A program made the translations under genes and the position numbers. Below, one piece after another: positions 1 to 64,000 of a DNA stretch of 64,000 bases. The stretch's first letter is position 1. Each line of letters begins with the position of its first letter. Under the pieces are notes generated by a model that ran no database searches, had not been told where the DNA came from, and saw nothing but the letters and a program-made list of their open reading frames with translations. Source of the DNA: Lacrimispora sphenoides. GTDB taxonomy: Bacteria > Bacillota > Clostridia > Lachnospirales > Lachnospiraceae. The stretch spans positions 682,001 through 746,000 of the forward strand of contig NZ_FOIP01000001.1 of assembly GCF_900105215.1 (NCBI RefSeq), written 5' to 3'.

Positions 1-690
1 AACCACCGCCTTAATCCGCCGGTACTGCTCTTCATCGATAATAATGGTCCTTCCTTCCCGGGAAATATACCCTTTCTCCTCCATTTGGCTGACACACCGG
101 TTCACGGTCTTTATGCAAAGACCGGTGCTGTTTGATAAATCTTTTCTTGCAAGCTGTATGCGGCAGGTCCCCCGATGGGATGATTTCCGGTAAATCTCCA
201 TAAAGAGCAGGAACAGCCTGTCACTTCCCTGTAAAAACAAAAACAGACGTTCCTTTCTGACCTGCTCTAAAAGATAGACGCCCATGGCCTTAACCTGTTC
301 TAAAACCGCATGGATATCCGAAAGCATCCAGCGGCTGAACTGATCCTTGGATACACAGAGGAACCGGCAGTCTGTTTCTGTCACCAGAGTCGTCCGGTAA
401 AGCTCAAAGCCCATAAGAAATTCCATAGCTCCAAACACCTCCACCGGATAGAATCTGGTATAGTCGTAGGCGATTTCCTGAACCCGGTAATCCGTAGCTT
501 TAACAACACCTTCTACCAGAATATAAATGGTATCCACGGTTTCATTTTCGTGAATAAAGGTGGTGCCCTTTTTTAGGTTTACTATCTTAAAGGCTTCCAG
601 GAGCCATTTAGGCGCATTGGCCAGATAATTATTTAAGTATTCCCGCGGCTCACTGTGAAGTTCATTGATTAAAGACATAGCATCGTTCAC
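1..690 (-). CDS. Crp/Fnr-family transcriptional regulator (3' end cut by window)
   Basis: Effector-binding regulator with an N-terminal cyclic-nucleotide-binding-like beta barrel (about residues 30-120), a long dimer helix and a C-terminal winged helix. The HTH part reads LSNSTGLCIKTVNRCVSQM, followed by a wing with EEKGYISREGRT. The N-terminal cysteine cluster of oxygen-sensing FNR is not seen, and the recognition helix (KTVNR) lacks FNR's E..SR pattern. I start at GTG 690 because AAAGGAG lies 7 nt upstream; an in-frame ATG at 678 is the alternative. 230 codons are visible with no stop, close to full length for the family. It follows the ABC permease gene by 86 bp on the same strand, so it may be the last gene of the yjjI operon and its regulator. 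Confidence 0.85.
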   Translation of the reverse strand, partial: MNDAMSLINELHSEPREYLNNYLANAPKWLLEAFKIVNLKKGTTFIHENETVDTIYILVEGVVKATDYRVQEIAYDYTRFYPVEVFGAMEFLMGFELYRTTLVTETDCRFLCVSKDQFSRWMLSDIHAVLEQVKAMGVYLLEQVRKERLFLFLQGSDRLFLLFMEIYRKSSHRGTCRIQLARKDLSNSTGLCIKTVNRCVSQMEEKGYISREGRTIIIDEEQYRRIKAVV

Positions 691-731
691 GATCTTGCTC
701 CTTTTCGTTTCTTTCTCTTTGATTTCATCAT

Positions 732-745
732 ATCATATTTATGAT
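732..745. promoter_or_regulatory. Small inverted repeat before the Crp/Fnr gene
   Basis: ATCATA and TATGAT flank a 2-nt spacer, about 45 bp upstream of the GTG start and next to TATGAT -10-like sequences. It could be a local promoter or autoregulatory site, but the region is A+T rich and the repeat is short. Confidence 0.2.
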
Positions 746-776
746 CCGCCGGGAATCATTACTTGCATCTAAGCAC

Positions 777-1694
777 TTACCTCGCATCCTTTTCGTATGG
801 CTGCCCGCTGGCTTTCGGCGCAGAGGATTTTCCCACAAACAGGATCAGGATCACGATAGTAATGAGATACGGAAGCATTGCCAGAATGGACGAAGGAACC
901 GCAAATCTTCCCCCTCCCAGAGTAACGGTAAGGGCCTGGGCTGCTCCGAATAACAGACAGGCACCATAAGCCCCGTGAGGAGTCCATTTTCCAAAAATAA
1001 CAGCTGCCAGTGCAATAAATCCCTGTCCGCTGATCGCGGTAGGCGTAAACTGAGGGATAATGGCCAGGGTCATGGACGCACCGCCCAGTCCTGCTAAAAT
1101 GCCGGAAACCAGCACACAGATATACCTGATTTTATAAACGTTAAGTCCCATGGTATCCGCTGCTGCCGGATGCTCTCCTACTGCCCGGATATGAAGCCCC
1201 CACTTTGTTTTATAAAGAAAGAACCAGATAAACACAGCCAGTACAAACGCGATGACAACGGTTACATCCACATTTAAATTCTGAAAAGCCTTTGAGTTTA
1301 AGCTCCCAAACACCTTTGGAATCTTATGAGGTACCGGGAGCGACATGGTAGCACCGTCAAAAAGCAGGCGGCAGACAAACAGAGCCACACCGGGACCGAT
1401 CAAATTGATGGCAATACCGGATATCGTCTGGTCCGCCTTGCATGTAATCGACGCAAAGGCATGGAGAAGGGCAATAACGCCTCCTGCCAGACCGGCTGCA
1501 AAAAATCCTACCCAGGCACTTCCTGAATAGTAACCCACAGTAGCCCCTGTAACTGCTCCGATGGTCATCATTCCTTCGATGCCGATATTGGTAACGCCGG
1601 ACCGCTCCGACACCACTCCCCCTAATGCTGCAAATACCAAAGGAGTGGAATACATAAGTGTAATGCCTACAAATAGCATCAGACTGTTAAGCAT
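777..1694 (-). CDS. ABC transporter permease, nucleoside (BMP/Nup) type, second subunit
   Basis: Inner-membrane permease of 305 residues with about eight to ten hydrophobic segments. The N-terminal stretch with GGVVSERSGVTNIGIEGMM is the hallmark of the second permease (NupQ/YufQ-like) of importers paired with BMP-family lipoproteins, which carry purine and other nucleosides. The start overlaps the preceding permease by 8 bp, so translation is probably coupled; GGGAGG lies 8 nt upstream. Substrate is inferred from family and neighbours, since the protein alone cannot separate nucleosides from related ligands. Confidence 0.88.
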   Translation of the reverse strand: MLNSLMLFVGITLMYSTPLVFAALGGVVSERSGVTNIGIEGMMTIGAVTGATVGYYSGSAWVGFFAAGLAGGVIALLHAFASITCKADQTISGIAINLIGPGVALFVCRLLFDGATMSLPVPHKIPKVFGSLNSKAFQNLNVDVTVVIAFVLAVFIWFFLYKTKWGLHIRAVGEHPAAADTMGLNVYKIRYICVLVSGILAGLGGASMTLAIIPQFTPTAISGQGFIALAAVIFGKWTPHGAYGACLLFGAAQALTVTLGGGRFAVPSSILAMLPYLITIVILILFVGKSSAPKASGQPYEKDAR

Positions 1695-2811
1695 GTTTCT
1701 TACCTCCCTTCGAAAAACGGTCCACCAGCGGCGGAATGATACGGGTCAGCGCCACAAAAAATACGATGACACCAATAACGATGTTGATAATTTCTGATGG
1801 AGCTCCCACCTCGTACTGCAAAGACTGGCCGCCATAGATCAAACCGCCAAACAGCAGTCCTGCAAAAATACAGCCGATTGGTGAACTGGCCGCAATCAGA
1901 CAAACGGATAATCCGTTAAAGCCCGTGTTTTCAAAGGCTGCTAATGTAGCAATGCCATGAGGAGAATTCCCGGTGATATAAAGAGACGCAGCCAGCCCGC
2001 AGATAGCCCCGGAAATAAGCATGGAGTGCAGGATGTTTCTGTTTACATAAATTCCGGAAAATTCTGCTGCGCTCTTATTAAAACCTACTGCTCTCAGTTC
2101 AAATCCCTTAGCCGTTTTATATAGAAGGAACCAGATAAAAACAGCCAGAATGACTGCTATAATAATTCCAACGTTTACATCTGTTTTCAAAACGGTGCTG
2201 CGAAGAAATTCATTCTGTGCAAGTGCCGCCTTTCCCGCCTCCGTGGTCTTGTAATTTCCCAGAATCATCGTGTAGCCGGAACGGTTGATCGGGTACGTTC
2301 CAATGGTATCCGGCTTATGGAACCGGTTTAAGGAGCATACATAATTGGAGAAATAAAGTGCAATCCAGTTCAGCATAATACTGGTAAGAACCTCATGGAT
2401 GCCGAACCTCGCCTTTAAGAAACCAGCAATCCCGCCATACACTGCCCCAGCTGCCACGCCAGCAAGGACAACGAGAGGAATCTGGATCACCGGAGGAAAA
2501 TCAAACAGAATGCCGACTATGGTAGATGCCACACATCCCATTATAAACTGTCCTTCGGCTCCAATGTTAAAAAGTCCGGTCTTAAACGCAAATGCAACGC
2601 CGATTCCCGTGAGAATGATAGGCGTACTTTTAATGATTACATTGGAAATGTGTTTCGGACTGGAAAAGACTCCGTCAAACAAGACGGTTAGTGAATGAAC
2701 CGGCGGATATCCCGCCGCCGCGAGTATGATCCCCGCTACGATAAATCCGAAGAAAACAGCGATCAAAGTCATTGTTAATGGTTTTTTTAAAATCTTTATC
2801 GCTTTATCCAT
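1687..2811 (-). CDS. ABC transporter permease, nucleoside (BMP/Nup) type, first subunit
   Basis: Inner-membrane permease of 374 residues, NupP/YufP-like. The conserved motif FKTGLFNIGAEGQF sits near residue 85. It has an N-terminal anchor helix, an extended external loop (about residues 165-205) and further membrane segments. AGGAGG is 8 nt before the ATG, and the gene overlaps both neighbours by 8 bp. With the ATPase, the other permease and the lipoprotein it makes a full importer. Confidence 0.88.
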   Translation of the reverse strand: MDKAIKILKKPLTMTLIAVFFGFIVAGIILAAAGYPPVHSLTVLFDGVFSSPKHISNVIIKSTPIILTGIGVAFAFKTGLFNIGAEGQFIMGCVASTIVGILFDFPPVIQIPLVVLAGVAAGAVYGGIAGFLKARFGIHEVLTSIMLNWIALYFSNYVCSLNRFHKPDTIGTYPINRSGYTMILGNYKTTEAGKAALAQNEFLRSTVLKTDVNVGIIIAVILAVFIWFLLYKTAKGFELRAVGFNKSAAEFSGIYVNRNILHSMLISGAICGLAASLYITGNSPHGIATLAAFENTGFNGLSVCLIAASSPIGCIFAGLLFGGLIYGGQSLQYEVGAPSEIINIVIGVIVFFVALTRIIPPLVDRFSKGGKKHA

Positions 2812-4339
2812 GGTTCTTTCCTCCTGCCATTAACAAACCGATCGTATTTTCATCTACGGTTCCCTGTTGAAACGTATCTTGAATTTTTCCGTCGTAAATG
2901 ACCGCTATGGTATCGGAAACATTCATGACCTCGTCCAGCTCAAAAGAGATCAAAAGCACCGCTTTTCCTTTATCCCTTTCACGGATAAGAGTCTTATGCA
3001 CGGTTTCAATGGCTCCTACGTCAAGTCCTCTGGTCGGCTGTACCGCAATCAGTATATCCGGATTCATGGCGACTTCACGTCCGATAATAACCTTCTGCTG
3101 GTTTCCACCGGAAAGTTCCCCCACTCTTCTGGAACCGCAGTCATCCGGCCGGACATCATATGCTTCGATGAGGGTTTGGGTAAACTCTTCCATTTTCTTT
3201 TTATTTAAGATCCCTTTTCTGGAAAATGGCTCTTTGCGGCAACGCTCCAATACCGCGTTCTCATTTACAGTGAAGTCAAGGACAAGACCCCTTTTCTGCC
3301 GGTCCTCAGGGATGATGCTGACACCGCTGTCTATGACCGTCCTTGGGTTTGTGTTAATGATCGGTTTCCCGCAGACCGTTATGCTTCCCTTTTCTGCAGG
3401 TACCAGGCTGCTGATCGCTTCCACCAGTTCCTTCTGCCCGTTTCCGTCAATACCGGCGATCCCCACGATTTCTCCTTTGCGGACTGTTAAGTTTAAACCC
3501 TTTACTGCTTCAAGCTTTCTCTCGTTTTTCACAACAAGGTCTTTGATTTCCAATACCGTTTCTCCCGGCTTTGCAGGAGTCTTATCCACCACCAGCTTTA
3601 CTTCATGGCCCACCATAAGCGCAGCCAGTTCTTGTCCGGAAACATTATCTACCGGAACCGTATCAATGTATTCGCCGCGGCGGATGATGGTACAGGTATC
3701 GGAAGATGCCTTTATTTCCTTTAATTTATGAGTGATGATGATGATTGCCTTTCCGTCATCTACCAGATTGTGCATAATGGAGAGAAGATCTTCAATTTCC
3801 TGAGGGGTCAGAACAGCGGTAGGCTCATCAAGGATTAACAGTTCTGCTCCCCGGTACAACGCCTTTAATATTTCCACCCTCTGCTGCATACCAACAGAAA
3901 TATCGCATATTCTGGCATCCGGGTCTACTTCCAGCCCATATTTTTCCACGATATCTAAAATCTGTTTCCTGGCCTTCTTCATATCTACAATACCTGCGCG
4001 GGAGGTAGTTTCATTTCCTAAAATAATATTCTGTGTGACCGTGAAATCCTCCACCAGCATAAAATGCTGATGAACCATACCGATGCCGTTTGCTATGGCC
4101 ACATTAGGATTTTTTATGTCCACCTTTTTCCCATTGATAAAGATTTCTCCCTCATCGGCCTGATACAATCCGTACAGTACATTCATCAGCGTCGACTTCC
4201 CCGCACCGTTTTCACCCAGAAGAGAATGAATGCTGCCCTTCTTAACATCCAGACTCATATCCTTCAAAGCGTAAAATGCCCCGAACCGTTTTGTGATTCC
4301 ATGCATCTGGACCGCATAATCGCTGTTTCCCGTGACCAT
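2804..4339 (-). CDS. ABC transporter ATP-binding protein, two nucleotide-binding domains (NupO-like)
   Basis: Cytoplasmic energising subunit of 511 residues with two tandem ABC domains, the arrangement of sugar and nucleoside importers. Domain 1 has Walker A GENGAGKST (42-50), a signature-like SVGMQQRVE and Walker B LLILDEPTA. Domain 2 has an altered Walker A (GIDGNGQKE), signature LSGGNQQKV and AVQPTRGLD at Walker B. Degeneracy of the second site is normal for this family. AGGAG lies 11-12 nt before the ATG. A strong hairpin separates it from the lipoprotein gene, which may keep this subunit less abundant than the binding protein. Confidence 0.92.
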   Translation of the reverse strand: MVTGNSDYAVQMHGITKRFGAFYALKDMSLDVKKGSIHSLLGENGAGKSTLMNVLYGLYQADEGEIFINGKKVDIKNPNVAIANGIGMVHQHFMLVEDFTVTQNIILGNETTSRAGIVDMKKARKQILDIVEKYGLEVDPDARICDISVGMQQRVEILKALYRGAELLILDEPTAVLTPQEIEDLLSIMHNLVDDGKAIIIITHKLKEIKASSDTCTIIRRGEYIDTVPVDNVSGQELAALMVGHEVKLVVDKTPAKPGETVLEIKDLVVKNERKLEAVKGLNLTVRKGEIVGIAGIDGNGQKELVEAISSLVPAEKGSITVCGKPIINTNPRTVIDSGVSIIPEDRQKRGLVLDFTVNENAVLERCRKEPFSRKGILNKKKMEEFTQTLIEAYDVRPDDCGSRRVGELSGGNQQKVIIGREVAMNPDILIAVQPTRGLDVGAIETVHKTLIRERDKGKAVLLISFELDEVMNVSDTIAVIYDGKIQDTFQQGTVDENTIGLLMAGGKNHG

Positions 4340-4360
4340 GTCAATACTATCTCCTTTCGG

Positions 4361-4399
4361 TTTTACACCGCAGGCTCTTTCGATTCCTGCGGTGTAAAA
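4361..4399 (-). promoter_or_regulatory. Intercistronic stem-loop between lipoprotein and ATPase genes
   Basis: Perfect 14-bp inverted repeat (TTTTACACCGCAGG at 4361-4374 with its complement at 4386-4399) and an 11-nt loop. On the minus strand no U-tract follows, so it looks like a processing or stabilising hairpin rather than a full terminator. Such elements commonly raise binding-protein mRNA over the downstream ABC genes. Confidence 0.6.
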
Positions 4400-4410
4400 T
4401 TTTTTCTCTT

Positions 4411-5466
4411 CTATTTAGCGATAAACGCTTCGTATTCATCTTTTGTGGTCGGCGGTGTCAGTTCTCCGTTTTTAATTTTATCCTTCACCTTTAAGGTATC
4501 CTCATAAACACCTTCCGGCATGTTGCCATGTTCTTCAGGAATTCCCACACAGTCTTCCTGTAAGCCGAAGGTAAGGGTTTTACCACCAATATCCTGGCCG
4601 TTCATTGCTTCTTCCGATACTTCCTCTACTGCTTTACCAACTAATTTAAGAGCAGATGTCAATACGTTTTCCGGTGCCAGATATGCCTGATCACGGTCTA
4701 CACCGATTACCCACTTGTCCGCTTCCTTGGCAGCCTCGATAACACCGGTTCCTGTGCCGCCAGCCGCGTGGTAGATCACGTCACAGCCATCAGAATACAT
4801 TCTAGCAGCAATGGCCTTTCCCTTAGCTGCATCACTAAAGCTTTCTGCATACTGCACAGAAATTTCAATATCTTTTCCAAGCTCTTTTGCCGCATACTTT
4901 ACGCCGGCTTCATAACCGTACTGGAACTGGTCGATTAAGCCTGAGGAGATTCCGCCTACAAAACCTACTTTTCCGGTCTGTGTGGTCCGTCCTGCCACAT
5001 ATCCAACCAGGAAGGAGGGTTCCTGGGCACGGAACATAACTCCAGTCACATTGGAAGGTGTATCCTCATAAGCATTGTCAATAATCGCATACTGGATATC
5101 AGGATTGCTGTCGGCTGCCTCCAGCACTGCATCAGCACAGGCGTAGCCTACGCCCCATAACAGATTGGCACCGCTGTCTCCCAGCCTTTCTAAATTCGTT
5201 ACGAAATCCGATGCCTGCTTTGACTCGATGTAGTTAACCTCTGCACCGGTCTTGTTCTTTAACTCAGTAAGGCCTTCCCATGCGGACTGGTTAAAGGACT
5301 GGTCATTGATTCCGCCTGTATCCGTAATCATTGCAACGGAAAAGCTGCTCTTTCCTCCGGAAGTTTCCTCCTGGGTTTTTGTGGTCTCCGTTTTTCCGCC
5401 TCCGCAAGCCGTAAGTGACAGCACCATTGCCGCTGTTAAACCAAATACAATACCTTTTCTCATCAT
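4411..5466 (-). CDS. BMP-family nucleoside-binding lipoprotein
   Basis: Surface-anchored binding protein of 351 residues (Bmp/PnrA/TmpC family). The N terminus is a lipoprotein signal with lipobox LTAC; the lipidated Cys is residue 21. The family motif GGINDQSFNQSAWEGL follows near residue 52. Proteins of this family bind purine nucleosides and deliver them to the cognate ABC permeases encoded next. The gene starts 24 bp after the yjjW stop on the same strand and has GGAGG upstream, so it is probably co-transcribed with yjjIW. Ligand identity is inferred from the family. Confidence 0.9.
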   Translation of the reverse strand: MMRKGIVFGLTAAMVLSLTACGGGKTETTKTQEETSGGKSSFSVAMITDTGGINDQSFNQSAWEGLTELKNKTGAEVNYIESKQASDFVTNLERLGDSGANLLWGVGYACADAVLEAADSNPDIQYAIIDNAYEDTPSNVTGVMFRAQEPSFLVGYVAGRTTQTGKVGFVGGISSGLIDQFQYGYEAGVKYAAKELGKDIEISVQYAESFSDAAKGKAIAARMYSDGCDVIYHAAGGTGTGVIEAAKEADKWVIGVDRDQAYLAPENVLTSALKLVGKAVEEVSEEAMNGQDIGGKTLTFGLQEDCVGIPEEHGNMPEGVYEDTLKVKDKIKNGELTPPTTKDEYEAFIAK

Positions 5467-5490
5467 AACCTGATTCCTCCATTTTTCATT

Positions 5491-6354
5491 CTATACAATT
5501 TGTATTTCTTTAAACCCACATTGAACCGCCAGTTCCTTTAATTTCTCCATTTGGTCCTGAGTAGGGCTTTTTCTATGTTCCATTTTACCTCTCACCCCAT
5601 AATTGCGGAATGTAATAAGCTTTAATCTGAAATCCTCCAGATAAGGGGTTACTTCGGCGGCCACTCCTTTGATGACCTCCTCCATGTCCACATCTTTATC
5701 TTCTGCCAGACCGGAAGAAGATTCTCCCTCCAGACATACAAGCCTTACCTCATATAATTTACCTGCCTGGGCCAGATAGTTCAGATTCTTTTTAACAATA
5801 CCATTATCTCCGCCTGTCAGCCTGTGAAACACCTGGGAGTCCCACGCTTTCACATCCAGCATGACTTTATCCGTCACAGCCATGAGCTCCGGATGCTTTG
5901 TGAAATCCACGCAGCCATTGCTGTCCAGAAAACAAGATATCCCGGCTTTCCCTGCAAGTGTGAACAATTCTGTGAGAAATTCCGGATACAGGCCGCATTC
6001 ACCGCCGGATACTGTGATCCCCTGAATAAACGGTATATTTTTTGAAATCTGTTCCCAGACGTCCATAGCCTCCATCCACCGAACCTTTGGAGATGCGTAA
6101 TTGGGACAGACCCGTATGCAATGATCGCACTGGGTACAGACTGCCTCATCCCATATGACCTGTTTCCCTGATAGGGATAAGGCGCCTGCCGGACACTGGC
6201 TGACACAAACGCCGCAGCCATTGCACAGCCGCTGTGTCTCCGGGTTATGGCAGTAAGCGCAGGCGATATTGCAGCCCTGGACAAACACCGCAGTCCGGCA
6301 GCCCGGCCCGTCTACTACACTTAAGGGAATCATTTTGTTAATAGCGGCTCTCAC
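5491..6354 (-). CDS. yjjW: YjjW-type glycyl-radical enzyme activase (radical SAM)
   Basis: Activating enzyme of 287 residues that installs a glycyl radical on its partner using SAM. The radical-SAM triad is C28, C32, C35 (GCNIACAYCHN), with GITVSGGE in the SAM-binding region. An inserted ferredoxin-like segment carries two further 4Fe-4S motifs: C44/C47/C50/C54 and C73/C76/C79/C83. Its ATG overlaps the yjjI stop by 4 bp, so enzyme and activase are translationally coupled. The same pair sits next to the deo nucleoside-catabolism genes in E. coli. Confidence 0.92.
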   Translation of the reverse strand: MRAAINKMIPLSVVDGPGCRTAVFVQGCNIACAYCHNPETQRLCNGCGVCVSQCPAGALSLSGKQVIWDEAVCTQCDHCIRVCPNYASPKVRWMEAMDVWEQISKNIPFIQGITVSGGECGLYPEFLTELFTLAGKAGISCFLDSNGCVDFTKHPELMAVTDKVMLDVKAWDSQVFHRLTGGDNGIVKKNLNYLAQAGKLYEVRLVCLEGESSSGLAEDKDVDMEEVIKGVAAEVTPYLEDFRLKLITFRNYGVRGKMEHRKSPTQDQMEKLKELAVQCGFKEIQIV

Positions 6355-7847
6355 TGCAGCCCCCTTACCTTCCGGTTCTCAAGATGGGCATTGCGGTAAT
6401 TGTCTCCGCCCAGATGCACCGTATTCTGGAGTACGGCTTCGCCTTCATAATATTTTTCCATTTCGCTCCGTTTGACCAGATATCCCGTGATACGGACCAG
6501 ATCGCTGTCAGAAGCATAGAAGCTTATATATTTGTCCCCCAGAGAAAACGCTCCTTTTACGATATCCAGCATGGCGGCCGGATTGTTTCTTCCTGTGGGA
6601 TCAAAGGAGAAGATATCCGCGCAGCCAGTCGGGAAAAACTTGTGGAACCTGGCGCTGTGACGAAGGTGATCATACATGAGTTCCGGCTCCATCCCTACCG
6701 GGATCCGCACGCCTGAGGTAATGCCATGGTCCGAATCGATGCCGACCTGGGCGTGAAGGGCAAAGTGATTGTCAAAAACCTCTGAATATAAGGCATTTGC
6801 AGTACCAGCATAATCCGCAATCACCTTCATGATCTGCTCTGCTAAGTCATCTGCTTCTGCATTGTGACCATATGTTTTCTCCGGATCTTGCATCAGCATG
6901 TTTGTACATTCCGCCAGCCCAACGACTCCGAACATTGCAAGGAACTTTTCCCTGGAAATAAAGCCTTCCTTAGAGAGGAAAGAGGTCTCAAAGAAATTGG
7001 ATTCTTCTACAAGGAAACGGATTCTTTCATTCATATAGTCCCCCATGCGGGAAAGACAATCAGGCAATAGCTCTGTTAAAAACTGTTCCCTGTTCCTTGC
7101 TTCCGCAGCAAGCCTGGGAAGGACGATTCTCGATAATGTGTAGGAACCTCCGCCAATGGGAAGGATATTATAACAACTTGATATCCCGTAATCACCGTAA
7201 GTGTCATTGTGCATCTTGTGATTGCAGATCGCCGGGTTTGCACAATACAGAGAGGTATAAAGGGCAAGCTCTGCATAAGAATCAGGCGTAATGTCCTTAT
7301 CATATTTCAGCGTTAAATTAGGAACCGCATTTTGAAGTTCTTTTTCAAGTTTTAAAATCAGGCGGCCTGCTCTTGTCTCTTCCGGTCCCAAATTAGCATG
7401 GCAGAAGCCATCGGTTATGGTCCGGTCCAAATAAACGAGGAAGAGCCTCAGCTTTTTTTCCGCTTCCTCATCCGTAACCCCTTCAAGAAACGGCTCTATC
7501 AGTTTATCAATATTGCCAAGATAAACAGGATAGCTGGTGATAGAGGGAACGTGGCGGTACAGAATCGTCAGAAACTGCAATACTTCGTCCAGGTCCTTAG
7601 GCGCCTCAAGCTGTAAAAATTCACAGCCGTTTTTTACTGCTTTTTCATAGTCCGGCATCACATATCTGGGACGGTAAGGCGCGTGTCCTTCATCCAGATC
7701 GCAAATCGCACCGGTGTCCTTGTAATGACGGGTTGCTTCCGGTATGGAAAGCACCTCCAGACTATTTTCCGCCGCATGGGCCAGAGCCACAACTTTCTGC
7801 TCATAAGTCAGGTTCTTTGATGTTACAATGTCTAAAATTTTATTCAT
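6351..7847 (-). CDS. yjjI: YjjI-type glycyl-radical enzyme (function unknown)
   Basis: Glycyl-radical enzyme of the YjjI/DUF3029 family. The C-terminal radical loop reads DLVRITGYLVKRSE; the radical Gly is residue 455 from the chosen start. A candidate thiyl-radical Cys lies in GISSCYNILPIGGG (C225). Length of 498 residues fits the family and is much shorter than pyruvate formate-lyase. I choose ATG 7847 because AGAGG sits 8 nt upstream; an in-frame ATG at 7865 would add six residues and has no good site. The reaction is unknown. It heads an operon with its activase and a nucleoside-type importer, which suggests a nucleoside- or deoxyribose-derived substrate. Radical chemistry implies anaerobic function. 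Confidence 0.9.
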   Translation of the reverse strand: MNKILDIVTSKNLTYEQKVVALAHAAENSLEVLSIPEATRHYKDTGAICDLDEGHAPYRPRYVMPDYEKAVKNGCEFLQLEAPKDLDEVLQFLTILYRHVPSITSYPVYLGNIDKLIEPFLEGVTDEEAEKKLRLFLVYLDRTITDGFCHANLGPEETRAGRLILKLEKELQNAVPNLTLKYDKDITPDSYAELALYTSLYCANPAICNHKMHNDTYGDYGISSCYNILPIGGGSYTLSRIVLPRLAAEARNREQFLTELLPDCLSRMGDYMNERIRFLVEESNFFETSFLSKEGFISREKFLAMFGVVGLAECTNMLMQDPEKTYGHNAEADDLAEQIMKVIADYAGTANALYSEVFDNHFALHAQVGIDSDHGITSGVRIPVGMEPELMYDHLRHSARFHKFFPTGCADIFSFDPTGRNNPAAMLDIVKGAFSLGDKYISFYASDSDLVRITGYLVKRSEMEKYYEGEAVLQNTVHLGGDNYRNAHLENRKVRGLQ

Positions 7848-7922
7848 CCATCCTACCTCTTTCATTTCAAGTCTTATCCATCATAAAAGGACTTATATCT
7901 CTGATACCCCTGAAATATTCAC

Positions 7923-7966
7923 ATTATAGCAATAACTTTTCACTATCTAAAGGACTTATGTCCTTT
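7923..7966 (-). promoter_or_regulatory. yjjI operon promoter with Crp/Fnr-like operator at -41.5
   Basis: On the minus strand TATAAT (7928-7923) is preceded at 17 bp by a weak -35 TTTAGA (7951-7946). An inverted repeat AAAGGAC-N4-GTCCTTT (7966-7949) overlaps the -35. With +1 near 7916 its centre falls at -41.5, the class II activator position used by Crp/Fnr proteins. A second half-site sharing ATAAGTCCTTT lies downstream at 7896-7886. The 4-bp spacer and arm layout match Crp/Fnr sites, but the GGAC/GTCC core differs from FNR (TTGAT) and Crp. The regulator gene at the operon end is the obvious candidate. Confidence 0.6.
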
Positions 7967-8154
7967 TTCGAATAAATATAATACGATTTGTACATTAGTA
8001 ACATTTTTACATGTATAATTTTAGTAAAAAACACAACAAACATTGAGTGAATTTGTGCATTCTGCAGTAAAATATTTGTATGATTAAAAGCTTTAATTGT
8101 CATATAGTTCCACCTCGAACGCAAAAAGGGAGCAATTATCACTCTTTTTAAACA

Positions 8155-8303
8155 CAAAAAGTAGCGCCCTCGTCCTGGTAAGATAAGGCGCTACTTAAAA
8201 CAGTAAATTATTTTGCCAGCGACTGGAATTCCCCCAGCTTCCGGCTCTCTCGTAAAGATGAAGTTTCCAAAAGTTCGATTCATTAAAATAGTACCATTTT
8301 AAT
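8155..8303 (-). ncRNA. Possible structured leader or small RNA between tuf and yjjI (T-box-like traits)
   Basis: Reading the minus strand after the tuf terminator, a palindrome ATTAAAAT-N6-ATTTTAAT (8303-8282) overlaps promoter-like TTGCGG/TTTAAT. There follows AGAGAGCCGG with a stem GCCGG-aa-GCTGG closing on CCAG and GCTGGC. It ends in a 10-bp hairpin (AAGTAGCGCC/GGCGCTACTT, 8196-8159) and a U-run, which is a good terminator. AGAGAG plus this stem recalls the distal part of a T-box stem I. I cannot find a convincing antiterminator (TGGNACCGCG) or an amino-acid gene downstream, so it may be a remnant or a different RNA. Confidence 0.35.
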
Positions 8304-8311
8304 ACCGCAAG

Positions 8312-8357
8312 ACAAAAAGAAAAAGCCGAACCCCTTATAAATAAAGGGCTCGGCTTT
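8312..8357 (-). terminator. tuf terminator
   Basis: Just after the tuf stop, GC-rich arms (AAGCCGAGCCCTT and its near complement) form a stem with a short A+T loop, followed on the minus strand by a U-rich tail. This is a standard intrinsic terminator closing the fusA-tuf end of the cluster. Confidence 0.85.
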
Positions 8358-8366
8358 AATTTTTAA

Positions 8367-9560
8367 TTATTCAACGATAGTAGCAACTCTACCGGAACCT
8401 ACTGTACGGCCGCCTTCACGGATAGCGAAACGAAGACCCTGCTCCATAGCTACCGGATGAATCAGCTCTACAGACATTTCTACGTTATCTCCAGGCATAC
8501 ACATCTCTGTGCCAGCTGGTAAATCGCAAACGCCAGTAACGTCAGTTGTTCTGAAGTAGAACTGAGGTCTGTAGTTGTTGAAGAAAGGAGTATGACGTCC
8601 ACCTTCATCTTTTGTTAAAACGTAAACCTGAGCGGTAAACTTCTTGTGGCACTTTACAGAACCTGGCTTAACCAGACACTGACCTCTTTCGATATCAGTT
8701 CTCTGAACACCACGAAGTAATGCACCGATGTTATCACCAGCCTGAGCTTCGTCAAGCAGCTTACGGAACATCTCAATACCGGTTACGACAACCTTACGTG
8801 TCTCTTCATGGATACCAACGATTTCAACTTCATCAGATACGTGTAAGGTACCACGCTCTACTCTACCAGTAGCAACGGTACCACGGCCTGTGATGGAGAA
8901 AACGTCCTCAACTGGCATTAAGAATGGCTTATCTGTTTCACGTACAGGATCTGGAATCCACTCATCTACTGACTTCATTAATTCAAGAACCTTGTCGCCC
9001 CAAGAGCTGGTAGGATCTTCAAGAGCCTTTAAAGCAGAACCCTGGATGATTGGTGTATCATCGCCTGGGAATTCATACTCGTTTAACAGCTCACGGATTT
9101 CCATGTCTACTAATTCAAGTAATTCTGCATCGTCAACCATATCGCACTTGTTCATGAATACAACGATGTAAGGAACGCCTACCTGACGGGAAAGCAGGAT
9201 GTGCTCTCTTGTCTGAGCCATAACACCATCGGTAGCAGCTACAACTAAGATAGCGCCGTCCATCTGAGCAGCACCAGTGATCATGTTCTTAACGTAGTCA
9301 GCATGTCCTGGGCAGTCAACGTGTGCATAGTGTCTCTTCTCTGTCTCATACTCAACGTGAGAAGTAGAAATTGTGATACCACGCTCTCTCTCTTCTGGAG
9401 CCTTATCGATATTCTCGAAAGCTACTGCCTGTCCAGTACCTAATCTTTCATGAAGAGTCTTTGTGATTGCAGCTGTTAAAGTAGTTTTGCCGTGGTCAAC
9501 GTGACCAATAGTACCGATGTTACAATGGGTTTTATTTCTTTCAAACTTAGCTTTAGCCAT
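8367..9560 (-). CDS. tuf: Elongation factor Tu
   Basis: GTPase of 397 residues that brings aminoacyl-tRNA to the ribosome. G motifs are intact: [10 protein letters not shown] (G1), DCPGHADY (G3) and NKCD (G4). The C terminus [15 protein letters not shown] is that of canonical EF-Tu. The SD AAGGAGG lies 10 nt before the ATG. It is the last gene of the rpoBC-str cluster and has its own promoter in the 154-bp gap after fusA. Confidence 0.98.
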
Positions 9561-9624
9561 TTTATAACGTCCTCCTTAATTTATGCTCTATTTGAGCTTT
9601 AATTTTTATGTTAGGCTGTTTTTT

Positions 9625-9653
9625 ATTATATGCTATTTGTGCACTATTTTCAA
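9625..9653 (-). promoter_or_regulatory. tuf promoter
   Basis: On the minus strand TTGAAA (9653-9648), a 17-bp spacer and TATAAT (9630-9625) lie in the fusA-tuf gap, about 65 bp before the tuf ATG. It allows extra tuf transcription beyond read-through from fusA. Confidence 0.75.
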
Positions 9654-9670
9654 GCCTATTTGACGGATTC

Positions 9671-9690
9671 CAGGCAGTCAAAGCTGCCTG
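9671..9690 (-). terminator. Hairpin after fusA, possible partial terminator
   Basis: CAGGCAG and CTGCCTG form a 7-bp stem with a 6-nt loop between fusA and the tuf promoter. No U-run follows, so it may only attenuate or mark processing. Confidence 0.35.
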
Positions 9691-9714
9691 AAACCCAGTG
9701 GAACCTGTTAGGAA

Positions 9715-11835
9715 TTATTTTCCCTTTTTCTCTGCAAGAACTTTTTCCTGTACGCTCTTCGGTACCTGCTCATATTTCTCAAAGAACATAGAGTAGTTAC
9801 CACGTCCCTGTGTTTTGGAGCGTAAATCTGTAGAATAACCGAACATCTCCGCTAACGGAACATATGCTTTTACCATCTTTCCGCCGCCGATGTCTTCCAT
9901 ACCTTCGATACGGCCACGACGGGAGTTGATATCACCGATAACATCGCCCATATAATCCTCTGGCATGGTTACTTCTACTTTCATGATCGGCTCAAGAAGA
10001 ATGGCGCCGCCCTTGTTCATAGCATCCTTAAACGCCATGGAACCAGCGATGTGGAATGCCATTTCACTGGAGTCTACCTCATGGTAGGAACCGTCGTATA
10101 CGTTTGCCTTAACACCCAGTACCGGGAATCCGCCCAGAATACCGGACTTAGTTGCTTCCTCGATACCTTGGCCAACTGCCGGAATGTATTCCTTCGGAAT
10201 CGCACCACCGACAACGGAAGACTCGAATTTAAAGGTCTCTTCGCCGTTAGGATCCATCGGCTCAAAGCGAACCTTACAGTGTCCGTACTGACCACGTCCA
10301 CCAGACTGTTTCGCATACTTGCTGTCAATTTCAACCAATTTTGTAAATGTTTCCTTATAAGCAACCTGAGGAGCACCTACATTGGCTTCTACGTTGAACT
10401 CGCGGAGCAGACGGTCTACAATGATCTCCAGATGAAGCTCTCCCATACCGGAAATGATAACCTGGCCAGTTTCCTGGTTGGTCTTTGCACGGAAGGTAGG
10501 ATCTTCTTCTGCAAGCTTTGCTAAAGCTTCGCCCATCTTGCCCTGACCAGCTTTGGTCTTTGGCTCGATAGCGATATCGATAACCGGCTCTGGGAATTCC
10601 ATGGATTCCAGAATTACCGGATGCTGATCGTCACAGATCGTGTCACCTGTTGTTGTAATCTTAAAACCAACAGCAGCAGCGATATCACCGGAATATACCT
10701 TATCCAGCTCAGATCTCTTGTTGGCATGCATCTGAAGGATACGTCCAACACGCTCTTTTTTGCCCTTGGTTGCATTCAGCACGTAGGAACCGGAATTCAT
10801 AATACCGGAATATACGCGGAAGAATGCCAGCTTTCCAACGAACGGGTCTGTCATGATCTTAAATGCCAGAGCGGAAAATGGCTCTTCATCAGAAGAATGA
10901 CGCTCGATTTCATTGCCGTCCATATCAACACCCTTAATAGAAGGAATGTCAGTAGGAGCAGGCATATATTCAAGAACTGCATCAAGGAGTTTCTGAACAC
11001 CCTTGTTTCTGTATGCGCTTCCGCAGCATACCGGAATGGCCGTGCAATTGCAGGTTGCAATTCTTAATGCTTTCTTTAATTCTTCTACGGAAGGCTCTTC
11101 CCCTTCCAGGTATATCATCATTAAGTCATCGTCTAACTCGCAGATTTTTTCAACTAATTCGGCACGATAAAGCTCTGCATCATCCTGCAAATCCTCTGGG
11201 ATATCAACGACGGAAACATCATCGCCCTTGTCACCGTTAAAGATATAAGCCTTCATTTCGAACAAATCGATGATTCCCTTGAATTCATCTTCTGCACCGA
11301 TAGGCAGCTGAATGCAGATTGCATTCTTGCCCAGACGGGTTTTGATCTGTTCAACAGCGCCGTAAAAGTTTGCACCCATGATATCCATCTTGTTAATGAA
11401 TGCCATACGGGGTACGTTGTAGGTATCAGCCTGACGCCATACGTTCTCGGACTGTGGTTCAACACCGCCCTTTGCACAGAATACGCCTACAGCGCCATCC
11501 AGTACACGTAAGGAACGCTCAACCTCTACTGTAAAGTCAACGTGTCCTGGAGTATCAATGATGTTAATACGATACTCAGGAGCGCCCGGCTTCACCTGGC
11601 AATTTTCATGCATGGTCCAGTGGCAGGTTGTAGCAGCTGAAGTAATTGTGATACCTCTTTCCTGCTCCTGCTCCATCCAGTCCATGGTGGCAGTACCTTC
11701 ATGAGTATCACCGATTTTGTAGTTTACACCAGTATAATAGAGGATACGCTCGGTCAATGTAGTTTTACCTGCATCGATGTGGGCCATAATACCAATATTT
11801 CTGGTTCTTTCCAATGGATATTCTCTTCCAGCCAA
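9715..11835 (-). CDS. fusA: Elongation factor G
   Basis: Translocation GTPase of 706 residues. It has G1 [13 protein letters not shown]3 DTPGHVDF and G4 NKMD, then the usual EF-G domains II-V. The C-terminal [14 protein letters not shown] region is typical. The start codon is TTG (11835-11833): AGGAGG lies 8 nt upstream and [21 protein letters not shown] aligns with the family start in pattern, with no closer ATG. The gap to rpsG is 15 bp. Confidence 0.98.
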
Positions 11836-11850
11836 AGCTTTTTCCTCCTA

Positions 11851-12321
11851 TTAGAATCTGTAATGAGAGAATGCCTTGTTAGCCTCAGCCATCTTGTGCA
11901 TATCTTCTTTCTTCTTTACAGCAGCACCGGTGTTGTTGGCAGCATCCATAATCTCATTTGCAAGTCTTTCTTCCTGAGTCTTTTCGCCTCTCTTACGAGA
12001 GAACAGAGTAATCCATCTTAAGGCTAAAGTCTGTCTTCTTTCCGGTCTTACTTCGATCGGCACCTGATAGGTAGCTCCGCCGATACGTTTTGCCTTTACT
12101 TCAAGTACAGGCATAATGTTGTTCATTGCTTCTTCGAATACTTCAACGGCTGGTTTGCCGGTCTTTTCTTCTACACGGGTAAATGCACCGTATACGATCT
12201 TCTGAGCAACACCCTTTTTACCATCATACATGATGTTGTTGATCAGCTTTGTAACAACTTTGTTATTGTAAAGCGGATCTACTAATACGTCTCTTTTTTG
12301 TGTATGTCCTTTACGTGGCAC
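11851..12321 (-). CDS. rpsG: 30S ribosomal protein S7
   Basis: Primary 16S rRNA binder of 156 residues, standard length. It has the typical N-terminal [11 protein letters not shown] and a C terminus ending in AFSHYRF. The start is GTG with AAGGAGG 8 nt upstream. It follows rpsL after a 179-bp gap that holds a small hairpin (CCGA-N4-TCGG near 12358-12369) and no gene. Confidence 0.98.
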
Positions 12322-12500
12322 GTTACTTCCCTCCTTAATATGGCCGTTCAGCCTTTACCGACTAATCGGCTATTCATTAGATCTTAGGTACTCACAAACA
12401 TTCAAGTTGCGTTCGCGCTCGGTTTCTATAATATATAACCCTGCAACCTACAGGTTCAATATCTAAAGTCCGGCACTAGAAATTCAAATGTGTGGTCTAA

Positions 12501-12920
12501 TTATTTTTTCTCTTTCGGTCTCTTTGCACCATACTTGGAACGAGCCTGTCTTCTGTTAGCTACTCCTGCGGTATCAAGTGTACCTCTGACGATATGGTAT
12601 CTGGTACCTGGTAAGTCTTTTACTCTACCGCCACGGATTAAAACAACGCTATGCTCCTGAAGGTTATGACCTTCACCTGGGATGTAACTTGTTACTTCGA
12701 TGCCATTAGAAAGACGTACTCTGGCGATCTTTCTAAGAGCTGAGTTAGGTTTTTTAGGTGTAGCAGTTTTAACTGCCGTGCAGACGCCCCTCTTCTGTGG
12801 AGCAGAAATATCAGTTGCCCTCTTCTGTAAAGAGTTGTAACCCTTCTGCAGAGCTGGTGCCTGAGATTTCTTTGCGCTTGTCTGTCTACCCTTTCTTACT
12901 AACTGGTTAAATGTTGGCAT
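12501..12920 (-). CDS. rpsL: 30S ribosomal protein S12
   Basis: Decoding-centre protein of 139 residues. The conserved KKPNSALRK segment, site of streptomycin-resistance changes, and [12 protein letters not shown] are intact. I start at ATG 12920 ([12 protein letters not shown]), with AGGAGG 8 nt upstream; an in-frame GTG at 12929 overlaps the SD and is unlikely. The gene has its own promoter after the rpoC terminator. Confidence 0.98.
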
Positions 12921-13011
12921 TCCATTCACCTCCTGTGATATTGTCTGTGGTTGCTGTTATCTTCAGCTTAATTTACGCACAAAAACATGACGCGTTAATG
13001 CACGCCTAATT

Positions 13012-13040
13012 ATTATATACATTTTGTATTTTTCTGTCAA
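13012..13040 (-). promoter_or_regulatory. rpsL-rpsG-fusA promoter
   Basis: TTGACA (13040-13035) and TATAAT (13017-13012) on the minus strand with a 17-bp spacer, a full consensus match. It lies about 90 bp before the rpsL ATG and starts the str operon separately from rpoBC. Confidence 0.88.
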
Positions 13041-13115
13041 GGATTTTTTTTAAATATACACATCCAGCCAATAAAAAAGGCAAAATGTCTTAAAAACAAG
13101 AACATTCAATGGTTG

Positions 13116-13159
13116 AAACCCGGAGCCAGAATTTTCTTGGAAATTCCAGCTCCGGGTTT
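13116..13159 (-). terminator. Hairpin after rpoC
   Basis: AAACCCGGAGC pairs with GCTCCGGGTTT, with an inner AATTT/AAATT stem. On the minus strand only a short U-run follows. Probably terminates or attenuates rpoBC transcription ahead of the rpsL promoter. Confidence 0.65.
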
Positions 13160-13184
13160 TGCAATTTAAGGATTATCTCATTGC

Positions 13185-16100
13185 TTATTCAACAATCTCA
13201 TTCTCATCAATATCAAGAACCTCTTCCGCTTCATTGAATCCATCTTCTGCCAGCAGGATCTCATCCTCTCCCTCTGACAGCTTGATCTCATCCTCTCCCT
13301 CGAAAGCAGAATCTGTATTCAGTCCGATGGTGCGGTAACGCTTCATACCGGTACCTGCCGGAATCGGCTTACCGATGATTACATTCTCCTTCAGACCAAT
13401 TAAGTGATCGACCTTGCCGTTAATCGCAGCTTCTGTCAGAACCTTTGTGGTCTCCTGGAAGGAAGCCGCGGATAAGAAGGAATCTGTAGCCAGAGATGCT
13501 TTTGTAATACCAAGCATAACCTGCTTTCCTTCTGCCGGATTCTTTCCTTCTGCAAGAAGAGCATCATTTAAGTCATTGTAATCCAGAACATCCATAGAGG
13601 TTCCCGGAAGCACATCACTGTCTCCGCTCTCCTCAATTTTTATCTTCTTAAGCATCTGTCTTACGATCATCTCAACGTGCTTATCATTGATCTCAACACC
13701 CTGTAAGCGGTATACACGCTGTACTTCCTGGATCATATAATCCTGGACAGCGCGGACGCCTTTGATCTTTAAGATATCGTGTGGGTTCACACTACCTTCC
13801 GTCAGCTCATCGCCGGCCTCGAGCACCTGGCCATCCTGAACCTTGATTCTGGATCCGTAAGGGATCAGATAGGTCTTGGAATTGCCTGTTTCGTTCTCAG
13901 TAACAATGATCTCCCGCTTTTTCTTAGTGTCCTTAATGGCCACTACGCCGCCGAATTCTGCAATGATTGCAAGACCCTTTGGCTTACGAGCCTCAAAAAG
14001 CTCCTCGACACGGGGAAGACCCTGTGTGATATCGCCACCGGCAACACCGCCGGTATGGAAGGTACGCATAGTCAGCTGGGTTCCTGGCTCACCGATGGAC
14101 TGGGCAGCGATGATACCGACTGCTTCGCCTACCTGAACTGGCTGTCCGGTTGCCATGTTGGCACCGTAACATTTTGCGCAGACACCCATATGGGATTTAC
14201 AGGTTAATACGGTACGGATCTTCACGGAATCACGGTCAAGCTTCTTTAACACGTTCATAACCGCAGCTGCACGCTTCGGTGTACACATGTGGTTCGCCTT
14301 CACGATCACTTCTCCGGTATCTGGATCTGTAATGGTTTCCGCAATGAACCGTCCTGTTAGACGCTCCTGTAAGCCCTCAATGGTTTCCTGACCATCTGTA
14401 AATGCTTTGATTTCCATAAACGGAATATCTTTGCCTTCTAAGCAGTCGATTTCACGGATAATCATATCCTGGGAAACGTCTACAAGACGTCTGGTCAAAT
14501 AACCGGAGTCAGCCGTACGGAGAGCCGTATCGGAAAGTCCTTTACGTGCACCGTGAGCGGAGATAAAGTACTCCAGTACGTCAAGACCTTCACGGAAGTT
14601 GGACTTGATAGGAAGTTCAATGGTGTGACCTGTGGTATCGGCCATAAGTCCACGCATACCTGCAAGCTGTTTGATCTGTTTGTCAGAACCACGGGCTCCG
14701 GAATCGGCCATCATATAGATGTTGTTGTATTTATCAAGTCCGGTCAGCAGGTCATGGGTCAACTGGTCATCAGTCACTTTCCATGTGTCAATTACTTCTT
14801 TATAACGTTCTTCCTCCGTAATAAGTCCGCGGCGGAAGTTCTTTGCAATCTGATCAACCGTTGCCTGTGCATCAGCAATCAGCTTCGGTTTGCTCTCCGG
14901 CACTGTCATGTCGGAAATGGATACGGTCATAGCGGCTCTGGTAGAGTACTTATAACCAATAGCCTTAATGTCATCCAGGGTTTCTGCAGTCTGAACTGCT
15001 CCATGAACGTTAATAACCTTTTCAAGGATCTGCTTTAACTGCTTCTTGCCTACATGGAAATCAACTTCCATCAAAAGCTCGTTGCCTGGAACAGAGCGGT
15101 CAACGAATCCAAGGTCCTGAGGAACAATCTCATTGAAGATGAAACGGCCTACGGTTGATTCTACGGCTCCGGTCTTTACGGTACCATCCGCCATTTTTTT
15201 GCTCACTCTGGCTTTAATTCTGGAATGAAGGGTAACTGCCTGGTTTTCGTAAGCGAGAATGGCTTCATTCACGCTCTTAAATACCATTCCTTCGCCCTTG
15301 GCTCCCGGTCTTTCCTGGGTCAGGTAGTAAATACCCAGAACCATATCCTGAGAAGGAACTGCCACAGGACCGCCGTCTGACGGCTTTAATAAGTTGTTAG
15401 GCGATAACAGGAGGAACCGGCATTCTGCCTGGGCCTCTACGGAAAGAGGCAGATGGACTGCCATCTGGTCTCCGTCAAAGTCGGCGTTGAACGCGGTACA
15501 AACCAGGGGGTGAAGCTTAATAGCTTTACCTTCGACCAGAATCGGCTCAAATGCCTGGATACCAAGTCTGTGAAGGGTAGGCGCACGGTTTAACATAACC
15601 GGATGTTCCTTGATAACATCTTCCAGGACATCCCAGACCTCTGTCTGAAGACGCTCTACCATCTTTTTGGCATTCTTTATATTATGAGCGGTTCCGTTGG
15701 AAACCAGCTCCTTCATAACAAAAGGCTTAAACAGCTCGATGGCCATTTCTTTTGGCAGACCGCACTGGTATATCTTAAGTTCCGGTCCAACTACGATAAC
15801 AGAACGGCCGGAATAGTCAACACGCTTTCCTAAAAGGTTCTGACGGAAACGGCCCTGTTTTCCCTTTAACATATCGGAAAGAGACTTTAAGGCACGGTTT
15901 CCCGGTCCGGTTACCGGCCTTCCCCTTCTGCCGTTGTCGATAAGGGCATCCACCGCTTCCTGAAGCATACGCTTTTCGTTGCGGACAATGATGTCCGGAG
16001 CTCCAAGCTCCAGAAGACGGGCAAGACGGTTGTTACGGTTTATGATTCTTCTGTATAAATCATTTAAGTCGGAGGTGGCAAAACGGCCGCCGTCAAGCTG

Positions 16101-16847
16101 CACCATAGGACGGATATCCGGCGGAATTACCGGAACCACTGTCATGATCATCCACTCCGGCAAGTTGCCGGAATTGCGGAATGCTTCCACAACCTCCAGC
16201 CTCTTGATAATTCTTGCACGTTTCTGTCCAGTCGCTTCCTTTAACCCTTTCTTTAACTCCTCAGAGTCCTTTTCAAGGTCAATGGAATGCAACAGCTCCA
16301 GAATGGCTTCAGCTCCCATTCCTACGCGGAAGGCACCGTAGCCGTATTTTTCCATTTCTTCCCGGTATTCTTTTTCCGATAAGACCTGCTTATACTGCAG
16401 TCCCGTATTGCCGGCATCAAGAACCACATAAGATGCGAAATACAGCACCTTTTCCAAGGTTCTTGGGGAAATGTCCAGGATCAGACCCATACGGCTGGGG
16501 ATTCCCTTAAAATACCAGATATGGGAAACAGGAGCCGCAAGCTGTATATGGCCCATACGCTCTCTGCGGACACTGGCCTTGGTTACTTCAACGCCGCATC
16601 GGTCACAGATAACGCCTTTGTACCGGATTTTCTTATATTTACCACAATGGCATTCCCAGTCCTTGCTGGGTCCGAAGATCCGTTCACAGAACAAACCGTC
16701 TTTTTCCGGCTTTAAGGTTCTGTAGTTGATTGTCTCAGGCTTTTTCACCTCACCATGGGACCATTCCAGAATCTTCTCCGGAGATGCCAAACCGATCTTT
16801 ATGGCATCGAATGTCATTGGGTGGTAAGTTTCATTGTTTTCAGGCAT
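13185..16847 (-). CDS. rpoC: RNA polymerase beta' subunit
   Basis: Catalytic subunit of 1220 residues. The N-terminal zinc ribbon ([19 protein letters not shown]), the active-site NADFDGDQM and the bridge-helix/trigger-loop region ([16 protein letters not shown]) are intact. The short acidic C terminus repeats EGEDEI-like units. I use ATG 16847 because AGGGAG lies 8 nt upstream; an in-frame start at 16865 would begin right at the rpoB stop. The gene follows rpoB by 18 bp. Confidence 0.97.
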
Positions 16848-16865
16848 GAGCGGTTCTCCCTTCAA

Positions 16866-19800
16866 TTATTCTTCGTCTGAATCTTCAAATTCTGCGTCAT
16901 CGAACTCCTCTAAAGAATCGTCGATACCGTCTGCTTCTGTATCCTCACATTCCTCTTCTTCCACGCTTACCAGTTCTGCATCCTTAAATTCCTGCTTCTG
17001 GTAACCGAAGTTGCCAAAGGACTCTTCATCCCGGTAACGTCTGTCGCCCTCAATGATGGACCTTAAATCAGTTTCTTCATAGTCGGTACTTTCCGCAATC
17101 TGGACCTCCGTATTGTCATCACGCAGCACTCTTACATCCAGCGCCAGTGACTGAAGCTCTTTTAACAATACCTTGAAGGATTCCGGAATTCCCGGTTCAG
17201 GAATATTATCACCCTTAATGATGGCTTCGTAAGTCTTTACACGGCCTACCACATCATCGGATTTCACAGTCATGATCTCCTGCAGCGTGTAGGAAGCGCC
17301 ATAAGCCTCCAGGGCCCAAACCTCCATCTCTCCGAAACGCTGGCCGCCGAACTGGGCTTTACCGCCGAGAGGCTGCTGGGTAACCAGAGAGTAAGGACCT
17401 GTGGAACGGGCATGGATCTTATCGTCAACCAGATGGTGAAGCTTCAGATAATGCATGTGGCCGATAGTAACCGGGCTGTCAAAGAACTCGCCGGTACGTC
17501 CGTCACGAAGGCGGACCTTACCATCACGGTTAATCGGAACACCCTTCCACAATTCCTTGTGATCCAGGTGATCACCCAGATATTCAATAACCTCAGGCTT
17601 TAAGGTATCTTCATATTTATCCTGGAAATCCTCCCACTCAATGTTTACGTAGTCGTTGGCTACATCCAGGGTATCCATAATGTCAATCTCGTTTGCACCG
17701 TCAAATACCGGAGTGGATACATTAAATCCAAGAGCCCTTGCTGCAAGGCTTAAATGGATCTCAAGCACCTGTCCGATGTTCATACGGGACGGCACGCCCA
17801 GAGGGTTTAATACGATATCTAACGGACGGCCATTGGGAAGGAACGGCATATCTTCTACAGGGAGCACGCGGGAAACAACACCCTTGTTACCGTGACGGCC
17901 GGCCATTTTATCACCAACAGAGATTTTTCTCTTCTGGGCAATGTAAATGCGGACGGTCTGGTTCACGCCTGGAGAAAGTTCATCACCGTTTTCTCTTGTA
18001 AACACTTTTGCATCTACAATAATACCGTAAGCGCCGTGAGGTACCTTTAAGGAAGTATCGCGGACTTCTCTTGCCTTTTCACCAAAGATGGCACGCAACA
18101 GACGCTCCTCTGCGGTCAGCTCGGTTTCGCCCTTAGGAGTAACCTTACCAACCAGAATATCACCGGCACGAACTTCTGCACCGATTCTTATGATTCCTCT
18201 CTCATCAAGATCCTTTAAGGCATCCTCACCAACTCCGGGAACATCCCTTGTAATCTCTTCCGGCCCTAACTTGGTGTCACGGGCTTCGGCCTCATATTCC
18301 TCGATATGAACGGAGGTATAAACATCTTCCTGTACCAGTTTCTCACTTAAGAGAACCGCATCCTCGTAATTGTAGCCCTCCCAGGTCATGAAGCCAATCA
18401 GAGGGTTCTTACCGAGAGCAATCTCGCCGTTCTGAGTGGATGGGCCGTCTGCAATAACTTCTCCCTTTTCCACATGGTTGCCCTTATATACAATTGGCTT
18501 TTGGTTATAACAGTTAGACTGGTTGCTTCTTTTAAATTTAGTCAGGCGATAAACATCTTTTCCGCCGTCGGAATCTCTCTTAATGATGATTTCATTGGAA
18601 GCGGAACGCTCCACAACGCCGGTATTTCTGGCAACAACACAAACACCGGAGTCTACCGCTGCCTTGGATTCCATACCGGTTCCTACGACTGGGGTCTCTG
18701 TTGTAAGCAGAGGTACGGCCTGACGCTGCATGTTTGATCCCATGAGGGCACGGTTTGCATCGTCGTTTTCAAGGAAAGGAATCATGGCAGTTGCAACGGA
18801 AAATACCATCTTCGGAGAAACGTCCATAAGATCAATGTTTTTCCTCTGGAATTCGGAAGTTTCTTCACGGAAACGTCCGGAAATATTCTTATGAATGAAA
18901 TGGCCATCATCATCAAGCGGCTCATTCGCCTGTGCAACCACGAAATTATCTTCTTCGTCAGCAGTCAGGTAAACAACCTCATCAGTAACCACCGGATTCT
19001 GGGCATTGGTCTTATCCACTACGCGGTAAGGAGCCTCTACAAATCCGTACTGGTTTACCCTTGCATAAGTAGCGAGGGAGTTGATCAGACCGATGTTAGG
19101 ACCTTCCGGGGTCTCAATCGGGCACATACGTCCATAATGGGTATAGTGAACGTCTCGAACCTCAAATCCGGCACGGTCTCTGGAAAGACCGCCAGGTCCC
19201 AATGCGGATAAACGTCTCTTATGGGTCAGTTCTGCCAGCGGGTTGTTCTGATCCATGAACTGTGACAGCTGGGAACTTCCAAAGAATTCCTTTACTGCTG
19301 CTGTGACAGGTTTGATGTTAATCAGCGACTGAGGTGTAATGCCATCCATATCCTGTGTTGTCATTCGTTCCCTGACCACACGCTCCATTCTGGAAAGACC
19401 GATACGGTACTGGTTCTGTAAAAGCTCACCGACTGCACGGATTCTACGATTTCCCAAATGGTCGATATCATCAGCCATTCCCACTTCTTCTTCTAAGTGC
19501 ATGTTGTAATTGATGGAAGCTAAAATATCTTCCTTCGTGATATGCTTAGGAATCAGTTCGTTTATATTTCTGTGAAGGGCTTTTTTAAGAGCCTCATCAT
19601 CGCCGCTTCCAGCTTCTGCCAGAATTTTTTCAAGAGCAGGATAGAATACTAACTCTGTAATACCCGCTTCCTTTGGATCAAAGTTTACAAAAGAAGTGAG
19701 ATCAACCATTAAGTTAGAAAGGACCTTTTGCTTACGCTCCACTCCCTCCAGCCATACGAAAGGAACAGCCGCATTCTGAATATCGGTTGCAAGCTGCTTG

Positions 19801-20744
19801 TCTACTGTGCTTCCAGCCTCAGCTAAAATTTCGCCGGTTGTGGTGTCAACCACATCCTCAGCAAGGACATGGCCTGCAATACGATTTTTAAAATGAAGCT
19901 TTTTATTGAATTTATATCTTCCGACCTTTGCGAGATCGTATCTTCTGGGGTCAAAGAACATACTATTTAACAAACTTTCAGCACTATCAACAGATAAAGG
20001 TTCACCTGGGCGGATCTTCTTATATAACTCCAATAAGCCATCCTGGTAGTTATCGGACGTATCCTTACCAAAGCTGGCTAATAATTTTGGTTCTTCACCG
20101 AACAGTTCAATAATTTCCGCGTTGGTGCCAAAGCCCAGGGCACGGATCAGCACGGTAACCGGAACCTTTCTGGTTCTGTCCACACGAACGTAGAAAATGT
20201 CATTGGAGTCTGTTTCATACTCCAGCCATGCACCCCTGTTTGGGATTACCGTACAGGCATAAAGCTCTTTCCCTACCTTGTCATGTTCTATACCATAATA
20301 TATACCTGGGGAACGTACCAACTGGCTAACAATAACTCGCTCGGCACCGTTGATCACAAAGGAACCGGTATCTGTCATAAGCGGAAGATCACCCATGAAG
20401 ATCTCATGTTCATTAATCTCATCTTTATCTTTATTGCAAAGCCTTACCTTTACCTTTAAAGGAGCCGCATAAGTTGCATCTCTTTCCTTGCATTCTTCTA
20501 TTGTGTACTTGAGGTCATCCTTACATAATGTAAAGTTGACAAACTCAAGACTTAAGTGTCCTGCAAAGTCTGCAATCGGAGAGATGTCTTCAAAGACTTC
20601 CTTTAATCCTTCATCAAGGAACCACTGATAGGAATTCTTTTGAATCTCAATCAGGTTAGGCATCTCAAGCACTTCTTTTTGTCTTGAGAAGCTCATTCTC
20701 AGGCTCTTACCGGCTGGGACCGGACGCATTCTGCTTTTCTCCAT
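16866..20744 (-). CDS. rpoB: RNA polymerase beta subunit
   Basis: Core RNA polymerase subunit of 1292 residues. The rifampicin-pocket region [20 protein letters not shown] and the RLSALGPGG motif are intact, as is the C-terminal [18 protein letters not shown]. The C terminus is very acidic (ending EFEDSDEE). The SD AGGGGTG precedes the ATG. No rplJ/rplL lies upstream in this window; instead a divergent gene begins, so rpoB has its own strong promoter. Confidence 0.98.
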
Positions 20745-20836
20745 TGACGTTTCACCCCTGTTTTCTTTCTAATCGTTTCTGTTTTTGGGCATAAATATGC
20801 CGTTAAGGCACACAAATCCACAATAGTGCACATTCC

Positions 20837-20865
20837 ATAATAACATGACATTGTCAAGGTGTCAA
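20837..20865 (-). promoter_or_regulatory. rpoB promoter
   Basis: On the minus strand TTGACA (20865-20860), a 17-bp spacer and TATTAT (20842-20837). A second TTGACA lies inside the spacer. The 5' leader to the ATG is about 90 nt. Confidence 0.8.
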
Positions 20866-20876
20866 GCATTTTTTAC

Positions 20877-20905
20877 TTGTATTCTTCAATAAAATGTGTT
20901 ATACT
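20877..20905 (+). promoter_or_regulatory. Promoter of the small membrane protein gene, divergent from rpoB
   Basis: TTGTAT (20877-20882), 17-bp spacer and TATACT (20900-20905). Its -35 lies only 11 bp from that of the rpoB promoter, so the two promoters are back to back. Confidence 0.65.
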
Positions 20906-20953
20906 ATTGCAGATAGGCCCAATTTACAAAATGAACTATTGGAGGTATTCCCG

Positions 20954-21403
20954 GTGAGCACATTTTTAAACGTATTATTAGTGATTCTTTTTATCGCAGC
21001 CGTGGCTATGGTAGTCCTTTATTTTCTCGGAAGAAAGCTGGAAAAGCGTCAAGTGGAGCAGCAGCAGGCACTGGAAGCTGCGGCACAGTCCGTATCCATG
21101 CTGGTAATCGATAAAAAGAAAATGAAGCTAAAAGATGCAGGGCTTCCTAAGATCGTGTATGAACAAACCCCATGGTATATGCGCCGCACAAAGCTGCCCA
21201 TTGTAAAAGCAAAGGTTGGCCCAAAGGTCATGACACTGATCGCTGACGCCAAAGTATTCGAAGTGCTTCCGGTCAAAACAGAAGCAAAGGTTGTGGTAAG
21301 CGGTATCTACATAACCGAGATCAAGAGCCTTCGGGGCAAAGCGGTTCCACCGGCACCGAAAAAGAAAAAATTCTTGGACAGGTTTAAAAAGAGCGGAAAG
21401 TAA
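20954..21403 (+). CDS. Single-pass membrane protein of unknown function
   Basis: 149 residues from GTG 20954, which has GGAGG 8 nt upstream; a longer reading frame from 20894 overlaps the promoter. The N terminus is one membrane helix (about residues 4-26), then a charged, coiled-coil-prone segment (KLEKRQVEQQQALEAAAQ). A compact basic domain with repeated VKAKV/TEAKVVVSG pieces and a Lys-rich tail (PKKKKFLDRFKKSGK) follow. I do not recognise a named family. The basic tail suggests contact with RNA, DNA or membrane phosphate, which is only a guess. Confidence 0.7.
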   Translation: MSTFLNVLLVILFIAAVAMVVLYFLGRKLEKRQVEQQQALEAAAQSVSMLVIDKKKMKLKDAGLPKIVYEQTPWYMRRTKLPIVKAKVGPKVMTLIADAKVFEVLPVKTEAKVVVSGIYITEIKSLRGKAVPPAPKKKKFLDRFKKSGK

Positions 21404-21481
21404 GATATCTGGTTTCTGTATTTGTAAATACATTAATACTCGTTTTTTAGAAAGTGATCTGTATCATAAAAAGATCTGTAG

Positions 21482-21521
21482 AACGCCGCAGCGCGACTGA
21501 AGTCGTACTCCGGCGTTTTTT
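21482..21521 (+). terminator. Terminator after the small membrane protein gene
   Basis: AACGCCG and CGGCGTT arms, with an inner GCGACT/AGTCGT stem, followed by a T-run. A standard intrinsic terminator on the plus strand. Confidence 0.8.
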
Positions 21522-21522
21522 G

Positions 21523-21833
21523 TTGATAAATGTTAATTCTCTGACCATAAAGCAATATCTGGTCGGTTCTTTGCAGAAAATGGAATCATGAAAATAATCT
21601 GTCCTGCTTCCTAATATATAGGAAGGAATACCAATCGCTTTACGGTATTTAAGGGCAGATATAATTTATCCTATTTGAAAATTTTTATCAATATCGGCCT
21701 GTTTTTGATGTAATAATATAAATCGTAATTGTTTTTTAATTTAGTTTGAATCTTATATTAATCTCAATCTTAAAGCTTTTTCTTTACAAATATTAATATT
21801 ATGGTTGTTTTCAATTTAATTTTAAAAAACCTA
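21523..21833. other. A+T-rich gap with a 7+7 bp palindrome
   Basis: About 310 bp without a credible reading frame. It holds CTTCCTA-N5-TAGGAAG at 21607-21625, a possible protein-binding site about 230 bp before the sod promoter. The rest is A+T-rich tracts with no further structure that I can support. Confidence 0.4.
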
Positions 21834-21892
21834 TTGACAAAACAGCATACATAAGATACAATCAAGCTACAAGGTAGTTAGTTAAAACTAAC
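21834..21892 (+). promoter_or_regulatory. sod-dps promoter and adjacent inverted repeat
   Basis: TTGACA (21834-21839), 17-bp spacer and TACAAT (21857-21862). Immediately downstream GTTAGTT-AA-AACTAAC (21877-21892) covers the early transcribed region, a good place for a repressor operator. The motif does not match the PerR or Fur boxes I know. Confidence 0.65.
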
Positions 21893-21949
21893 CTCCTGAT
21901 AAGAGAACCTTTTCCATATAACATAATTAGAAACGAAAGGAGAACTATT

Positions 21950-22570
21950 ATGTTTAATCAAATACAATTACCATACGCATATGACGCTTTAGAACCCCAT
22001 ATTGACGCTCTCACAATGGAAACCCATTATTCCAAGCATCACGCAGCATATACCAAAAATTTAAATGACGCTGCCCAGATGGCCGGTGTCGAAGACAAAG
22101 AAATTACCGCCCTCCTCTCCTCCCTTGACAGCATTTCCGATGAGGCTCTCAGAAAGGCCATACGAAACAACGGCGGTGGTTTTTACAATCATAACCTGTA
22201 TTTTTCCACCATGAGCCCTAACGGCGGAGGGCAGCCTGTTGATCCTCTCAAGGAGGCGCTTGAAAAGTCTTTTGGCAGTTTTTCTGACTTTCAGAATCAG
22301 CTAAGCGGTCTGGCTGCCGGCCAGTTTGGATCAGGCTGGGGCTGGCTATCGGCAAACCGGGATGGTAAACTGGTCCTTTCCGCCAGTGCCAATCAGGATA
22401 ACCCCCTCATGGAAGGCGGAGGCTTTGTCCCAATTCTTGGCATTGACGTTTGGGAACACGCCTACTACTTAAAATATAAGAATCTCAGAGTTGACTATAT
22501 AAAAGCATTTTTCAATGTAGTTGATTGGAAGGCGGTTGCTACCAACTATGAAAACATTATAAATGGCTAA
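21950..22570 (+). CDS. Superoxide dismutase (Fe/Mn family)
   Basis: Converts superoxide to oxygen and peroxide in the cytoplasm. 206 residues. The metal ligands are all present: H26 (THYSKHH), H81 (YNHNLYF), D166 and H170 (DVWEHAYY). The usual NHxLFW around the second His is NHNLYF here. Metal choice cannot be read safely. AAAGGAG lies 7 nt before the ATG. dps follows 16 bp later, so the two form an oxygen-defence operon, sensible for an anaerobe that meets air. Confidence 0.95.
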   Translation: MFNQIQLPYAYDALEPHIDALTMETHYSKHHAAYTKNLNDAAQMAGVEDKEITALLSSLDSISDEALRKAIRNNGGGFYNHNLYFSTMSPNGGGQPVDPLKEALEKSFGSFSDFQNQLSGLAAGQFGSGWGWLSANRDGKLVLSASANQDNPLMEGGGFVPILGIDVWEHAYYLKYKNLRVDYIKAFFNVVDWKAVATNYENIING

Positions 22571-22586
22571 GAAAAGGAGGATTGTA

Positions 22587-23018
22587 ATGAGCAAGAATTT
22601 ATTTGAGAAACTTAATGAGTATCTGGCCAATCAGCAGGTCATGTATATGAAACTTCATAACCTTCACTGGTATGTAAAAGGCCGCAGCTTCTTCACACTT
22701 CATGCAAAGCTGGAAGAGCTGTATGACCAGACCGCCCAGATCATGGATGATGTGGCGGAGCGGCTGCTGGCTTTGGGCGGTTCCCCAGTAGCCAGCTTAA
22801 AGGAGGCACTGGCTCTCTCTTCCGTAAAAGAGCTGGAGGACGTTCCAATCTCCTCAGATGAAACCATTAAAAGCCTGATTTCGGATGTAGAATACTGGAT
22901 CCGGGATACAAAGGAAATCGTCAAGCTGGCCGATGATGGAGCAACCGCAGATCAATTTAATGGATATCTAGCCGAATATCAGAAACTTTTGTGGATGTTT
23001 AAGTCGTATATCAGCTAA
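22587..23018 (+). CDS. dps: Dps-family iron-storage/DNA-protection protein
   Basis: Mini-ferritin of 143 residues that oxidises and stores iron, using up peroxide. The ferroxidase residues line up as H27 (LHNLHWYVKG), H39, E43, D54 and E58 (DDVAERLLALGG); E43 replaces the more usual Asp. I start at ATG 22587 because AAGGAGG lies 6 nt upstream; the longer frame from 22563 overlaps the sod stop. It is second in the sod operon and followed by a strong terminator. Confidence 0.93.
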   Translation: MSKNLFEKLNEYLANQQVMYMKLHNLHWYVKGRSFFTLHAKLEELYDQTAQIMDDVAERLLALGGSPVASLKEALALSSVKELEDVPISSDETIKSLISDVEYWIRDTKEIVKLADDGATADQFNGYLAEYQKLLWMFKSYIS

Positions 23019-23038
23019 ATTAATCCCTATAAACCTGG

Positions 23039-23085
23039 AAATGCCGCTTTCTGACAGTAATTTCGTCAGGAAGCGGCATTTTTAT
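23039..23085 (+). terminator. sod-dps terminator
   Basis: ATGCCGCTT pairs with AAGCGGCAT, with an inner CTGAC/GTCAG stem, followed by TTTTTAT on the plus strand. Confidence 0.88.
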
Positions 23086-23100
23086 ATTGAATTCCACATA

Positions 23101-23152
23101 AAAACGGGGCCGCTGCCCCAGGTTGATTTCTCAACTATGGTACAGCGGCCCC
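23101..23152 (-). terminator. Terminator of the exported repeat protein gene
   Basis: GGGGCCGCTG (23106-23115) pairs with CAGCGGCCCC (23143-23152), with an inner GTTGA/TCAAC. On the minus strand a GTTTTTA tail follows. Confidence 0.85.
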
Positions 23153-23188
23153 TGAAAAGCAACTGAAATCACTTCATTCAATGATGAA

Positions 23189-24889
23189 TTAATCCTCTAC
23201 AAATACAGCTGTGATTACTTTGTTGCTTTCTACTTTGTAGCAACGATCATCGCCGTCTTTTGCCTTGCTCTTGCTCTTCTGAACACTACCAGAGGTATTA
23301 ACCAGTCTATATGTTACAGTCTTTTTATTCTCTGTTTTATCTGCAGCTTTAACCTCATAATACTCGGAATATCCCTTTTTGGTTACTTTGTCATATTCCA
23401 CTTCATCTAAGAACTTCTCTGTTGTCAGAAGTTTGATTTCTGTATATTCTCCATCTTCTGTCGTAGCCTTAACTACAGAATACTTGTCGTCCTTATCAGC
23501 CTTTAACAGCATGCCTCCAAGGTAATATTTGTCACTATCAACACCAAATTTACCCTGTCCCTTGGAGCTTCCGGACTTATTGAATAAGAACTGGAAGGAA
23601 TCTCCGTCAATGGTAACATTCTGCTTGCCGGTCTTCATAGCACCGTCATTGTCGCTTCCAAAATAGTACATTCTGTATTTTGCATCCGTATACAGATCAG
23701 ATACGTTCTCTTTGAAATTATCTTCTGTATCAAAGTGTAATTTATCTAAGTCGTCATCACCTGCAACATCATCAATGTCAGTTGTACTGTTGCCAATAAA
23801 CTTAATAGCAACCAGGCCATCCTTCATGACGCCATAGGAATCAAACGCATATTTCTTGCCATTAATGGTCTTGATTTCTGATGCAACTAATTTACCATCC
23901 TTATCGGAATAGTACCAGTTACTTTCGTCATCATCATAATCGTCCTGATTAAGATAAGAATCAGGCACAACCTGGAACCACCCCTTGGTTACTCTGGCGC
24001 CATCATCAGGGCTTCCATAATATCTGAATCCACTGGTGTATTTAGAACCTCCCTGGGCATCAGAAGCAGTGCTATCTGTTGCTTTCGCATCGGTAGGAGT
24101 AGCCTCCCAGTTAACCCATTCAGCATTCATACGGCCATATTCATCAAAGCTGTATTTTTTACCATTGATGGTCTTACCTTTTTCGTCGGTCATTTTTTTA
24201 CCATTGGTCTTGAAGTAGAAATAACGTGTCTGATCTTCATCATCAAACAACTTGTCACTGGAAAAACCAGGATCTACAGCGCCATCGTAACTATTATCCA
24301 CGATATCCAGATACGCCCATTCGCCAACTTTCTGGGCACCATCATTCTCATCTCCGCAATAGTAAATACCGTCACGCCACTTGTCATCACCAGTTACTCT
24401 TTCGCCGCTGTCGTCAATCCAGCCATACAGCATTTTGCCTTCATCATCAAAGATATATTTCTTTCCGTTAACAGTCTTGAAAGAAGCATTGTTTCCGTTA
24501 CTGGAGCTCTTAAAAGCTTTACCATTAGATCCGAAGTAGTACCAGTGATTCATTGGTTCTTCATCATCATCATCGCCGCCGTCATAATCATCATTTTCTA
24601 CGGAAACCCACTTATTAGCTACCATAGCACCGTTCTCATCTACATAATAGTAGTTGTCACTGTATTCAACAACAACATCGGTAGCCATCTCGCCGTCTTC
24701 GTTTAAGTAGAACCAGTTATCTCCTGATTTCTCCCATTTCTCTGTCTCTAAATCTCCGCTCTTGTCATAGTACACCCATGTTCCATTCTCTTCCTGCCAG
24801 CCGGTTGCTGCGAAAGAGGACATAGAAGCACCTAAAGCCAGCAGCGCTGCTGTGGATAATACAGCAACTAATTTGGTCTGCTTTCTCAT
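23189..24889 (-). CDS. Exported cell-wall-binding repeat protein
   Basis: 566 residues. The signal peptide has a KQTK basic start, a hydrophobic core and likely cleavage after SSFAA. About ten imperfect aromatic repeats follow (GxWYYxxxDGxMxxxxW, GKKYxFDExGxM), the pattern of choline/cell-wall-binding repeats. Asp-rich linkers (GGDDDDEE) and an acidic composition are marked. Residues after about 400 carry fewer repeats and end Lys-rich. No enzymatic domain is visible, so it is probably a surface or wall-anchored adhesin-like protein. It faces the tandem recombinases across 229 bp. Confidence 0.8.
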   Translation of the reverse strand: MRKQTKLVAVLSTAALLALGASMSSFAATGWQEENGTWVYYDKSGDLETEKWEKSGDNWFYLNEDGEMATDVVVEYSDNYYYVDENGAMVANKWVSVENDDYDGGDDDDEEPMNHWYYFGSNGKAFKSSSNGNNASFKTVNGKKYIFDDEGKMLYGWIDDSGERVTGDDKWRDGIYYCGDENDGAQKVGEWAYLDIVDNSYDGAVDPGFSSDKLFDDEDQTRYFYFKTNGKKMTDEKGKTINGKKYSFDEYGRMNAEWVNWEATPTDAKATDSTASDAQGGSKYTSGFRYYGSPDDGARVTKGWFQVVPDSYLNQDDYDDDESNWYYSDKDGKLVASEIKTINGKKYAFDSYGVMKDGLVAIKFIGNSTTDIDDVAGDDDLDKLHFDTEDNFKENVSDLYTDAKYRMYYFGSDNDGAMKTGKQNVTIDGDSFQFLFNKSGSSKGQGKFGVDSDKYYLGGMLLKADKDDKYSVVKATTEDGEYTEIKLLTTEKFLDEVEYDKVTKKGYSEYYEVKAADKTENKKTVTYRLVNTSGSVQKSKSKAKDGDDRCYKVESNKVITAVFVED

Positions 24890-24956
24890 AATTAATGCAC
24901 TCTCCTTTTTTTCTTTTTGAAATATTTTTCGAAATTCCTAATTGCATTACGAGGTA

Positions 24957-24977
24957 ATTATACTTCTAATATTGGAA
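24957..24977 (-). promoter_or_regulatory. -10 element and overlapping palindrome before the exported repeat protein
   Basis: TATAAT at 24962-24957 on the minus strand has no good -35 at 17 bp. Instead a near-perfect palindrome TTCTAATATTGGAA (24964-24977) fills the spacer. This suggests transcription that depends on or is blocked by a DNA-binding protein. Confidence 0.4.
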
Positions 24978-25045
24978 ATTATCGTAAGCAACGGGCTATT
25001 TAAGCGCATTTATTCAATATTTATTACAGTTTTTTCGAATTTTTC

Positions 25046-25074
25046 TTGATTATTTTTCTAAACACCTATATACT
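25046..25074 (+). promoter_or_regulatory. Promoter of the tandem recombinase genes
   Basis: TTGATT (25046-25051), 17-bp spacer and TATACT (25069-25074), 45 bp before the ATG. Confidence 0.65.
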
Positions 25075-25118
25075 TATGTTAAACTGTTTTTGCATCAAAC
25101 TATAAGGAGAATAAAGAC

Positions 25119-25982
25119 ATGGTAAAAGAATACGCCGTAACTAGTTCAGAAGCTGAAAACAAAAGTGTCGTCGAGCAAAGCCTTGATGATTTTCGTGACT
25201 ACCTGGAGTTCAACAACATGTCCTCCAATACCGTTCACGTATATTTATTTGCAGTAAAACAATTTCTTGGGTTATATCATGTGATCAGCCATGACAATCT
25301 CATGCTTTATAAATGTTACCTTATGGAGCATTACAAACCCCAGACAGTCAACTTAAGAATCAGGGCTCTTAATTGTTACACAGAGTCTTTACAGCTGTCC
25401 TCATCGAAAATGCTGATGATTCGGATTCAGCAGAAAACATTTCTGGAAAACGTTATCAGTCAGGCTGATTACGAGTACTTAAAAAAATGTCTGATACGTT
25501 CCGGAAACATGCTGTATTATTTTGTCATACGTTTTATGGCAGCCACAGGCGTCCGGGTCAGCGAGCTGGTCCAGATTAAAGTAGAGCATGTAAAACGCGG
25601 TTATATGGATATTTACTCTAAGGATAATAAAATAAGAAGAATCTACATACCCAAAAGTCTCCGGGACGATGCTTTAAAATGGCTGCGCCAGATTGACCGA
25701 GTAAGCGGATACGTATTCTTAAACCGTTACGGAGATCCGATCACGCCTGCCGGAATCCGGGGCCAGCTGAAAAAATTTACAGTCCTCTATGATTTGGATC
25801 CCAAAGTGGTTTATCCCCATTCCTTCCGTCACCGCTTTGCCAAGAACTTCATTGAATGCTGTGGGGACATTTCTATGCTTTCGGATATTTTAGGACATGA
25901 AAGCATTGAAACTACAAGGATCTATCTTCACCGGAGCAGTACGGAACAAAAGCAAATCGTCAATCAAATTGTGAATTGGTAG
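25119..25982 (+). CDS. Tyrosine recombinase (phage-integrase family), first of a tandem pair
   Basis: DNA strand-exchange enzyme of 287 residues. An N-terminal SAM-like core-binding domain (about 18-95) precedes the catalytic domain. Catalytic residues are present: R146 (ATGVRVSEL), K168/K171 candidates, H234 and R237 (HSFRHRFAKNF), H260 (LGHESIETT) and the nucleophile Y269 (RIYLHRSS). AAGGAG lies 9 nt before the ATG. Size and architecture are XerC/XerD-like rather than large phage integrases. A close paralogue starts 6 bp after its stop. No attachment site or invertible repeat was found nearby. Confidence 0.88.
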   Translation: MVKEYAVTSSEAENKSVVEQSLDDFRDYLEFNNMSSNTVHVYLFAVKQFLGLYHVISHDNLMLYKCYLMEHYKPQTVNLRIRALNCYTESLQLSSSKMLMIRIQQKTFLENVISQADYEYLKKCLIRSGNMLYYFVIRFMAATGVRVSELVQIKVEHVKRGYMDIYSKDNKIRRIYIPKSLRDDALKWLRQIDRVSGYVFLNRYGDPITPAGIRGQLKKFTVLYDLDPKVVYPHSFRHRFAKNFIECCGDISMLSDILGHESIETTRIYLHRSSTEQKQIVNQIVNW

Positions 25983-25988
25983 GATAAT

Positions 25989-26834
25989 ATGTTAAATGAA
26001 GAATTACTGAATGATTTTAAGAAATTTCTGAAGAAAAAGAATTTATCAAATAATACTATTACGGCCTATGCGGGCAGTGTCCGGCTTTTTTACAGTATGT
26101 ATAAGGAAATCACACCGGAGAGTCTTCAGCGTTACAAAAGCTACCTGATTACCCGCTACCGGCCGGCAACCATCAACCAGCGGATCTATGCCATGAATCA
26201 CTTTTCCCGTTTTCTGGCAGAAACCAATGGAGAGGAATATATTTTAGTCGCCTCTTACCATCTGCCTTCGGTAAAAGTCCAGCAAAAAACGTTCCTGGAT
26301 ACCGTTATTTCTAATGAGGATTACGAGATTTTTAAAGAGAAGTTAAAAGAAGAGAAGAATTATTTCTGGTATTTTATTGTCCGCTTTCTGGCAGCCACAG
26401 GCGCCAGGGTCAGTGAATTGATCCAAATCAAGGTAGAGCATTTAAACCTGGGCTATCTGGACCTTTATTCCAAAGGAGGAAAGGTGCGCCGAATCTATTT
26501 TCCAGATTCCCTATGTGAAGAGGCGCTGGAATGGTGCCACAACCAGGGCAAACAAAGCGGTTTCCTCTTTTTAAACAAAGAAGGACGTCTGATCACCCCG
26601 CGGGGAATCAATTTTCAGCTGAAGCATCTGGCCAGGCGCTATGGAATAAATCCTGACACGGTTTATCCTCATTCCTTCCGCCACCGTTTTGCCAAAAACT
26701 TTTTGGCCTGTTTTAATGATATTTCTCTTTTGGCGGATTTAATGGGACATGAAAGCATTGAGACTACCAGGATTTATCTCACCCGTTCCAGCCAGGAGCA
26801 GCAGCAGATTCTGGACGAAATTATCACATGGTAA
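25989..26834 (+). CDS. Tyrosine recombinase, second of a tandem pair
   Basis: 281 residues, clearly paralogous to its neighbour (shared SELxQIKVEH, GYxDxYSK, YPHSFRHRFAKNF, GHESIETTRIYL). Catalytic residues are R140, K162/K165, H228, R231, H254 and Y263, so both copies look active. The start has only a weak SD and lies 6 bp after the first stop, which suggests translational coupling. Two similar active recombinases may act as a heteromer, as XerC with XerD. Confidence 0.87.
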   Translation: MLNEELLNDFKKFLKKKNLSNNTITAYAGSVRLFYSMYKEITPESLQRYKSYLITRYRPATINQRIYAMNHFSRFLAETNGEEYILVASYHLPSVKVQQKTFLDTVISNEDYEIFKEKLKEEKNYFWYFIVRFLAATGARVSELIQIKVEHLNLGYLDLYSKGGKVRRIYFPDSLCEEALEWCHNQGKQSGFLFLNKEGRLITPRGINFQLKHLARRYGINPDTVYPHSFRHRFAKNFLACFNDISLLADLMGHESIETTRIYLTRSSQEQQQILDEIITW

Positions 26835-26906
26835 ACAACTTTTTTGTAATCTTGTTTATTTTTCCACATTTTTACAGTATAATTTCGGAAAGGAGGATAA
26901 TATACC

Positions 26907-28127
26907 ATGATAATTTCTTTTCGTTTTAAAAACTTTCGTTCCTTTCTGGATGAAACTTTTATTGATATGAAAGCGGTTAATTACAAGGAACATCCAAATC
27001 ATCTGGTAATGGCCGGTAACAAAAAACTGCTTAAAACGCTGGCCATATATGGAGCAAATTCCAGCGGCAAAACCAATATTTTTCTCGCTTTTACCAGCTT
27101 TCACTCTTTTATCTTCTGGCAGCTTTTTTCAATGGAGGACATTCCCAGAAAACATTTTATGTCGCTCTTACAGATTAGCTCTTTGGATAGAATTCTTCCA
27201 TTCCTGGATGAGAAAATTAACACCCAGCCAACGGAAATGGAGCTTACCTTTATTAGCGGGGAGCGGGTTTATGAATATGGCTTCTCTGTCCTGAACAAGA
27301 AAGTTCTCACGGAAAACCTGGCCGTGGATAACCATGTGGTATTCACACGGAATGCCGATGAAATTACCATCGGACGCCAGTATGAAAAAGTGTTACGGCA
27401 GAAGACAGGAATCCGTCCTCACGAGGACCGGTTATTCTGTTCTATTTTAACATGCCTGGATATTCCCGAGATCACGGCATTCATGGAGCCTTTTGAGTCC
27501 TTTTTTTCGAAGCAGATCGCATATTATTGTGATTTTCTTGAACCATTCCAGCTTGCGGGCCATCTGGTCATGGATGGAAGGGCATACAAAGCCCTTGAAA
27601 ACCCGGAGGCTCTTAATTATGCCTTGGGGCAGCTAAGAAAGCTGGGAATCCCAGCAGAAGAGCTTATTATTGAAAAGGGAATCCCCAAGCTCGGATACCG
27701 GGTGAAATCCCGGGAGACCGGCGAGTACCGAATACAATATATGGACTACACAAAGGTTTCCCTGGGCACTATGAAATACCTTCAATTATTCATTCAGGTT
27801 TATCATCTGTCCCAGGAGGGTGGTGTTCTGATGATTGATAACATATCAAATGAATTCCATCCGTCTGTTACAAAGTTTTTTATTGATACTTTTCAGAAGG
27901 ACAAAAATTTAAACATACAGATTCTTTTCACGACCTACGATATTTCTATCTTAAATAACCAGCAGTTTCGACGGGATGAAGTAGCTTTTGTAGATATGAA
28001 TGAATATCATGAATCCAGGCTCTACACCTTAGCAGACATAAAGGTCCGGTCTGACGCCAGCTTCTCCAAGGACTATCTTTTAGGCAAATATGGAGCGATC
28101 CCGCTTCTCAAAGAATCCGTTCAATAG
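26907..28127 (+). CDS. AAA-type ATP-binding protein (COG1106/RloA-like) with altered catalytic motifs
   Basis: 406 residues of the OLD/RloA-like ATPase class, which often serves in phage defence. The N terminus IISFRFKNFRSF is typical and Walker A is GANSSGKT (49-56). The family's C-terminal run (FTTxD, RRDEVAFVD, YTLADIKVRSD, KYGAIPLL) is kept. The Walker B segment reads VLMIDNISNEFHP, with N312 where DE is usual, and the H-loop His is Tyr (FTTYD, Y344). The signature is VSLGT. ATP binding seems possible, but hydrolysis may be weak. AAGGAGG lies 10 nt before the ATG. No partner nuclease gene follows. Confidence 0.8.
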   Translation: MIISFRFKNFRSFLDETFIDMKAVNYKEHPNHLVMAGNKKLLKTLAIYGANSSGKTNIFLAFTSFHSFIFWQLFSMEDIPRKHFMSLLQISSLDRILPFLDEKINTQPTEMELTFISGERVYEYGFSVLNKKVLTENLAVDNHVVFTRNADEITIGRQYEKVLRQKTGIRPHEDRLFCSILTCLDIPEITAFMEPFESFFSKQIAYYCDFLEPFQLAGHLVMDGRAYKALENPEALNYALGQLRKLGIPAEELIIEKGIPKLGYRVKSRETGEYRIQYMDYTKVSLGTMKYLQLFIQVYHLSQEGGVLMIDNISNEFHPSVTKFFIDTFQKDKNLNIQILFTTYDISILNNQQFRRDEVAFVDMNEYHESRLYTLADIKVRSDASFSKDYLLGKYGAIPLLKESVQ

Positions 28128-28135
28128 ATAGAATG

Positions 28136-28172
28136 AAAAAGGCATACTGCCAATTGGCAGATGTCTTTTTTT
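28136..28172. terminator. Bidirectional terminator between the ATPase gene and DUF1934-like gene
   Basis: Perfect 14-bp palindrome CTGCCAATTGGCAG inside a longer stem (GGCAT/ATGTC), with A-run before and T-run after. Serves the convergent genes on both sides. Confidence 0.8.
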
Positions 28173-28617
28173 AATTTAAGAGACGAAAGTCTGCTGTGGC
28201 TTTGGAGTGAATATCAAGCACTATGTTGCATTCCGAAACATGCTGATAATTGATATCAAGGGAATATGCCACCCGCACCTTTAAGCTGTCCTCTTCCTCA
28301 TGAATCTGAATATCCTTTGTGTTGATCCCGATCATCAGTTCTCCAATGGGGGTGGCATAGCAGGACATATTTTTTTTATCCTTTTCAAATGTCATATGAA
28401 CGCTGGAACTTCCGCGTTTGATGATATCCAGCCCCGACTGATGGATCTTAATGGTGTTCTTGGTCACTCCCCCTGTATCTTCCTGGATCTCGTCATACAG
28501 AATGTAGTGCTTGCCGTTTTTTAAAAAATAATCGCCGGCTGTGATCATCTCAACTGAATTGCTGTCGTCTTCTGCAATCTGCATCCCGCTGATGCTGATG
28601 AGAACATCTCTTGTCAT
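28171..28617 (-). CDS. DUF1934-like beta-barrel protein (YwiB type)
   Basis: 148 residues of alternating polar and hydrophobic beta strands, with the DUF1934-like core (EMITAGDYFLKNGKHYILYDE). No signal peptide or membrane segment is visible. AAGGAG lies 7 nt before the ATG. It follows murI by 12 bp in a likely operon ddl/murI/DUF1934. The family's role is unknown. Confidence 0.75.
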   Translation of the reverse strand: MTRDVLISISGMQIAEDDSNSVEMITAGDYFLKNGKHYILYDEIQEDTGGVTKNTIKIHQSGLDIIKRGSSSVHMTFEKDKKNMSCYATPIGELMIGINTKDIQIHEEEDSLKVRVAYSLDINYQHVSECNIVLDIHSKATADFRLLN

Positions 28618-28629
28618 AATAAAACTCCT

Positions 28630-29448
28630 TTAGTACTCCTCAATATTGATTTGTTTTGTCTCTTTTACCTGTCCCGGAAGGATGGAGGCAGCAAAACTGG
28701 TGAACTTCTCTGCCAGGTCGCTGACATAGAAACGGTATTTTTCCAGATCACTGCTGTCCTGTCCGCATAAAAGGCCATTTTCGTCCAAAATCTGTTTTAA
28801 CTCCAATGCAGTTTCATATGCAGGGTTCACCAACGTCACCTCTGGTCCCATGAGCCTTCCCACGGTAGAACGGAGAAGGGGATAGTGGGTACAGCCCAGT
28901 ACCAGTGTGTCAATATATTTTCCTTTTAATTCACTTAAGTATCTGGAAGCGATTTCATCGGTAACAGAATCATGCAAAAGCCCTTCTTCCACCAGCGGAA
29001 CCAAAAGAGGGCATGGTTTTCCGGTCACTTCAATATCTTCTCTCATTTCCTTCATCACTCTGGTATATACTCCGCTTCGTATGGTCCCTTCTGTCCCAAT
29101 GATGCCGATCTTCCCGTTTTTCGTTGACTCTATGGCGGTTCTTGCTCCTGCATGGATCACGCCCACAACAGGAATGTCCACTTCCTTTTCTACCGCCTCG
29201 AGGGCGCAGGCGGTGGCGGTATTACAGGCAATCACGATTGCCTTCACATCCTGGGTCATGAGAAAGCGGATGATCTGTCTGGTAAAACGAATTACTGTGC
29301 TGCAGGATTTACTGCCATAAGGCACCCTTGCAGTATCTCCAAAATATACGATTCTTTCATCCGGCATCTGCCGCATGATCTCCCGTGCAACTGTCAGCCC
29401 GCCTACACCTGAATCAAATACTCCTATAGGTGAATTTCTGTCTGCCAT
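28630..29448 (-). CDS. murI: Glutamate racemase
   Basis: Makes D-glutamate for peptidoglycan. 272 residues. The two catalytic cysteines are C75 (VIACNTATA) and C186 (VLGCTHYPLL), and the N-terminal IGVFDSGVGGLT holds the substrate-contacting Asp12 and Ser13. GAGG precedes the ATG. It lies 59 bp after ddl on the same strand, so two wall-precursor enzymes are grouped. Confidence 0.96.
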   Translation of the reverse strand: MADRNSPIGVFDSGVGGLTVAREIMRQMPDERIVYFGDTARVPYGSKSCSTVIRFTRQIIRFLMTQDVKAIVIACNTATACALEAVEKEVDIPVVGVIHAGARTAIESTKNGKIGIIGTEGTIRSGVYTRVMKEMREDIEVTGKPCPLLVPLVEEGLLHDSVTDEIASRYLSELKGKYIDTLVLGCTHYPLLRSTVGRLMGPEVTLVNPAYETALELKQILDENGLLCGQDSSDLEKYRFYVSDLAEKFTSFAASILPGQVKETKQINIEEY

Positions 29449-29507
29449 TAATTTTCCTCTTTCCCGCCCTGCTTTTCACATAAATGTCTTCCGACAGGAC
29501 GTTCCTC

Positions 29508-30572
29508 CTATATCCTGTAACGGTCCATTGCATGCTCCAGCAGCCGGTCAACCAATTGATCCTTATTCATTCCAGCCGATTCCCAGAGCATGGGATACAT
29601 GCTGATCGCCGTAAATCCGGGCATGGTATTGATCTCATTGAATACTACACTGCCATCCTTTTTCACAAAAAAGTCAACTCTTGCCAGACCATAGCCGTCT
29701 ACAGCCTGGAAAATGGCCATAGCAGCTTCTCTTACCCGCTCTGTGGCCCCCTCTGGCAGAACCGGGTCTACAACCGTTCTGGAGTCAGAGTTGTTATACT
29801 TCGCATCAAAATCATAGAACTCCGCTGCCGCAAGGATCTCCCCTACTCCAGAAGCTTCTACCGGTACGTTTCCGCCTCCGAATACGGCGCATTCAATTTC
29901 CCGTCCGACAATCATCTCTTCTACCAGAATCTTGCGGTCATGATTTGCAGCTTCTACCAAAGCCTCCATAAGTTCTTTCCTGTCACCCGCACGGCTTACT
30001 CCCTTGGAAGAGCCTGCATTGGAAGGCTTTACAAACACTGGGTAAGAGAACTTCTCCTCTACCCTTCCTGCAACCGCCTCTATGTCCTTTAAATCATGGC
30101 GCATCACCGGCACATAGGCCGCCTGAGTGATTCCCAGATCATCTGCAACGATCTTTGTATATAATTTATCCATGGAAATAGCAGAGGCAAGCACCCCGCA
30201 GCCAACATATGGAATCCCCGCCAGCTCCAAAAGCCCTTGAACGGTTCCATCCTCTCCAAATAATCCATGGAGCACCGGGAATACCACATCAACCCTGACG
30301 ACCTCTGTCTTTTCCCCGTCCATCAGAATAACACCGCTCATAGTTGCATCAGGAGAGATTACTGCTGAAACCGTACCATTTTTCCATGTGCCTTTTTCTA
30401 TATCTTCTACAGAATCCGTTTTTATCCAACGGCCTTCTTCTGTGATCCCAATTAAAACTACATCGTATTTCTCTCTATTAATATGGTTAATAACATTGAC
30501 CACTGACATACAGGATACAATATGCTCTGATGACTGGCCGCCGAATAGTACAACCGCAGTTTTTCTATCCAT
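29508..30572 (-). CDS. ddl: D-alanine--D-alanine ligase
   Basis: ATP-grasp ligase of 354 residues that makes the D-Ala-D-Ala dipeptide. The N terminus VVLFGGQSSEH and the C-terminal metal-binding FNEINTMPGFTAISMYP are typical. Length and the inserted segment fit the longer DdlA-type enzymes. I see no sign of a resistance-type (Van) operon around it, so a housekeeping role is likely. GAGGAG precedes the ATG. Confidence 0.94.
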   Translation of the reverse strand: MDRKTAVVLFGGQSSEHIVSCMSVVNVINHINREKYDVVLIGITEEGRWIKTDSVEDIEKGTWKNGTVSAVISPDATMSGVILMDGEKTEVVRVDVVFPVLHGLFGEDGTVQGLLELAGIPYVGCGVLASAISMDKLYTKIVADDLGITQAAYVPVMRHDLKDIEAVAGRVEEKFSYPVFVKPSNAGSSKGVSRAGDRKELMEALVEAANHDRKILVEEMIVGREIECAVFGGGNVPVEASGVGEILAAAEFYDFDAKYNNSDSRTVVDPVLPEGATERVREAAMAIFQAVDGYGLARVDFFVKKDGSVVFNEINTMPGFTAISMYPMLWESAGMNKDQLVDRLLEHAMDRYRI

Positions 30573-30606
30573 TTTACTCTCCTCATTAATTTCTCAATTT
30601 TACAGT

Positions 30607-30636
30607 GTTTATATTATAGCACATATGGTTACAATT
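30607..30636 (+). promoter_or_regulatory. Candidate sigma-F promoter of spoIIR
   Basis: GTTTA (30607-30611), 15-bp spacer and GGTTACAATT (30627-30636) match the forespore sigma-F pattern (GwATA; GGnnAnAnTw) with one deviation at -35. It lies 33 bp before the ATG. spoIIR is a known sigma-F target in Bacillus, which supports the call. Confidence 0.5.
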
Positions 30637-30669
30637 ACAAATAGATTCCAGAAAAAAGGAGGAACCCCT

Positions 30670-31329
30670 ATGAAACAGAGACACGATTTATTTTTATGTA
30701 TTACCTGTCTTCTTATCGCATTTTTGCTTACCGTTTCAGACGGAAGGCAAAAGGATGAAGCACTGGCTGCACGGATCGCTCCGGAAATCCTGCGTTTTCA
30801 CGTATTAGCAAACAGCGACAGCACAGAAGACCAAACCCTCAAATTAAAAGTTCGCACCATGCTGCTCAATTCAATCTATGAGGACCTTGGAGAAAATGCA
30901 TCCCTTGAGGAAACAAAAGACTTTGTTCTCACACACACAGACAGCCTGGAAAGAAAAGCGGAACACTACATGAAAAAACTGGGATATAATTATCCCGCAC
31001 ATATGGAACTGACCAATTGTTACTTTCCCACCAAAACCTATGGAGACATGGTATTTCCCTGCGGCAATTATGAGGCCGTCCGGGTAAAAATAGGCGAAGG
31101 AAAAGGACGCAACTGGTGGTGCGTCCTTTATCCTCCGCTATGTTTCACAGATTCTTCGTATGCGGTTGTACCGGATGCTTCCAAAGCAATATTAAAAAGT
31201 TCCATGGATGAATCTGATTATCAGATAATCAGCCGGGAAGCTCCAAAGATCCATATCCGTTTCAAGCTGGTTGATCTGCTTTCCAAGAAAGCGGAGCCTA
31301 CTGTTCAGAAGCCGTTACAATCCCGTTAA
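30670..31329 (+). CDS. spoIIR: Stage II sporulation protein R
   Basis: Forespore-made signalling protein that triggers SpoIIGA processing of pro-sigma-E in the mother cell. 219 residues from ATG 30670, with AAGGAGG 7 nt upstream; a longer frame from 30388 runs through the ddl gene on the other strand and is rejected. An N-terminal export signal (LFLCITCLLIAFLLT) precedes the family core: RFHVLANSDSTEDQTLKLKV and GNYEAVRVKIGEGKGRNWWC. The last 32 bp overlap the end of the convergent TolC-like gene. Confidence 0.92.
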   Translation: MKQRHDLFLCITCLLIAFLLTVSDGRQKDEALAARIAPEILRFHVLANSDSTEDQTLKLKVRTMLLNSIYEDLGENASLEETKDFVLTHTDSLERKAEHYMKKLGYNYPAHMELTNCYFPTKTYGDMVFPCGNYEAVRVKIGEGKGRNWWCVLYPPLCFTDSSYAVVPDASKAILKSSMDESDYQIISREAPKIHIRFKLVDLLSKKAEPTVQKPLQSR

Positions 31330-32494
31330 CCGCCCACTGGTAGGTACTATAGGCCTGATATAAGGTGTTATAAGCGGTTTGCTTTTCTCCCTCTGCCTGT
31401 GAAAATGCCATCTGGGCCTGCAAATAGTTTATCTTGCTCAGCATGCCCAGCTGATAGGAGCGGTCAGCCTTCTGCTTTTCCAGAACTGCCTTTTCATAGG
31501 CGGTGGAGGAGGCGTCATAGGCGGATTTAGACTGAAGGATCTCCTGGTAATAGGACTGCATGGTAACCGTAAGGTTCTGCTCAGCCTCTGAAATACTGGC
31601 ATCCTTGTTCTTTATACCGGTAGTGGTCTGGTTAGAAGCTCCGTGACGGCTATCAATCAGATCGTAATTATTTCCGATCGCCTTTGCTGTATCCGCTGTC
31701 AGGTCCAGTGCCCCGATAACGGAAAGGTCCAGTTGGGGGATCTCTCCAATCTGAACTGATCCATCCGTCGGATAGCCGGTCATCAGGCAAAGAGATCGCT
31801 TCAAACCGTCGATGGTGTTGTCAAGCTGGTCAAGAGCGGCCTGTGCTGCCAGGACCCCTTTATTGGCTGCCAGCACATCTGCTTCCGTCGCCAAGCCCTG
31901 TTTAAGGCTTATTGACTGGGCTTCATAGCCTGATATACTTAAATCCAGTGCCTTTTGAACCATGGCCCGATTGGCCAGGGCGCTGTTATAGCCAATCATG
32001 ATCTGATCTGCGGCAGAAGAGAAGGTCTTTGAATAGCGGTCAACATTTTTCTTGACTCCCAAGTCAATTCGTTTGAGTCCGTTATTCAGTTTCTCCGCAT
32101 TACTGCTCAGGCCCTTTGCCGTGCCTTTTAAGGCCAAGTATACCATCATCCCTTCATCGCTGCCTGTGGCCCCTGAATCTTTCATCGCCTGGGCATCATC
32201 ATTGAGATCGCGGATATACTGTCTCATTTCGTCATAGACATACTGCTGGTTGCTTAACTCATTTCCAGCCGAATCGGCTATGTTCTGAACATCAGGATTA
32301 AAATACTTCACTAAATTGGAAAGCTCATCAAATTCTATGGTCTGATCGTTAAGCCTGTTCCAAGTTTCCTCTGTCATCCCGTCAGGAATGGCAGTTCCCG
32401 TACTACCGGGTCCTGCTGCCCCATAAACCGGCAGGGCAGCGGTGAGCGTGAGGGTCACTGCCATACAGGCAGATAAATAGCCTTTCTTTCTCAT
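31298..32494 (-). CDS. TolC-like outer-channel family protein, copy 1
   Basis: 398 residues with a signal peptide (to about residue 25, PVYGAAG) and two long helical hairpin segments rich in Ala, Gln and Asn, the TolC/OEP pattern. Family-like LGMLSKINYLQAQMAFSQAE marks the second hairpin end. TolC makes an outer-membrane channel in Gram-negative cells; this organism appears to have one membrane, so the role is unclear. It is last in the efflux operon, 3 bp after copy 2. AGGAGG precedes the ATG. Confidence 0.78.
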   Translation of the reverse strand: MRKKGYLSACMAVTLTLTAALPVYGAAGPGSTGTAIPDGMTEETWNRLNDQTIEFDELSNLVKYFNPDVQNIADSAGNELSNQQYVYDEMRQYIRDLNDDAQAMKDSGATGSDEGMMVYLALKGTAKGLSSNAEKLNNGLKRIDLGVKKNVDRYSKTFSSAADQIMIGYNSALANRAMVQKALDLSISGYEAQSISLKQGLATEADVLAANKGVLAAQAALDQLDNTIDGLKRSLCLMTGYPTDGSVQIGEIPQLDLSVIGALDLTADTAKAIGNNYDLIDSRHGASNQTTTGIKNKDASISEAEQNLTVTMQSYYQEILQSKSAYDASSTAYEKAVLEKQKADRSYQLGMLSKINYLQAQMAFSQAEGEKQTAYNTLYQAYSTYQWAVNGIVTASEQ

Positions 32495-32497
32495 ATC

Positions 32498-33649
32498 TTA
32501 TAAACCTCCTGCCGAAGCCAGTCCGTTTAACGCATTATCATAATTTTGAACCGCCTGGAACAGGCCAAGCTCTGCTGTCTTTATAGCGAAATTCTTCGTG
32601 TCATATGCATTTTTCTGCTTTAGATAATCCAGTTTGCTTAAAGCTCCCAGGTCATATTTCCTCTGGGCAGTATCCATATTTTTGCTTTCCAGAGCAAATT
32701 CTGCTCCAGCCTGGTCATACGCTGCCTTTGCCTGAAGAACCGCCCGGTAGCGCTTTGTTAAATCGGAACCAATATTCTGCTCATTGTTTGAAATCGTCCG
32801 GTTCAAGGTCTGCTTTGTAATATCCCCTACGGCATTTTCCAGCTTCCTCTTATTGATTTTTAAGGTATAGCTGTTGCCCAGGGCAGATTCCTTATCTGTA
32901 TCCGGGTTCATGGCTGCAATGCGTTCCATATTCACAGCTGGAATTTCCAAAATATCCGGTGTGTCGTTGTATTTCCAGCCCAGCATAACGCAAAGCTTCT
33001 GTCTGGTCTCCTCAACGGAAGATGTCAGCTTATCAATGGAAGCCTGGGTGCTCTGAATACTCTCTAAGGCACCCAATACATCGGTCTGGGTTGCCATTCC
33101 TGCACTTTGTCTTACCAGTGCAGACTGGTACGCAGCCTCTAAAAACTCCAAGCTGCTCTTTGCAGTTTCCAGCTCATATCTCTGCTGAAAATAGGCAATC
33201 ATGGAAGACTGGGCCGTTGCTACCAGATTGGCCTCCTCCTGCTCATAGGTAAGCTGATATACCTGCAAATCCTCTACGTTGTTATCTGCCATGACTTCCG
33301 CACGGTTGGCGCTGGCCGCACCGCTTGCATCAGACACCGGATCATCTCCGGTAATCATGTTTCTGTAATCGTTTGCCGCATCCCGGTAATACTGGGCATT
33401 CTGGTCACTGGTAATCCGGTCATCCTTTTTCTTATCATTAATATCCAGCTGGTTTTTCTGGACCGTCACATTATATTCACGGATCAGGCCTGCCAGTTCA
33501 TCGTATTCCATCACATTGTCACGGAGCTTAGCCCACTCCTCTGGGGTTCTTGCAAACTCCGGGCTTCCGGCCCAAGCTGTGGCCGCCGGTCCGGAGACAG
33601 TAAGCGCTGCCGCAAGGCAAAATGCACTGATCTGTTTCCATTTTCTCAT
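32498..33649 (-). CDS. TolC-like outer-channel family protein, copy 2
   Basis: 383 residues with a signal peptide ending near ATAWAG. Helical repeats resemble copy 1, including ESIQSTQASIDKLTSSVEET and LGALSKLDYLKQKNAYDT. The pair probably arose by duplication and might form mixed assemblies. It lies 133 bp after the RND pump, with a hairpin in between. GGAGG lies 7 nt before the ATG. Confidence 0.78.
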   Translation of the reverse strand: MRKWKQISAFCLAAALTVSGPAATAWAGSPEFARTPEEWAKLRDNVMEYDELAGLIREYNVTVQKNQLDINDKKKDDRITSDQNAQYYRDAANDYRNMITGDDPVSDASGAASANRAEVMADNNVEDLQVYQLTYEQEEANLVATAQSSMIAYFQQRYELETAKSSLEFLEAAYQSALVRQSAGMATQTDVLGALESIQSTQASIDKLTSSVEETRQKLCVMLGWKYNDTPDILEIPAVNMERIAAMNPDTDKESALGNSYTLKINKRKLENAVGDITKQTLNRTISNNEQNIGSDLTKRYRAVLQAKAAYDQAGAEFALESKNMDTAQRKYDLGALSKLDYLKQKNAYDTKNFAIKTAELGLFQAVQNYDNALNGLASAGGL

Positions 33650-33740
33650 CCTGAATCCTCCTTAACTGGGATTTTTATGCTGTTTACCTGTCATTATCTT
33701 ATCATATCCTGCTTAAAACAAGAAATCCACTTTCTTCCAA

Positions 33741-33773
33741 AAGGGAACCGGAAGTTACGAAGGTCCGGCTCCC
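33741..33773 (-). terminator. Hairpin between RND pump and TolC-like genes
   Basis: GGGAACCGGA (33743-33752) pairs with TCCGGCTCCC (33764-33773), apart from one mismatch. On the minus strand a short TTTT follows, so it is at most a weak terminator that may lower TolC-like expression. Confidence 0.45.
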
Positions 33774-33782
33774 TGCTGCCTC

Positions 33783-36700
33783 TTAATCCGGCAATAAATT
33801 CTTATCCGTTTTACCGCTCATAATGGAATAATATACTGGAAGCATGAGCAGTGACAGAATGGTGGAAGCCGTCAAACCGCCCACGTTTACTAATGCAAGG
33901 CCCTGCATGGTCTCACCATTCTTTCCGACCGCCATTGCCATAGGTACCATGGACACCACCGTTGTGAGTGTTGTCATGAGGATGGGACGGAGTCTGGTAG
34001 CTCCTGCTTCAATCAGGGCAGTGCGCTTATCCATGGTTGATCGGTACTGGTTGACCGTATCCACATAAAGGATTCCGGAGTTCACCACCGTTCCAATGAG
34101 CATTAAAAAGCCAAGGAGGGATGGCATGCTGATAGCAACTCCCGCAGCCGCCAGGAATCCAAAGGACCCGATTAAGCTGAAAGGAATCGTCGTCATGACC
34201 ATCAGGGAGAACTTTGGAGATTCAAACTGGGCAGCCATAACGATGAAGATCAGGAATATAGCCGTAGCGATCGCTTTAAACAGGCTGGTAAACTCTTCCT
34301 GCATAGACTCATCCTCACTGTTCTTTGCTCTTGTAACGATATCATTCAAATACTTATTTACAATCTTTTCATCAATATCTTTTTTTGCCGCTTCTTTATC
34401 CTTTTTCGTCTTAACTACATCGGTAAAGGAGCCTGTAATAGTAACTACGTATTGTTTGTTCTTCCTGCTTATTGAGGAAGGACTGTCTTCATAGCCGATA
34501 TCAGCAATATCCGTAAGCGCCACAGAGCCGCCATAGTTGTTTGGTACCATAATACCCTCTACTTTATCAAGAGTATCATAAGAATCTTTTGGATATTCCA
34601 CTTTAATATCAACTTCCTGGCCTGCCACTTCCATGGTAGATGCCTTCGTACCACTCAGCATGTTGTTTAATAAGCCGCCCACACTAGCTGGGACAACGCC
34701 TTCTGCCGCTGCCTTTATAGGGTCAACCCGGACTTTTAATACAGGTGCCGCATTCTCCAGGTCCGAATGGACCTTGATGAGCTGGGGGCTTTCGATCAGC
34801 TCTGCTACCATTTGGTTTGAAACGCTTTTCAGTTTATCCAACTGGGAGCTTTGAAGGATTACCTCAAAATCATTACTGCTGCTCATTTGGCTCATGGAAG
34901 AGGTGGACTCTACGGTAACATTGCAGTCGGCAAGTTGGTTCATCTCCTTTTTCCACTTGTTTACAACCTCCTTGGTGGACAGTTTACGGTCATCTTTTAA
35001 GTAAGCTGTTAAGGTTCCCTTCTTACCTCCGCTAAAGCTTAGTCCGCTCCCTCCATAGTTTACCATATAGGACTTTAAATCACCCTCACTGGTAACAATA
35101 TCTTCCAGCTTCTTTAGGATTTTATCCGCCTCTTCCAACTTAAGCCCAGGCTTCATCTCTGCAGAAACGGTTATCGTTCCCTGATCCACGTTGGGCATCA
35201 GTTCAAATCCAAGCCTGGTAGCAAGGGCAAAGGAGGCGATCAAAAGCAGAACCGACACGATCATAACCATGGCACGCTTGTTAAGCAAACGATCCACGAT
35301 CTTTCGGTAGCCGTTCTGCATCGCTTTTACGATTCCTCCCATAGGAGAATTCTGCTTCTCAACAGGCCGGAACCTGCTATAGCACAGAGGAACGATGGTA
35401 ATGGCTGAAAGCAGCGACGCCAGCATACAGAATACAATCGTATAGCCCAACGGCTTAAAGAGCTGGCCTGTAAGGCCTTCCAAAAGCGCCAGAGGGATAA
35501 ATACGACACAGGTGGTAATGGTACCTCCAAGAATGGACTGCAGCACAACTCCCGTTCCTTCTAGCGCTGCCTGCATGTATTCCCGGAACCCGGTGCCCTT
35601 TTGGGAACGGAAGCAGCTCTCCATAACCACGATTGAGTTATCCACCATCATACCTACACCAAGAACAATACTGCTCATGGTGATAACGTTCAGGGAAAAG
35701 CCCATGGCCGCCATTAAGATTAACGACACCAGAATGGATACCGGAATGGAACTTCCTACAATGAGAGATGCCTTGATATCTCCAAAGAAAAGGAAAATAA
35801 TAATCATGGAAATAATTACCGCCATGATCATGGTATCCTTAACACTGTTAAGAGCTGATGTGATCTGGTCACTGGTATCGTCAACAACTACAATATCCAG
35901 GTTGGGATATTCTCTTTTCAAAGTTTCAACGGTCTTTAACACGGCTTTGGAGACATCCACCGCACTATTTTTCTGCTGTTTATTAATGGATAAGGTAATG
36001 GTATCTTCCCCATTATACCGACCGATGGCTTCCTGTTTTTCAGATGTTTCCGAAATATCGGCAATGTCCTCCATGTAAATGGTCTTTCCACTGCCAGCCA
36101 CTACAGGGATCTTTTTAAGGCTTTCTATGTTTCCTACTTCTACTCCGGTACTGACAGATAAATCACGCTTTCCCACTCCGGTACTTCCTGCCGGGTATGT
36201 AAAATCAGCCGCTTTGATGGCCTGACTGATGGAATTCATAGTAAGATGATACTGGTTCATCTTTTCCGGGATCAGACGGACACTCACATAGCCTTTCTGG
36301 CCTCCGCTTACGCCTATGCTTGCAACGGATGAAATCTTTTCAAATTCCGGTACGATTTTATCGTTTACATAGTTATAAAGATTATTCTGAGATGGATCCT
36401 TAACGGCCAAAGTCACCACAGGCATATCATTGATATTGAATTCCATAACGCTGGGAGTTTCCACGTCGTCTGGAAGCTCAACATTATCCATTTTCTTTTT
36501 CAGATCCGAATACGCCTTATTCATATCCGTACCATATTCGTACTCCAGAAGCACGATGGAAACATTCTCCTGGGAGCTGGACTGAACATTCTTAATGCCT
36601 GACAAGGTGCCGACAGCATCTTCCACCGGCCTGGTAACCAGGTCGTTTACATCCTCCGGGTTAGCTCCTGCATAAACGCTGCTGATCAACAGCATGGGGA

Positions 36701-36824
36701 AGTTCATTTCCGGCGTCAGCTCCATTTTAGAAGACAAAACAGAGGACAAACCAAATACAATCAAGCACAATATTGCTAAGACGGTGGTTACGGGCCGCTT
36801 TAAAACGCTTTTTGTGATTCCCAT
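33783..36824 (-). CDS. RND-family efflux pump, inner-membrane transporter
   Basis: Proton-driven exporter of 1013 residues (AcrB/HAE superfamily). It has the N-terminal LKRPVTTVLAILCL helix, large extracellular loops after TM1 and TM7, and GMMVDNSIVVMESC in TM4 carrying the proton-relay Asp. The two halves repeat. Substrates (drugs, lipids or others) cannot be told from sequence. The adaptor gene is 12 bp upstream. GGGGG lies 7 nt before the ATG. Confidence 0.93.
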   Translation of the reverse strand: MGITKSVLKRPVTTVLAILCLIVFGLSSVLSSKMELTPEMNFPMLLISSVYAGANPEDVNDLVTRPVEDAVGTLSGIKNVQSSSQENVSIVLLEYEYGTDMNKAYSDLKKKMDNVELPDDVETPSVMEFNINDMPVVTLAVKDPSQNNLYNYVNDKIVPEFEKISSVASIGVSGGQKGYVSVRLIPEKMNQYHLTMNSISQAIKAADFTYPAGSTGVGKRDLSVSTGVEVGNIESLKKIPVVAGSGKTIYMEDIADISETSEKQEAIGRYNGEDTITLSINKQQKNSAVDVSKAVLKTVETLKREYPNLDIVVVDDTSDQITSALNSVKDTMIMAVIISMIIIFLFFGDIKASLIVGSSIPVSILVSLILMAAMGFSLNVITMSSIVLGVGMMVDNSIVVMESCFRSQKGTGFREYMQAALEGTGVVLQSILGGTITTCVVFIPLALLEGLTGQLFKPLGYTIVFCMLASLLSAITIVPLCYSRFRPVEKQNSPMGGIVKAMQNGYRKIVDRLLNKRAMVMIVSVLLLIASFALATRLGFELMPNVDQGTITVSAEMKPGLKLEEADKILKKLEDIVTSEGDLKSYMVNYGGSGLSFSGGKKGTLTAYLKDDRKLSTKEVVNKWKKEMNQLADCNVTVESTSSMSQMSSSNDFEVILQSSQLDKLKSVSNQMVAELIESPQLIKVHSDLENAAPVLKVRVDPIKAAAEGVVPASVGGLLNNMLSGTKASTMEVAGQEVDIKVEYPKDSYDTLDKVEGIMVPNNYGGSVALTDIADIGYEDSPSSISRKNKQYVVTITGSFTDVVKTKKDKEAAKKDIDEKIVNKYLNDIVTRAKNSEDESMQEEFTSLFKAIATAIFLIFIVMAAQFESPKFSLMVMTTIPFSLIGSFGFLAAAGVAISMPSLLGFLMLIGTVVNSGILYVDTVNQYRSTMDKRTALIEAGATRLRPILMTTLTTVVSMVPMAMAVGKNGETMQGLALVNVGGLTASTILSLLMLPVYYSIMSGKTDKNLLPD

Positions 36825-36836
36825 ATTCCCGCCCCC

Positions 36837-37976
36837 TTACTGTGCTGGACCGGAAGGTTCTGTTCCAGTTTCTTCTTCTGCCGCGTCTTCTTCTGCCTGA
36901 GATTCATTATCATTCCCGCCTGCAAGAGTAACCTTAGAACCCTCATACAATTCACTGGTCCATGTGGTCACTACCTGATCATCGGCAGCAATACCGCTTT
37001 GGATCTCAGTATACTCATTGTCTGCCAGCCCTACGGTTACCGCATTCTTCTTAAGTGATCCATCTACATATGTATAAATGAACGGGTTCCCGCCCTCATA
37101 ATAAACGCTGTCAACCGGAACTGTCAGGACATTCTCTGCCCTTTGGGCGATTACGTAAAGCTTTACTGAAGTCCCAGTAGCCAGGGTATCTCCATCGGGT
37201 ATGGAAGCCTTTACCTTAAATAAGCCGCTTGCCTGATCAATCATTGTGCTTACTTCCGTTATGGCCGCGGTATGATCGGTACCATTCTTTTCTACCCTTA
37301 TGGAATCTCCTGCCTTCAGTCCTCCTACAATGCGCTCCGGAACATAAAAGGTCAGGGATTTCCCGCCTTCCCCTGAAATAACGCAAAGGGTGGTCTGAGG
37401 TGAGACCATATCATGAACGCTGATGTTAAAACTTTCCACACGTCCTGCAATTGGCGCCGTCACCTGGCTGCTTTCCATCTGGATCTTATATGCAATTTTG
37501 GCATTCTCATATTGAAGCCTTGCCATCTCCATTTTATCGACTAGAGACTGATAATCTGCTTCCGCCACATCGCCGGCTGCATAAAGAACGGAATAACGAT
37601 CGAAATTTTTCTTAGCGTCTTCATAAGTAATTCTGGCGGTTTCCGTAGTGATCCGGGAGCTTTCCACCTGTTTTGTGTCAATGACACAGAGAAGCTGGCC
37701 CGCGGATACCATATCGCCGGTCTTAACTCCTACGCTTGTAATTTCTCCGGCTCCAAGAGGTGTAACATGCACAATACTGTCCGGCTCAATCGTTCCGATC
37801 AGCTCATTGCTTAACTCAATGGTCCTGATTTCAGACTTTTCTACAGTTACAGCCGGCGGTACCTCCGCCACAAGCTCTTCCTTTTTTCCTTCCAGTGCCC
37901 TTGGAAGAATCAGTCCTGCCACGGCTGCCACAATTACAACCGCTCCTGCAATGATGAATATTTTTTTCTTCGTCAT
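36837..37976 (-). CDS. RND efflux adaptor (membrane fusion protein)
   Basis: 379 residues. An N-terminal membrane anchor (IFIIAGAVVIVAAVAGLIL) is followed by the HlyD/AcrA layout: a barrel-sandwich half (VTPLGAGEITSVGVKTGDMV), a helical hairpin (about 110-160), the second half and beta-barrel domains. The C terminus is acidic with a Ser-Gly-Pro tail. It links the pump to the TolC-like proteins or to the wall. It starts 22 bp after the TetR gene ends. Confidence 0.92.
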   Translation of the reverse strand: MTKKKIFIIAGAVVIVAAVAGLILPRALEGKKEELVAEVPPAVTVEKSEIRTIELSNELIGTIEPDSIVHVTPLGAGEITSVGVKTGDMVSAGQLLCVIDTKQVESSRITTETARITYEDAKKNFDRYSVLYAAGDVAEADYQSLVDKMEMARLQYENAKIAYKIQMESSQVTAPIAGRVESFNISVHDMVSPQTTLCVISGEGGKSLTFYVPERIVGGLKAGDSIRVEKNGTDHTAAITEVSTMIDQASGLFKVKASIPDGDTLATGTSVKLYVIAQRAENVLTVPVDSVYYEGGNPFIYTYVDGSLKKNAVTVGLADNEYTEIQSGIAADDQVVTTWTSELYEGSKVTLAGGNDNESQAEEDAAEEETGTEPSGPAQ

Positions 37977-37998
37977 AATAACTCCTTATTTGGCCATA

Positions 37999-38622
37999 TT
38001 AAGATTGTAATGATTGTTTACGAATTCCATATTGCAGAATTTCTAATTTTTCCAGGAAAATTTTCTTAATTTTTTCTTCATCTTCCCGATGATGGTAGTA
38101 CCAGCCCATACAATGAGCAAGTTCCAAGAAAATCATGGATACCAGTTTCCCAAAGGTTTCCATACTCTGATCTTTAAAATCAGAAGTATCGATGGCACGG
38201 TACATCATCTCCTGCAGCTCTTGCTGGCTTTTGGAATTTTCCTGGCATAGCTGATGGGTCGCACCAAACATTGTCTCACTGTCGGCAATGTTCTTAATCA
38301 GCTGCAGAACATTTTCCTTTGTATTGGATATGCTGTATTGCAAAAATGTTTCGGCCGTTTTCCATAAATTACCATTATTTTTTTCCGCGCAATCTACCCA
38401 GCTATTCTGAAAATTTTCAGCAGCATCTTCGAAAATATATCTAAGAACATCACGCTTATCTTCAAAATAAGTATAAAAGCTTCCTCTTGATATTCCAGCG
38501 GCCTGGATTATTTTATTAATAGAGGCCTTTTCAAACGGCACTCTTGTAAATTCCTCCACCGCTGCATCGCGGATGGTTTTCCTTTTTCCTGCCGGAAGAT
38601 TATAAAACCGTTCCGTTGGCAT
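37999..38622 (-). CDS. TetR-family repressor of the efflux operon
   Basis: 207 residues from ATG 38622; AGGAG lies 10 nt upstream, and the longer frame from 38691 overlaps the operator. The HTH is ASINKIIQAAGISRGSFYTYF, followed by the usual KRDVLRYIFEDA helix. The C-terminal ligand domain is helical with no named pocket. It is first in the operon TetR - adaptor - pump - two TolC-like genes and most likely autoregulates through the operator at 38674-38717. Confidence 0.9.
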   Translation of the reverse strand: MPTERFYNLPAGKRKTIRDAAVEEFTRVPFEKASINKIIQAAGISRGSFYTYFEDKRDVLRYIFEDAAENFQNSWVDCAEKNNGNLWKTAETFLQYSISNTKENVLQLIKNIADSETMFGATHQLCQENSKSQQELQEMMYRAIDTSDFKDQSMETFGKLVSMIFLELAHCMGWYYHHREDEEKIKKIFLEKLEILQYGIRKQSLQS

Positions 38623-38673
38623 CTTTTCATCTCTCCTTTCTCTTTTCCCATGTGAATCCTCCGACCACACGAA

Positions 38674-38722
38674 AAGGTGACAACATGCCACTTATTATAA
38701 TGACACGTTGTCACCTTGTCAA
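38674..38722 (-). promoter_or_regulatory. Efflux operon promoter with paired TetR operator arms
   Basis: Minus-strand promoter TTGACA (38722-38717), 17-bp spacer and TATAAT (38699-38694), a full consensus. Two 11-bp arms AAGGTGACAAC (38674-38684) and GTTGTCACCTT (38707-38717) flank the -10, one abutting the -35 and one over the start site. The 22-bp gap between arms would suit two repressor dimers or one bridging complex. Repression of a strong promoter is the natural reading. Confidence 0.75.
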
Positions 38723-38820
38723 GAAAGGTTATATTTATTTAATAATTTTTCCAATTCTGTTTATCTTTTGCAATTTTCGGCCCTCGTTTTTGGGCAAAAT
38801 GGTATGACTGCCAGGCGTTC

Positions 38821-39009
38821 CTATCTCCTGTCCAGAAGCTCCTTTAAGGCTTCATCGCTCTCTTCGATCCACACATCCTCTTCCTCTTCATTAAGGCCGA
38901 GAAACTTTGCAAGGGTTTCGGGCGCATCGCTGCTATTCCATTCTTCAATAAAATCATCAATGGCTTCAAATTCTATCTCACCGGCCAGATACTTCTCCTT
39001 AAACGTCAT
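38821..39009 (-). CDS. Small acidic protein of unknown function
   Basis: 62 residues, strongly acidic (EEEEDVWIEESDEALKELL), no signal or membrane segment. GAGAGG lies 6 nt before the ATG and codon use is normal. It begins 15 bp after the GntR gene, so it is probably co-transcribed with ispE and that regulator. I do not recognise the family; a protein-protein regulator role is only a guess. Confidence 0.65.
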   Translation of the reverse strand: MTFKEKYLAGEIEFEAIDDFIEEWNSSDAPETLAKFLGLNEEEEDVWIEESDEALKELLDRR

Positions 39010-39024
39010 AAAATACCTCTCTTC

Positions 39025-39699
39025 TTATTCCTGTTCCTTGATATTCTTTGATACTGTGATCTCCTGGTTATCAATATGCTCCCGCATTGCTTCTTTTGCT
39101 TCCTGAACCTTCCGCTGTCTGACCGCCTTCAATATATTGTCATGTTCCAGCAAAAGAATCTGGCGTTTATCCTCATCCTTAATGTATTCCAGACGGTAAC
39201 GGTACATCTGCTCTCTTAGATTGTTGATCATCTGCACCAGCCTGTCATTGCATGTGCCTTTATAAATCACATCATGATAAGCTTCATCCGTCTCCGCAAT
39301 CTCCATGGGATTGCCTTGTTCCACGGCCTCTTTAAATTCTTCCTGCTTTTTTTCAAGCTCCTCTACGGCTTCCGGGGTCATACGCTGGCAGGCCAGTTCA
39401 ATCGCCAGCTCCTCTAAGGATCTGCGGACCTCCAATACATCTCTTAAGCTCTTCTCTGAAATCTTAGCAACCTCGGCTCCCTTTCTGGGTATCATTAGTA
39501 CAAGCCCTTCCAGTTCCAGTTTCCGGATGGCTTCCCGGATAGGCGTACGGCTGACTCCAAGACGATCCGCAAGCTGGATCTCCATAAGGCGCTCTCCCGG
39601 TGCCAGTTCCCCTTTTAAAATCGCCTGGCGCAGCGTGTTAAATACCACGTCCCGAAGGGGCAGATATTCATTCATATTTACCTTTAAATCATTGCTCAT
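39025..39699 (-). CDS. GntR-family regulator, FadR/FCD subfamily
   Basis: 224 residues. The N-terminal winged helix reads ERLMEIQLADRLGVSRTPIREAIRKLELEGLV, the GntR signature. The C-terminal FCD domain (about 90-215) has the metal-binding pattern with YHDVIYKGTCNDRL and LLEHDNILKAV. The ligand is likely a small carboxylate but cannot be named. GGGAGG lies 6 nt before the ATG, and the gene overlaps the ispE end by 11 bp. Confidence 0.9.
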   Translation of the reverse strand: MSNDLKVNMNEYLPLRDVVFNTLRQAILKGELAPGERLMEIQLADRLGVSRTPIREAIRKLELEGLVLMIPRKGAEVAKISEKSLRDVLEVRRSLEELAIELACQRMTPEAVEELEKKQEEFKEAVEQGNPMEIAETDEAYHDVIYKGTCNDRLVQMINNLREQMYRYRLEYIKDEDKRQILLLEHDNILKAVRQRKVQEAKEAMREHIDNQEITVSKNIKEQE

Positions 39700-40594
39700 T
39701 TGTAACCTCCCTGGTATTGTAAAAATTCGTTAGATAAACCTGCTTTGCAAGGCTCTTGGCCTCGCCATACCTCAATTCCTCATAAGCCCTTTCTGCGGCT
39801 CTGGGGCTTGTAAATATGCCAAAAACCGTAGGGCCGCTTCCGCTCATTAAGGCGTTCACAGCTCCCAATTCTTTCATTTTGTCTTTAATCTGTGCAATCA
39901 CCGGATATTCTGGAATCGTAACTGTTTCAAGCACATTTCCCAGGCGCTCTGACACCTGGTATATGTTGCGGTTCCCAATGGCTTCGATCATGCCGTCAAT
40001 ATCCGGATGGTCTTCTTTTCGTAAACCGGGCAAATCCAGATGCTCATAAACGAACTTCGTGGATACGCTGACCCCAGGCTTTGCTATGAGCACCTGACAC
40101 TGGGGCATATCGGGAAGAGGCGTTAAAATTTCCCCGATTCCTTCACTCAGTGCTGTTCCTCTCATCAAACAATAGGGAACGTCTGCTCCGATCTTCACCC
40201 CCCGTTCCATCAGTTCTTCTCTTGTCAGGCCTAGCTGGAACATCTTGTTCACTCCGAACAGTACCGTTGCCGCATCGCTGCTGCCGCCGGCCATGCCTGC
40301 AGAAACCGGTATGAATTTATTTAAATGAATGCGGATTCCGTGAATAATATGAAACTCCTCCATCAAAAGCCTGGCTGCTTTATAAACCAGGTTGTTTTCA
40401 TTCACTGGAAGATAATAGAGATTTGTCACTACCTCAATTCCCGGGGTCTCTTTTAAGTAAATATCAATCTTATCATAAAGGCCTACGGTCTGCATGATCA
40501 TTCGTACCTCATGGTATCCGTCTTCCTGTTTTCTTAAAACATCAAGTCCCAGATTAACCTTACCATATGCTTTTAATCCCAGATGTCTTATCAT
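39689..40594 (-). CDS. ispE: 4-diphosphocytidyl-2-C-methyl-D-erythritol kinase
   Basis: GHMP kinase of the MEP isoprenoid pathway, 301 residues. It has LKAYGKVNLGLDVL at the N terminus, the ATP loop PVSAGMAGGSSDAA and MSGSGPTVFGIF near the C terminus. I use ATG 40594; an in-frame TTG two codons earlier is possible. It overlaps the GntR gene by 11 bp. Confidence 0.93.
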   Translation of the reverse strand: MIRHLGLKAYGKVNLGLDVLRKQEDGYHEVRMIMQTVGLYDKIDIYLKETPGIEVVTNLYYLPVNENNLVYKAARLLMEEFHIIHGIRIHLNKFIPVSAGMAGGSSDAATVLFGVNKMFQLGLTREELMERGVKIGADVPYCLMRGTALSEGIGEILTPLPDMPQCQVLIAKPGVSVSTKFVYEHLDLPGLRKEDHPDIDGMIEAIGNRNIYQVSERLGNVLETVTIPEYPVIAQIKDKMKELGAVNALMSGSGPTVFGIFTSPRAAERAYEELRYGEAKSLAKQVYLTNFYNTREVTNEQ

Positions 40595-40867
40595 AGGCAA
40601 ACATCCCTCACTTTTTATCTCTTAGGATTGTATTTTTTTATTTTTTTGTATACAGTATTTAGTATATAACGAAACAGGAAAAAGTACAAGAGGTTTATTC
40701 CCTAATATGCCTTCTTCATTGTTAAATTTTCATAAACAATGGGAATAGCCGCTTGCTCCTGTTAGAACAAACGGCTATGCAAAAATTATATTTATGTTTG
40801 ATATGACGACTGCTGCTGCATTTGCCGCTCTAATAGCTTGGAGATCTGTGGTTTGCTGCACAAAAAA
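40595..40867. other. Gap between ispE and rbsB
   Basis: Roughly 270 bp with no reading frame that I would keep. It holds a stem AATAGCCG/CGGCTAT near 40742-40776 without a clear U-tract. The rest shows no promoter I can defend. Confidence 0.3.
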
Positions 40868-40906
40868 ATACAGTCAGATTATCTTATTTAGATAATCTGA
40901 CTGTAT
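40868..40906 (-). terminator. rbs operon terminator
   Basis: Perfect 16-bp arms beginning ATACAGTCAGATTATC with a 7-nt loop, followed on the minus strand by TTTTTTTG. Strong intrinsic terminator directly after rbsB. Confidence 0.92.
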
Positions 40907-40914
40907 TTAAGTTA

Positions 40915-41841
40915 TTATTTCTTAATCAGCGTAACTTCCACCGGTATGGACTTCTCAACACTTTTCCCTTCCATGATTGATATAGCAGTTTCAACAGCTG
41001 TCTTTCCCATCAGTTCCGGCTGCTGTGCGACTGTCGCTGCCATTGTACCGTCTTCCACCGCTTTTCTCGCATCATCCGTAGCGTCAAAGCCAACTACCTT
41101 GATATCTTTTCCGGTTGATGCAATTGCTTCTACAGCCCCTAATGCCATCTCATCATTGTGCGCAAACACTCCTTTTATATCACCGTCAGCCTGCAGGATA
41201 TTTTCCATAACAGATAAGCCTTCCGCTCTGTTAAAATTGGCTGTCTGGCTGGAAACCACTTTTAAATCTTTGTCAGCTACTTCGTGGAATCCCTGTCCGC
41301 GGTCAATGGCAGCAGATGCTCCCGGTACACCTTCCAGTTCAGCAACTTTTGCTCCTTCGCCAACCAGCTCTTTTAAATATTCTGCCGCCATTCTTGCACC
41401 GGCTACATTATCAGAGGCAATCTGGCACTCTACCTCGGCTCCATTTACCGCACGGTCAACTGCAATGACTTTAATTCCCTTTTTCGTGGCTGATTCTACC
41501 GCTGATGCTACCGCATCGGAATCCACCGGATTGACAATCAGAACTTTAATATTTTTTGATATTAAATCTTCAATATCGCTGATCTGCTTTGCGCTGTCAT
41601 CTCCTGCATCTACTACTGTAAGCTGGATTCCTTTCTCTTTCGCAGCATTTTTGGCTCCGTCTGATAATGTCACGAAAAATGGATTATTAAGCGTTGAAAC
41701 AGAAAATCCGACCGTCTGGGCACTGCCTGCAGGACTGCCTCCTTCTTTCTTCTCACCGCCGCCCGCGCTGCATCCAACTACCGCACTTGCCCCTAAGGCC
41801 ATAACAGTTACCAATGCTGCTACTTTTTTAAATTTTTTCAT
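40915..41841 (-). CDS. rbsB: Ribose ABC transporter binding lipoprotein
   Basis: 308 residues. Lipobox VVGC in the signal sequence, then the type I sugar-binding fold with TLNNPFFVTLSDGAKNAA and DATDDARKAVEDG motifs close to ribose-binding proteins. It captures the sugar outside the membrane for RbsAC. AGGAGG precedes the ATG. It is the last gene of the operon. Confidence 0.93.
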   Translation of the reverse strand: MKKFKKVAALVTVMALGASAVVGCSAGGGEKKEGGSPAGSAQTVGFSVSTLNNPFFVTLSDGAKNAAKEKGIQLTVVDAGDDSAKQISDIEDLISKNIKVLIVNPVDSDAVASAVESATKKGIKVIAVDRAVNGAEVECQIASDNVAGARMAAEYLKELVGEGAKVAELEGVPGASAAIDRGQGFHEVADKDLKVVSSQTANFNRAEGLSVMENILQADGDIKGVFAHNDEMALGAVEAIASTGKDIKVVGFDATDDARKAVEDGTMAATVAQQPELMGKTAVETAISIMEGKSVEKSIPVEVTLIKK

Positions 41842-41863
41842 TTTATATTCCCTCCTTTTATTT

Positions 41864-42805
41864 TTACCGTTTTCGGTCTGACAGAACGGCTGTCAGAATC
41901 ACCAATCCTTTGATCACATCCTGGTAATACGAGGATACGCCAAGTATGTTAAGACTGTTGTTTAATACTGCTATTATGAGTACTCCGATAAATGTTCCAT
42001 ATATCTTACCCCTGCCACCGCTCATACTGGTTCCGCCGAGAGCGACAGAAGCAATGGCATCCAGTTCATAACCGGAACCCAGGGTAGGCTGAGCCGAATT
42101 AAGACGGGATAAAAGAATAAGACCTGACAATGCGGCCATGACGCCGGATATGACATAAGCTATAATCTTTGTTTTACGTATATTGACGCCAGCCAGTTCG
42201 GCTGCCTTCCAGTTACTTCCGGTTGCATAGATATGGCGTCCAAACGTGGTTTTTGTAAGCAGGAACCAGAAAAATGTGAACATAAGTATCAATAATATAA
42301 CCGGTACCGGAATTCCAAAAACATCGCCTTTTCCAATTGATTTTAAAAGCATGCTCTCACCCAGCCTGGATATAGGCTTTCCATTGGTGTAAATCATTGT
42401 CAGCCCCCGGTATGCGGTCATTGTTATCAGCGTAGCTATAAACGGCTGTAATCTTCCTCTGGTCACCAGCACACCGCTTATCAGTCCAAGAAATGCTCCG
42501 ATCAGCAGAGAGACCAGCATGGCAACACCTGCCGGCACTCCTGAAGTTATCATTCCCGCACAAAGTGCAGTGGACAACGCCAGAACGGAACCAACTGATA
42601 AATCAATGGCACCTGTAAGTATAACAAAGGTCATACCAAAAGCGATAAAACCATTTATGGAAGACTGTCTTAAAAGTGAGAGAAAATTGCCGGTCGTACG
42701 AAATTCCGGGCTTATGATACTGATCAGTGCCACAATAAGAACCAGAGAAATCAGTGCGCCATAATCTCCCATAATATTGAACCATTTTTGTCTCTTTTCT
42801 TTCAT
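41864..42805 (-). CDS. rbsC: Ribose ABC transporter permease
   Basis: 313 residues with eight to ten membrane segments, including the family run GAIDLSVGSVLAL and SGYELDAIASVALGGTSMSGG. It forms the channel as a dimer with RbsA below. The ATG at 42805 overlaps the rbsA stop (TGATG); a GTG at 42808 is an alternative. Confidence 0.93.
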   Translation of the reverse strand: MKEKRQKWFNIMGDYGALISLVLIVALISIISPEFRTTGNFLSLLRQSSINGFIAFGMTFVILTGAIDLSVGSVLALSTALCAGMITSGVPAGVAMLVSLLIGAFLGLISGVLVTRGRLQPFIATLITMTAYRGLTMIYTNGKPISRLGESMLLKSIGKGDVFGIPVPVILLILMFTFFWFLLTKTTFGRHIYATGSNWKAAELAGVNIRKTKIIAYVISGVMAALSGLILLSRLNSAQPTLGSGYELDAIASVALGGTSMSGGRGKIYGTFIGVLIIAVLNNSLNILGVSSYYQDVIKGLVILTAVLSDRKR

Positions 42806-44292
42806 CACAGTTTCCCTCCTGTTGCAAGAGTCATGATTTTTTCCTGATTCGCTTCTCCCTTATTAAGGATACCGCGGACTGTGCCTTCCCTGATTATCAT
42901 AATCCGGTCACTCATTCCCAAAATTTCCGGGAGTTCAGAAGAAACCATAATGATTGCAACTCCTTTTGCTGCCAGTTCATTAATAATGTTATAGATCTCT
43001 TTCTTTGCGCCTACATCTACTCCCCTTGTTGGCTCATCAAGGATCAATATTCTGGGATTGGTATATACCCATTTGGCAAACACGACCTTCTGCTGGTTTC
43101 CACCGCTTAACTTTCCACATTCCTGAGCCTGATGGAAACAGCGTATTTTCAATTCATTGATTGCATTTGCGGCTAAACTTTTTTCTTTTCCTTTATTAAT
43201 TACATGATACCGGTCAGATATGGAGGCCAGATTTGTCAGGGAAATGTTGTTTTTTATGCTGTCTTCCAGCATAAGCCCCTCGGTTTTTCTGTCTTCCGTG
43301 ATAAAGCCGATTCCATATTTTATGGCTGCAGCAGGATTGTCTATGGAACATTTGGTGCCATCAATAAAGATGTCACCTCCATCATGCTGCATATTTCCAA
43401 ATATGGACCTCATGATTTCCGTGCGCCCCGCTCCCATGAGGCCGGACACCCCCAGCACTTCGCCTTCTTTTACTGAAAAATTAATATTTTCATATATTCC
43501 TTTTTTTGTAAAACCTGATACCTTTAATATTTCTTTTCCAATAGAACTCTTTCTTTCCGGATACCGTTCCCCAATCTCACGTCCAATCATCATTTTTACG
43601 ATATCTTTTTCATTGGTATCTTTTGTTTCTTTTGTTCCCACATACTGCCCGTCCCTTAAGACTGTAATCCTGTCACACAGTTCAAATATCTCCTCCATGC
43701 GATGGGAAATATAAATGATGGAAACTCCGTCTTTCTGCAGCTTCTTTATTACCTTAAAAAGAATTTCCGTTTCACTGGCCGTAAGTGCCGCCGTAGGCTC
43801 ATCCATGATGATCACCTTTGCCTCGCTCATAAGCGCCCTGCAGATTTCTATCATCTGCTGCTGCCCTACCGCCAGCTCTGCCATCCTTTTCTTCACAGGT
43901 ATTTTAACCCCTAATTTATCCAGAATAGTTTCTGCCTGTTTTTGCATTTCTTTTTTATTGCAGATTCCTCCACGAGTGGTTATTTCCTTCCCCAGGAAGA
44001 GATTTTCTTCTACTGTCAGGTCAAAAAGTACATTCAGTTCCTGATGGATCAGGATAATTCCTGCATGTTCCGCTTCTTTCGGCGTTTTATATACAACCTC
44101 TTCTCCATCGATCAAAACCGTTCCGGAATCTTTCTCATAGATACCTGTCAGTATCTTCATGAGAGTGGATTTTCCAGCCCCGTTTTCTCCCATCAGTGCA
44201 TGGACCTCGCCGCTTTTCAGGCTGAAACCGGCATCAGACAGTACTGCATGATCACTAAACGATTTACAGATTCCTTTCATCTCAATTTGCAT
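42805..44292 (-). CDS. rbsA: Ribose ABC transporter ATP-binding protein
   Basis: 495 residues with two ABC domains. First: Walker A GENGAGKSTLM, signature-like AVGQQQMIE, Walker B VIIMDEPTAAL. Second: altered Walker A (SGLMGAGRTE), LSGGNQQKV and LILDEPTRGVDVGAK. This is the normal sugar-importer arrangement. AGGGAG lies 7 nt before the ATG. Confidence 0.94.
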   Translation of the reverse strand: MQIEMKGICKSFSDHAVLSDAGFSLKSGEVHALMGENGAGKSTLMKILTGIYEKDSGTVLIDGEEVVYKTPKEAEHAGIILIHQELNVLFDLTVEENLFLGKEITTRGGICNKKEMQKQAETILDKLGVKIPVKKRMAELAVGQQQMIEICRALMSEAKVIIMDEPTAALTASETEILFKVIKKLQKDGVSIIYISHRMEEIFELCDRITVLRDGQYVGTKETKDTNEKDIVKMMIGREIGERYPERKSSIGKEILKVSGFTKKGIYENINFSVKEGEVLGVSGLMGAGRTEIMRSIFGNMQHDGGDIFIDGTKCSIDNPAAAIKYGIGFITEDRKTEGLMLEDSIKNNISLTNLASISDRYHVINKGKEKSLAANAINELKIRCFHQAQECGKLSGGNQQKVVFAKWVYTNPRILILDEPTRGVDVGAKKEIYNIINELAAKGVAIIMVSSELPEILGMSDRIMIIREGTVRGILNKGEANQEKIMTLATGGKL

Positions 44293-44309
44293 AGCTCTTC
44301 TCCCTATCC

Positions 44310-44729
44310 TTAACCCTGGGCTGCAAAAATGCAGGCTGAAACCAATATAATGTTTGCAAACGCAGTTATTTCACCGGTCCTTATGACAGCCTTACACGTT
44401 TTTGTCTGTTCTTTCAGATTTTCATGGGATGTAAAGCATTCCACTGCATCCGGAAACTTTTTTTTCATCATGCTTCGTATGTTTTCCACCATTTCCGGAT
44501 TATGTTCTTTCATTTCCTCTGCCAAAATGTAAGATTCTACTGCCATATCGTCAGTAACCGCATCTAAAGTTTCCAGGAATGAAGGAATATTAAAACGCAA
44601 AGCTAAATCAATCCGTTTTGTCTCATCCGGTATAGGCAGTCCGCAATCTCCGATGCAAATCGAATTCGTATGCCCCATGGAAGAAAGTACGCTTGATATG
44701 CTGCTGTTTAAAATTCCATTTCTCTTCAT
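44310..44729 (-). CDS. rbsD: D-ribose pyranase
   Basis: Converts beta-pyranose to beta-furanose ribose for the kinase. 139 residues from ATG 44729; GGAGG lies 6 nt upstream. The conserved H20 (SSMGHTN) and D28 (GDCGLPIPD) of the active site are present. Its ATG overlaps the rbsK stop by 4 bp. Confidence 0.93.
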   Translation of the reverse strand: MKRNGILNSSISSVLSSMGHTNSICIGDCGLPIPDETKRIDLALRFNIPSFLETLDAVTDDMAVESYILAEEMKEHNPEMVENIRSMMKKKFPDAVECFTSHENLKEQTKTCKAVIRTGEITAFANIILVSACIFAAQG

Positions 44730-45664
44730 GGTTTTCCTCCAATCCCACAACTGTCACCTGCATTACTACCGTCAGACTGGCTTTCCAGCTCTCCGATCAC
44801 ATCTTTAAGTTTCGGCATACCGCCCTGGGCACCAAACCGCTCTACCGACAAACCGGAAGCCATGACTGCAAACGTCAGCGCCGTTTCCATGTTATCGTAT
44901 AATCCAAGTGCTACGGCAAATGCGCCGTTAAATGTATCCCCTGCTCCCGTAGTATCAACTACATTAGATTTTCTTGCCGGCAAAGTCACTGCTTCTTTTT
45001 CATGATTGATGTAAATGACTCCTTTTTCCCCCAGGGTAATAATGAGTTTTTCCGGATATTGTTTTAATAAAGACTTAGTATCAGCCATATCTCCAAATAT
45101 GATCCTGGCTTCATGTTCATTTGGAGTAATATAATCCACCAGTTCTACCAGTTCTCTTTTTATCTCTCTTGCCGGTGCAGGGTTTAATATGACCTTTACC
45201 CCATGATTCGCACATAGGCCAATGACATATTCCACGGTTTCCTGTAAAATCTCCTGCTGCAATAATACAATGTCGCAGGTTAATAACTTTTCTTTGATAC
45301 CGTCAATGTACTCAATATCGACCGTATTATTTGCACCCGCTAAAACTATAATACAGTTATCGCTTTCCGCTACCGTTATCACAGCCAGCCCTGTCACCTG
45401 ATTTTCAACTTCTTTTATATATTCTGTATGAATACCTTCATTTTTCAGGTTCTCAATCAGAGCTTTTCCATGGTCATCGCTTCCAACACAGCCAAACATC
45501 GTTACATCCGCGCCTAATCTCGCGGCCGCAACTGCCTGATTTGCACCTTTTCCTCCCGGGATATAGGAAATGGCATCGCCTGTAATCGTTTCCCCTTTAC
45601 CCGGTATCCGCTGTGCTGTAACAGTCATATCCATATTGATGCTGCCTACAACTCCGATTTTCAT
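44726..45664 (-). CDS. rbsK: Ribokinase
   Basis: PfkB-family kinase of 312 residues making ribose 5-phosphate. It has the N-terminal GGKGANQAVAAARLGA, NPAPA and the anion-hole/catalytic DTTGAGDTFNGAFA. First gene of the rbsKDACB operon, starting about 60 bp below the operator O1. GGTGAG precedes the ATG. Confidence 0.95.
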   Translation of the reverse strand: MKIGVVGSINMDMTVTAQRIPGKGETITGDAISYIPGGKGANQAVAAARLGADVTMFGCVGSDDHGKALIENLKNEGIHTEYIKEVENQVTGLAVITVAESDNCIIVLAGANNTVDIEYIDGIKEKLLTCDIVLLQQEILQETVEYVIGLCANHGVKVILNPAPAREIKRELVELVDYITPNEHEARIIFGDMADTKSLLKQYPEKLIITLGEKGVIYINHEKEAVTLPARKSNVVDTTGAGDTFNGAFAVALGLYDNMETALTFAVMASGLSVERFGAQGGMPKLKDVIGELESQSDGSNAGDSCGIGGKP

Positions 45665-45725
45665 TTCTATCTCACCTTTCCGAAATCTAAAATTGTCTAG
45701 TTTTGTTTGTAATACGGAATTTATG

Positions 45726-45747
45726 GTTGATAAAACGTTTTATCAAC
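45726..45747. promoter_or_regulatory. LacI-type operator O1 for rbs genes
   Basis: Perfect 22-bp palindrome with core TTGATAAAACGTTTTATCAA and the central CG typical of LacI/RbsR sites. It lies just downstream of the rbsK start site, so bound RbsR would block transcription. Confidence 0.85.
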
Positions 45748-45758
45748 TTTGCAAATTC

Positions 45759-45787
45759 ATATTATCATTATTTTTTATTCATGTCAA
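45759..45787 (-). promoter_or_regulatory. rbsKDACB promoter
   Basis: TTGACA (45787-45782), 17-bp spacer and TAATAT (45764-45759) on the minus strand, between operators O1 and O2. Confidence 0.8.
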
Positions 45788-45800
45788 TACAAAAAATAAG

Positions 45801-45822
45801 ATTGATAAATCGTTTTATCAAT
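45801..45822. promoter_or_regulatory. LacI-type operator O2 for rbs genes
   Basis: 22-bp near-perfect palindrome with core TTGATAAATCGTTTTATCAA. Centre-to-centre distance from O1 is 75 bp, about seven helical turns, which would allow a repression loop across the rbsK promoter. Confidence 0.8.
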
Positions 45823-45827
45823 ATAAG

Positions 45828-45856
45828 TTGCTTTTTTATGTAAAATACGGTATTAT
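45828..45856 (+). promoter_or_regulatory. rbsR promoter
   Basis: TTGCTT (45828-45833), 17-bp spacer and TATTAT (45851-45856), 33 bp before the rbsR ATG. O2 lies just upstream, so RbsR may affect its own transcription. Confidence 0.55.
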
Positions 45857-45888
45857 TGTTCATATCAATACACCAGAGGTCAAAAACT

Positions 45889-46890
45889 ATGTCCATAACA
45901 ATAAAAGAAATAGCCAGATTAGCGGGAGTTTCTCCAAGCAGTGTATCCCTGGTTCTAAACAACAGACCAAATAGAATTTCTGAACAAAAGAAAAATCTTA
46001 TCCTGCAGATTGCTGAGAATAACCAATATATTCCAAATGCGGCTGCACGCAGTCTGGTAACCAGAAAAAACAATACGTTTGGGCTTCTGATCCCTGATAT
46101 AGAAAACCCTTTCTTTTCCAAATTATCAAAAACTTTAGAATTGCAGCTCAGAGCTGAAGGATATTCATTGATCATCGTTAACTCCAACGATACATTTGAA
46201 GGAGACATGATATTAATTGATCTTCTTGCAGCAAAAGGAATCGATGGAATATTTGTGGTAATTTCCAATGAATCCTATCTTCATCAGGATATTATCGAGC
46301 AGAAATTATCACAGCTTAACCTTCCATTTGTAATGGTTGACCGCATATTTGATTCATTTTCCTGTAATAAAATATATTTTGATAATGTAGAAGGTTCTTA
46401 TATTGCAACAAGGTATCTTCTGGAGAAAGGCCATAGAAAGATTGCCTGTATCTGCAATACTTTCATTTCCCACAACTCTCTTTCCCGTATACACGGATAC
46501 CGGAATGCAATGACGGAATATGGAATCAAGGTGCCGAAAGAGTATATCATTCCTGCAAACTACCGCATAGAAGGCGGATATGAAGCCGCCAAGCAAGTCC
46601 TTGATACGGATTGCACGGCCATATTTGTATGCAATGACATGATGACCCTGGGTATATTAAGATACTTTTCGGAGCAGGGTATCCATGTACCCGGAGATTA
46701 CGCCATTGTAAGCTATGACAATCTGCTGTCTGATTATTTATTCGGAATAGAAATATCAAGTGTGAACCAGGACGTGGAAGAGCTTGGAATAAAGGCCTGG
46801 AACATTATGAAAGAAGCGGCCAGACAGGACAGGAAAAAAGAAACAAAACAAAAGGAAATATGTTTAATGCCCACATTGGTCATTCATTGA
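45889..46890 (+). CDS. rbsR: LacI-family ribose operon repressor
   Basis: 333 residues from ATG 45889 (GAGG 9 nt upstream); a TTG-initiated extension from 45856 is rejected because it begins in the -10 box. The HTH reads ITIKEIARLAGVSPSSVSLVLNN, followed by a periplasmic-binding-like sensor domain with PDIENPFFSKL and VSYDN. Divergent from rbsKDACB, so ribose-responsive control of that operon is very likely. Confidence 0.9.
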   Translation: MSITIKEIARLAGVSPSSVSLVLNNRPNRISEQKKNLILQIAENNQYIPNAAARSLVTRKNNTFGLLIPDIENPFFSKLSKTLELQLRAEGYSLIIVNSNDTFEGDMILIDLLAAKGIDGIFVVISNESYLHQDIIEQKLSQLNLPFVMVDRIFDSFSCNKIYFDNVEGSYIATRYLLEKGHRKIACICNTFISHNSLSRIHGYRNAMTEYGIKVPKEYIIPANYRIEGGYEAAKQVLDTDCTAIFVCNDMMTLGILRYFSEQGIHVPGDYAIVSYDNLLSDYLFGIEISSVNQDVEELGIKAWNIMKEAARQDRKKETKQKEICLMPTLVIH

Positions 46891-46914
46891 GACAGTCATA
46901 CAACACAAAATAAA

Positions 46915-46966
46915 AAGGCATGTTCCAAAGCTATGCATGAAAACTCATAGCTCTGGAACATGCCTT
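46915..46966. terminator. Bidirectional terminator between rbsR and the alarmone synthetase
   Basis: Long arms (AAGGCATGTTCCA and AGCTATG with their complements), nearly perfect. A U-run follows on the minus strand and a T-rich tail on the plus strand. Confidence 0.85.
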
Positions 46967-46980
46967 CTCTTATTTTCACC

Positions 46981-47559
46981 TCAGAGAAATTCCTCCATCT
47001 CATCCTCCATCTGCCTTAAGGCAATGGCATACTTTTTAAATTCCTCTGCTGCCTGTTCTCTCTCTTCCCCCTTATAGCAGATCCTGTGCTCCATACTGGC
47101 CCATAAGTCCATGGACATGGTGCGCAGCTGTATTTCTACCGGGTAATATTCCATACCATCGGTGTGATAGACCGGAACTCCAAAAACAATGTGGGAACTT
47201 CTATATCCATTGGGCTTTGGATTGGCAATATAATCACTTTCCTTTATGATTACAATATCCGACTGCTTCTTTAACAGGCTGACAATGGCATAGATATCCG
47301 TGATAAAATAGCAGATGACCCGGATACCAGCAACATCCGTCAGATAGTTTCTGGCCGAATCCGCGCTGGCCTCATATCCGTTCTTATCCAGCTTGTTTTC
47401 AATGCTTTCCTTTTGCTTAATTCTGTACTGGATATGATGGATGGGGTAATTCTGGTTTTTTCTCCTGTAATCATTATTCAGCACATCCACTCTTACACGA
47501 ATGTTTTTAAGCGCATCCTCATAGGGCTGGATAAAACAGAGATACTCTTCTTCAGTCAT
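46981..47559 (-). CDS. Small alarmone synthetase (RelQ-like GTP pyrophosphokinase)
   Basis: 192 residues from ATG 47559, chosen for GGAGG 6 nt upstream; a longer frame from 47631 lacks a site. Synthetase-only RelA/SpoT domain with the signature NPKPNGYRSSHIVF and the catalytic VEIQLRTMSMDLWASMEH. No hydrolase, TGS or ACT domain is present. It transfers pyrophosphate from ATP to GDP/GTP, giving (p)ppGpp for stress control. It stands alone between two terminators. Confidence 0.9.
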   Translation of the reverse strand: MTEEEYLCFIQPYEDALKNIRVRVDVLNNDYRRKNQNYPIHHIQYRIKQKESIENKLDKNGYEASADSARNYLTDVAGIRVICYFITDIYAIVSLLKKQSDIVIIKESDYIANPKPNGYRSSHIVFGVPVYHTDGMEYYPVEIQLRTMSMDLWASMEHRICYKGEEREQAAEEFKKYAIALRQMEDEMEEFL

Positions 47560-47676
47560 ATTCCACCTCCCAGGCATTTCCTTGTCACAATTACTAAGTA
47601 TACTGTTTTTTTGTGTCCATATGGTGTCCATAGTATGAACTCCTCATAAAAGAGTCCATGCTGATATGCAAAAAAA

Positions 47677-47713
47677 CAGCCGGAAGGGATACATGTTGAT
47701 CCCTGTCCGGCTG
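47677..47713 (-). terminator. Terminator of the YesL-like gene
   Basis: CAGCCGGA/TCCGGCTG arms with inner GGGAT/ATCCC, followed on the minus strand by TTTTTTTGC. Confidence 0.88.
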
Positions 47714-47723
47714 CCAGCAGGAA

Positions 47724-48509
47724 TTATTCCTGCCCGTCTTTTGTTTCTTTATTTTCTATCTCTTCGTTCTCAGGCATCTCTTCCTGATGCTCGTCCCCTT
47801 TTGCCATTAGAATGCTGTTTACAGGCTCTTCCTCATCTGCAAACAGCGGCTTAAGCTGGTCCCCCTTCTCCTCTTCCTCTTTTGGAATATACTGATTAAA
47901 CACGGGAGCAAGGATATAGGAGTTAATAAATGCTAAAAGCGGAAAGCCAAAGAGCATGAATACCATCAGCATCGGAGGTACCATAAGCAGGAATGCAGCC
48001 GCCAACAAAGCCCCGTCAATGGCAATCATTCCAATAGTGCGGAATAAATGGCGCAGAGACATAAAAAAGGCGTTGAAAAAGGTACGCTTTACCGTATTGA
48101 AAAATCTGGCCTGAAGTGGGAAAATATACGTAAAAACAGCCGCATAAATTAGAACCATTGCCAGGAACACGGTAAGCATCACCGTCCGGAAAGACCCGGA
48201 ACCTGTAAACAATCTGGTAAAGAAGTATAAGTCAACTCCAAGAATCAATCCTACAACCAGAAGGATCAGCCAGATGATCGTGGACTGCTTAAAGTTTTCT
48301 TTAAATGACTTAAAAAAAGAACGGATAGTATACCCATCGTCATCTCTTGCAAGCTTTAAGGTTACATAATATACAGCTGTGGTAGAAGCTCCTATGGTAA
48401 AAATTGGAATGCTGCATATCAGCCATAAGATATTTAAAATAATCAGATCTCCAAATTTACCGATAAACCGCCATACCGGATTATCATAATTAAAAAAACC
48501 AGAAAACAT
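47724..48509 (-). CDS. YesL-like (DUF624) membrane protein
   Basis: 261 residues with about five membrane helices. The N terminus FNYDNPVWRFIGKFGDLIILNILWL and GASTTAVYYVTLKL are the DUF624/YesL pattern, often found beside sugar transporters in Firmicutes. A very acidic cytoplasmic tail (about 215-261) is unusual for the family. Function is unknown. The neighbouring divergent gene encodes another membrane protein; no sugar genes adjoin it here. Confidence 0.8.
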   Translation of the reverse strand: MFSGFFNYDNPVWRFIGKFGDLIILNILWLICSIPIFTIGASTTAVYYVTLKLARDDDGYTIRSFFKSFKENFKQSTIIWLILLVVGLILGVDLYFFTRLFTGSGSFRTVMLTVFLAMVLIYAAVFTYIFPLQARFFNTVKRTFFNAFFMSLRHLFRTIGMIAIDGALLAAAFLLMVPPMLMVFMLFGFPLLAFINSYILAPVFNQYIPKEEEEKGDQLKPLFADEEEPVNSILMAKGDEHQEEMPENEEIENKETKDGQE

Positions 48510-48681
48510 ACGTTCTTCCCCTTTTCATAGTGGCATTAAAAGATATTATAGCGGATTTACCCTTAAAAAGCAAACATTCTTTCTTATTTCACCAAAATTT
48601 TATTTTTATTTTAATGAAAATCCATGGTTGTGTGATATAATTAAAAAAGTACCTTTAATAATAAAGAAAGAGGCGTAAAAC

Positions 48682-49383
48682 ATGACCCCATACGAAGACA
48701 AAACCCTAAAAAACTCCATGCGGGAGGAACGGGACAAGCTGAAAAATATGAGTGTGAAAGACAGGCTCTGGTACATCTGGGAATATTACAAGATTCCCAT
48801 CATCATTGCCGTTGTGTCCGTGATTTTTATCTCTTCCATTGGTTCGGCCATATATAACAACCGGTTTGAAACTGCTCTTTCCTGCGTTATTTTTAACAGC
48901 AGCCCTGCCGGTGAAGCTGATTCTGTTGATGATTACTTTAACCAGGGCTTCCGTCAATACATTGATCTTAATGAGGATGCAAAGATCGAGGTGGACTACT
49001 CCATGTCCCCGACCTTTGACGAATCCTCCATGAATGAATTTACCTATGCCCAGCTAGCCAAAATCACCGCCATGATATCCAGTAAGAGCCTGGATGTTAT
49101 GATAGGAAATCCCGAAACCATAGACCACTTCGGTGAAATGGGCGGATTTGTTGACTTAAAGGAAATCCTCCCTGCAGACGTTTACGACAAGTTAAAGGAG
49201 CACCTCTATTTTGTAACCAATCAGGAAACCGGCGAAAACACGGCCTGCGGTCTTCTCATCGGCAACACGGATTTCTGCGATAAAACCGGCCTTATCATTG
49301 ATGAGCCGATTCTTACCGTCATGAGCAATTCCACTCATACAGACACAGCCGTGGAACTGATCCGCTATGTGTTCGGGCAATAA
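48682..49383 (+). CDS. Single-pass membrane protein of unknown function
   Basis: 233 residues. A short charged cytoplasmic N terminus, one membrane helix (IPIIIAVVSVIFISSIGSAIY, about 39-59) and an extracytoplasmic domain rich in acidic residues. The outer domain has parts like a solute-binding fold (LDVMIGNPETIDHFGEMGGFVDL) but no lipobox. AGAGG precedes the ATG. Divergent from the YesL-like gene; its last 65 bp overlap the end of the convergent acetyltransferase gene. Confidence 0.7.
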   Translation: MTPYEDKTLKNSMREERDKLKNMSVKDRLWYIWEYYKIPIIIAVVSVIFISSIGSAIYNNRFETALSCVIFNSSPAGEADSVDDYFNQGFRQYIDLNEDAKIEVDYSMSPTFDESSMNEFTYAQLAKITAMISSKSLDVMIGNPETIDHFGEMGGFVDLKEILPADVYDKLKEHLYFVTNQETGENTACGLLIGNTDFCDKTGLIIDEPILTVMSNSTHTDTAVELIRYVFGQ

Positions 49384-50068
49384 GACGGAACCCAAGATCC
49401 TCTGCCAGCTTTATTGACGCTAAGTTCCGTTCGTCGATCCTTGCATAAATCTTCTCTGAAACAGCCAGGGCAGCGTAGGAAAGAATGGCCTTACAGGCTT
49501 CCTTTCCATATCCCTGCTGCCTGTATGGGGAAAAAATGTGATATCCCAGTTCCACTGGGGTATCATTCTTTTTTATTGCATCTAAAAACTCCTCCTGCCC
49601 GGTAATCTCTAAGTTGGATATCCCCGCCTTTCCCACAAGCTTTCCTTTCTCATGGTCAACTACGGCCCAAATACCGTACTCATAAAATCCGTATTGATGG
49701 CTGATGTAATCCTTCAGGGTTTCTTTCGTTGAAAACAGGAAGCCAGACTTCCCAGCCTCAGGCTCATCTGGTATAGAGACATAGTCCTGAGGAACGAATT
49801 CCCGGATTGTAAGGCGCCGGGTTTTGACTATATTCCACGGAAGTCCCTCTTTTCTCCTGATGACCCGCTCTAAAAATGCATCATCAATGTCATCAATATC
49901 CTCTACAACATAAGCGGCAGGGGCAAGGTTCTGATCCGTTCGTTCCCGGTCCCATAAACCAACAACGGCCCTGCCTTCCGCAAAAGCAGAACGCAGGGCC
50001 TCATGATCATCGGATATGGTAACCTGGAAAATCTTCCCTTCTACTATAATATCCCGATCCCAGATCAT
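49319..50068 (-). CDS. GNAT-family N-acetyltransferase
   Basis: 249 residues from ATG 50068. The C-terminal half is a GNAT domain with VELGYHIFSPYRQQGYGKEACKA (acetyl-CoA loop RQQGYG) and NLASIKLAEDLGF, near RimJ/RimL types. The N-terminal 85 residues are extra and unassigned. It begins 4 bp after the cyclophilin stop. Substrate is unknown. Confidence 0.82.
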   Translation of the reverse strand: MIWDRDIIVEGKIFQVTISDDHEALRSAFAEGRAVVGLWDRERTDQNLAPAAYVVEDIDDIDDAFLERVIRRKEGLPWNIVKTRRLTIREFVPQDYVSIPDEPEAGKSGFLFSTKETLKDYISHQYGFYEYGIWAVVDHEKGKLVGKAGISNLEITGQEEFLDAIKKNDTPVELGYHIFSPYRQQGYGKEACKAILSYAALAVSEKIYARIDERNLASIKLAEDLGFRLIARTHSGSVPRLCLYEWNCS

Positions 50069-50072
50069 TGAT

Positions 50073-50591
50073 TTAGCAGGTCTCCGGTTCCGGATATTCT
50101 TCCCCAAAGGTTTCCACTGTCATGGACTGGATCTTCTGCTCTTTCATGGGGCGGTCATTGTAATCGGTCTTCACATCAGCAATTTTGTTCACAATATCCA
50201 TGCCTTCCGTGATCTTACCGAATGCAGCATAGGAACCATCCAAATGGGGAGAAGCCTTGTGCATAATGAAAAACTGGGAACCGGCAGAATTGGGGTTCAT
50301 GGCTCTTGCCATGGAAAGCACTCCCTCTGAATGCTTGAATGCATTGTTTACGCCGTTCTGGCTGAACTCTCCTTTAATGGAATAGCCTGGACCTCCCATT
50401 CCGCTTCCTTCCGGACATCCTCCCTGAAGCATGAACCCATTGATAACTCTGTGGAAGATCAGTCCGTCATAAAAACCTTTTTTAATTAAACTGATAAAAT
50501 TATTTACTGTGTTTGGTGCAATCTCCGGATAAAGCTCTGCTTTCATCACATCACCGTTATCCATTGTAATCGTAATAACCGGATTTTTCAT
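50073..50591 (-). CDS. Peptidyl-prolyl cis-trans isomerase, cyclophilin type
   Basis: 172 residues from ATG 50591, with AAGGGAG upstream; an earlier in-frame start at 50633 lacks a site. The cyclophilin core is intact: FHRVINGFMLQGG, SMARAMNPNSAGSQFFI and FGKITEGMDIV. No signal peptide, so it is cytoplasmic. It helps protein folding. Confidence 0.93.
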   Translation of the reverse strand: MKNPVITITMDNGDVMKAELYPEIAPNTVNNFISLIKKGFYDGLIFHRVINGFMLQGGCPEGSGMGGPGYSIKGEFSQNGVNNAFKHSEGVLSMARAMNPNSAGSQFFIMHKASPHLDGSYAAFGKITEGMDIVNKIADVKTDYNDRPMKEQKIQSMTVETFGEEYPEPETC

Positions 50592-51049
50592 GTTTTCTCC
50601 CTTTCTGCTTTCCTGCCCATGTTCTTTGGGCATAAAGGTATACCAATAAGGTATTTATTGCGTCAGATTCCGCATATGGCTATATTTTATCAAATACTCC
50701 TATATTTGTATAGTCCCATTTGAATACAGTTCTGTATATATCCTATCGTTCATACTTTGTTTAAATTTCATTCAAAAACCTTTTACACAAATAACATGAT
50801 TTCTTCATGTTTCATGGATATACTTAAAACATAAAATACAAATTGCTTATAAGATTTTTTTCATAATACTCGAGCTGGTAATTTATTATCAGCTCTCCTC
50901 CCTTTTTGAAACAACTTTTTGAAAAGCGTATTGCATGACTGGTTTCAGGATCAGCCATGTAATACGCTTTTTTATTTGGTCATGCTATTTTATTTGGAAT
51001 TTGTTTCATATGGATTTATAACAGTTAGGCCGCATCCTCCGGCTTGCTC
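50592..51049. other. Gap before the hydrolase gene end, with a hairpin
   Basis: About 450 bp between cyclophilin and the convergent-side end of the hydrolase. It holds a stem GAGCTG/CAGCTC near 50873-50896 and the terminator at 50922-50973. Short reading frames here look like chance. Confidence 0.4.
50922..50973. terminator. Bidirectional terminator below the hydrolase gene
   Basis: AAAAGCGTATTGCATG pairs with CATGTAATACGCTTTT, one mismatch, with T-rich tails on both strands. Confidence 0.8.
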
Positions 51050-52015
51050 CTATAATCCCCCCAGATTCACAAGCTCCGGGGATTGGGCGCAATTCTCAAA
51101 AAGACTTGCCATTCTTACCTGTATATTGTCATAAGTCTTGAAAAAATATTCACATGTAGCTGTATTGATAAAGGCCGTATATTTGGTGTAATCATATGAA
51201 TTCCGGCTTGTTACGACTGCTCCTTTCGGAATGGAAACGCTATCCATGACATGAAAGCATGAAACTACCCCTTCCATACGGCTTTGAGGTATCGGAATAA
51301 ATGATTTTAAATAAGCGGTCCTGACAAAGCGCTCCGGGGAGGTATACCCTCCCGGCAGAGTCTGGGTGCCTCCCGCCTGTCCAAATGGAATCAGCCGGAC
51401 ATTCCCCCAGGTATCCTCCTCGGACTGATAGGGAGAAGCCTCCATATAATTTCTCAGGTTCGTCTTATGCCACTGATAATCGGGACTGTTTGCCATAACG
51501 CCAACAGAATTTGCCATTACCTCCATCCCTCTTTCCGTCTGCTCTATGACAACACATTCCCCGCTGCGGTCTACCGCCATCCAGTGCAATGGGGCCACAG
51601 TCTGTGTCACCGGATCCTCAACTCCTACGATTGAGAGATTCTTAAGTAATTGCCGTAAATCATCGACATCTGCGCATCTTCCTAAAATATAATGAAGGAA
51701 ATCAATGGATGGGATTTGTTTCCTGTACCTTAAATCATGAATGGTATCATATTGAGCATAGCCTGCAAAATAAAGTGCAGCAGCAGCAAAACCCATCTCA
51801 TTGACCCCATCAAAAAATCCCAGGTCCCCATCCAGTTCCGGCCCAATTCCGATAAAACAGTAAATATCCTGGATTTTCTCCATATTTAATGAATTATCCC
51901 ATTCATAATTCTTAGGAATTATGTAAAGATGAGGCTTTATATCATAAGAAAAATCCATATTCCTTCCAAAAAAGGTTTCCCCTTGCCGGGTTCTTAAGGT
52001 AAATGCCGTGCACAT
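51050..52015 (-). CDS. Choloylglycine-hydrolase family enzyme, penicillin-V-acylase-like
   Basis: Ntn-hydrolase of 321 residues cleaving linear amides. Cys2 becomes the nucleophile after Met removal; R18 and D21 (FFGRNMDF), N176 (VMANSPDY) and R229 (SPERFVR) match family active-site residues. Position 82 is Tyr (ALYFAGYA), as in penicillin V acylases, where bile salt hydrolases have Asn. No signal peptide. So acylase or N-acyl-amide hydrolase activity is likelier than bile-salt deconjugation, though this single residue is not proof. AAGGGAGG precedes the ATG. Confidence 0.88.
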   Translation of the reverse strand: MCTAFTLRTRQGETFFGRNMDFSYDIKPHLYIIPKNYEWDNSLNMEKIQDIYCFIGIGPELDGDLGFFDGVNEMGFAAAALYFAGYAQYDTIHDLRYRKQIPSIDFLHYILGRCADVDDLRQLLKNLSIVGVEDPVTQTVAPLHWMAVDRSGECVVIEQTERGMEVMANSVGVMANSPDYQWHKTNLRNYMEASPYQSEEDTWGNVRLIPFGQAGGTQTLPGGYTSPERFVRTAYLKSFIPIPQSRMEGVVSCFHVMDSVSIPKGAVVTSRNSYDYTKYTAFINTATCEYFFKTYDNIQVRMASLFENCAQSPELVNLGGL

Positions 52016-52143
52016 AAAAATTACCTCCCTTATTGTAAATTGCTTATTTATTTATATGGGGGCCTGTGGTTTTTATGTATGTAATATAGGGGATAAGACA
52101 AAGGGGCTGTCAAAAAATAGTATCGCTTAAAATAGTATGCAAA

Positions 52144-52183
52144 AATGAGCTTTGATTGGATTTAATCCATTTTCAAAGCTCAT
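52144..52183 (-). terminator. Terminator after the YyaL-like gene, within a longer imperfect palindrome
   Basis: ATGAGCTTTGA pairs with TCAAAGCTCAT, inner GGATT/AATCC, followed by TTTTTGC on the minus strand. The flanks (to about 52105 and 52205) also pair imperfectly and begin with GGGGCTGTCAAAAAA, which resembles a transposon end. Confidence 0.7.
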
Positions 52184-52248
52184 CTTCTGCCTAAAACGCT
52201 ATTTTAATATATAGCTGCCATTGCAATTAATTGCAGCCCATATACAGG

Positions 52249-54312
52249 CTACAGGGATTCCAGCACTCCTTTTAACTCATCTATGCCATCTACAGGCTTC
52301 ATGCACGCCCCATTACGGCAGACATAATATTTGCTTCCTTCAGAAGGAACCGGATAATCTGCCGTGAACGGTGCTGCCTCTGACAGGGCATCCTTGTTCT
52401 GAGGAGTTTTTAAGATCACGCTGATATCAGGCTTCGGACTTCTTTGTAAGCTCTGAAGCTCTGTTAATATAGAATCCTCTGCGGAAACACAAACAATTTC
52501 CGTAGATGGATAAAGGATGCTTTGAAATGCAAGCAGAGAAAAGCAGTAGTTTGCAGGGCTTTTTTCCACCTCTTGCGTCAGGTAAGATACCTGCTTTTCC
52601 AGAACGTTCTGCCATTTGATTTTCCCGGTCAGGTGATAGAGCCTGCTTATTACATATGCGGCAACGGAATTTCCTGAAGGAAGCGCACCATCGTAAAGCT
52701 CCTTGGGACGGCTTATGAGTTTATCCCTGTCATGAGCATACATATAAAACCCTCCCTGAACTTCATCATAAAACAGTTCAAGCATCTTTTCAGATATTTC
52801 AGCGGCAATATTAAGATATTTGATATCAAAGGAAGCCTCATATAACTCCAGCAGGCCAAAGGCATAAAACGCGTAATCGTCAAGCTGTCCGTCGTGAACT
52901 GCCTGCCCCTCCCGGTAACGGATAAAGAGCCTTCCCTGTTCAGAGGTCAAATTCTTCTCTATAAACGCCTGCGCATTCTTTGCCGCATCAAGGCACCAGG
53001 CATCTCCCAGTACCTCATATGATTTTGCAAGTGCCCCGATCATAAGTCCGTTCCAGGAAGTCAATATCTTATCATCCGTATGAAGGGATGTCCTTGTTAT
53101 TCGGTAATCATAAAGCTTTTTACACAGATCCTCTAATTTATCACTGTTAGAGCCGTAATTTTCATTTTCTATAAGATTTGGAATATTCTTTCCCTCAAAA
53201 TTACCTTGTTTTGAAATTCCAAACCATTTGCAGAATTCATCTGCATCGCCGTTAAGAATCTGTTCGATTTCTTCCTTCTGAAACGTATAAAACTTTCCTT
53301 CCACCCCTTCGCTGTCAGCGTCCTGACCGCAGTAAAACCCGCCCTGCTCATCAGTCAGCACGTCTTTTACATAACGAAGAATTCCCCGGGATACCCTGGC
53401 ATAAAGGCTGTCCCCCGTCAAGGCAAAGGCTTCTGTGTAGGCATACAGCAAAAGCGCATTGTCATACAGCATTTTTTCAAAATGGGGCACAAGCCATTTT
53501 TCATCTGTGGAATAACGGGAAAAACCGCCTCCGATGTGGTCGTATATTCCGCCCCGGTACATTTGCTTAAGGGTCGTTTCCGCAGCGAGAAGAGCAACTT
53601 TATCTTTTTCATAAAAGTAATGCCTTAAAAGGAAAAGCAGATTATGTGGCATAGGAAATTTGGGCGCCCTTCCAAAGCCTCCCCATTTCTTATCAAAAGA
53701 CCTCTTTAACAGGCTTGAAGCTGACAGAAATAAGTCTTTATCCGGTTCCCTGCCCTCATTATTAACAGATGTCCCTTCCTTGTTTAAATATCCGGTTATC
53801 TCATCTCCCGCTTCCAGAAGCTTATGTTTCTCATTTTCCCAAAGCTTCCGGATAGAGGTTAAAACATCCAGAAGACCGGCAGATCCCCATCTTGAAAATT
53901 TAGGCAGATAGGTCCCGGCATAAAAAGGCTTTTGATCCGGTGTCATAATGATCGTTAATGGCCACCCGCCGGAACCGGTGAGAGCCTGGCAGACCGACAT
54001 ATATACGGAATCAATATCCGGCCGCTCTTCCCTGTCCACCTTTATTGCCACATAAAACTCATTAAGAACATCCGCTGCCTCCTGGTCTTCAAAAGACTCA
54101 TGAGCCATGACATGACACCAGTGACAAGTACACATATTCAACCGGAGTTAGCTATACCCAATAGATAAAAAGATGGGCTTATCTTCTTCTTTCGCCTTGG
54201 AAAAAGCCTCTTCTCCCCAAGGAAACCATTTCACCGGGTTATATGCATGCTGTAGTAAATAGGGGGATTTTTCATAGATTAATCTATTGGGTACTCTATC
54301 AACGTTTGACAT
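52249..54312 (-). pseudogene. YyaL/DUF255 thioredoxin-domain protein, interrupted by an in-frame stop
   Basis: The full frame runs from ATG 54312 (AGGAGG 9 nt upstream, [21 protein letters not shown] terminus) through 688 codons, the normal length of the family. Codon 55 is TAA (54150-54148). It sits in a 21-nt stretch (54130-54150), just before the TCHWCHVMAHESF active site, that relatives lack: YS should join TCHWC directly. The reading frame is kept across it. From ATG 54141 a 630-residue rest could be made, but without the N-terminal part of the thioredoxin fold and without a good SD. Likely non-functional, or needing stop read-through. The rest has the glycoside-hydrolase-like barrel. 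Confidence 0.8.
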
Positions 54313-54359
54313 ATGGCATCACCTCCTTTATTTTTCTATATTTTAATAATTTGGTTAAA

Positions 54360-54388
54360 ATTATAACAATCCTTATGAAGTCTGTAAA
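54360..54388 (-). promoter_or_regulatory. Promoter of the interrupted YyaL-like gene
   Basis: TTTACA (54388-54383), 17-bp spacer and TATAAT (54365-54360) on the minus strand, about 50 bp before ATG 54312. The expression signals look intact, which suggests a recent interruption. Confidence 0.6.
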
Positions 54389-54389
54389 C

Positions 54390-54721
54390 TTCTTGCGGTT
54401 TCTATTATTTTACCATTGATACATAGGTTTCGCTTAAAGTAAATTTTTATACTTATACCACTTTTATTCTGCTAAAAGCTTGTGATAAAAGTACCTCTTA
54501 TTATAACAGTAGAAATAATACCGGAATTAGACAGAGGAACTTTTGGCTGCCGGCATAATTTTGTAATAATGATTTGCTTTTTCCTTCATATTTTGATATT
54601 ATATCATGATATTCCAGTATTTTCCTATATAATACTTTTGAATTCTGATATGCAAGATCGAAGATTGAAACAATTGACAATGGATGAGTTAATGAATATA
54701 TAAATTTAACGGGGTGGCGGA
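54390..54721. other. A+T-rich gap before the nucleotidyltransferase-like gene
   Basis: No gene that I can support. It contains the 12-bp palindrome ATATCATGATAT at 54601-54612 and TATAAT-like sequences near 54630. A 73-codon plus-strand frame (54482-54703) shows no SD and an odd composition; only its last 17 codons (MQDRRLKQLTMDELMNI) look protein-like. Confidence 0.3.
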
Positions 54722-55195
54722 ATGGACGATATAAAACACAAGCTGACGGTATTAGCTCGTATTGCAGAAGAATTTAATCACAAAGATGTTACATGGGCCG
54801 TTGGAGCCTCCTTGCTGTTATACTTCAAAGGAATTACATCTGAGTTTCATGATATAGATATTATGATTGCGGAAGAAGATGTGGAAACAGTTAAAGATAC
54901 CTTATTATCTTTGGGTGATATTCAACAGCCTAATCCAAATGCCAAATATAAAACAAAATGTTTTTTGGAGTTTCATGTTGATGATGTAGATATCGATGCA
55001 ATGGCCGGATTTGTTATCGTGAACCAAGATAAGGAATATTATTTCCCATTAAAAAAGGAAAATATTAAAGATTTCACTGAAGTTCATGGAATTAAGATTC
55101 CCTTGCAGTCGGTTGACGAATGGCGTAATTACTATGAATTGATGGGACGGAATGAAAAAGTAAAAATGATCGATACATATGCAGATTCCCACTGA
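54722..55195 (+). CDS. Nucleotidyltransferase-fold protein, unknown function
   Basis: 157 residues. The segment TWAVGASLLLYFKGITSEFHDIDIMIAEED has the nucleotidyltransferase pattern: a glycine turn, then D-x-D in HDIDI, with a third acidic strand at VDIDAMAGF. A weak GGGTGG lies upstream of the ATG. The family includes antibiotic-modifying and toxin-antitoxin enzymes; no partner gene is adjacent. A+T content is higher than its neighbours, hinting at transfer. Confidence 0.65.
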   Translation: MDDIKHKLTVLARIAEEFNHKDVTWAVGASLLLYFKGITSEFHDIDIMIAEEDVETVKDTLLSLGDIQQPNPNAKYKTKCFLEFHVDDVDIDAMAGFVIVNQDKEYYFPLKKENIKDFTEVHGIKIPLQSVDEWRNYYELMGRNEKVKMIDTYADSH

Positions 55196-55199
55196 GAAA

Positions 55200-55242
55200 A
55201 ACCCGCTTACGGCTGCCTTGTCAGACCTTCCGTTAGCGGGTT
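55200..55242. terminator. Bidirectional terminator between nucleotidyltransferase and clpP
   Basis: AACCCGCTTACGG pairs with CCGTTAGCGGGTT; T-rich tails on both strands serve the convergent genes. Confidence 0.85.
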
Positions 55243-55262
55243 CTTATATTAATATTCCGGTA

Positions 55263-55856
55263 TCACCTGCGGCATAATAGAATTTCATCAATTAAGCCAT
55301 ACTCCTTTGCCTCCTCAGCCGTCATATAACGATCCCGTTCCATATCTTCCTCAATTTTTTTTATCGGCTGGCCAGTCAGTTCACTGTATATCTCATTGAG
55401 CTTTTTCTTTGTTCTTTCAAGCCAATCACTATGGATTTTAATATCCGTAGCCTGCCCCTGCAGCCCGCCGGATATTGACGGCTGATGGATCAGAATCTCG
55501 CTGTTTTTAAGGGCAAAGCGCTTTCCCTTCTTCCCTGATGCCAGAAGCAAGGAAGCAGCGCTTCCCGATTGGCCTATACTAATGGTGGAAACATCACATT
55601 TAATGTTATTCATGGTATCCATAATAGCGAACCCATCTGTTACAGAACCTCCGGGGCTGTTGATATATAAGTGAATATCCTTATTAAGGTCAGCGGATTC
55701 CAGAAAAAGCATCTGTGCTATAATCAGGCTTGCTGTGTCATTGGTCACTGTGCCATTCAGCATGATAATACGGTCGTTCAGCAGCCTGGAAAATATGTCA
55801 TACGACCGCTCTCCCCGGTATGTCTGTTCAATAACCATTGGGATAAGATTGTTCAT
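55263..55856 (-). CDS. clpP: ClpP-family serine protease, divergent paralogue
   Basis: 197 residues. The triad is S99 ([15 protein letters not shown]), H124 (LIHQPS) and D171 ([10 protein letters not shown]). The serine loop differs from the canonical GMAASMGAFLLAAG, and no clpX or tig adjoins, so this is probably a second ClpP rather than the housekeeping copy. It follows the AraC regulator by 17 bp with AGGAGG at the start. Its ATPase partner and targets are unknown. Confidence 0.85.
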
Positions 55857-55873
55857 AGAAACCTCCTGGATTA

Positions 55874-56263
55874 TTATGCAGCCATGTTCATGATTTTGCT
55901 GGAACGGCAGCCTAAATCAATCACATGATTGGAATTGATGCTATACCTTTTCCGGTACTTTCCCGGCGTCAGTCCATAAATCTTTAAAAAGGCCCTTGAA
56001 AAGGATTCCTGAGAAGCATATTGATATTCCAGGGCGATATCGATGATCGGCCTGTCTGTCCGGGCAAGCTCTCCCGCTGCCTTTTCCATCCGCCTTCTGG
56101 TGATGTATCTGGTAACGGATTCTCCTGATACTTTGTGAAAAATTCTATGATAGTGATATTTTGACAGATAGGCTCTTTTTGCAAGATCATCAAGATTAAT
56201 CTTACCATTTAAGTTTTCCTCGATATATTTAAGCGAGTCCCCCACTTTTGAATGATAATCCAT
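55874..56263 (-). CDS. Short AraC-family regulator (HTH only)
   Basis: 129 residues from ATG 56263 with AGGAG upstream. Two HTHs of the AraC type: [21 protein letters not shown] and [21 protein letters not shown]. Relatives of this kind often carry a C-terminal effector domain; here it ends with a 20-residue tail. It leads clpP in a two-gene unit, which suggests it controls that gene or responds to it. Confidence 0.82.
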
Positions 56264-56469
56264 ATACCTGCTCCTTTCCAAAAATATATTATCATTATAT
56301 ACTCTTTCGGAAATTAATTCTTGATAATTTTTGCTTAAATCAGGTCTGGTCTTTTCCCATCTATTTGTTTCTATAAAGGCCTGATATGGACTGTGGAATT
56401 GTGCTGCAGGATATGATATGATAAATACAACCGAAAACTCATATAAGCCAATAAGGAGAAACGATTAAA

Positions 56470-56883
56470 ATGAACTTTGAAATAACTGATAAAATTAAAG
56501 AACAAGATGAGGAAATCATTCTCCAGGGCTTATTGAATTATAACTTACCTAGAATTGAGGACAAGAACCCAAGAGATTTAGGAATCTATTTGCAGGACGA
56601 TACAGGAGAAAAAGTCGGAGGACTGATCGGAAATACACACGGCAACTGGTTGTTTGTCAAATATTTATGGGTCAGGGAAGATTTACGAGGACAAAATATT
56701 GGCAGTAAGCTTTTAAATCAGGCCGAAGAAACAGCCAAGGAACGGGGGTGCAGATATGCATTTCTGGATACTTTCAGTTTTCAGGCGCCTGCCTTCTATG
56801 AAAAGCACGGATATAAGAGCGTGTTTGCACTGGAAGAATATCCTGTGACAGGAAAACGCTACTATTTTACTAAAACTTTGTAA
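56470..56883 (+). CDS. GNAT-family N-acetyltransferase
   Basis: 137 residues. The acetyl-CoA motif is LWVREDLRGQNIGSKLLNQAE, followed by TFSFQAPAFYEKHGYKSVF, a pattern of small GNAT enzymes. AAGGAG lies 11 nt before the ATG. Substrate unknown. Divergent from the AraC-clpP pair. Confidence 0.85.
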   Translation: MNFEITDKIKEQDEEIILQGLLNYNLPRIEDKNPRDLGIYLQDDTGEKVGGLIGNTHGNWLFVKYLWVREDLRGQNIGSKLLNQAEETAKERGCRYAFLDTFSFQAPAFYEKHGYKSVFALEEYPVTGKRYYFTKTL

Positions 56884-56929
56884 ATGCTTTTCTTAATATC
56901 ACAATAATCGGGAAAGGGTGGAAAAGTCA

Positions 56930-57841
56930 TTGAAAAACGTTTATAGAATAGAATTTCATACGGGAAGCAAAGAAGAATTATTCCCTGATTTTACGCCGGA
57001 TTTTCCATACACTGCCTCCTGCTCTCAATTGGATAAATTTATGGGGCGTTTTGTTCCATGGCATTGGCATAAAAACGTGGAGCTGTTTTATATGGAAAGC
57101 GGAAGAATGGAGTATTGCACACCAAAAGGAAGGATGATATTCCCTGCAGGTTCCGGCGGAATGGTCAATTCCAATGTTCTCCACATGGCAAGGCCACAGG
57201 CGGAATCAGAAAAAAACATTCAGTTCCTTCATATTTTTGATCCTTCTTTCATTGCCGGTCAACATGGAAGCCGGATAGAGAAAAAATACGTTACACCGAT
57301 TACCGCAGCCCCACAGGCTGAAATCATTGCCTTATATCCTGAGGATCCGGTACAGGCGAAAATTTTAGATACCATTCGTGAATCGTTTCATCTTTCCGAA
57401 AATGATTTTGGATATGAAATAAAACTGAGGGAAGCATTATCTGACATATGGATCCAGCTTTTCGCCATATCCCGTCCCCTATTGGAAGAAAAGGGTTATT
57501 CCAACAAAACAAATGATAAAATAAAATCGATGATGGTATATATCCATGAGCATTATGCGGAAAAAATATCAATCCCAGAGATTGCCGCCGCCGCGTATTC
57601 CAGCGAACGTGAATGCTTCCGGGTATTCCACGACTGTCTGCACATGACACCGGTGGAATATGTTAAAAACTACCGTTTACAAACGGCCTGTCATATGCTG
57701 GCAGACAGCAGGGAAACGATTACGAATATAAGCCACGCTTGCGGATTGGGAAGCAGCAGCTACTTTGGAAAGGTCTTTCGGGAGTATACCGGCTGCACGC
57801 CCCTGGAATATCGCCGCAAATGGCAGGAAAATGATATATAA
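56930..57841 (+). CDS. AraC-family regulator with cupin sensor domain
   Basis: About 303 residues. N-terminal cupin (about 40-90, with HWHKNVELFYMESGRMEY) and a C-terminal double HTH ending GLGSSSYFGKVFREYTGCTPLEYRRKW. I favour TTG 56930, 8 nt after GGGTGG; the GTG at 56918 has the SD adjacent and is less likely. A sugar- or oligosaccharide-type ligand is usual for the family but there is no sugar gene next to it. Confidence 0.82.
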   Translation: MKNVYRIEFHTGSKEELFPDFTPDFPYTASCSQLDKFMGRFVPWHWHKNVELFYMESGRMEYCTPKGRMIFPAGSGGMVNSNVLHMARPQAESEKNIQFLHIFDPSFIAGQHGSRIEKKYVTPITAAPQAEIIALYPEDPVQAKILDTIRESFHLSENDFGYEIKLREALSDIWIQLFAISRPLLEEKGYSNKTNDKIKSMMVYIHEHYAEKISIPEIAAAAYSSERECFRVFHDCLHMTPVEYVKNYRLQTACHMLADSRETITNISHACGLGSSSYFGKVFREYTGCTPLEYRRKWQENDI

Positions 57842-57869
57842 CGGCAGAAATAATATATTTATTTGAAAA

Positions 57870-57917
57870 GGATTGCACTATAATGATACCTGTAAAGGTA
57901 ATAGGGCAATCTTTTTA
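57870..57917 (+). terminator. Terminator of the cupin-AraC gene
   Basis: GATTGC/GCAATC with inner CTAT/ATAG and TACC/GGTA, followed by TTTTTA. Confidence 0.75.
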
Positions 57918-57974
57918 TTATAAAATCATTGCCGTCACCAAATAATCACTGTCTTTCATAATGGAGGGTTTGTA

Positions 57975-58214
57975 ATGATAAAATTAAATATCTTGAATAT
58001 GGATAACTTTTTACAAACAGTAAATGCGTGCAGTGATGCGGTTAATTTACTGTACCCTGACGGTAGTAAAGAAAATATCAACAAACACTATGGACTCCAG
58101 AACGAGCTGATTCATCAGTACAGAGAAAATAAAAACTTCCTGAGTCTTTCACTGGATATTCCGGCTCCAAAGGATTATATGAGTATTATCTCCTACTATT
58201 CAGGGGATTGCTGA
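57975..58214 (+). CDS. Small conserved-looking protein of unknown function
   Basis: 79 residues with GGAGG 7 nt before the ATG. No signal peptide or membrane helix. The sequence NILNMDNFLQTVNACSDAVNLLYPDG and a DYMSIISYYSGDC end look like a real compact protein; I have the impression similar short proteins occur in other clostridia, sometimes misnamed poly(A) polymerase. Function unknown. Followed by a hairpin. Confidence 0.65.
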   Translation: MIKLNILNMDNFLQTVNACSDAVNLLYPDGSKENINKHYGLQNELIHQYRENKNFLSLSLDIPAPKDYMSIISYYSGDC

Positions 58215-58243
58215 CCATTTGCTTGCAACTAATTCATCATAAA

Positions 58244-58273
58244 GGGGTCTGACCGCTATTTGGGTCAGGCCCC
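58244..58273. terminator. Hairpin between the small protein gene and the symporter
   Basis: GGGGTCTGACC pairs with GGTCAGGCCCC with an 8-nt loop. U-tracts are short on both strands, so efficiency is uncertain. Confidence 0.55.
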
Positions 58274-58281
58274 TTCCCCAT

Positions 58282-59667
58282 TCACCGGCGGGTATATTTC
58301 AGTGCCCATTCTTCTGCGTTTCTCGGAACCGTTACTTCCTTCATCAGGAAAATAATGGCAATGATGTTAGGAAGCGCCATCAATCCATTCCAAATATCAG
58401 AAAATTCCCACACTGTCTCAAGCTTTGCCAGACACCCAAGGAACACGGCCCCCAGATAAAGTATAGTATAAACCTTTCCCCTTAAAATGCGCTGCAGTAT
58501 GTAAAGGGATCTGCGCTCTTTTAAACGCTCCGCCAGATATATGGCGGCCTGACGGCCAAGATAATACCATGCAATGATGGTAGCAAAGGCAAATATCAGC
58601 ATGGCTCCTGATACTACATATTCCCCAAGTAATCCTAAGCGTTTTGAAAAACAAAAGGCGGTTAGAGCCGCTCCGTCATATCCTGAGCCGGCAGCATCCC
58701 CTTCCGTCATGCACAGGATCACAAAGGCGGTCATGGTGCAGATCAAAATGGTATCAAAAAACACCTCAAACATGGCCCACATTCCCTGCTGCTCAGGAGT
58801 CGTATCCTCTGCTGCGCCGTGAAGGACTGCCATGCTCCCAAGTCCTGCCTCATTGGAAAAGACTCCTCTGGATATGCCGTATTGCAGGCTTTTACTGATC
58901 TGATAGCCTGCAACTCCTGAAAAAGCAGAAACCGGGCGAAAGGCATCCTGAAAAATACATTGAAAAATATATGGGATCTGATCGTAACAGGACATGATCA
59001 CAACCATGGAAAACAGCATATAGGCGCCGGCAGAGATAGGAATGAGCCGCTCGGAGACAAAGGCGATTCTTGCAATCCCTCCCAGTACCACCAATAATAC
59101 GGTTCCAGTCAGCACGATCCCAATAGGAACCGGCGGTATGCCAAAGGAATATTCAAGAGTTTCCGCTATGGAATTGGACTGCACCATGCTTCCCATTCCA
59201 AGAGAAACCATGATACAAAGAAAGCTGTAAATCATACCTAATACGGGAAGCTTAAGCCCCCTCTCCAAATAAACCATAGGCCCGCAGATCCAGGCGCCGT
59301 TCCGATCCCGGTAACGGTAACGGATCCCCAGCATAGTCTCCGCATAGCCTGTCATCATACCGATTCCGGCAGAAACCCACATCCAGAATATAGCACCAGG
59401 TCCGCCGGCTGTAAGTGCGGTGGCCACACCGGCGATATTACCAGTCCCAATGGTAGCTGCCAAAGCCGTACAGGCTGTCTGGAATTTTGTCACTTCTCCT
59501 TTTTCTTCTCCCTCATCCTCCTGTATGCTTCCAATAGTATGCTTCCACCAAAATGGGAATTTTCTAATCTGAAAAAAACCTGACTTTACCGTAAAAAAGA
59601 TTCCGGTCCCCAAAAATAAAACCAAAAGCCACGGTCCCCACACCATTTCATGTATACGATGTATCAT
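58282..59667 (-). CDS. Sodium:alanine symporter family transporter (AGCS)
   Basis: 461 residues with about eleven membrane segments. The family motif ALAATIGTGNIAGVATAL and GGPGAIFWMWVSAGIGM are intact, as is GVFSNEAGLGSMAVLHGAA. It imports small neutral amino acids such as alanine or glycine with sodium. AGGAG lies 8 nt before the ATG. It stands alone. Exact amino acid cannot be told. Confidence 0.93.
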   Translation of the reverse strand: MIHRIHEMVWGPWLLVLFLGTGIFFTVKSGFFQIRKFPFWWKHTIGSIQEDEGEEKGEVTKFQTACTALAATIGTGNIAGVATALTAGGPGAIFWMWVSAGIGMMTGYAETMLGIRYRYRDRNGAWICGPMVYLERGLKLPVLGMIYSFLCIMVSLGMGSMVQSNSIAETLEYSFGIPPVPIGIVLTGTVLLVVLGGIARIAFVSERLIPISAGAYMLFSMVVIMSCYDQIPYIFQCIFQDAFRPVSAFSGVAGYQISKSLQYGISRGVFSNEAGLGSMAVLHGAAEDTTPEQQGMWAMFEVFFDTILICTMTAFVILCMTEGDAAGSGYDGAALTAFCFSKRLGLLGEYVVSGAMLIFAFATIIAWYYLGRQAAIYLAERLKERRSLYILQRILRGKVYTILYLGAVFLGCLAKLETVWEFSDIWNGLMALPNIIAIIFLMKEVTVPRNAEEWALKYTRR

Positions 59668-59795
59668 CGGATCAGCTCCTGAACGCTCTCCTTAACACTT
59701 ATTCGACCTACCCGGCTAGTATGAAAATTTCCAATGATTTTTACACAAAATAAAATCTGATATGGTATAATCTCCATATAAGCAATGAGCAGTGC

Positions 59796-59951
59796 GAATT
59801 AGAACACAGAAAAATTTTCGTCGTGCTCGCACGTAAGAAAACTTTTCTGTGTTCTAATTCATAGGGCGAAAGCCCGTGAGCGAACGAATCCGCAGGATTC
59901 GCGAGCTGCACTGCGGACTCGCGGGCTGCACTACAGATTTCGCGAGCTGCA
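59796..59951. repeat. Structured repeat element: long hairpin plus three short direct repeats
   Basis: A 65-nt hairpin (59796-59860) has perfect 18-bp outer arms, GAATTAGAACACAGAAAA and its complement, then a near-perfect inner stem and CGTGC-TC-GCACG at the tip. Two smaller hairpins follow (GGGC-GAAA-GCCC at 59863; GAATCC-GCA-GGATTC at 59886). Three copies of CGCGAGCTGCA (one with a G change) start at 59900, 59920 and 59941. It lies in the 5' region of the phospholipase-like gene. It resembles dispersed palindromic elements of clostridial genomes. Confidence 0.7.
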
Positions 59952-59972
59952 AATAAATGCGAGGTGAACAAT

Positions 59973-60953
59973 ATGCCTGGTTTTACCACTCACTATCTGC
60001 TGGGAGTCAAAGTTTTCAATGACATGCCTAACACCCCTTTAAAACGCATAATCTCCAAGTACCGCTGGCTTTACCAGCTTGGCCTCCAGGGACCGGATAT
60101 ATTTTTTTATAATATACCCATTCTACGCCACCGGGATTACCGCAACGTAGGTTCCTATATGCACGAAAACCATGTACATGATTTTTTTGTTTCCTGCTTA
60201 AACCACTTATCCCAGATCGAGTCCAAACAGCAGAGAGAGCAGGCCATTTCTTATATAAGCGGTTACTTCTGCCATTACATTGGGGACTCCATCTGCCACC
60301 CTTACGTGTACGGCCGAATCGAATATGATGTAAAAAACTCCAGCAACTATCATCATGGGCTTCATGCCATGTTGGAAAATGATATAGATGCATTGCTATT
60401 GATGAAATACAAAAAGAAAAAACCATCTCAGTTCAACCAGGCGGCCACCATTTGTTTAAACGGCCAGGAATTGCAGTTCATCTCCGGCTTTTTGTCCGTA
60501 TGCATCAATGAAGCCTATTATCCTTTAAACTACCGGAATAATTTCCGTGTAACATCCCAGATGGTATCCCGTTCCATCCTGGCTATGCGCTTAGGATGCA
60601 GAACTCTTGCCGATCCGTCCAGCCGCAAGAAAAACAGCATTGAATTTATGGAATCTCTTTTCTTGCGCACTCACCTTGCTTCCCGGAAGCTGGTAACGGA
60701 CATCCCGCCGGATCCCGTCGTCACCATGAATTTAAACCATGAAACCTGGTGTAATCCCTGGAACCGCCGTCTTGCATCCCAGTCCTCATTTCCCGAGCTC
60801 TTCCATCAGTCCATGGTAAAATGCAATGATGTGTTTTTTCTGCTGAACGAGGAACTGACTTCGCCGGTTCCACTAGATAGCCTGGATCACAATAAGCTTT
60901 TAAAGGAGCTTGGTAATTATTCCTACCACAGCGGATTGGCAGTAGATCCATAA
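59973..60953 (+). CDS. Zinc-dependent phospholipase C-like protein
   Basis: 326 residues from ATG 59973, with GAGG 8 nt upstream; an in-frame GTG lies nine bases earlier. It has several conserved His and Asp: FTTHYLLGVKVF, LQGPDIFFY, MHENHVHDFF, GYFCHYIGDSICHPYVYGR and NYHHGLHAMLENDID, the metal-binding set of the family. No signal peptide is present, unlike secreted phospholipases, so a cytoplasmic role is likelier. Its leader contains the structured repeat. Confidence 0.85.
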   Translation: MPGFTTHYLLGVKVFNDMPNTPLKRIISKYRWLYQLGLQGPDIFFYNIPILRHRDYRNVGSYMHENHVHDFFVSCLNHLSQIESKQQREQAISYISGYFCHYIGDSICHPYVYGRIEYDVKNSSNYHHGLHAMLENDIDALLLMKYKKKKPSQFNQAATICLNGQELQFISGFLSVCINEAYYPLNYRNNFRVTSQMVSRSILAMRLGCRTLADPSSRKKNSIEFMESLFLRTHLASRKLVTDIPPDPVVTMNLNHETWCNPWNRRLASQSSFPELFHQSMVKCNDVFFLLNEELTSPVPLDSLDHNKLLKELGNYSYHSGLAVDP

Positions 60954-60973
60954 CGAACATACAAAAAAGGAAC

Positions 60974-61026
60974 AAAAAAACATGGCTGAGGAGCGATCTA
61001 CAACTCAATTCCTCATCCATGTTTTT
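60974..61026. terminator. Bidirectional terminator between phospholipase-like gene and lipoprotein gene
   Basis: ACATGG/CCATGT with GAGGA/CCTC pairing inside, A-run before and TTTTTT after; convergent genes share it. Confidence 0.75.
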
Positions 61027-61045
61027 TAATACCTGCATTAAAAAT

Positions 61046-61621
61046 CTATTGATCCGACTCCGAGCTTTCAGTATCCGTCTCCTCATCCTCAGAGGTGGTC
61101 TCCGTGATAACTGCACCTTCCTTTGGAACAATCTTTTCATCAGATCCCTTAGGGATGTCCATATCTACCAGCCAATACTGTTGTTCATTCATCATATAAT
61201 CCGGCATGACAATAAGGTGCATGTCATAATCCTTAAAAAATCCGCCATAAGAGGTATCGCTTGATTTTTCATAGGAAAAATCCTGCATAGCAGCCTCGTC
61301 GCCTATAAACCGAACTGCTGCATTTGCAAATACGACTGCTTCCTCGGGTGTGGATCCATCCTTAACAAGCAATGTCAAATCAATGCTATTCGTCTCCCGT
61401 TCTACCTTGTAATTAACACTTAACGCCATAGGATATTCTTCGTTGTCCACGAACTCTTCATCCAAGTCATTTCCAATCTGATCCCAATCCAGAATAATCC
61501 CCTGCTGAGTTTCAAAAACAGGCTCTGCCGGAGCTGTGGATTTAAGAATGTTACTTTCCGTGCATCCGGTCAACAACAATACCGACATCGCACACATCAA
61601 TAGAGCTTTGTTCTTCATCAT
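61046..61621 (-). CDS. Lipoprotein of unknown function
   Basis: 191 residues from ATG 61621; AAGGAGG lies 5 nt upstream, and the next codon is also ATG (8 nt). Signal with lipobox LLTGC, then an acidic mature domain (WDQIGNDLDEEFVDNEEYPM) and a disordered Glu/Thr/Ser tail (TSEDEETDTESSESDQ). No known domain recognised. Its promoter has a good -10 (TATAAT) but no -35, and a 28-bp direct repeat lies just upstream. Confidence 0.72.
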   Translation of the reverse strand: MMKNKALLMCAMSVLLLTGCTESNILKSTAPAEPVFETQQGIILDWDQIGNDLDEEFVDNEEYPMALSVNYKVERETNSIDLTLLVKDGSTPEEAVVFANAAVRFIGDEAAMQDFSYEKSSDTSYGGFFKDYDMHLIVMPDYMMNEQQYWLVDMDIPKGSDEKIVPKEGAVITETTSEDEETDTESSESDQ

Positions 61622-61693
61622 AATTTCCTCCTTATTGAACATCTAACATTATATCGGATGTAATACTTTTTTTGTAGTGGTTTTAGCAAAATG

Positions 61694-61721
61694 TCAGAAA
61701 ATCTTCACAAATACGTTAGTG
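61694..61721. repeat. 28-bp direct repeat, copy 1
   Basis: Starts TCAGAAAATCTTCACAAATA and ends CGTTAGTG. Identical over 28 bp to the copy at 62367-62394, with partial similarity continuing (TTACTGG-AT-AA-CC). It lies about 72 bp before the lipoprotein start and could be a regulator site or element boundary. Confidence 0.8.
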
Positions 61722-61810
61722 ATTACTGGTATGAAAGCCTTGTTTTACCTTGATTTCCATGTGTTTTTCTTAGTGCGGTTACTTGTTATGCTCCCCTTGC
61801 CAAAATAATA

Positions 61811-61852
61811 GTATCATTTAAGTATCATGAGAGTGCAAAAAGTACGATGAGA
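61811..61852. repeat. Short GTATCAT-type direct repeats
   Basis: GTATCAT at 61811 and 61822 (11-bp step) and GTACGAT at 61842; the last two sit in AAGTATCATGAGA and AAGTACGATGAGA. Such 11-bp-spaced repeats suit a response-regulator site. They lie 43-84 bp above the antisense RNA promoter. Confidence 0.45.
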
Positions 61853-61894
61853 ATACAGTTCAGGCACTATATATGATTTATCATCTATATATGC

Positions 61895-61923
61895 TTGAAT
61901 AGTGGTACCAGATATGTTATATT
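61895..61923 (+). promoter_or_regulatory. Promoter of the candidate antitoxin RNA
   Basis: TTGAAT (61895-61900), 17-bp spacer and TATATT (61918-61923). Predicted start near 61930. Confidence 0.65.
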
Positions 61924-61929
61924 AGAATT

Positions 61930-62037
61930 ACAAAAGAGTAACCGCCACACAAGGTGGAAACTCCCAGTATATGGACTAAATGCTCATATGCTCATGAGCC
62001 AGCCTATCCTGTTCGCAGCAGGGTAGGCTATTTTTTT
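61930..62037 (+). ncRNA. Candidate antisense antitoxin RNA (type I toxin-antitoxin)
   Basis: From the promoter at 61895-61923 to a terminator (arms about AGCCTATCCTG and CAGCAGGGTAGGCT, 62001-62027, then seven Ts) gives an RNA of about 108 nt. No reading frame with an SD is present. It converges with the toxin gene and overlaps its 3' end, the layout of RatA/TxpA-type modules. Confidence 0.6.
62001..62037 (+). terminator. Terminator of the candidate antitoxin RNA
   Basis: AGCCTATCCTG pairs with CAG(C)AGGGTAGGCT around a TTCG loop, followed by ATTTTTTT on the plus strand. Confidence 0.85.
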
Positions 62038-62108
62038 AACTTATCTATGTAAGTCAGCAATGCCAAGATAAAAGTTGCAAATAAAAGCACATCTGCAAAT
62101 GAAAACAT
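62028..62108 (-). CDS. Holin-like type I toxin, 26 residues
   Basis: Reads M-F-S-F-A-D-V, then one hydrophobic helix and the end LLTYIDKLKK. A single short membrane helix ending in LTYIDK plus lysines is the pattern of the putative holin-like toxin family. GGAGG lies 11 nt before ATG 62108; the stop is TAG. A minus-strand promoter (TTGTAG/TAATAT, 17 bp) lies at 62221-62193. It is too short for normal gene calling. Toxicity by membrane damage is inferred from the family. Confidence 0.7.
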   Translation of the reverse strand: MFSFADVLLFATFILALLTYIDKLKK

Positions 62109-62192
62109 ATCCGGCACCACCTCCCCTCTCGTTATGACATAAAGACATAAAAGCTGGAAGGTTCCACCCTGTATTCGGTTACTCCTGGAGAT

Positions 62193-62221
62193 ATATTACC
62201 ATATATCCCCTTATTCTACAA
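62193..62221 (-). promoter_or_regulatory. Promoter of the candidate toxin gene
   Basis: TTGTAG (62221-62216), 17-bp spacer and TAATAT (62198-62193) on the minus strand. The leader to the toxin ATG is about 78 nt. Confidence 0.5.
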
Positions 62222-62366
62222 TCTTCTTTTCTGCAAGCTGAGGAAAGTACGCAGACAGATTGACCTTTATTCCGGTTTTATGGATATGCAAGGATAAAGG
62301 CACTAAACACTTAAAACGGCAATACCGACTTTCGGATAGGCCGTAAAAGATTCTGGCTGTTTTTAT

Positions 62367-62394
62367 TCAGAAAATCTTCACAAATACGTTAGTG
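62367..62394. repeat. 28-bp direct repeat, copy 2
   Basis: Identical to 61694-61721 and in the same orientation. The two copies enclose about 645 bp holding the toxin-antitoxin module. Copy 2 also lies about 130 bp before the BCCT gene. Confidence 0.8.
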
Positions 62395-62450
62395 TTTTTA
62401 CTGGAATAAATCCCATACATTTTCTAAATCCTCTTATTTAATTCTTGCAT

Positions 62451-62479
62451 TTTCTGGTTATCCATGGTATCATGTTCAA
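62451..62479 (+). promoter_or_regulatory. Promoter of the BCCT transporter gene
   Basis: TTGCAT, 17-bp spacer and TATCAT on the plus strand, about 50 bp before the ATG at 62527; end positions are accurate to a few bases. Confidence 0.55.
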
Positions 62480-62526
62480 TATCAATATTAAATTTATTTT
62501 TTTGAACACTTTAGGAGGCTATGTAC

Positions 62527-64000
62527 ATGGACCACAATGAGAAAAAGGCTTTGTTTAAAAAGCTGGATTGGATAACGACCCTGATTCCTTTTATATGTAT
62601 CATTCTTTTATGCCTTGTTTTTACCATATATCCCAGCAAGTCTGCGGATACACTGGCTGCTATCCGGTCATTTTTAGGAGATGAGCTGGGAAGTTACTAT
62701 CTTATCATCGGGCTTTTTACCTTCCTTTGCTCCCTGTATATCGCATTTTCCAAATACGGTACCATAAAGCTTGGAAACTTGGAAAAACCCCAATATTCAA
62801 ATTTTAAATGGGGTACTATGATGTTTACAGCCGGTCTGGCCGCTGATATCCTCTTCTATTCCCTTTGTGAATGGATTCTCTATGCAGGGGAACCACATAT
62901 CGCGGACCTGGGAGCCATGCAAGACTGGGCCTCCACTTATCCGCTGTTTCACTGGGGCCCTATCCCCTGGAGCTTTTATATGATATTGGCTGCAGCATTC
63001 GGCTTCATGCTCCATGTTAAAAAACGGACAAAACAAAAATACTCGGAAGCCTGCCGCCCTCTTTTGGGAAAGCATGTAGACGGCCTGTGCGGAAAACTCA
63101 TTGACTTAATTGCCGTATTTGCCTTACTGGCTGGTACTGCAACCACATTTTCTCTGGCAACTCCTCTTCTTTCCATGGCGATCAGCAGGGTAACGGGTCT
63201 GCCGGATTCCAGATTATTGACCATTGCAATCCTGGTCATTATATGTATCGTTTACACCATTACGGTTTATTTCGGCATGAAGGGCATTGCAAAACTGGCT
63301 GCGTCCTGTACATATCTATTTTTCGGCCTGCTTCTCTATGTGTTGATCGGCGGTAAGGAAGCCAGATATACCATTGAAACAGGGATCACAGCAGTAGGAA
63401 ACCTGACGCAGAACTTTATTAGCCTGTCCACATGGACCGATGCGCTGCGGACCTCCTCCTTCCCTCAGAACTGGACCATCTTTTATTGGGCTTACTGGAT
63501 GGTTTGGTGCGTAGCCACTCCTTTCTTTATCGGAGCCATCAGTAAAGGGCGCACCATAAAGCAGACCATCCTCGGGGGATATGTCTTTGGAATCTCAGGA
63601 ACCTTTACTTCCTTTATTATATTGGGAAATTACAGCCTTGCCCTTCAGACAAAGGGTGTGCTGGATGTGATGGGCATTTATGCTTCCACAGGAAACTTGT
63701 ACCAGACGATCATGGCAATCCTTGAAACCTTGCCGTTTGCTAAGCTGGGGCTGATCCTTCTGGCAGTTACCATGGTGGCTTTTTACGCAACCAGCTTTGA
63801 TGCCCTGGCCCTGGTTGCTTCCACCTACTCTTATAAGGAGCTCCCCGAGGACGCTGAGCCAGATAAATGCGTAAAGCTGTTCTGGTCCGTGCTTTTAATG
63901 CTGTTTCCCATTGCTCTTATATTTTCGGAGAATTCCATGGCCAATCTGCAAACGGTTTCCATCATCGCAGCATTTCCTATAGGAATTATCATACTCCTTA
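62527..64000 (+). CDS. BCCT-family transporter (C-terminal end cut by window)
   Basis: 491 codons are visible. AGGAGG lies 8 nt before ATG 62527; the in-frame ATG at 62521 is too close to the SD. Membrane segments alternate through the frame, and the Trp-rich core is present (FYWAYWMVWCVATPFFIGAISKGRT is the family's TM8 region, here kept as positions about 319-343). LCEWILYAGEP resembles the early substrate-site helix. The family carries betaine, carnitine or choline; the ligand cannot be told here. No partner genes are visible before the window ends. Confidence 0.88.
   Translation, partial: MDHNEKKALFKKLDWITTLIPFICIILLCLVFTIYPSKSADTLAAIRSFLGDELGSYYLIIGLFTFLCSLYIAFSKYGTIKLGNLEKPQYSNFKWGTMMFTAGLAADILFYSLCEWILYAGEPHIADLGAMQDWASTYPLFHWGPIPWSFYMILAAAFGFMLHVKKRTKQKYSEACRPLLGKHVDGLCGKLIDLIAVFALLAGTATTFSLATPLLSMAISRVTGLPDSRLLTIAILVIICIVYTITVYFGMKGIAKLAASCTYLFFGLLLYVLIGGKEARYTIETGITAVGNLTQNFISLSTWTDALRTSSFPQNWTIFYWAYWMVWCVATPFFIGAISKGRTIKQTILGGYVFGISGTFTSFIILGNYSLALQTKGVLDVMGIYASTGNLYQTIMAILETLPFAKLGLILLAVTMVAFYATSFDALALVASTYSYKELPEDAEPDKCVKLFWSVLLMLFPIALIFSENSMANLQTVSIIAAFPIGIIILL

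Follow-up and report, generated by a model that had tools for sequence, protein, structure and literature searches.

A glycyl-radical enzyme of the YjjI family encoded in a predicted nucleoside-catabolism operon of Lacrimispora sphenoides

The window analysed here is a stretch of 64,000 nucleotides from Lacrimispora sphenoides. Seven genes occupy the minus strand at 7865..1 (Table 1) and form the run described in an earlier note on this DNA: yjjI, yjjW, a BMP lipoprotein, an ABC ATPase, two permeases and a Crp/Fnr-family regulator. The last of these is cut by the window edge and extends 30 bases beyond it (to G000:C1:681971). From yjjI to crp the spacings are an overlap of 4, gaps of 24 and 71, two overlaps of 8 and a gap of 86 bases; the first five figures had been given correctly, three of them (4, 8, 8) being overlaps. 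Beyond the left edge the block is extended by udp after a gap of 17 bases, by deoD, which overlaps it by 11, and by cdd after a further gap of 26; this makes ten genes in the order yjjI-yjjW-bmp-ATPase-permease-permease-crp/fnr-udp-deoD-cdd, with deoC absent. The ten lie on one strand with gaps of -11 to 86 and a terminator-like hairpin at either end, the one 3' of cdd having a z of -5.46 and a tail poor in T. This arrangement is that of an operon, and the ten genes are probably co-transcribed as one nucleoside-catabolism unit.

Table 1. Genes and regulatory features at the left end of the window
Feature	Position	Strand	Remarks
Crp/Fnr-family regulator	1..690	-	239 aa; cNMP_binding and HTH_Crp_2
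ABC importer permease 2	777..1694	-	BPD_transp_2, 140.1 bits
ABC importer permease 1	1687..2811	-	BPD_transp_2, 119.8 bits
ABC importer ATPase	2804..4339	-	511 aa; two nucleotide-binding domains (ABC_tran, two stretches)
BMP/PnrA-type nucleoside-binding lipoprotein (predicted)	4411..5466	-	351 aa; Pfam Bmp
yjjW	5491..6354	-	radical-SAM activase of YjjI, ferredoxin-type Cys motifs; TIGR04041, Radical_SAM and Fer4 (Pfam)
yjjI	6351..7865	-	504-aa glycyl-radical enzyme; Cys231 (thiyl) and Gly461 (radical, RITGY loop)
-10 element TATAAT, presumed operon promoter	7923..7928	-	assumed transcription start puts palindrome centre at -41.5
Palindrome AGGAC-ATAA-GTCCT upstream of yjjI	7951..7964	-	putative binding site for the linked regulator
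Intrinsic terminator between tuf and operon	8322..8357	-	16-pair stem, T-rich tail

The lipoprotein belongs to the Bmp family (Pfam, 296 bits, cut-off 24.1), and its matches in PDB are 7x0r, 9q1u, 6shu and 2fqw. Pocket positions were mapped by hand on the structure-match alignment, with residue names taken from PMC13325309. Eleven of the twelve positions are identical (D49, D55, F58, N59, D130, F181, F210, A234, V256, D257 and K274), the sole difference being I147 of BmpA, which is L177 here, and both the aromatic sandwich and the polar sugar contacts of the PnrA/BmpA pocket are present. Specificity for nucleosides, as proposed in the earlier note, is thus supported at the level of the pocket, and also because udp, deoD and cdd stand just outside the window; the lipoprotein and ABC system would then import nucleosides. 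The importer shares with the PnrA, BmpA and BmpD systems the Bmp family, this pocket, a two-domain ATPase and two permeases. Unlike those systems it is linked to a glycyl-radical enzyme, and its nucleoside ligand is predicted from sequence.

YjjI is a full-length member of TIGR04040 (686.6 bits, cut-off 498.3, profile positions 1-497) and scores 711.6 bits against Pfam YjjI-like and 35.6 bits against NRDD. It is 41% identical to YjjI of E. coli, and YjjW scores 359.6 bits against TIGR04041 (cut-off 250.2). Both C231 and G461 are invariant in the 107 aligned YjjI sequences. For the structure model (pLDDT 95) the nearest predicted fold is that of class III (anaerobic) ribonucleotide reductase, NrdD, including the catalytic barrel; the VIA-align comparison merely re-examined hits that Foldseek had already given. 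A profile search of PDB also had its best hit in NrdD (E 0.004), the profile alignment of the two covering 326 columns, and a PDB search with the single sequence returned no match.

YjjI as a true ribonucleotide reductase was rejected, as its score with the NrdD model TIGR02487 (22.8 bits) is far under the cut-off of 326.35 and the C-terminal zinc cysteines were not found, the protein having no Cys after residue 415. One second active-site cysteine is conserved in class III ribonucleotide reductase (PMC4493059). At the aligned position YjjI carries R67-Y68 (global profile alignment, weak in that part), and C231 is the sole invariant Cys among the 107 sequences, C55 being Cys in 90 and C155 in 79. 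Where NrdD has an Asn following GRG, 104/107 YjjI sequences have Ser or Ala in the alignment, and no Pfam match to an ATP-cone was seen in YjjI. The predicted barrel fold is alike in the two families, but YjjI has neither an ATP-cone match nor the zinc cysteines nor an invariant second Cys.

Glycyl-radical dehydratases bear C-x-E at the thiyl cysteine. YjjI has C231-Y-N233 instead, with N233 in 107/107, and an ordinary dehydratase was therefore rejected as well; compared with the glycerol, propanediol, hydroxyproline and PflD/YbiW types, which carry C-x-E, YjjI with its C-x-N is closer to NrdD. With neither CxE nor an invariant second Cys, no catalytic residue pattern in YjjI fixes a reaction.

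The likeness to NrdD bears on the possibility that YjjI serves nucleoside supply, deoxygenating imported ribonucleosides or ribose phosphates for DNA salvage as a free-nucleoside counterpart of the anaerobic reductase. Such a role fits the predicted fold and the length of the profile alignment, C55 and C155 leave room for a second active-site Cys, and the neighbours include nucleoside phosphorylases, the reactions of which are reversible. However, four NRDD matches (one partial) are present elsewhere in the genome's own gene set, no second Cys is invariant, the zinc cysteines are missing and the post-GRG position is altered. Moreover, cdd, deoC, deoB and nucleoside hydrolases near yjjI argue for breakdown, and we consider a role in supply improbable.

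The earlier note had staked its interpretation in advance on finding yjjIW together with deo genes or BMP importers in other genomes, and the outcome was in its favour. Neighbourhoods of yjjI were collected from other genomes, and 151/154 loci were kept (L038, L076 and L082 were dropped since no yjjI gene was called). Gene calling relied on a simple longest-ORF script, which missed some genes, e.g. the bmp of L115, which does adjoin yjjI. To count as having an importer, a locus needed a permease of this family together with a match to Bmp or an ABC ATPase within eight called genes. By this definition 52 of 135 non-redundant loci have an importer near yjjI compared with 1 of 20 arbitrary control regions, a figure that overstates the linkage since 80 of the loci collected were chosen as closest relatives in an alignment with the window's YjjI as lead sequence. 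Among loci with at least six genes on each side, an importer was found in 38/89 and an importer or nucleoside enzyme in 46/89. In 21/135 loci the lipoprotein and ATPase genes flank yjjI(W) on either side.

Importer linkage was found in 20/26 loci inside the window's order and 7/40 outside it, two other phyla being taken as outside; the latter count does not differ significantly from the controls (7/40 vs 1/20, p 0.25). Taxon-even draws gave an importer in 19/24 for the own order, 0/1 for G060 (own order), 4/18 for the class, 4/18 for the phylum of G450 and 0/5 for that of G451. G295, one of the four positives of the class draw, is of the window's own family and was counted inside the own order; in L125 (phylum of G451) both permeases are at the contig end and went uncounted. 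Counted by genomes, a linked Bmp gene occurs outside the order in 7/35 against 0.4 expected, the expectation being calculated from the 35 YjjI-positive genomes (17 from the class and 18 from the phylum of G450), printed genome sizes and 17 kb per neighbourhood, with G523 and G645 left out as they had no Bmp count. The linkage recurs in differing gene orders, some of which place yjjI(W) inside the importer operon. Chance adjacency of yjjIW and the importer was rejected on the count against controls, the interposed loci, the YjjI tree and the excess over expectation. The YjjI tree comprised 131/135 rows and was built by a quick method with a simple model. A comparison of 40 YjjI-positive with 40 YjjI-negative genomes, out of more known and with lineages unmatched, gave a weak co-occurrence with DeoC (p 0.026), which is common anyway.

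The linkage is not universal. Neither importer nor nucleoside enzyme lies within eight genes in 70/135 loci, and linkage is absent in 13/15 loci titled Clostridium. The Vibrio, Proteus and Haliovirga loci examined have no recognised nucleoside genes within 9 kb (including deo in Vibrio and Proteus), nor has the Chloroflexota locus save a ribokinase at the edge. E. coli YjjI and YjjW belong to the same TIGR04040 and TIGR04041 families and are likewise found beside nucleoside-catabolism genes. In K-12 yjjI-yjjW do lie beside deoCABD, as the earlier note had stated, but divergent from it, whereas the window's pair belongs to a single series of genes that also includes importer, regulator and phosphorylases; no BMP importer was seen in the 17 kb read around the K-12 genes. 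E. coli yjjI is reported among FNR-activated genes (PMC3688515), and a role in nitrogen metabolism has been proposed from co-expression, with yjjI grouped with nitrate-regulated genes (PMC3228777). No assigned reaction for YjjI was found in the part of the open-access literature surveyed. The unlinked loci and the E. coli expression data would suit a yjjIW that performs an unrelated anaerobic task and is merely co-expressed with nucleoside uptake. We give this little credence, as the linkage is repeated in different gene orders, among them those with yjjI(W) inside the importer genes.

Enzymes near yjjI in the 135 loci include those encoded by udp (21), cdd (20), deoC (12), deoD (10), add (9), deoB (8), pnp (4) and a ribokinase gene (1). 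Nucleoside hydrolases with ribokinase, psuK/psuG and uridine-hydrolase-like genes also adjoin yjjI in some loci. The substrate had been proposed to be nucleoside- or deoxyribose-derived; a nucleoside-derived substrate is probable, and deoxyribose is not favoured over ribose, given these hydrolase, ribokinase and psuK/psuG neighbours. YjjI could in principle act on the base instead of the sugar, uracil being a shared product of cdd plus udp, psuG and uridine-preferring hydrolases. The frequency of cdd and udp and the occurrence of psuK/psuG and uridine-hydrolase-like genes agree with a base substrate, but purine genes (deoD, add, pnp) are present too, as are sugar genes (deoC, deoB, ribokinase and the isomerase/aldolase pair of L157), so we hold it to be unlikely. 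For one cluster (c26) a single member was searched and gave no Pfam or NCBIfam match.

Two loci suggest a more specialised salvage, that of 5'-deoxynucleosides, by-products of radical-SAM enzymes, through the dihydroxyacetone phosphate shunt. In L157 yjjIW is accompanied by the importer, a DeoR-like regulator, a protein resembling FucA/ribulose-1-phosphate aldolase and an isomerase of MtnA type that scores over cut-off, and L136 has pnp and a 5'-deoxyadenosine-deaminase-like gene (below cut-off). These are, however, the only two of the 135 loci searched for such genes, and the L157 isomerase and aldolase could equally serve ribose-1-phosphate. The shunt consists of phosphorylation, isomerisation and aldol cleavage and, as described in the abstracts of PMC6079011 and PMC10986504, requires no radical enzyme. 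We regard service in this salvage as very improbable.

FNR-type oxygen sensing uses N-terminal Fe-S cysteines. The linked Crp/Fnr protein has no Cys in its first 40 residues and scores 21 bits against the FNR model (cut-off 228), so FNR-type sensing by this regulator was rejected; the anaerobic control proposed earlier found no support here, FNR activation being reported for the E. coli gene. The palindrome upstream of yjjI has its only exact match in the window at this place, and was aligned and present in 10/10 close loci compared, with the spacer varying and the arms kept. When up to one mismatch is allowed there are two matches in the window, which is within chance (30/100 shuffles); the case for a site is based on conservation and position, not on the in-window count. 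Of the pattern GGACN4GTCC, the 62 kb of sequence upstream of yjjI contain 14 occurrences compared with 40 in 2.7 Mb in all. Among loci that were still redundant, it precedes yjjI in 9/31 with a linked crp (22/31 being without it) and in 3/120 without a linked crp; it marks mainly the close relatives of the window. A genome-wide regulon site was rejected, since the reversed control matched more often (30 vs 14 rows) and the pattern thus has no genome-wide enrichment. The genome contains seven distinct exact matches to the pattern, one of which has exactly the sequence found upstream of yjjI and lies in a terminator hairpin. Centred near -41.5, the palindrome may bind the linked regulator.

The repeated placement of yjjI among genes for nucleoside import and splitting makes the sugar part the likely target. 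Our preferred reading, to which we assign a probability of about 0.6, is that YjjI acts on the sugar of nucleosides by elimination chemistry within one nucleoside-catabolism operon under a Crp/Fnr switch; the earlier interpretation as a whole is in this way partly supported. Nucleosides would be taken up by the lipoprotein and ABC importer, cytidine converted to uridine by Cdd, and nucleoside and phosphate converted by Udp and DeoD to base and (deoxy)ribose-1-phosphate. YjjW would install the glycyl radical on Gly461, from where it would be transferred to Cys231, and abstraction of a substrate hydrogen atom by this residue would follow, most likely at a sugar carbon. The sugar may be attacked as part of the intact nucleoside or as the free pentose phosphate. 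A probable course is an elimination resembling the first half of the ribonucleotide-reductase reaction; the resulting deoxygenated sugar could then be split to C2 and C3 units by DeoC or a similar aldolase. The linked Crp/Fnr protein would turn the operon on from the palindrome.

The recurrent placement together with the predicted fold yields a short list of candidate substrates. In a more specific and rather doubtful version, YjjI would be a breakdown-side cousin of the anaerobic reductase, converting ribose to a deoxy-sugar for a DeoC-like aldolase by radical abstraction of the 3'-H and loss of the 2'-OH; the similarly tentative substrates are ribose-1-phosphate, ribose-5-phosphate and a free ribonucleoside. 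If this were true, anaerobes could cleave the pentose of nucleosides that they import by a glycyl-radical route, with its own Crp/Fnr-type regulator acting as the switch at a GGAC-N4-GTCC site. YjjI is an oxygen-sensitive glycyl-radical enzyme that occurs in E. coli and in various anaerobes, and nucleosides are a source of carbon and energy where nucleic acids abound, e.g. in the gut. Should the sugar be the target, a radical step would be added to nucleoside catabolism.

All seven genes named in the earlier note (yjjI, yjjW, the lipoprotein gene bmp, an ATPase gene, two permease genes and crp/fnr) were found in place on the minus strand, and their families were confirmed with Pfam and NCBIfam. 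The glycyl-radical enzyme YjjI scored 686.6 bits (cut-off 498.3) and its radical-SAM activase YjjW 359.6 bits (cut-off 250.2); the others are a Bmp lipoprotein, a two-domain ABC ATPase, two BPD_transp_2 permeases and a cNMP_binding/HTH_Crp_2 regulator. The spacings given there were also borne out, i.e. an overlap of 4, gaps of 24 and 71 and two overlaps of 8; before crp/fnr there is a gap of 86. The Crp/Fnr gene ends 30 bases beyond the left edge of the window, in the adjoining stretch L003, and the next genes on its strand are udp, deoD and cdd, with gaps of 17, -11 and 26.

A 16-pair terminator lies between the upstream tuf and the block, no terminator-like site was found in a scan of the minus strand from permease 2 to crp, and a strong hairpin follows cdd. 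Given these features and the gaps, the block is most simply one predicted ten-gene operon. Weak terminator-scanner matches occur within udp (one) and deoD (two). By eye, the hairpin after cdd is similar in sequence to the terminator after tuf. About 5 kb beyond cdd lies a cluster which we take to be a likely N-acetylmuramic acid recycling cluster. Elsewhere in the genome, the open frame of the fourth NRDD match is 1103 aa, longer than those listed for the genome's other NrdD, and may carry an insert or fusion.

Coordinates of features in the window (plain numbers; the window is C1:682001-746000), on contig C1 of the same genome and in other stretches (L numbers)
Feature	Position	Strand	Remark
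udp, uridine phosphorylase	C1:681177-681953	minus	TIGR01718, 320.9 bits, above cut-off
deoD, DeoD-type purine nucleoside phosphorylase	C1:680453-681187	minus	TIGR00107, 305.6 bits, above cut-off
cdd, cytidine deaminase	C1:679932-680426	minus	TIGR01354, 137.8 bits, above cut-off
Hairpin 3' of cdd	L003:16850-16925	minus	z -5.46; 0/200 shuffles as stable; few T in tail
Terminator after tuf	8322-8357		
Palindrome AGGAC-ATAA-GTCCT	7951-7964		upstream of yjjI; lines up across the ten loci compared, from this genus and its near relatives
TATAAT	7928-7923		-10 element of the presumed promoter
Presumed N-acetylmuramic acid cluster	L003:7928-12210 (C1:670928-675210)	minus	RpiR-type regulator, etherase-like, PTS enzyme II-like, 349-aa protein
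Fourth NRDD match	C1:3345314-3346387		profile positions 224-562 only
yjjI-yjjW, Haliovirga plasmid pHIC	L230:8230-11356		
c26 member	L101:18468-19109		209-236 aa in cluster
Fumarase-family protein	L148:6156-6998		first of two genes ahead of bmp

For the survey of yjjI loci, contigs were scanned with a 17-member YjjI alignment, giving 80 loci from named organisms. Additionally, whole genomes were searched with the YjjI model TIGR04040, with matches in genomes of the class (19 of 393), the order (27 of 323) and the phyla of the genomes G450 (20 of 299), G449 (1 of 296, the centre itself) and G451 (6 of 198, one being the centre). The resulting 154 loci included 151 with a called yjjI, and 135 were non-redundant at 95% identity. 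Flanking genes were identified by profile HMMs built from window, E. coli and neighbouring genes. An importer was counted where a permease of this family and a Bmp or ABC ATPase match lay within eight called genes of yjjI; 20 arbitrary 20-kb regions from yjjI-bearing genomes were put through the same test as a control.

The co-occurrence called for in the earlier note was found, with an importer in 52 of the 135 loci and an importer or nucleoside enzyme in 65; the other 70 had neither within eight genes. Since the 80 scanned loci are close relatives, the taxon-even draws weigh more. Here the importer was found in 27/66 against 1/20 controls (Fisher p 0.0023), the one control being a deoC-bmp-ABC cluster. 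By kinship, these are 20/26 in the window's own order and 7/40 outside it, the latter not significant against the controls (p 0.25). By coordinates, seven of 35 YjjI-bearing genomes outside the order (G184, G249, G355, G458, G578, G628, G716) have a linked Bmp, where 0.37 would be expected by chance, given how many Bmp genes each genome has (Poisson P ~1e-7, phylogeny ignored). In a tree built from 131 YjjI, where 108 rows carry a label and 52 of these are linked, linkage switches state no fewer than 11 times. The order yjjI-yjjW-bmp-ATPase was seen in 16 loci and bmp-yjjI(W)-ATPase, inside the importer operon, in 21; elsewhere the importer is ahead of yjjI or divergent.

Linkage is far from general. 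An importer is present in 2 of 15 loci titled Clostridium. Of the three Gammaproteobacteria examined, deo genes were beside yjjI in the one E. coli strain read, as the earlier note had it for that species, and no deo, udp or importer genes were recognised within 9 kb of yjjI-yjjW in Vibrio THAF190c and Proteus mirabilis H63. The same holds within 9 kb of yjjI in Haliovirga abyssi (Fusobacteriota), whose plasmid-borne yjjI has a divergent cyclic-nucleotide-binding regulator, and on a Chloroflexota plasmid, where a ribokinase starts about 9 kb away. No yjjI gene was called in the Aeromonas stretch. Locus L164 has the importer next to genes without a nucleoside role (endonuclease III type, glycosyl transferase, polyprenyl synthetase).

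The window lipoprotein matches solved nucleoside-binding proteins, namely C. thermocellum Lbp (7x0r), Borrelia BmpA (9q1u) and BmpD (6shu), and Treponema PnrA/TmpC (2fqw). In the Lbp structure, unexplained density was fitted with guanosine by its authors (PMC9601137). Thymidine pocket residues of BmpA, as named in PMC13325309, were placed by hand from the alignment at D49, D55, F58, N59, D130, F181, F210, A234, V256, D257 and K274, the single difference being L177 for BmpA I147. Among 48 linked Bmp proteins, K274 is conserved in all, D55, D130, F181, F210, V256 and D257 in 46, N59 and A234 in 42, F58 in 37 and D49 in 36. Retention of these residues supports, at pocket level, the nucleoside ligand predicted from the lipoprotein's family.

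The enzymes near yjjI (n=135) are udp (21), cdd (20), deoC (12), deoD (10), add (9) and deoB (8), and more rarely deoA (6), psuG (6), pnp (4), nucleoside hydrolase (3) and ribokinase (1). Hungatella hathewayi has the gene order of the window, with deoC and a further small frame in addition. Texcoconibacillus has crp-yjjI-yjjW-nucleoside hydrolase-ribokinase-nucleoside hydrolase and no Bmp match in its genome, and psuK and psuG are near yjjI in five non-redundant Clostridial loci without importer. The neighbours of yjjI include purine and pyrimidine genes as well as ribo- and deoxy- genes, and their common denominator is a pentose or its phosphate; rival readings of such neighbours are that YjjI does base chemistry or serves deoxynucleoside supply. 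Salvage of 5'-deoxynucleosides is a further rival, to be read beside locus L157, which has an MtnA-type isomerase (448.5 bits, above cut-off), a DeoR-like regulator, the importer and a class II aldolase whose best models, fuculose-phosphate and ribulose-1-phosphate aldolase, are both below cut-offs. DeoC is present in 40/40 YjjI-positive and 34/40 YjjI-negative genomes (p 0.026) and Bmp in 38/40 and 29/40 (p 0.013), which is weak support because the groups were unmatched by lineage.

Two further kinds of neighbour were seen. Cluster c26, by eye a multi-pass membrane protein, is near the nucleoside importer in L101 and seven more yjjI loci; the L101 member matched nothing in Pfam, nor in NCBIfam at 1e-20. 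In one clade (L142, L144, L147-L150) bmp-yjjI-yjjW-ABC is preceded by a pair of genes, the first coding for about 280-300 aa and the second for 185-200.

Upstream of yjjI, the arms of the palindrome are conserved among the ten loci where the spacer varies (ATGA, AAAT). If six bases separate the -10 element from the presumed start, the centre of the palindrome would be at -41.5, the position of class II Crp/Fnr activators. The 62 kb of sequence upstream of yjjI genes contain the pattern GGACN4GTCC 14 times, against 40 in 2.7 Mb overall; of 31 loci with a linked regulator only nine have it, and it shows no enrichment across the whole genome. Cys is absent from the first 40 residues in 22 of the 26 linked regulators, and the other four have one there; the motif [KR]T[VI]NR, which 18 of the 26 carry towards the C terminus, is taken as the recognition helix. 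The linked regulator may pair with the palindrome. Direct activation by FNR is listed for E. coli yjjI (PMC3688515), Crp is described as binding at yjjI/deoC in a single strain of E. coli (PMC4287617), and yjjI and yjjW of Yersinia are tabulated in a paper on the aerobic/anaerobic transcriptome (PMC3792023). A last rival is that yjjIW are merely co-regulated with nucleoside genes.

In the part of the open-access literature searched, no reaction for YjjI and no linkage to the importer was found. A ribonucleotide-reductase-like deoxygenation that feeds an aldolase is considered unlikely as the reaction of YjjI. The earlier note had YjjI act on a nucleoside- or deoxyribose-derived compound brought in by the importer. 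We consider nucleoside import and splitting very likely as the role of the block, and the sugar part of the nucleoside the probable substrate of YjjI (roughly 0.6).
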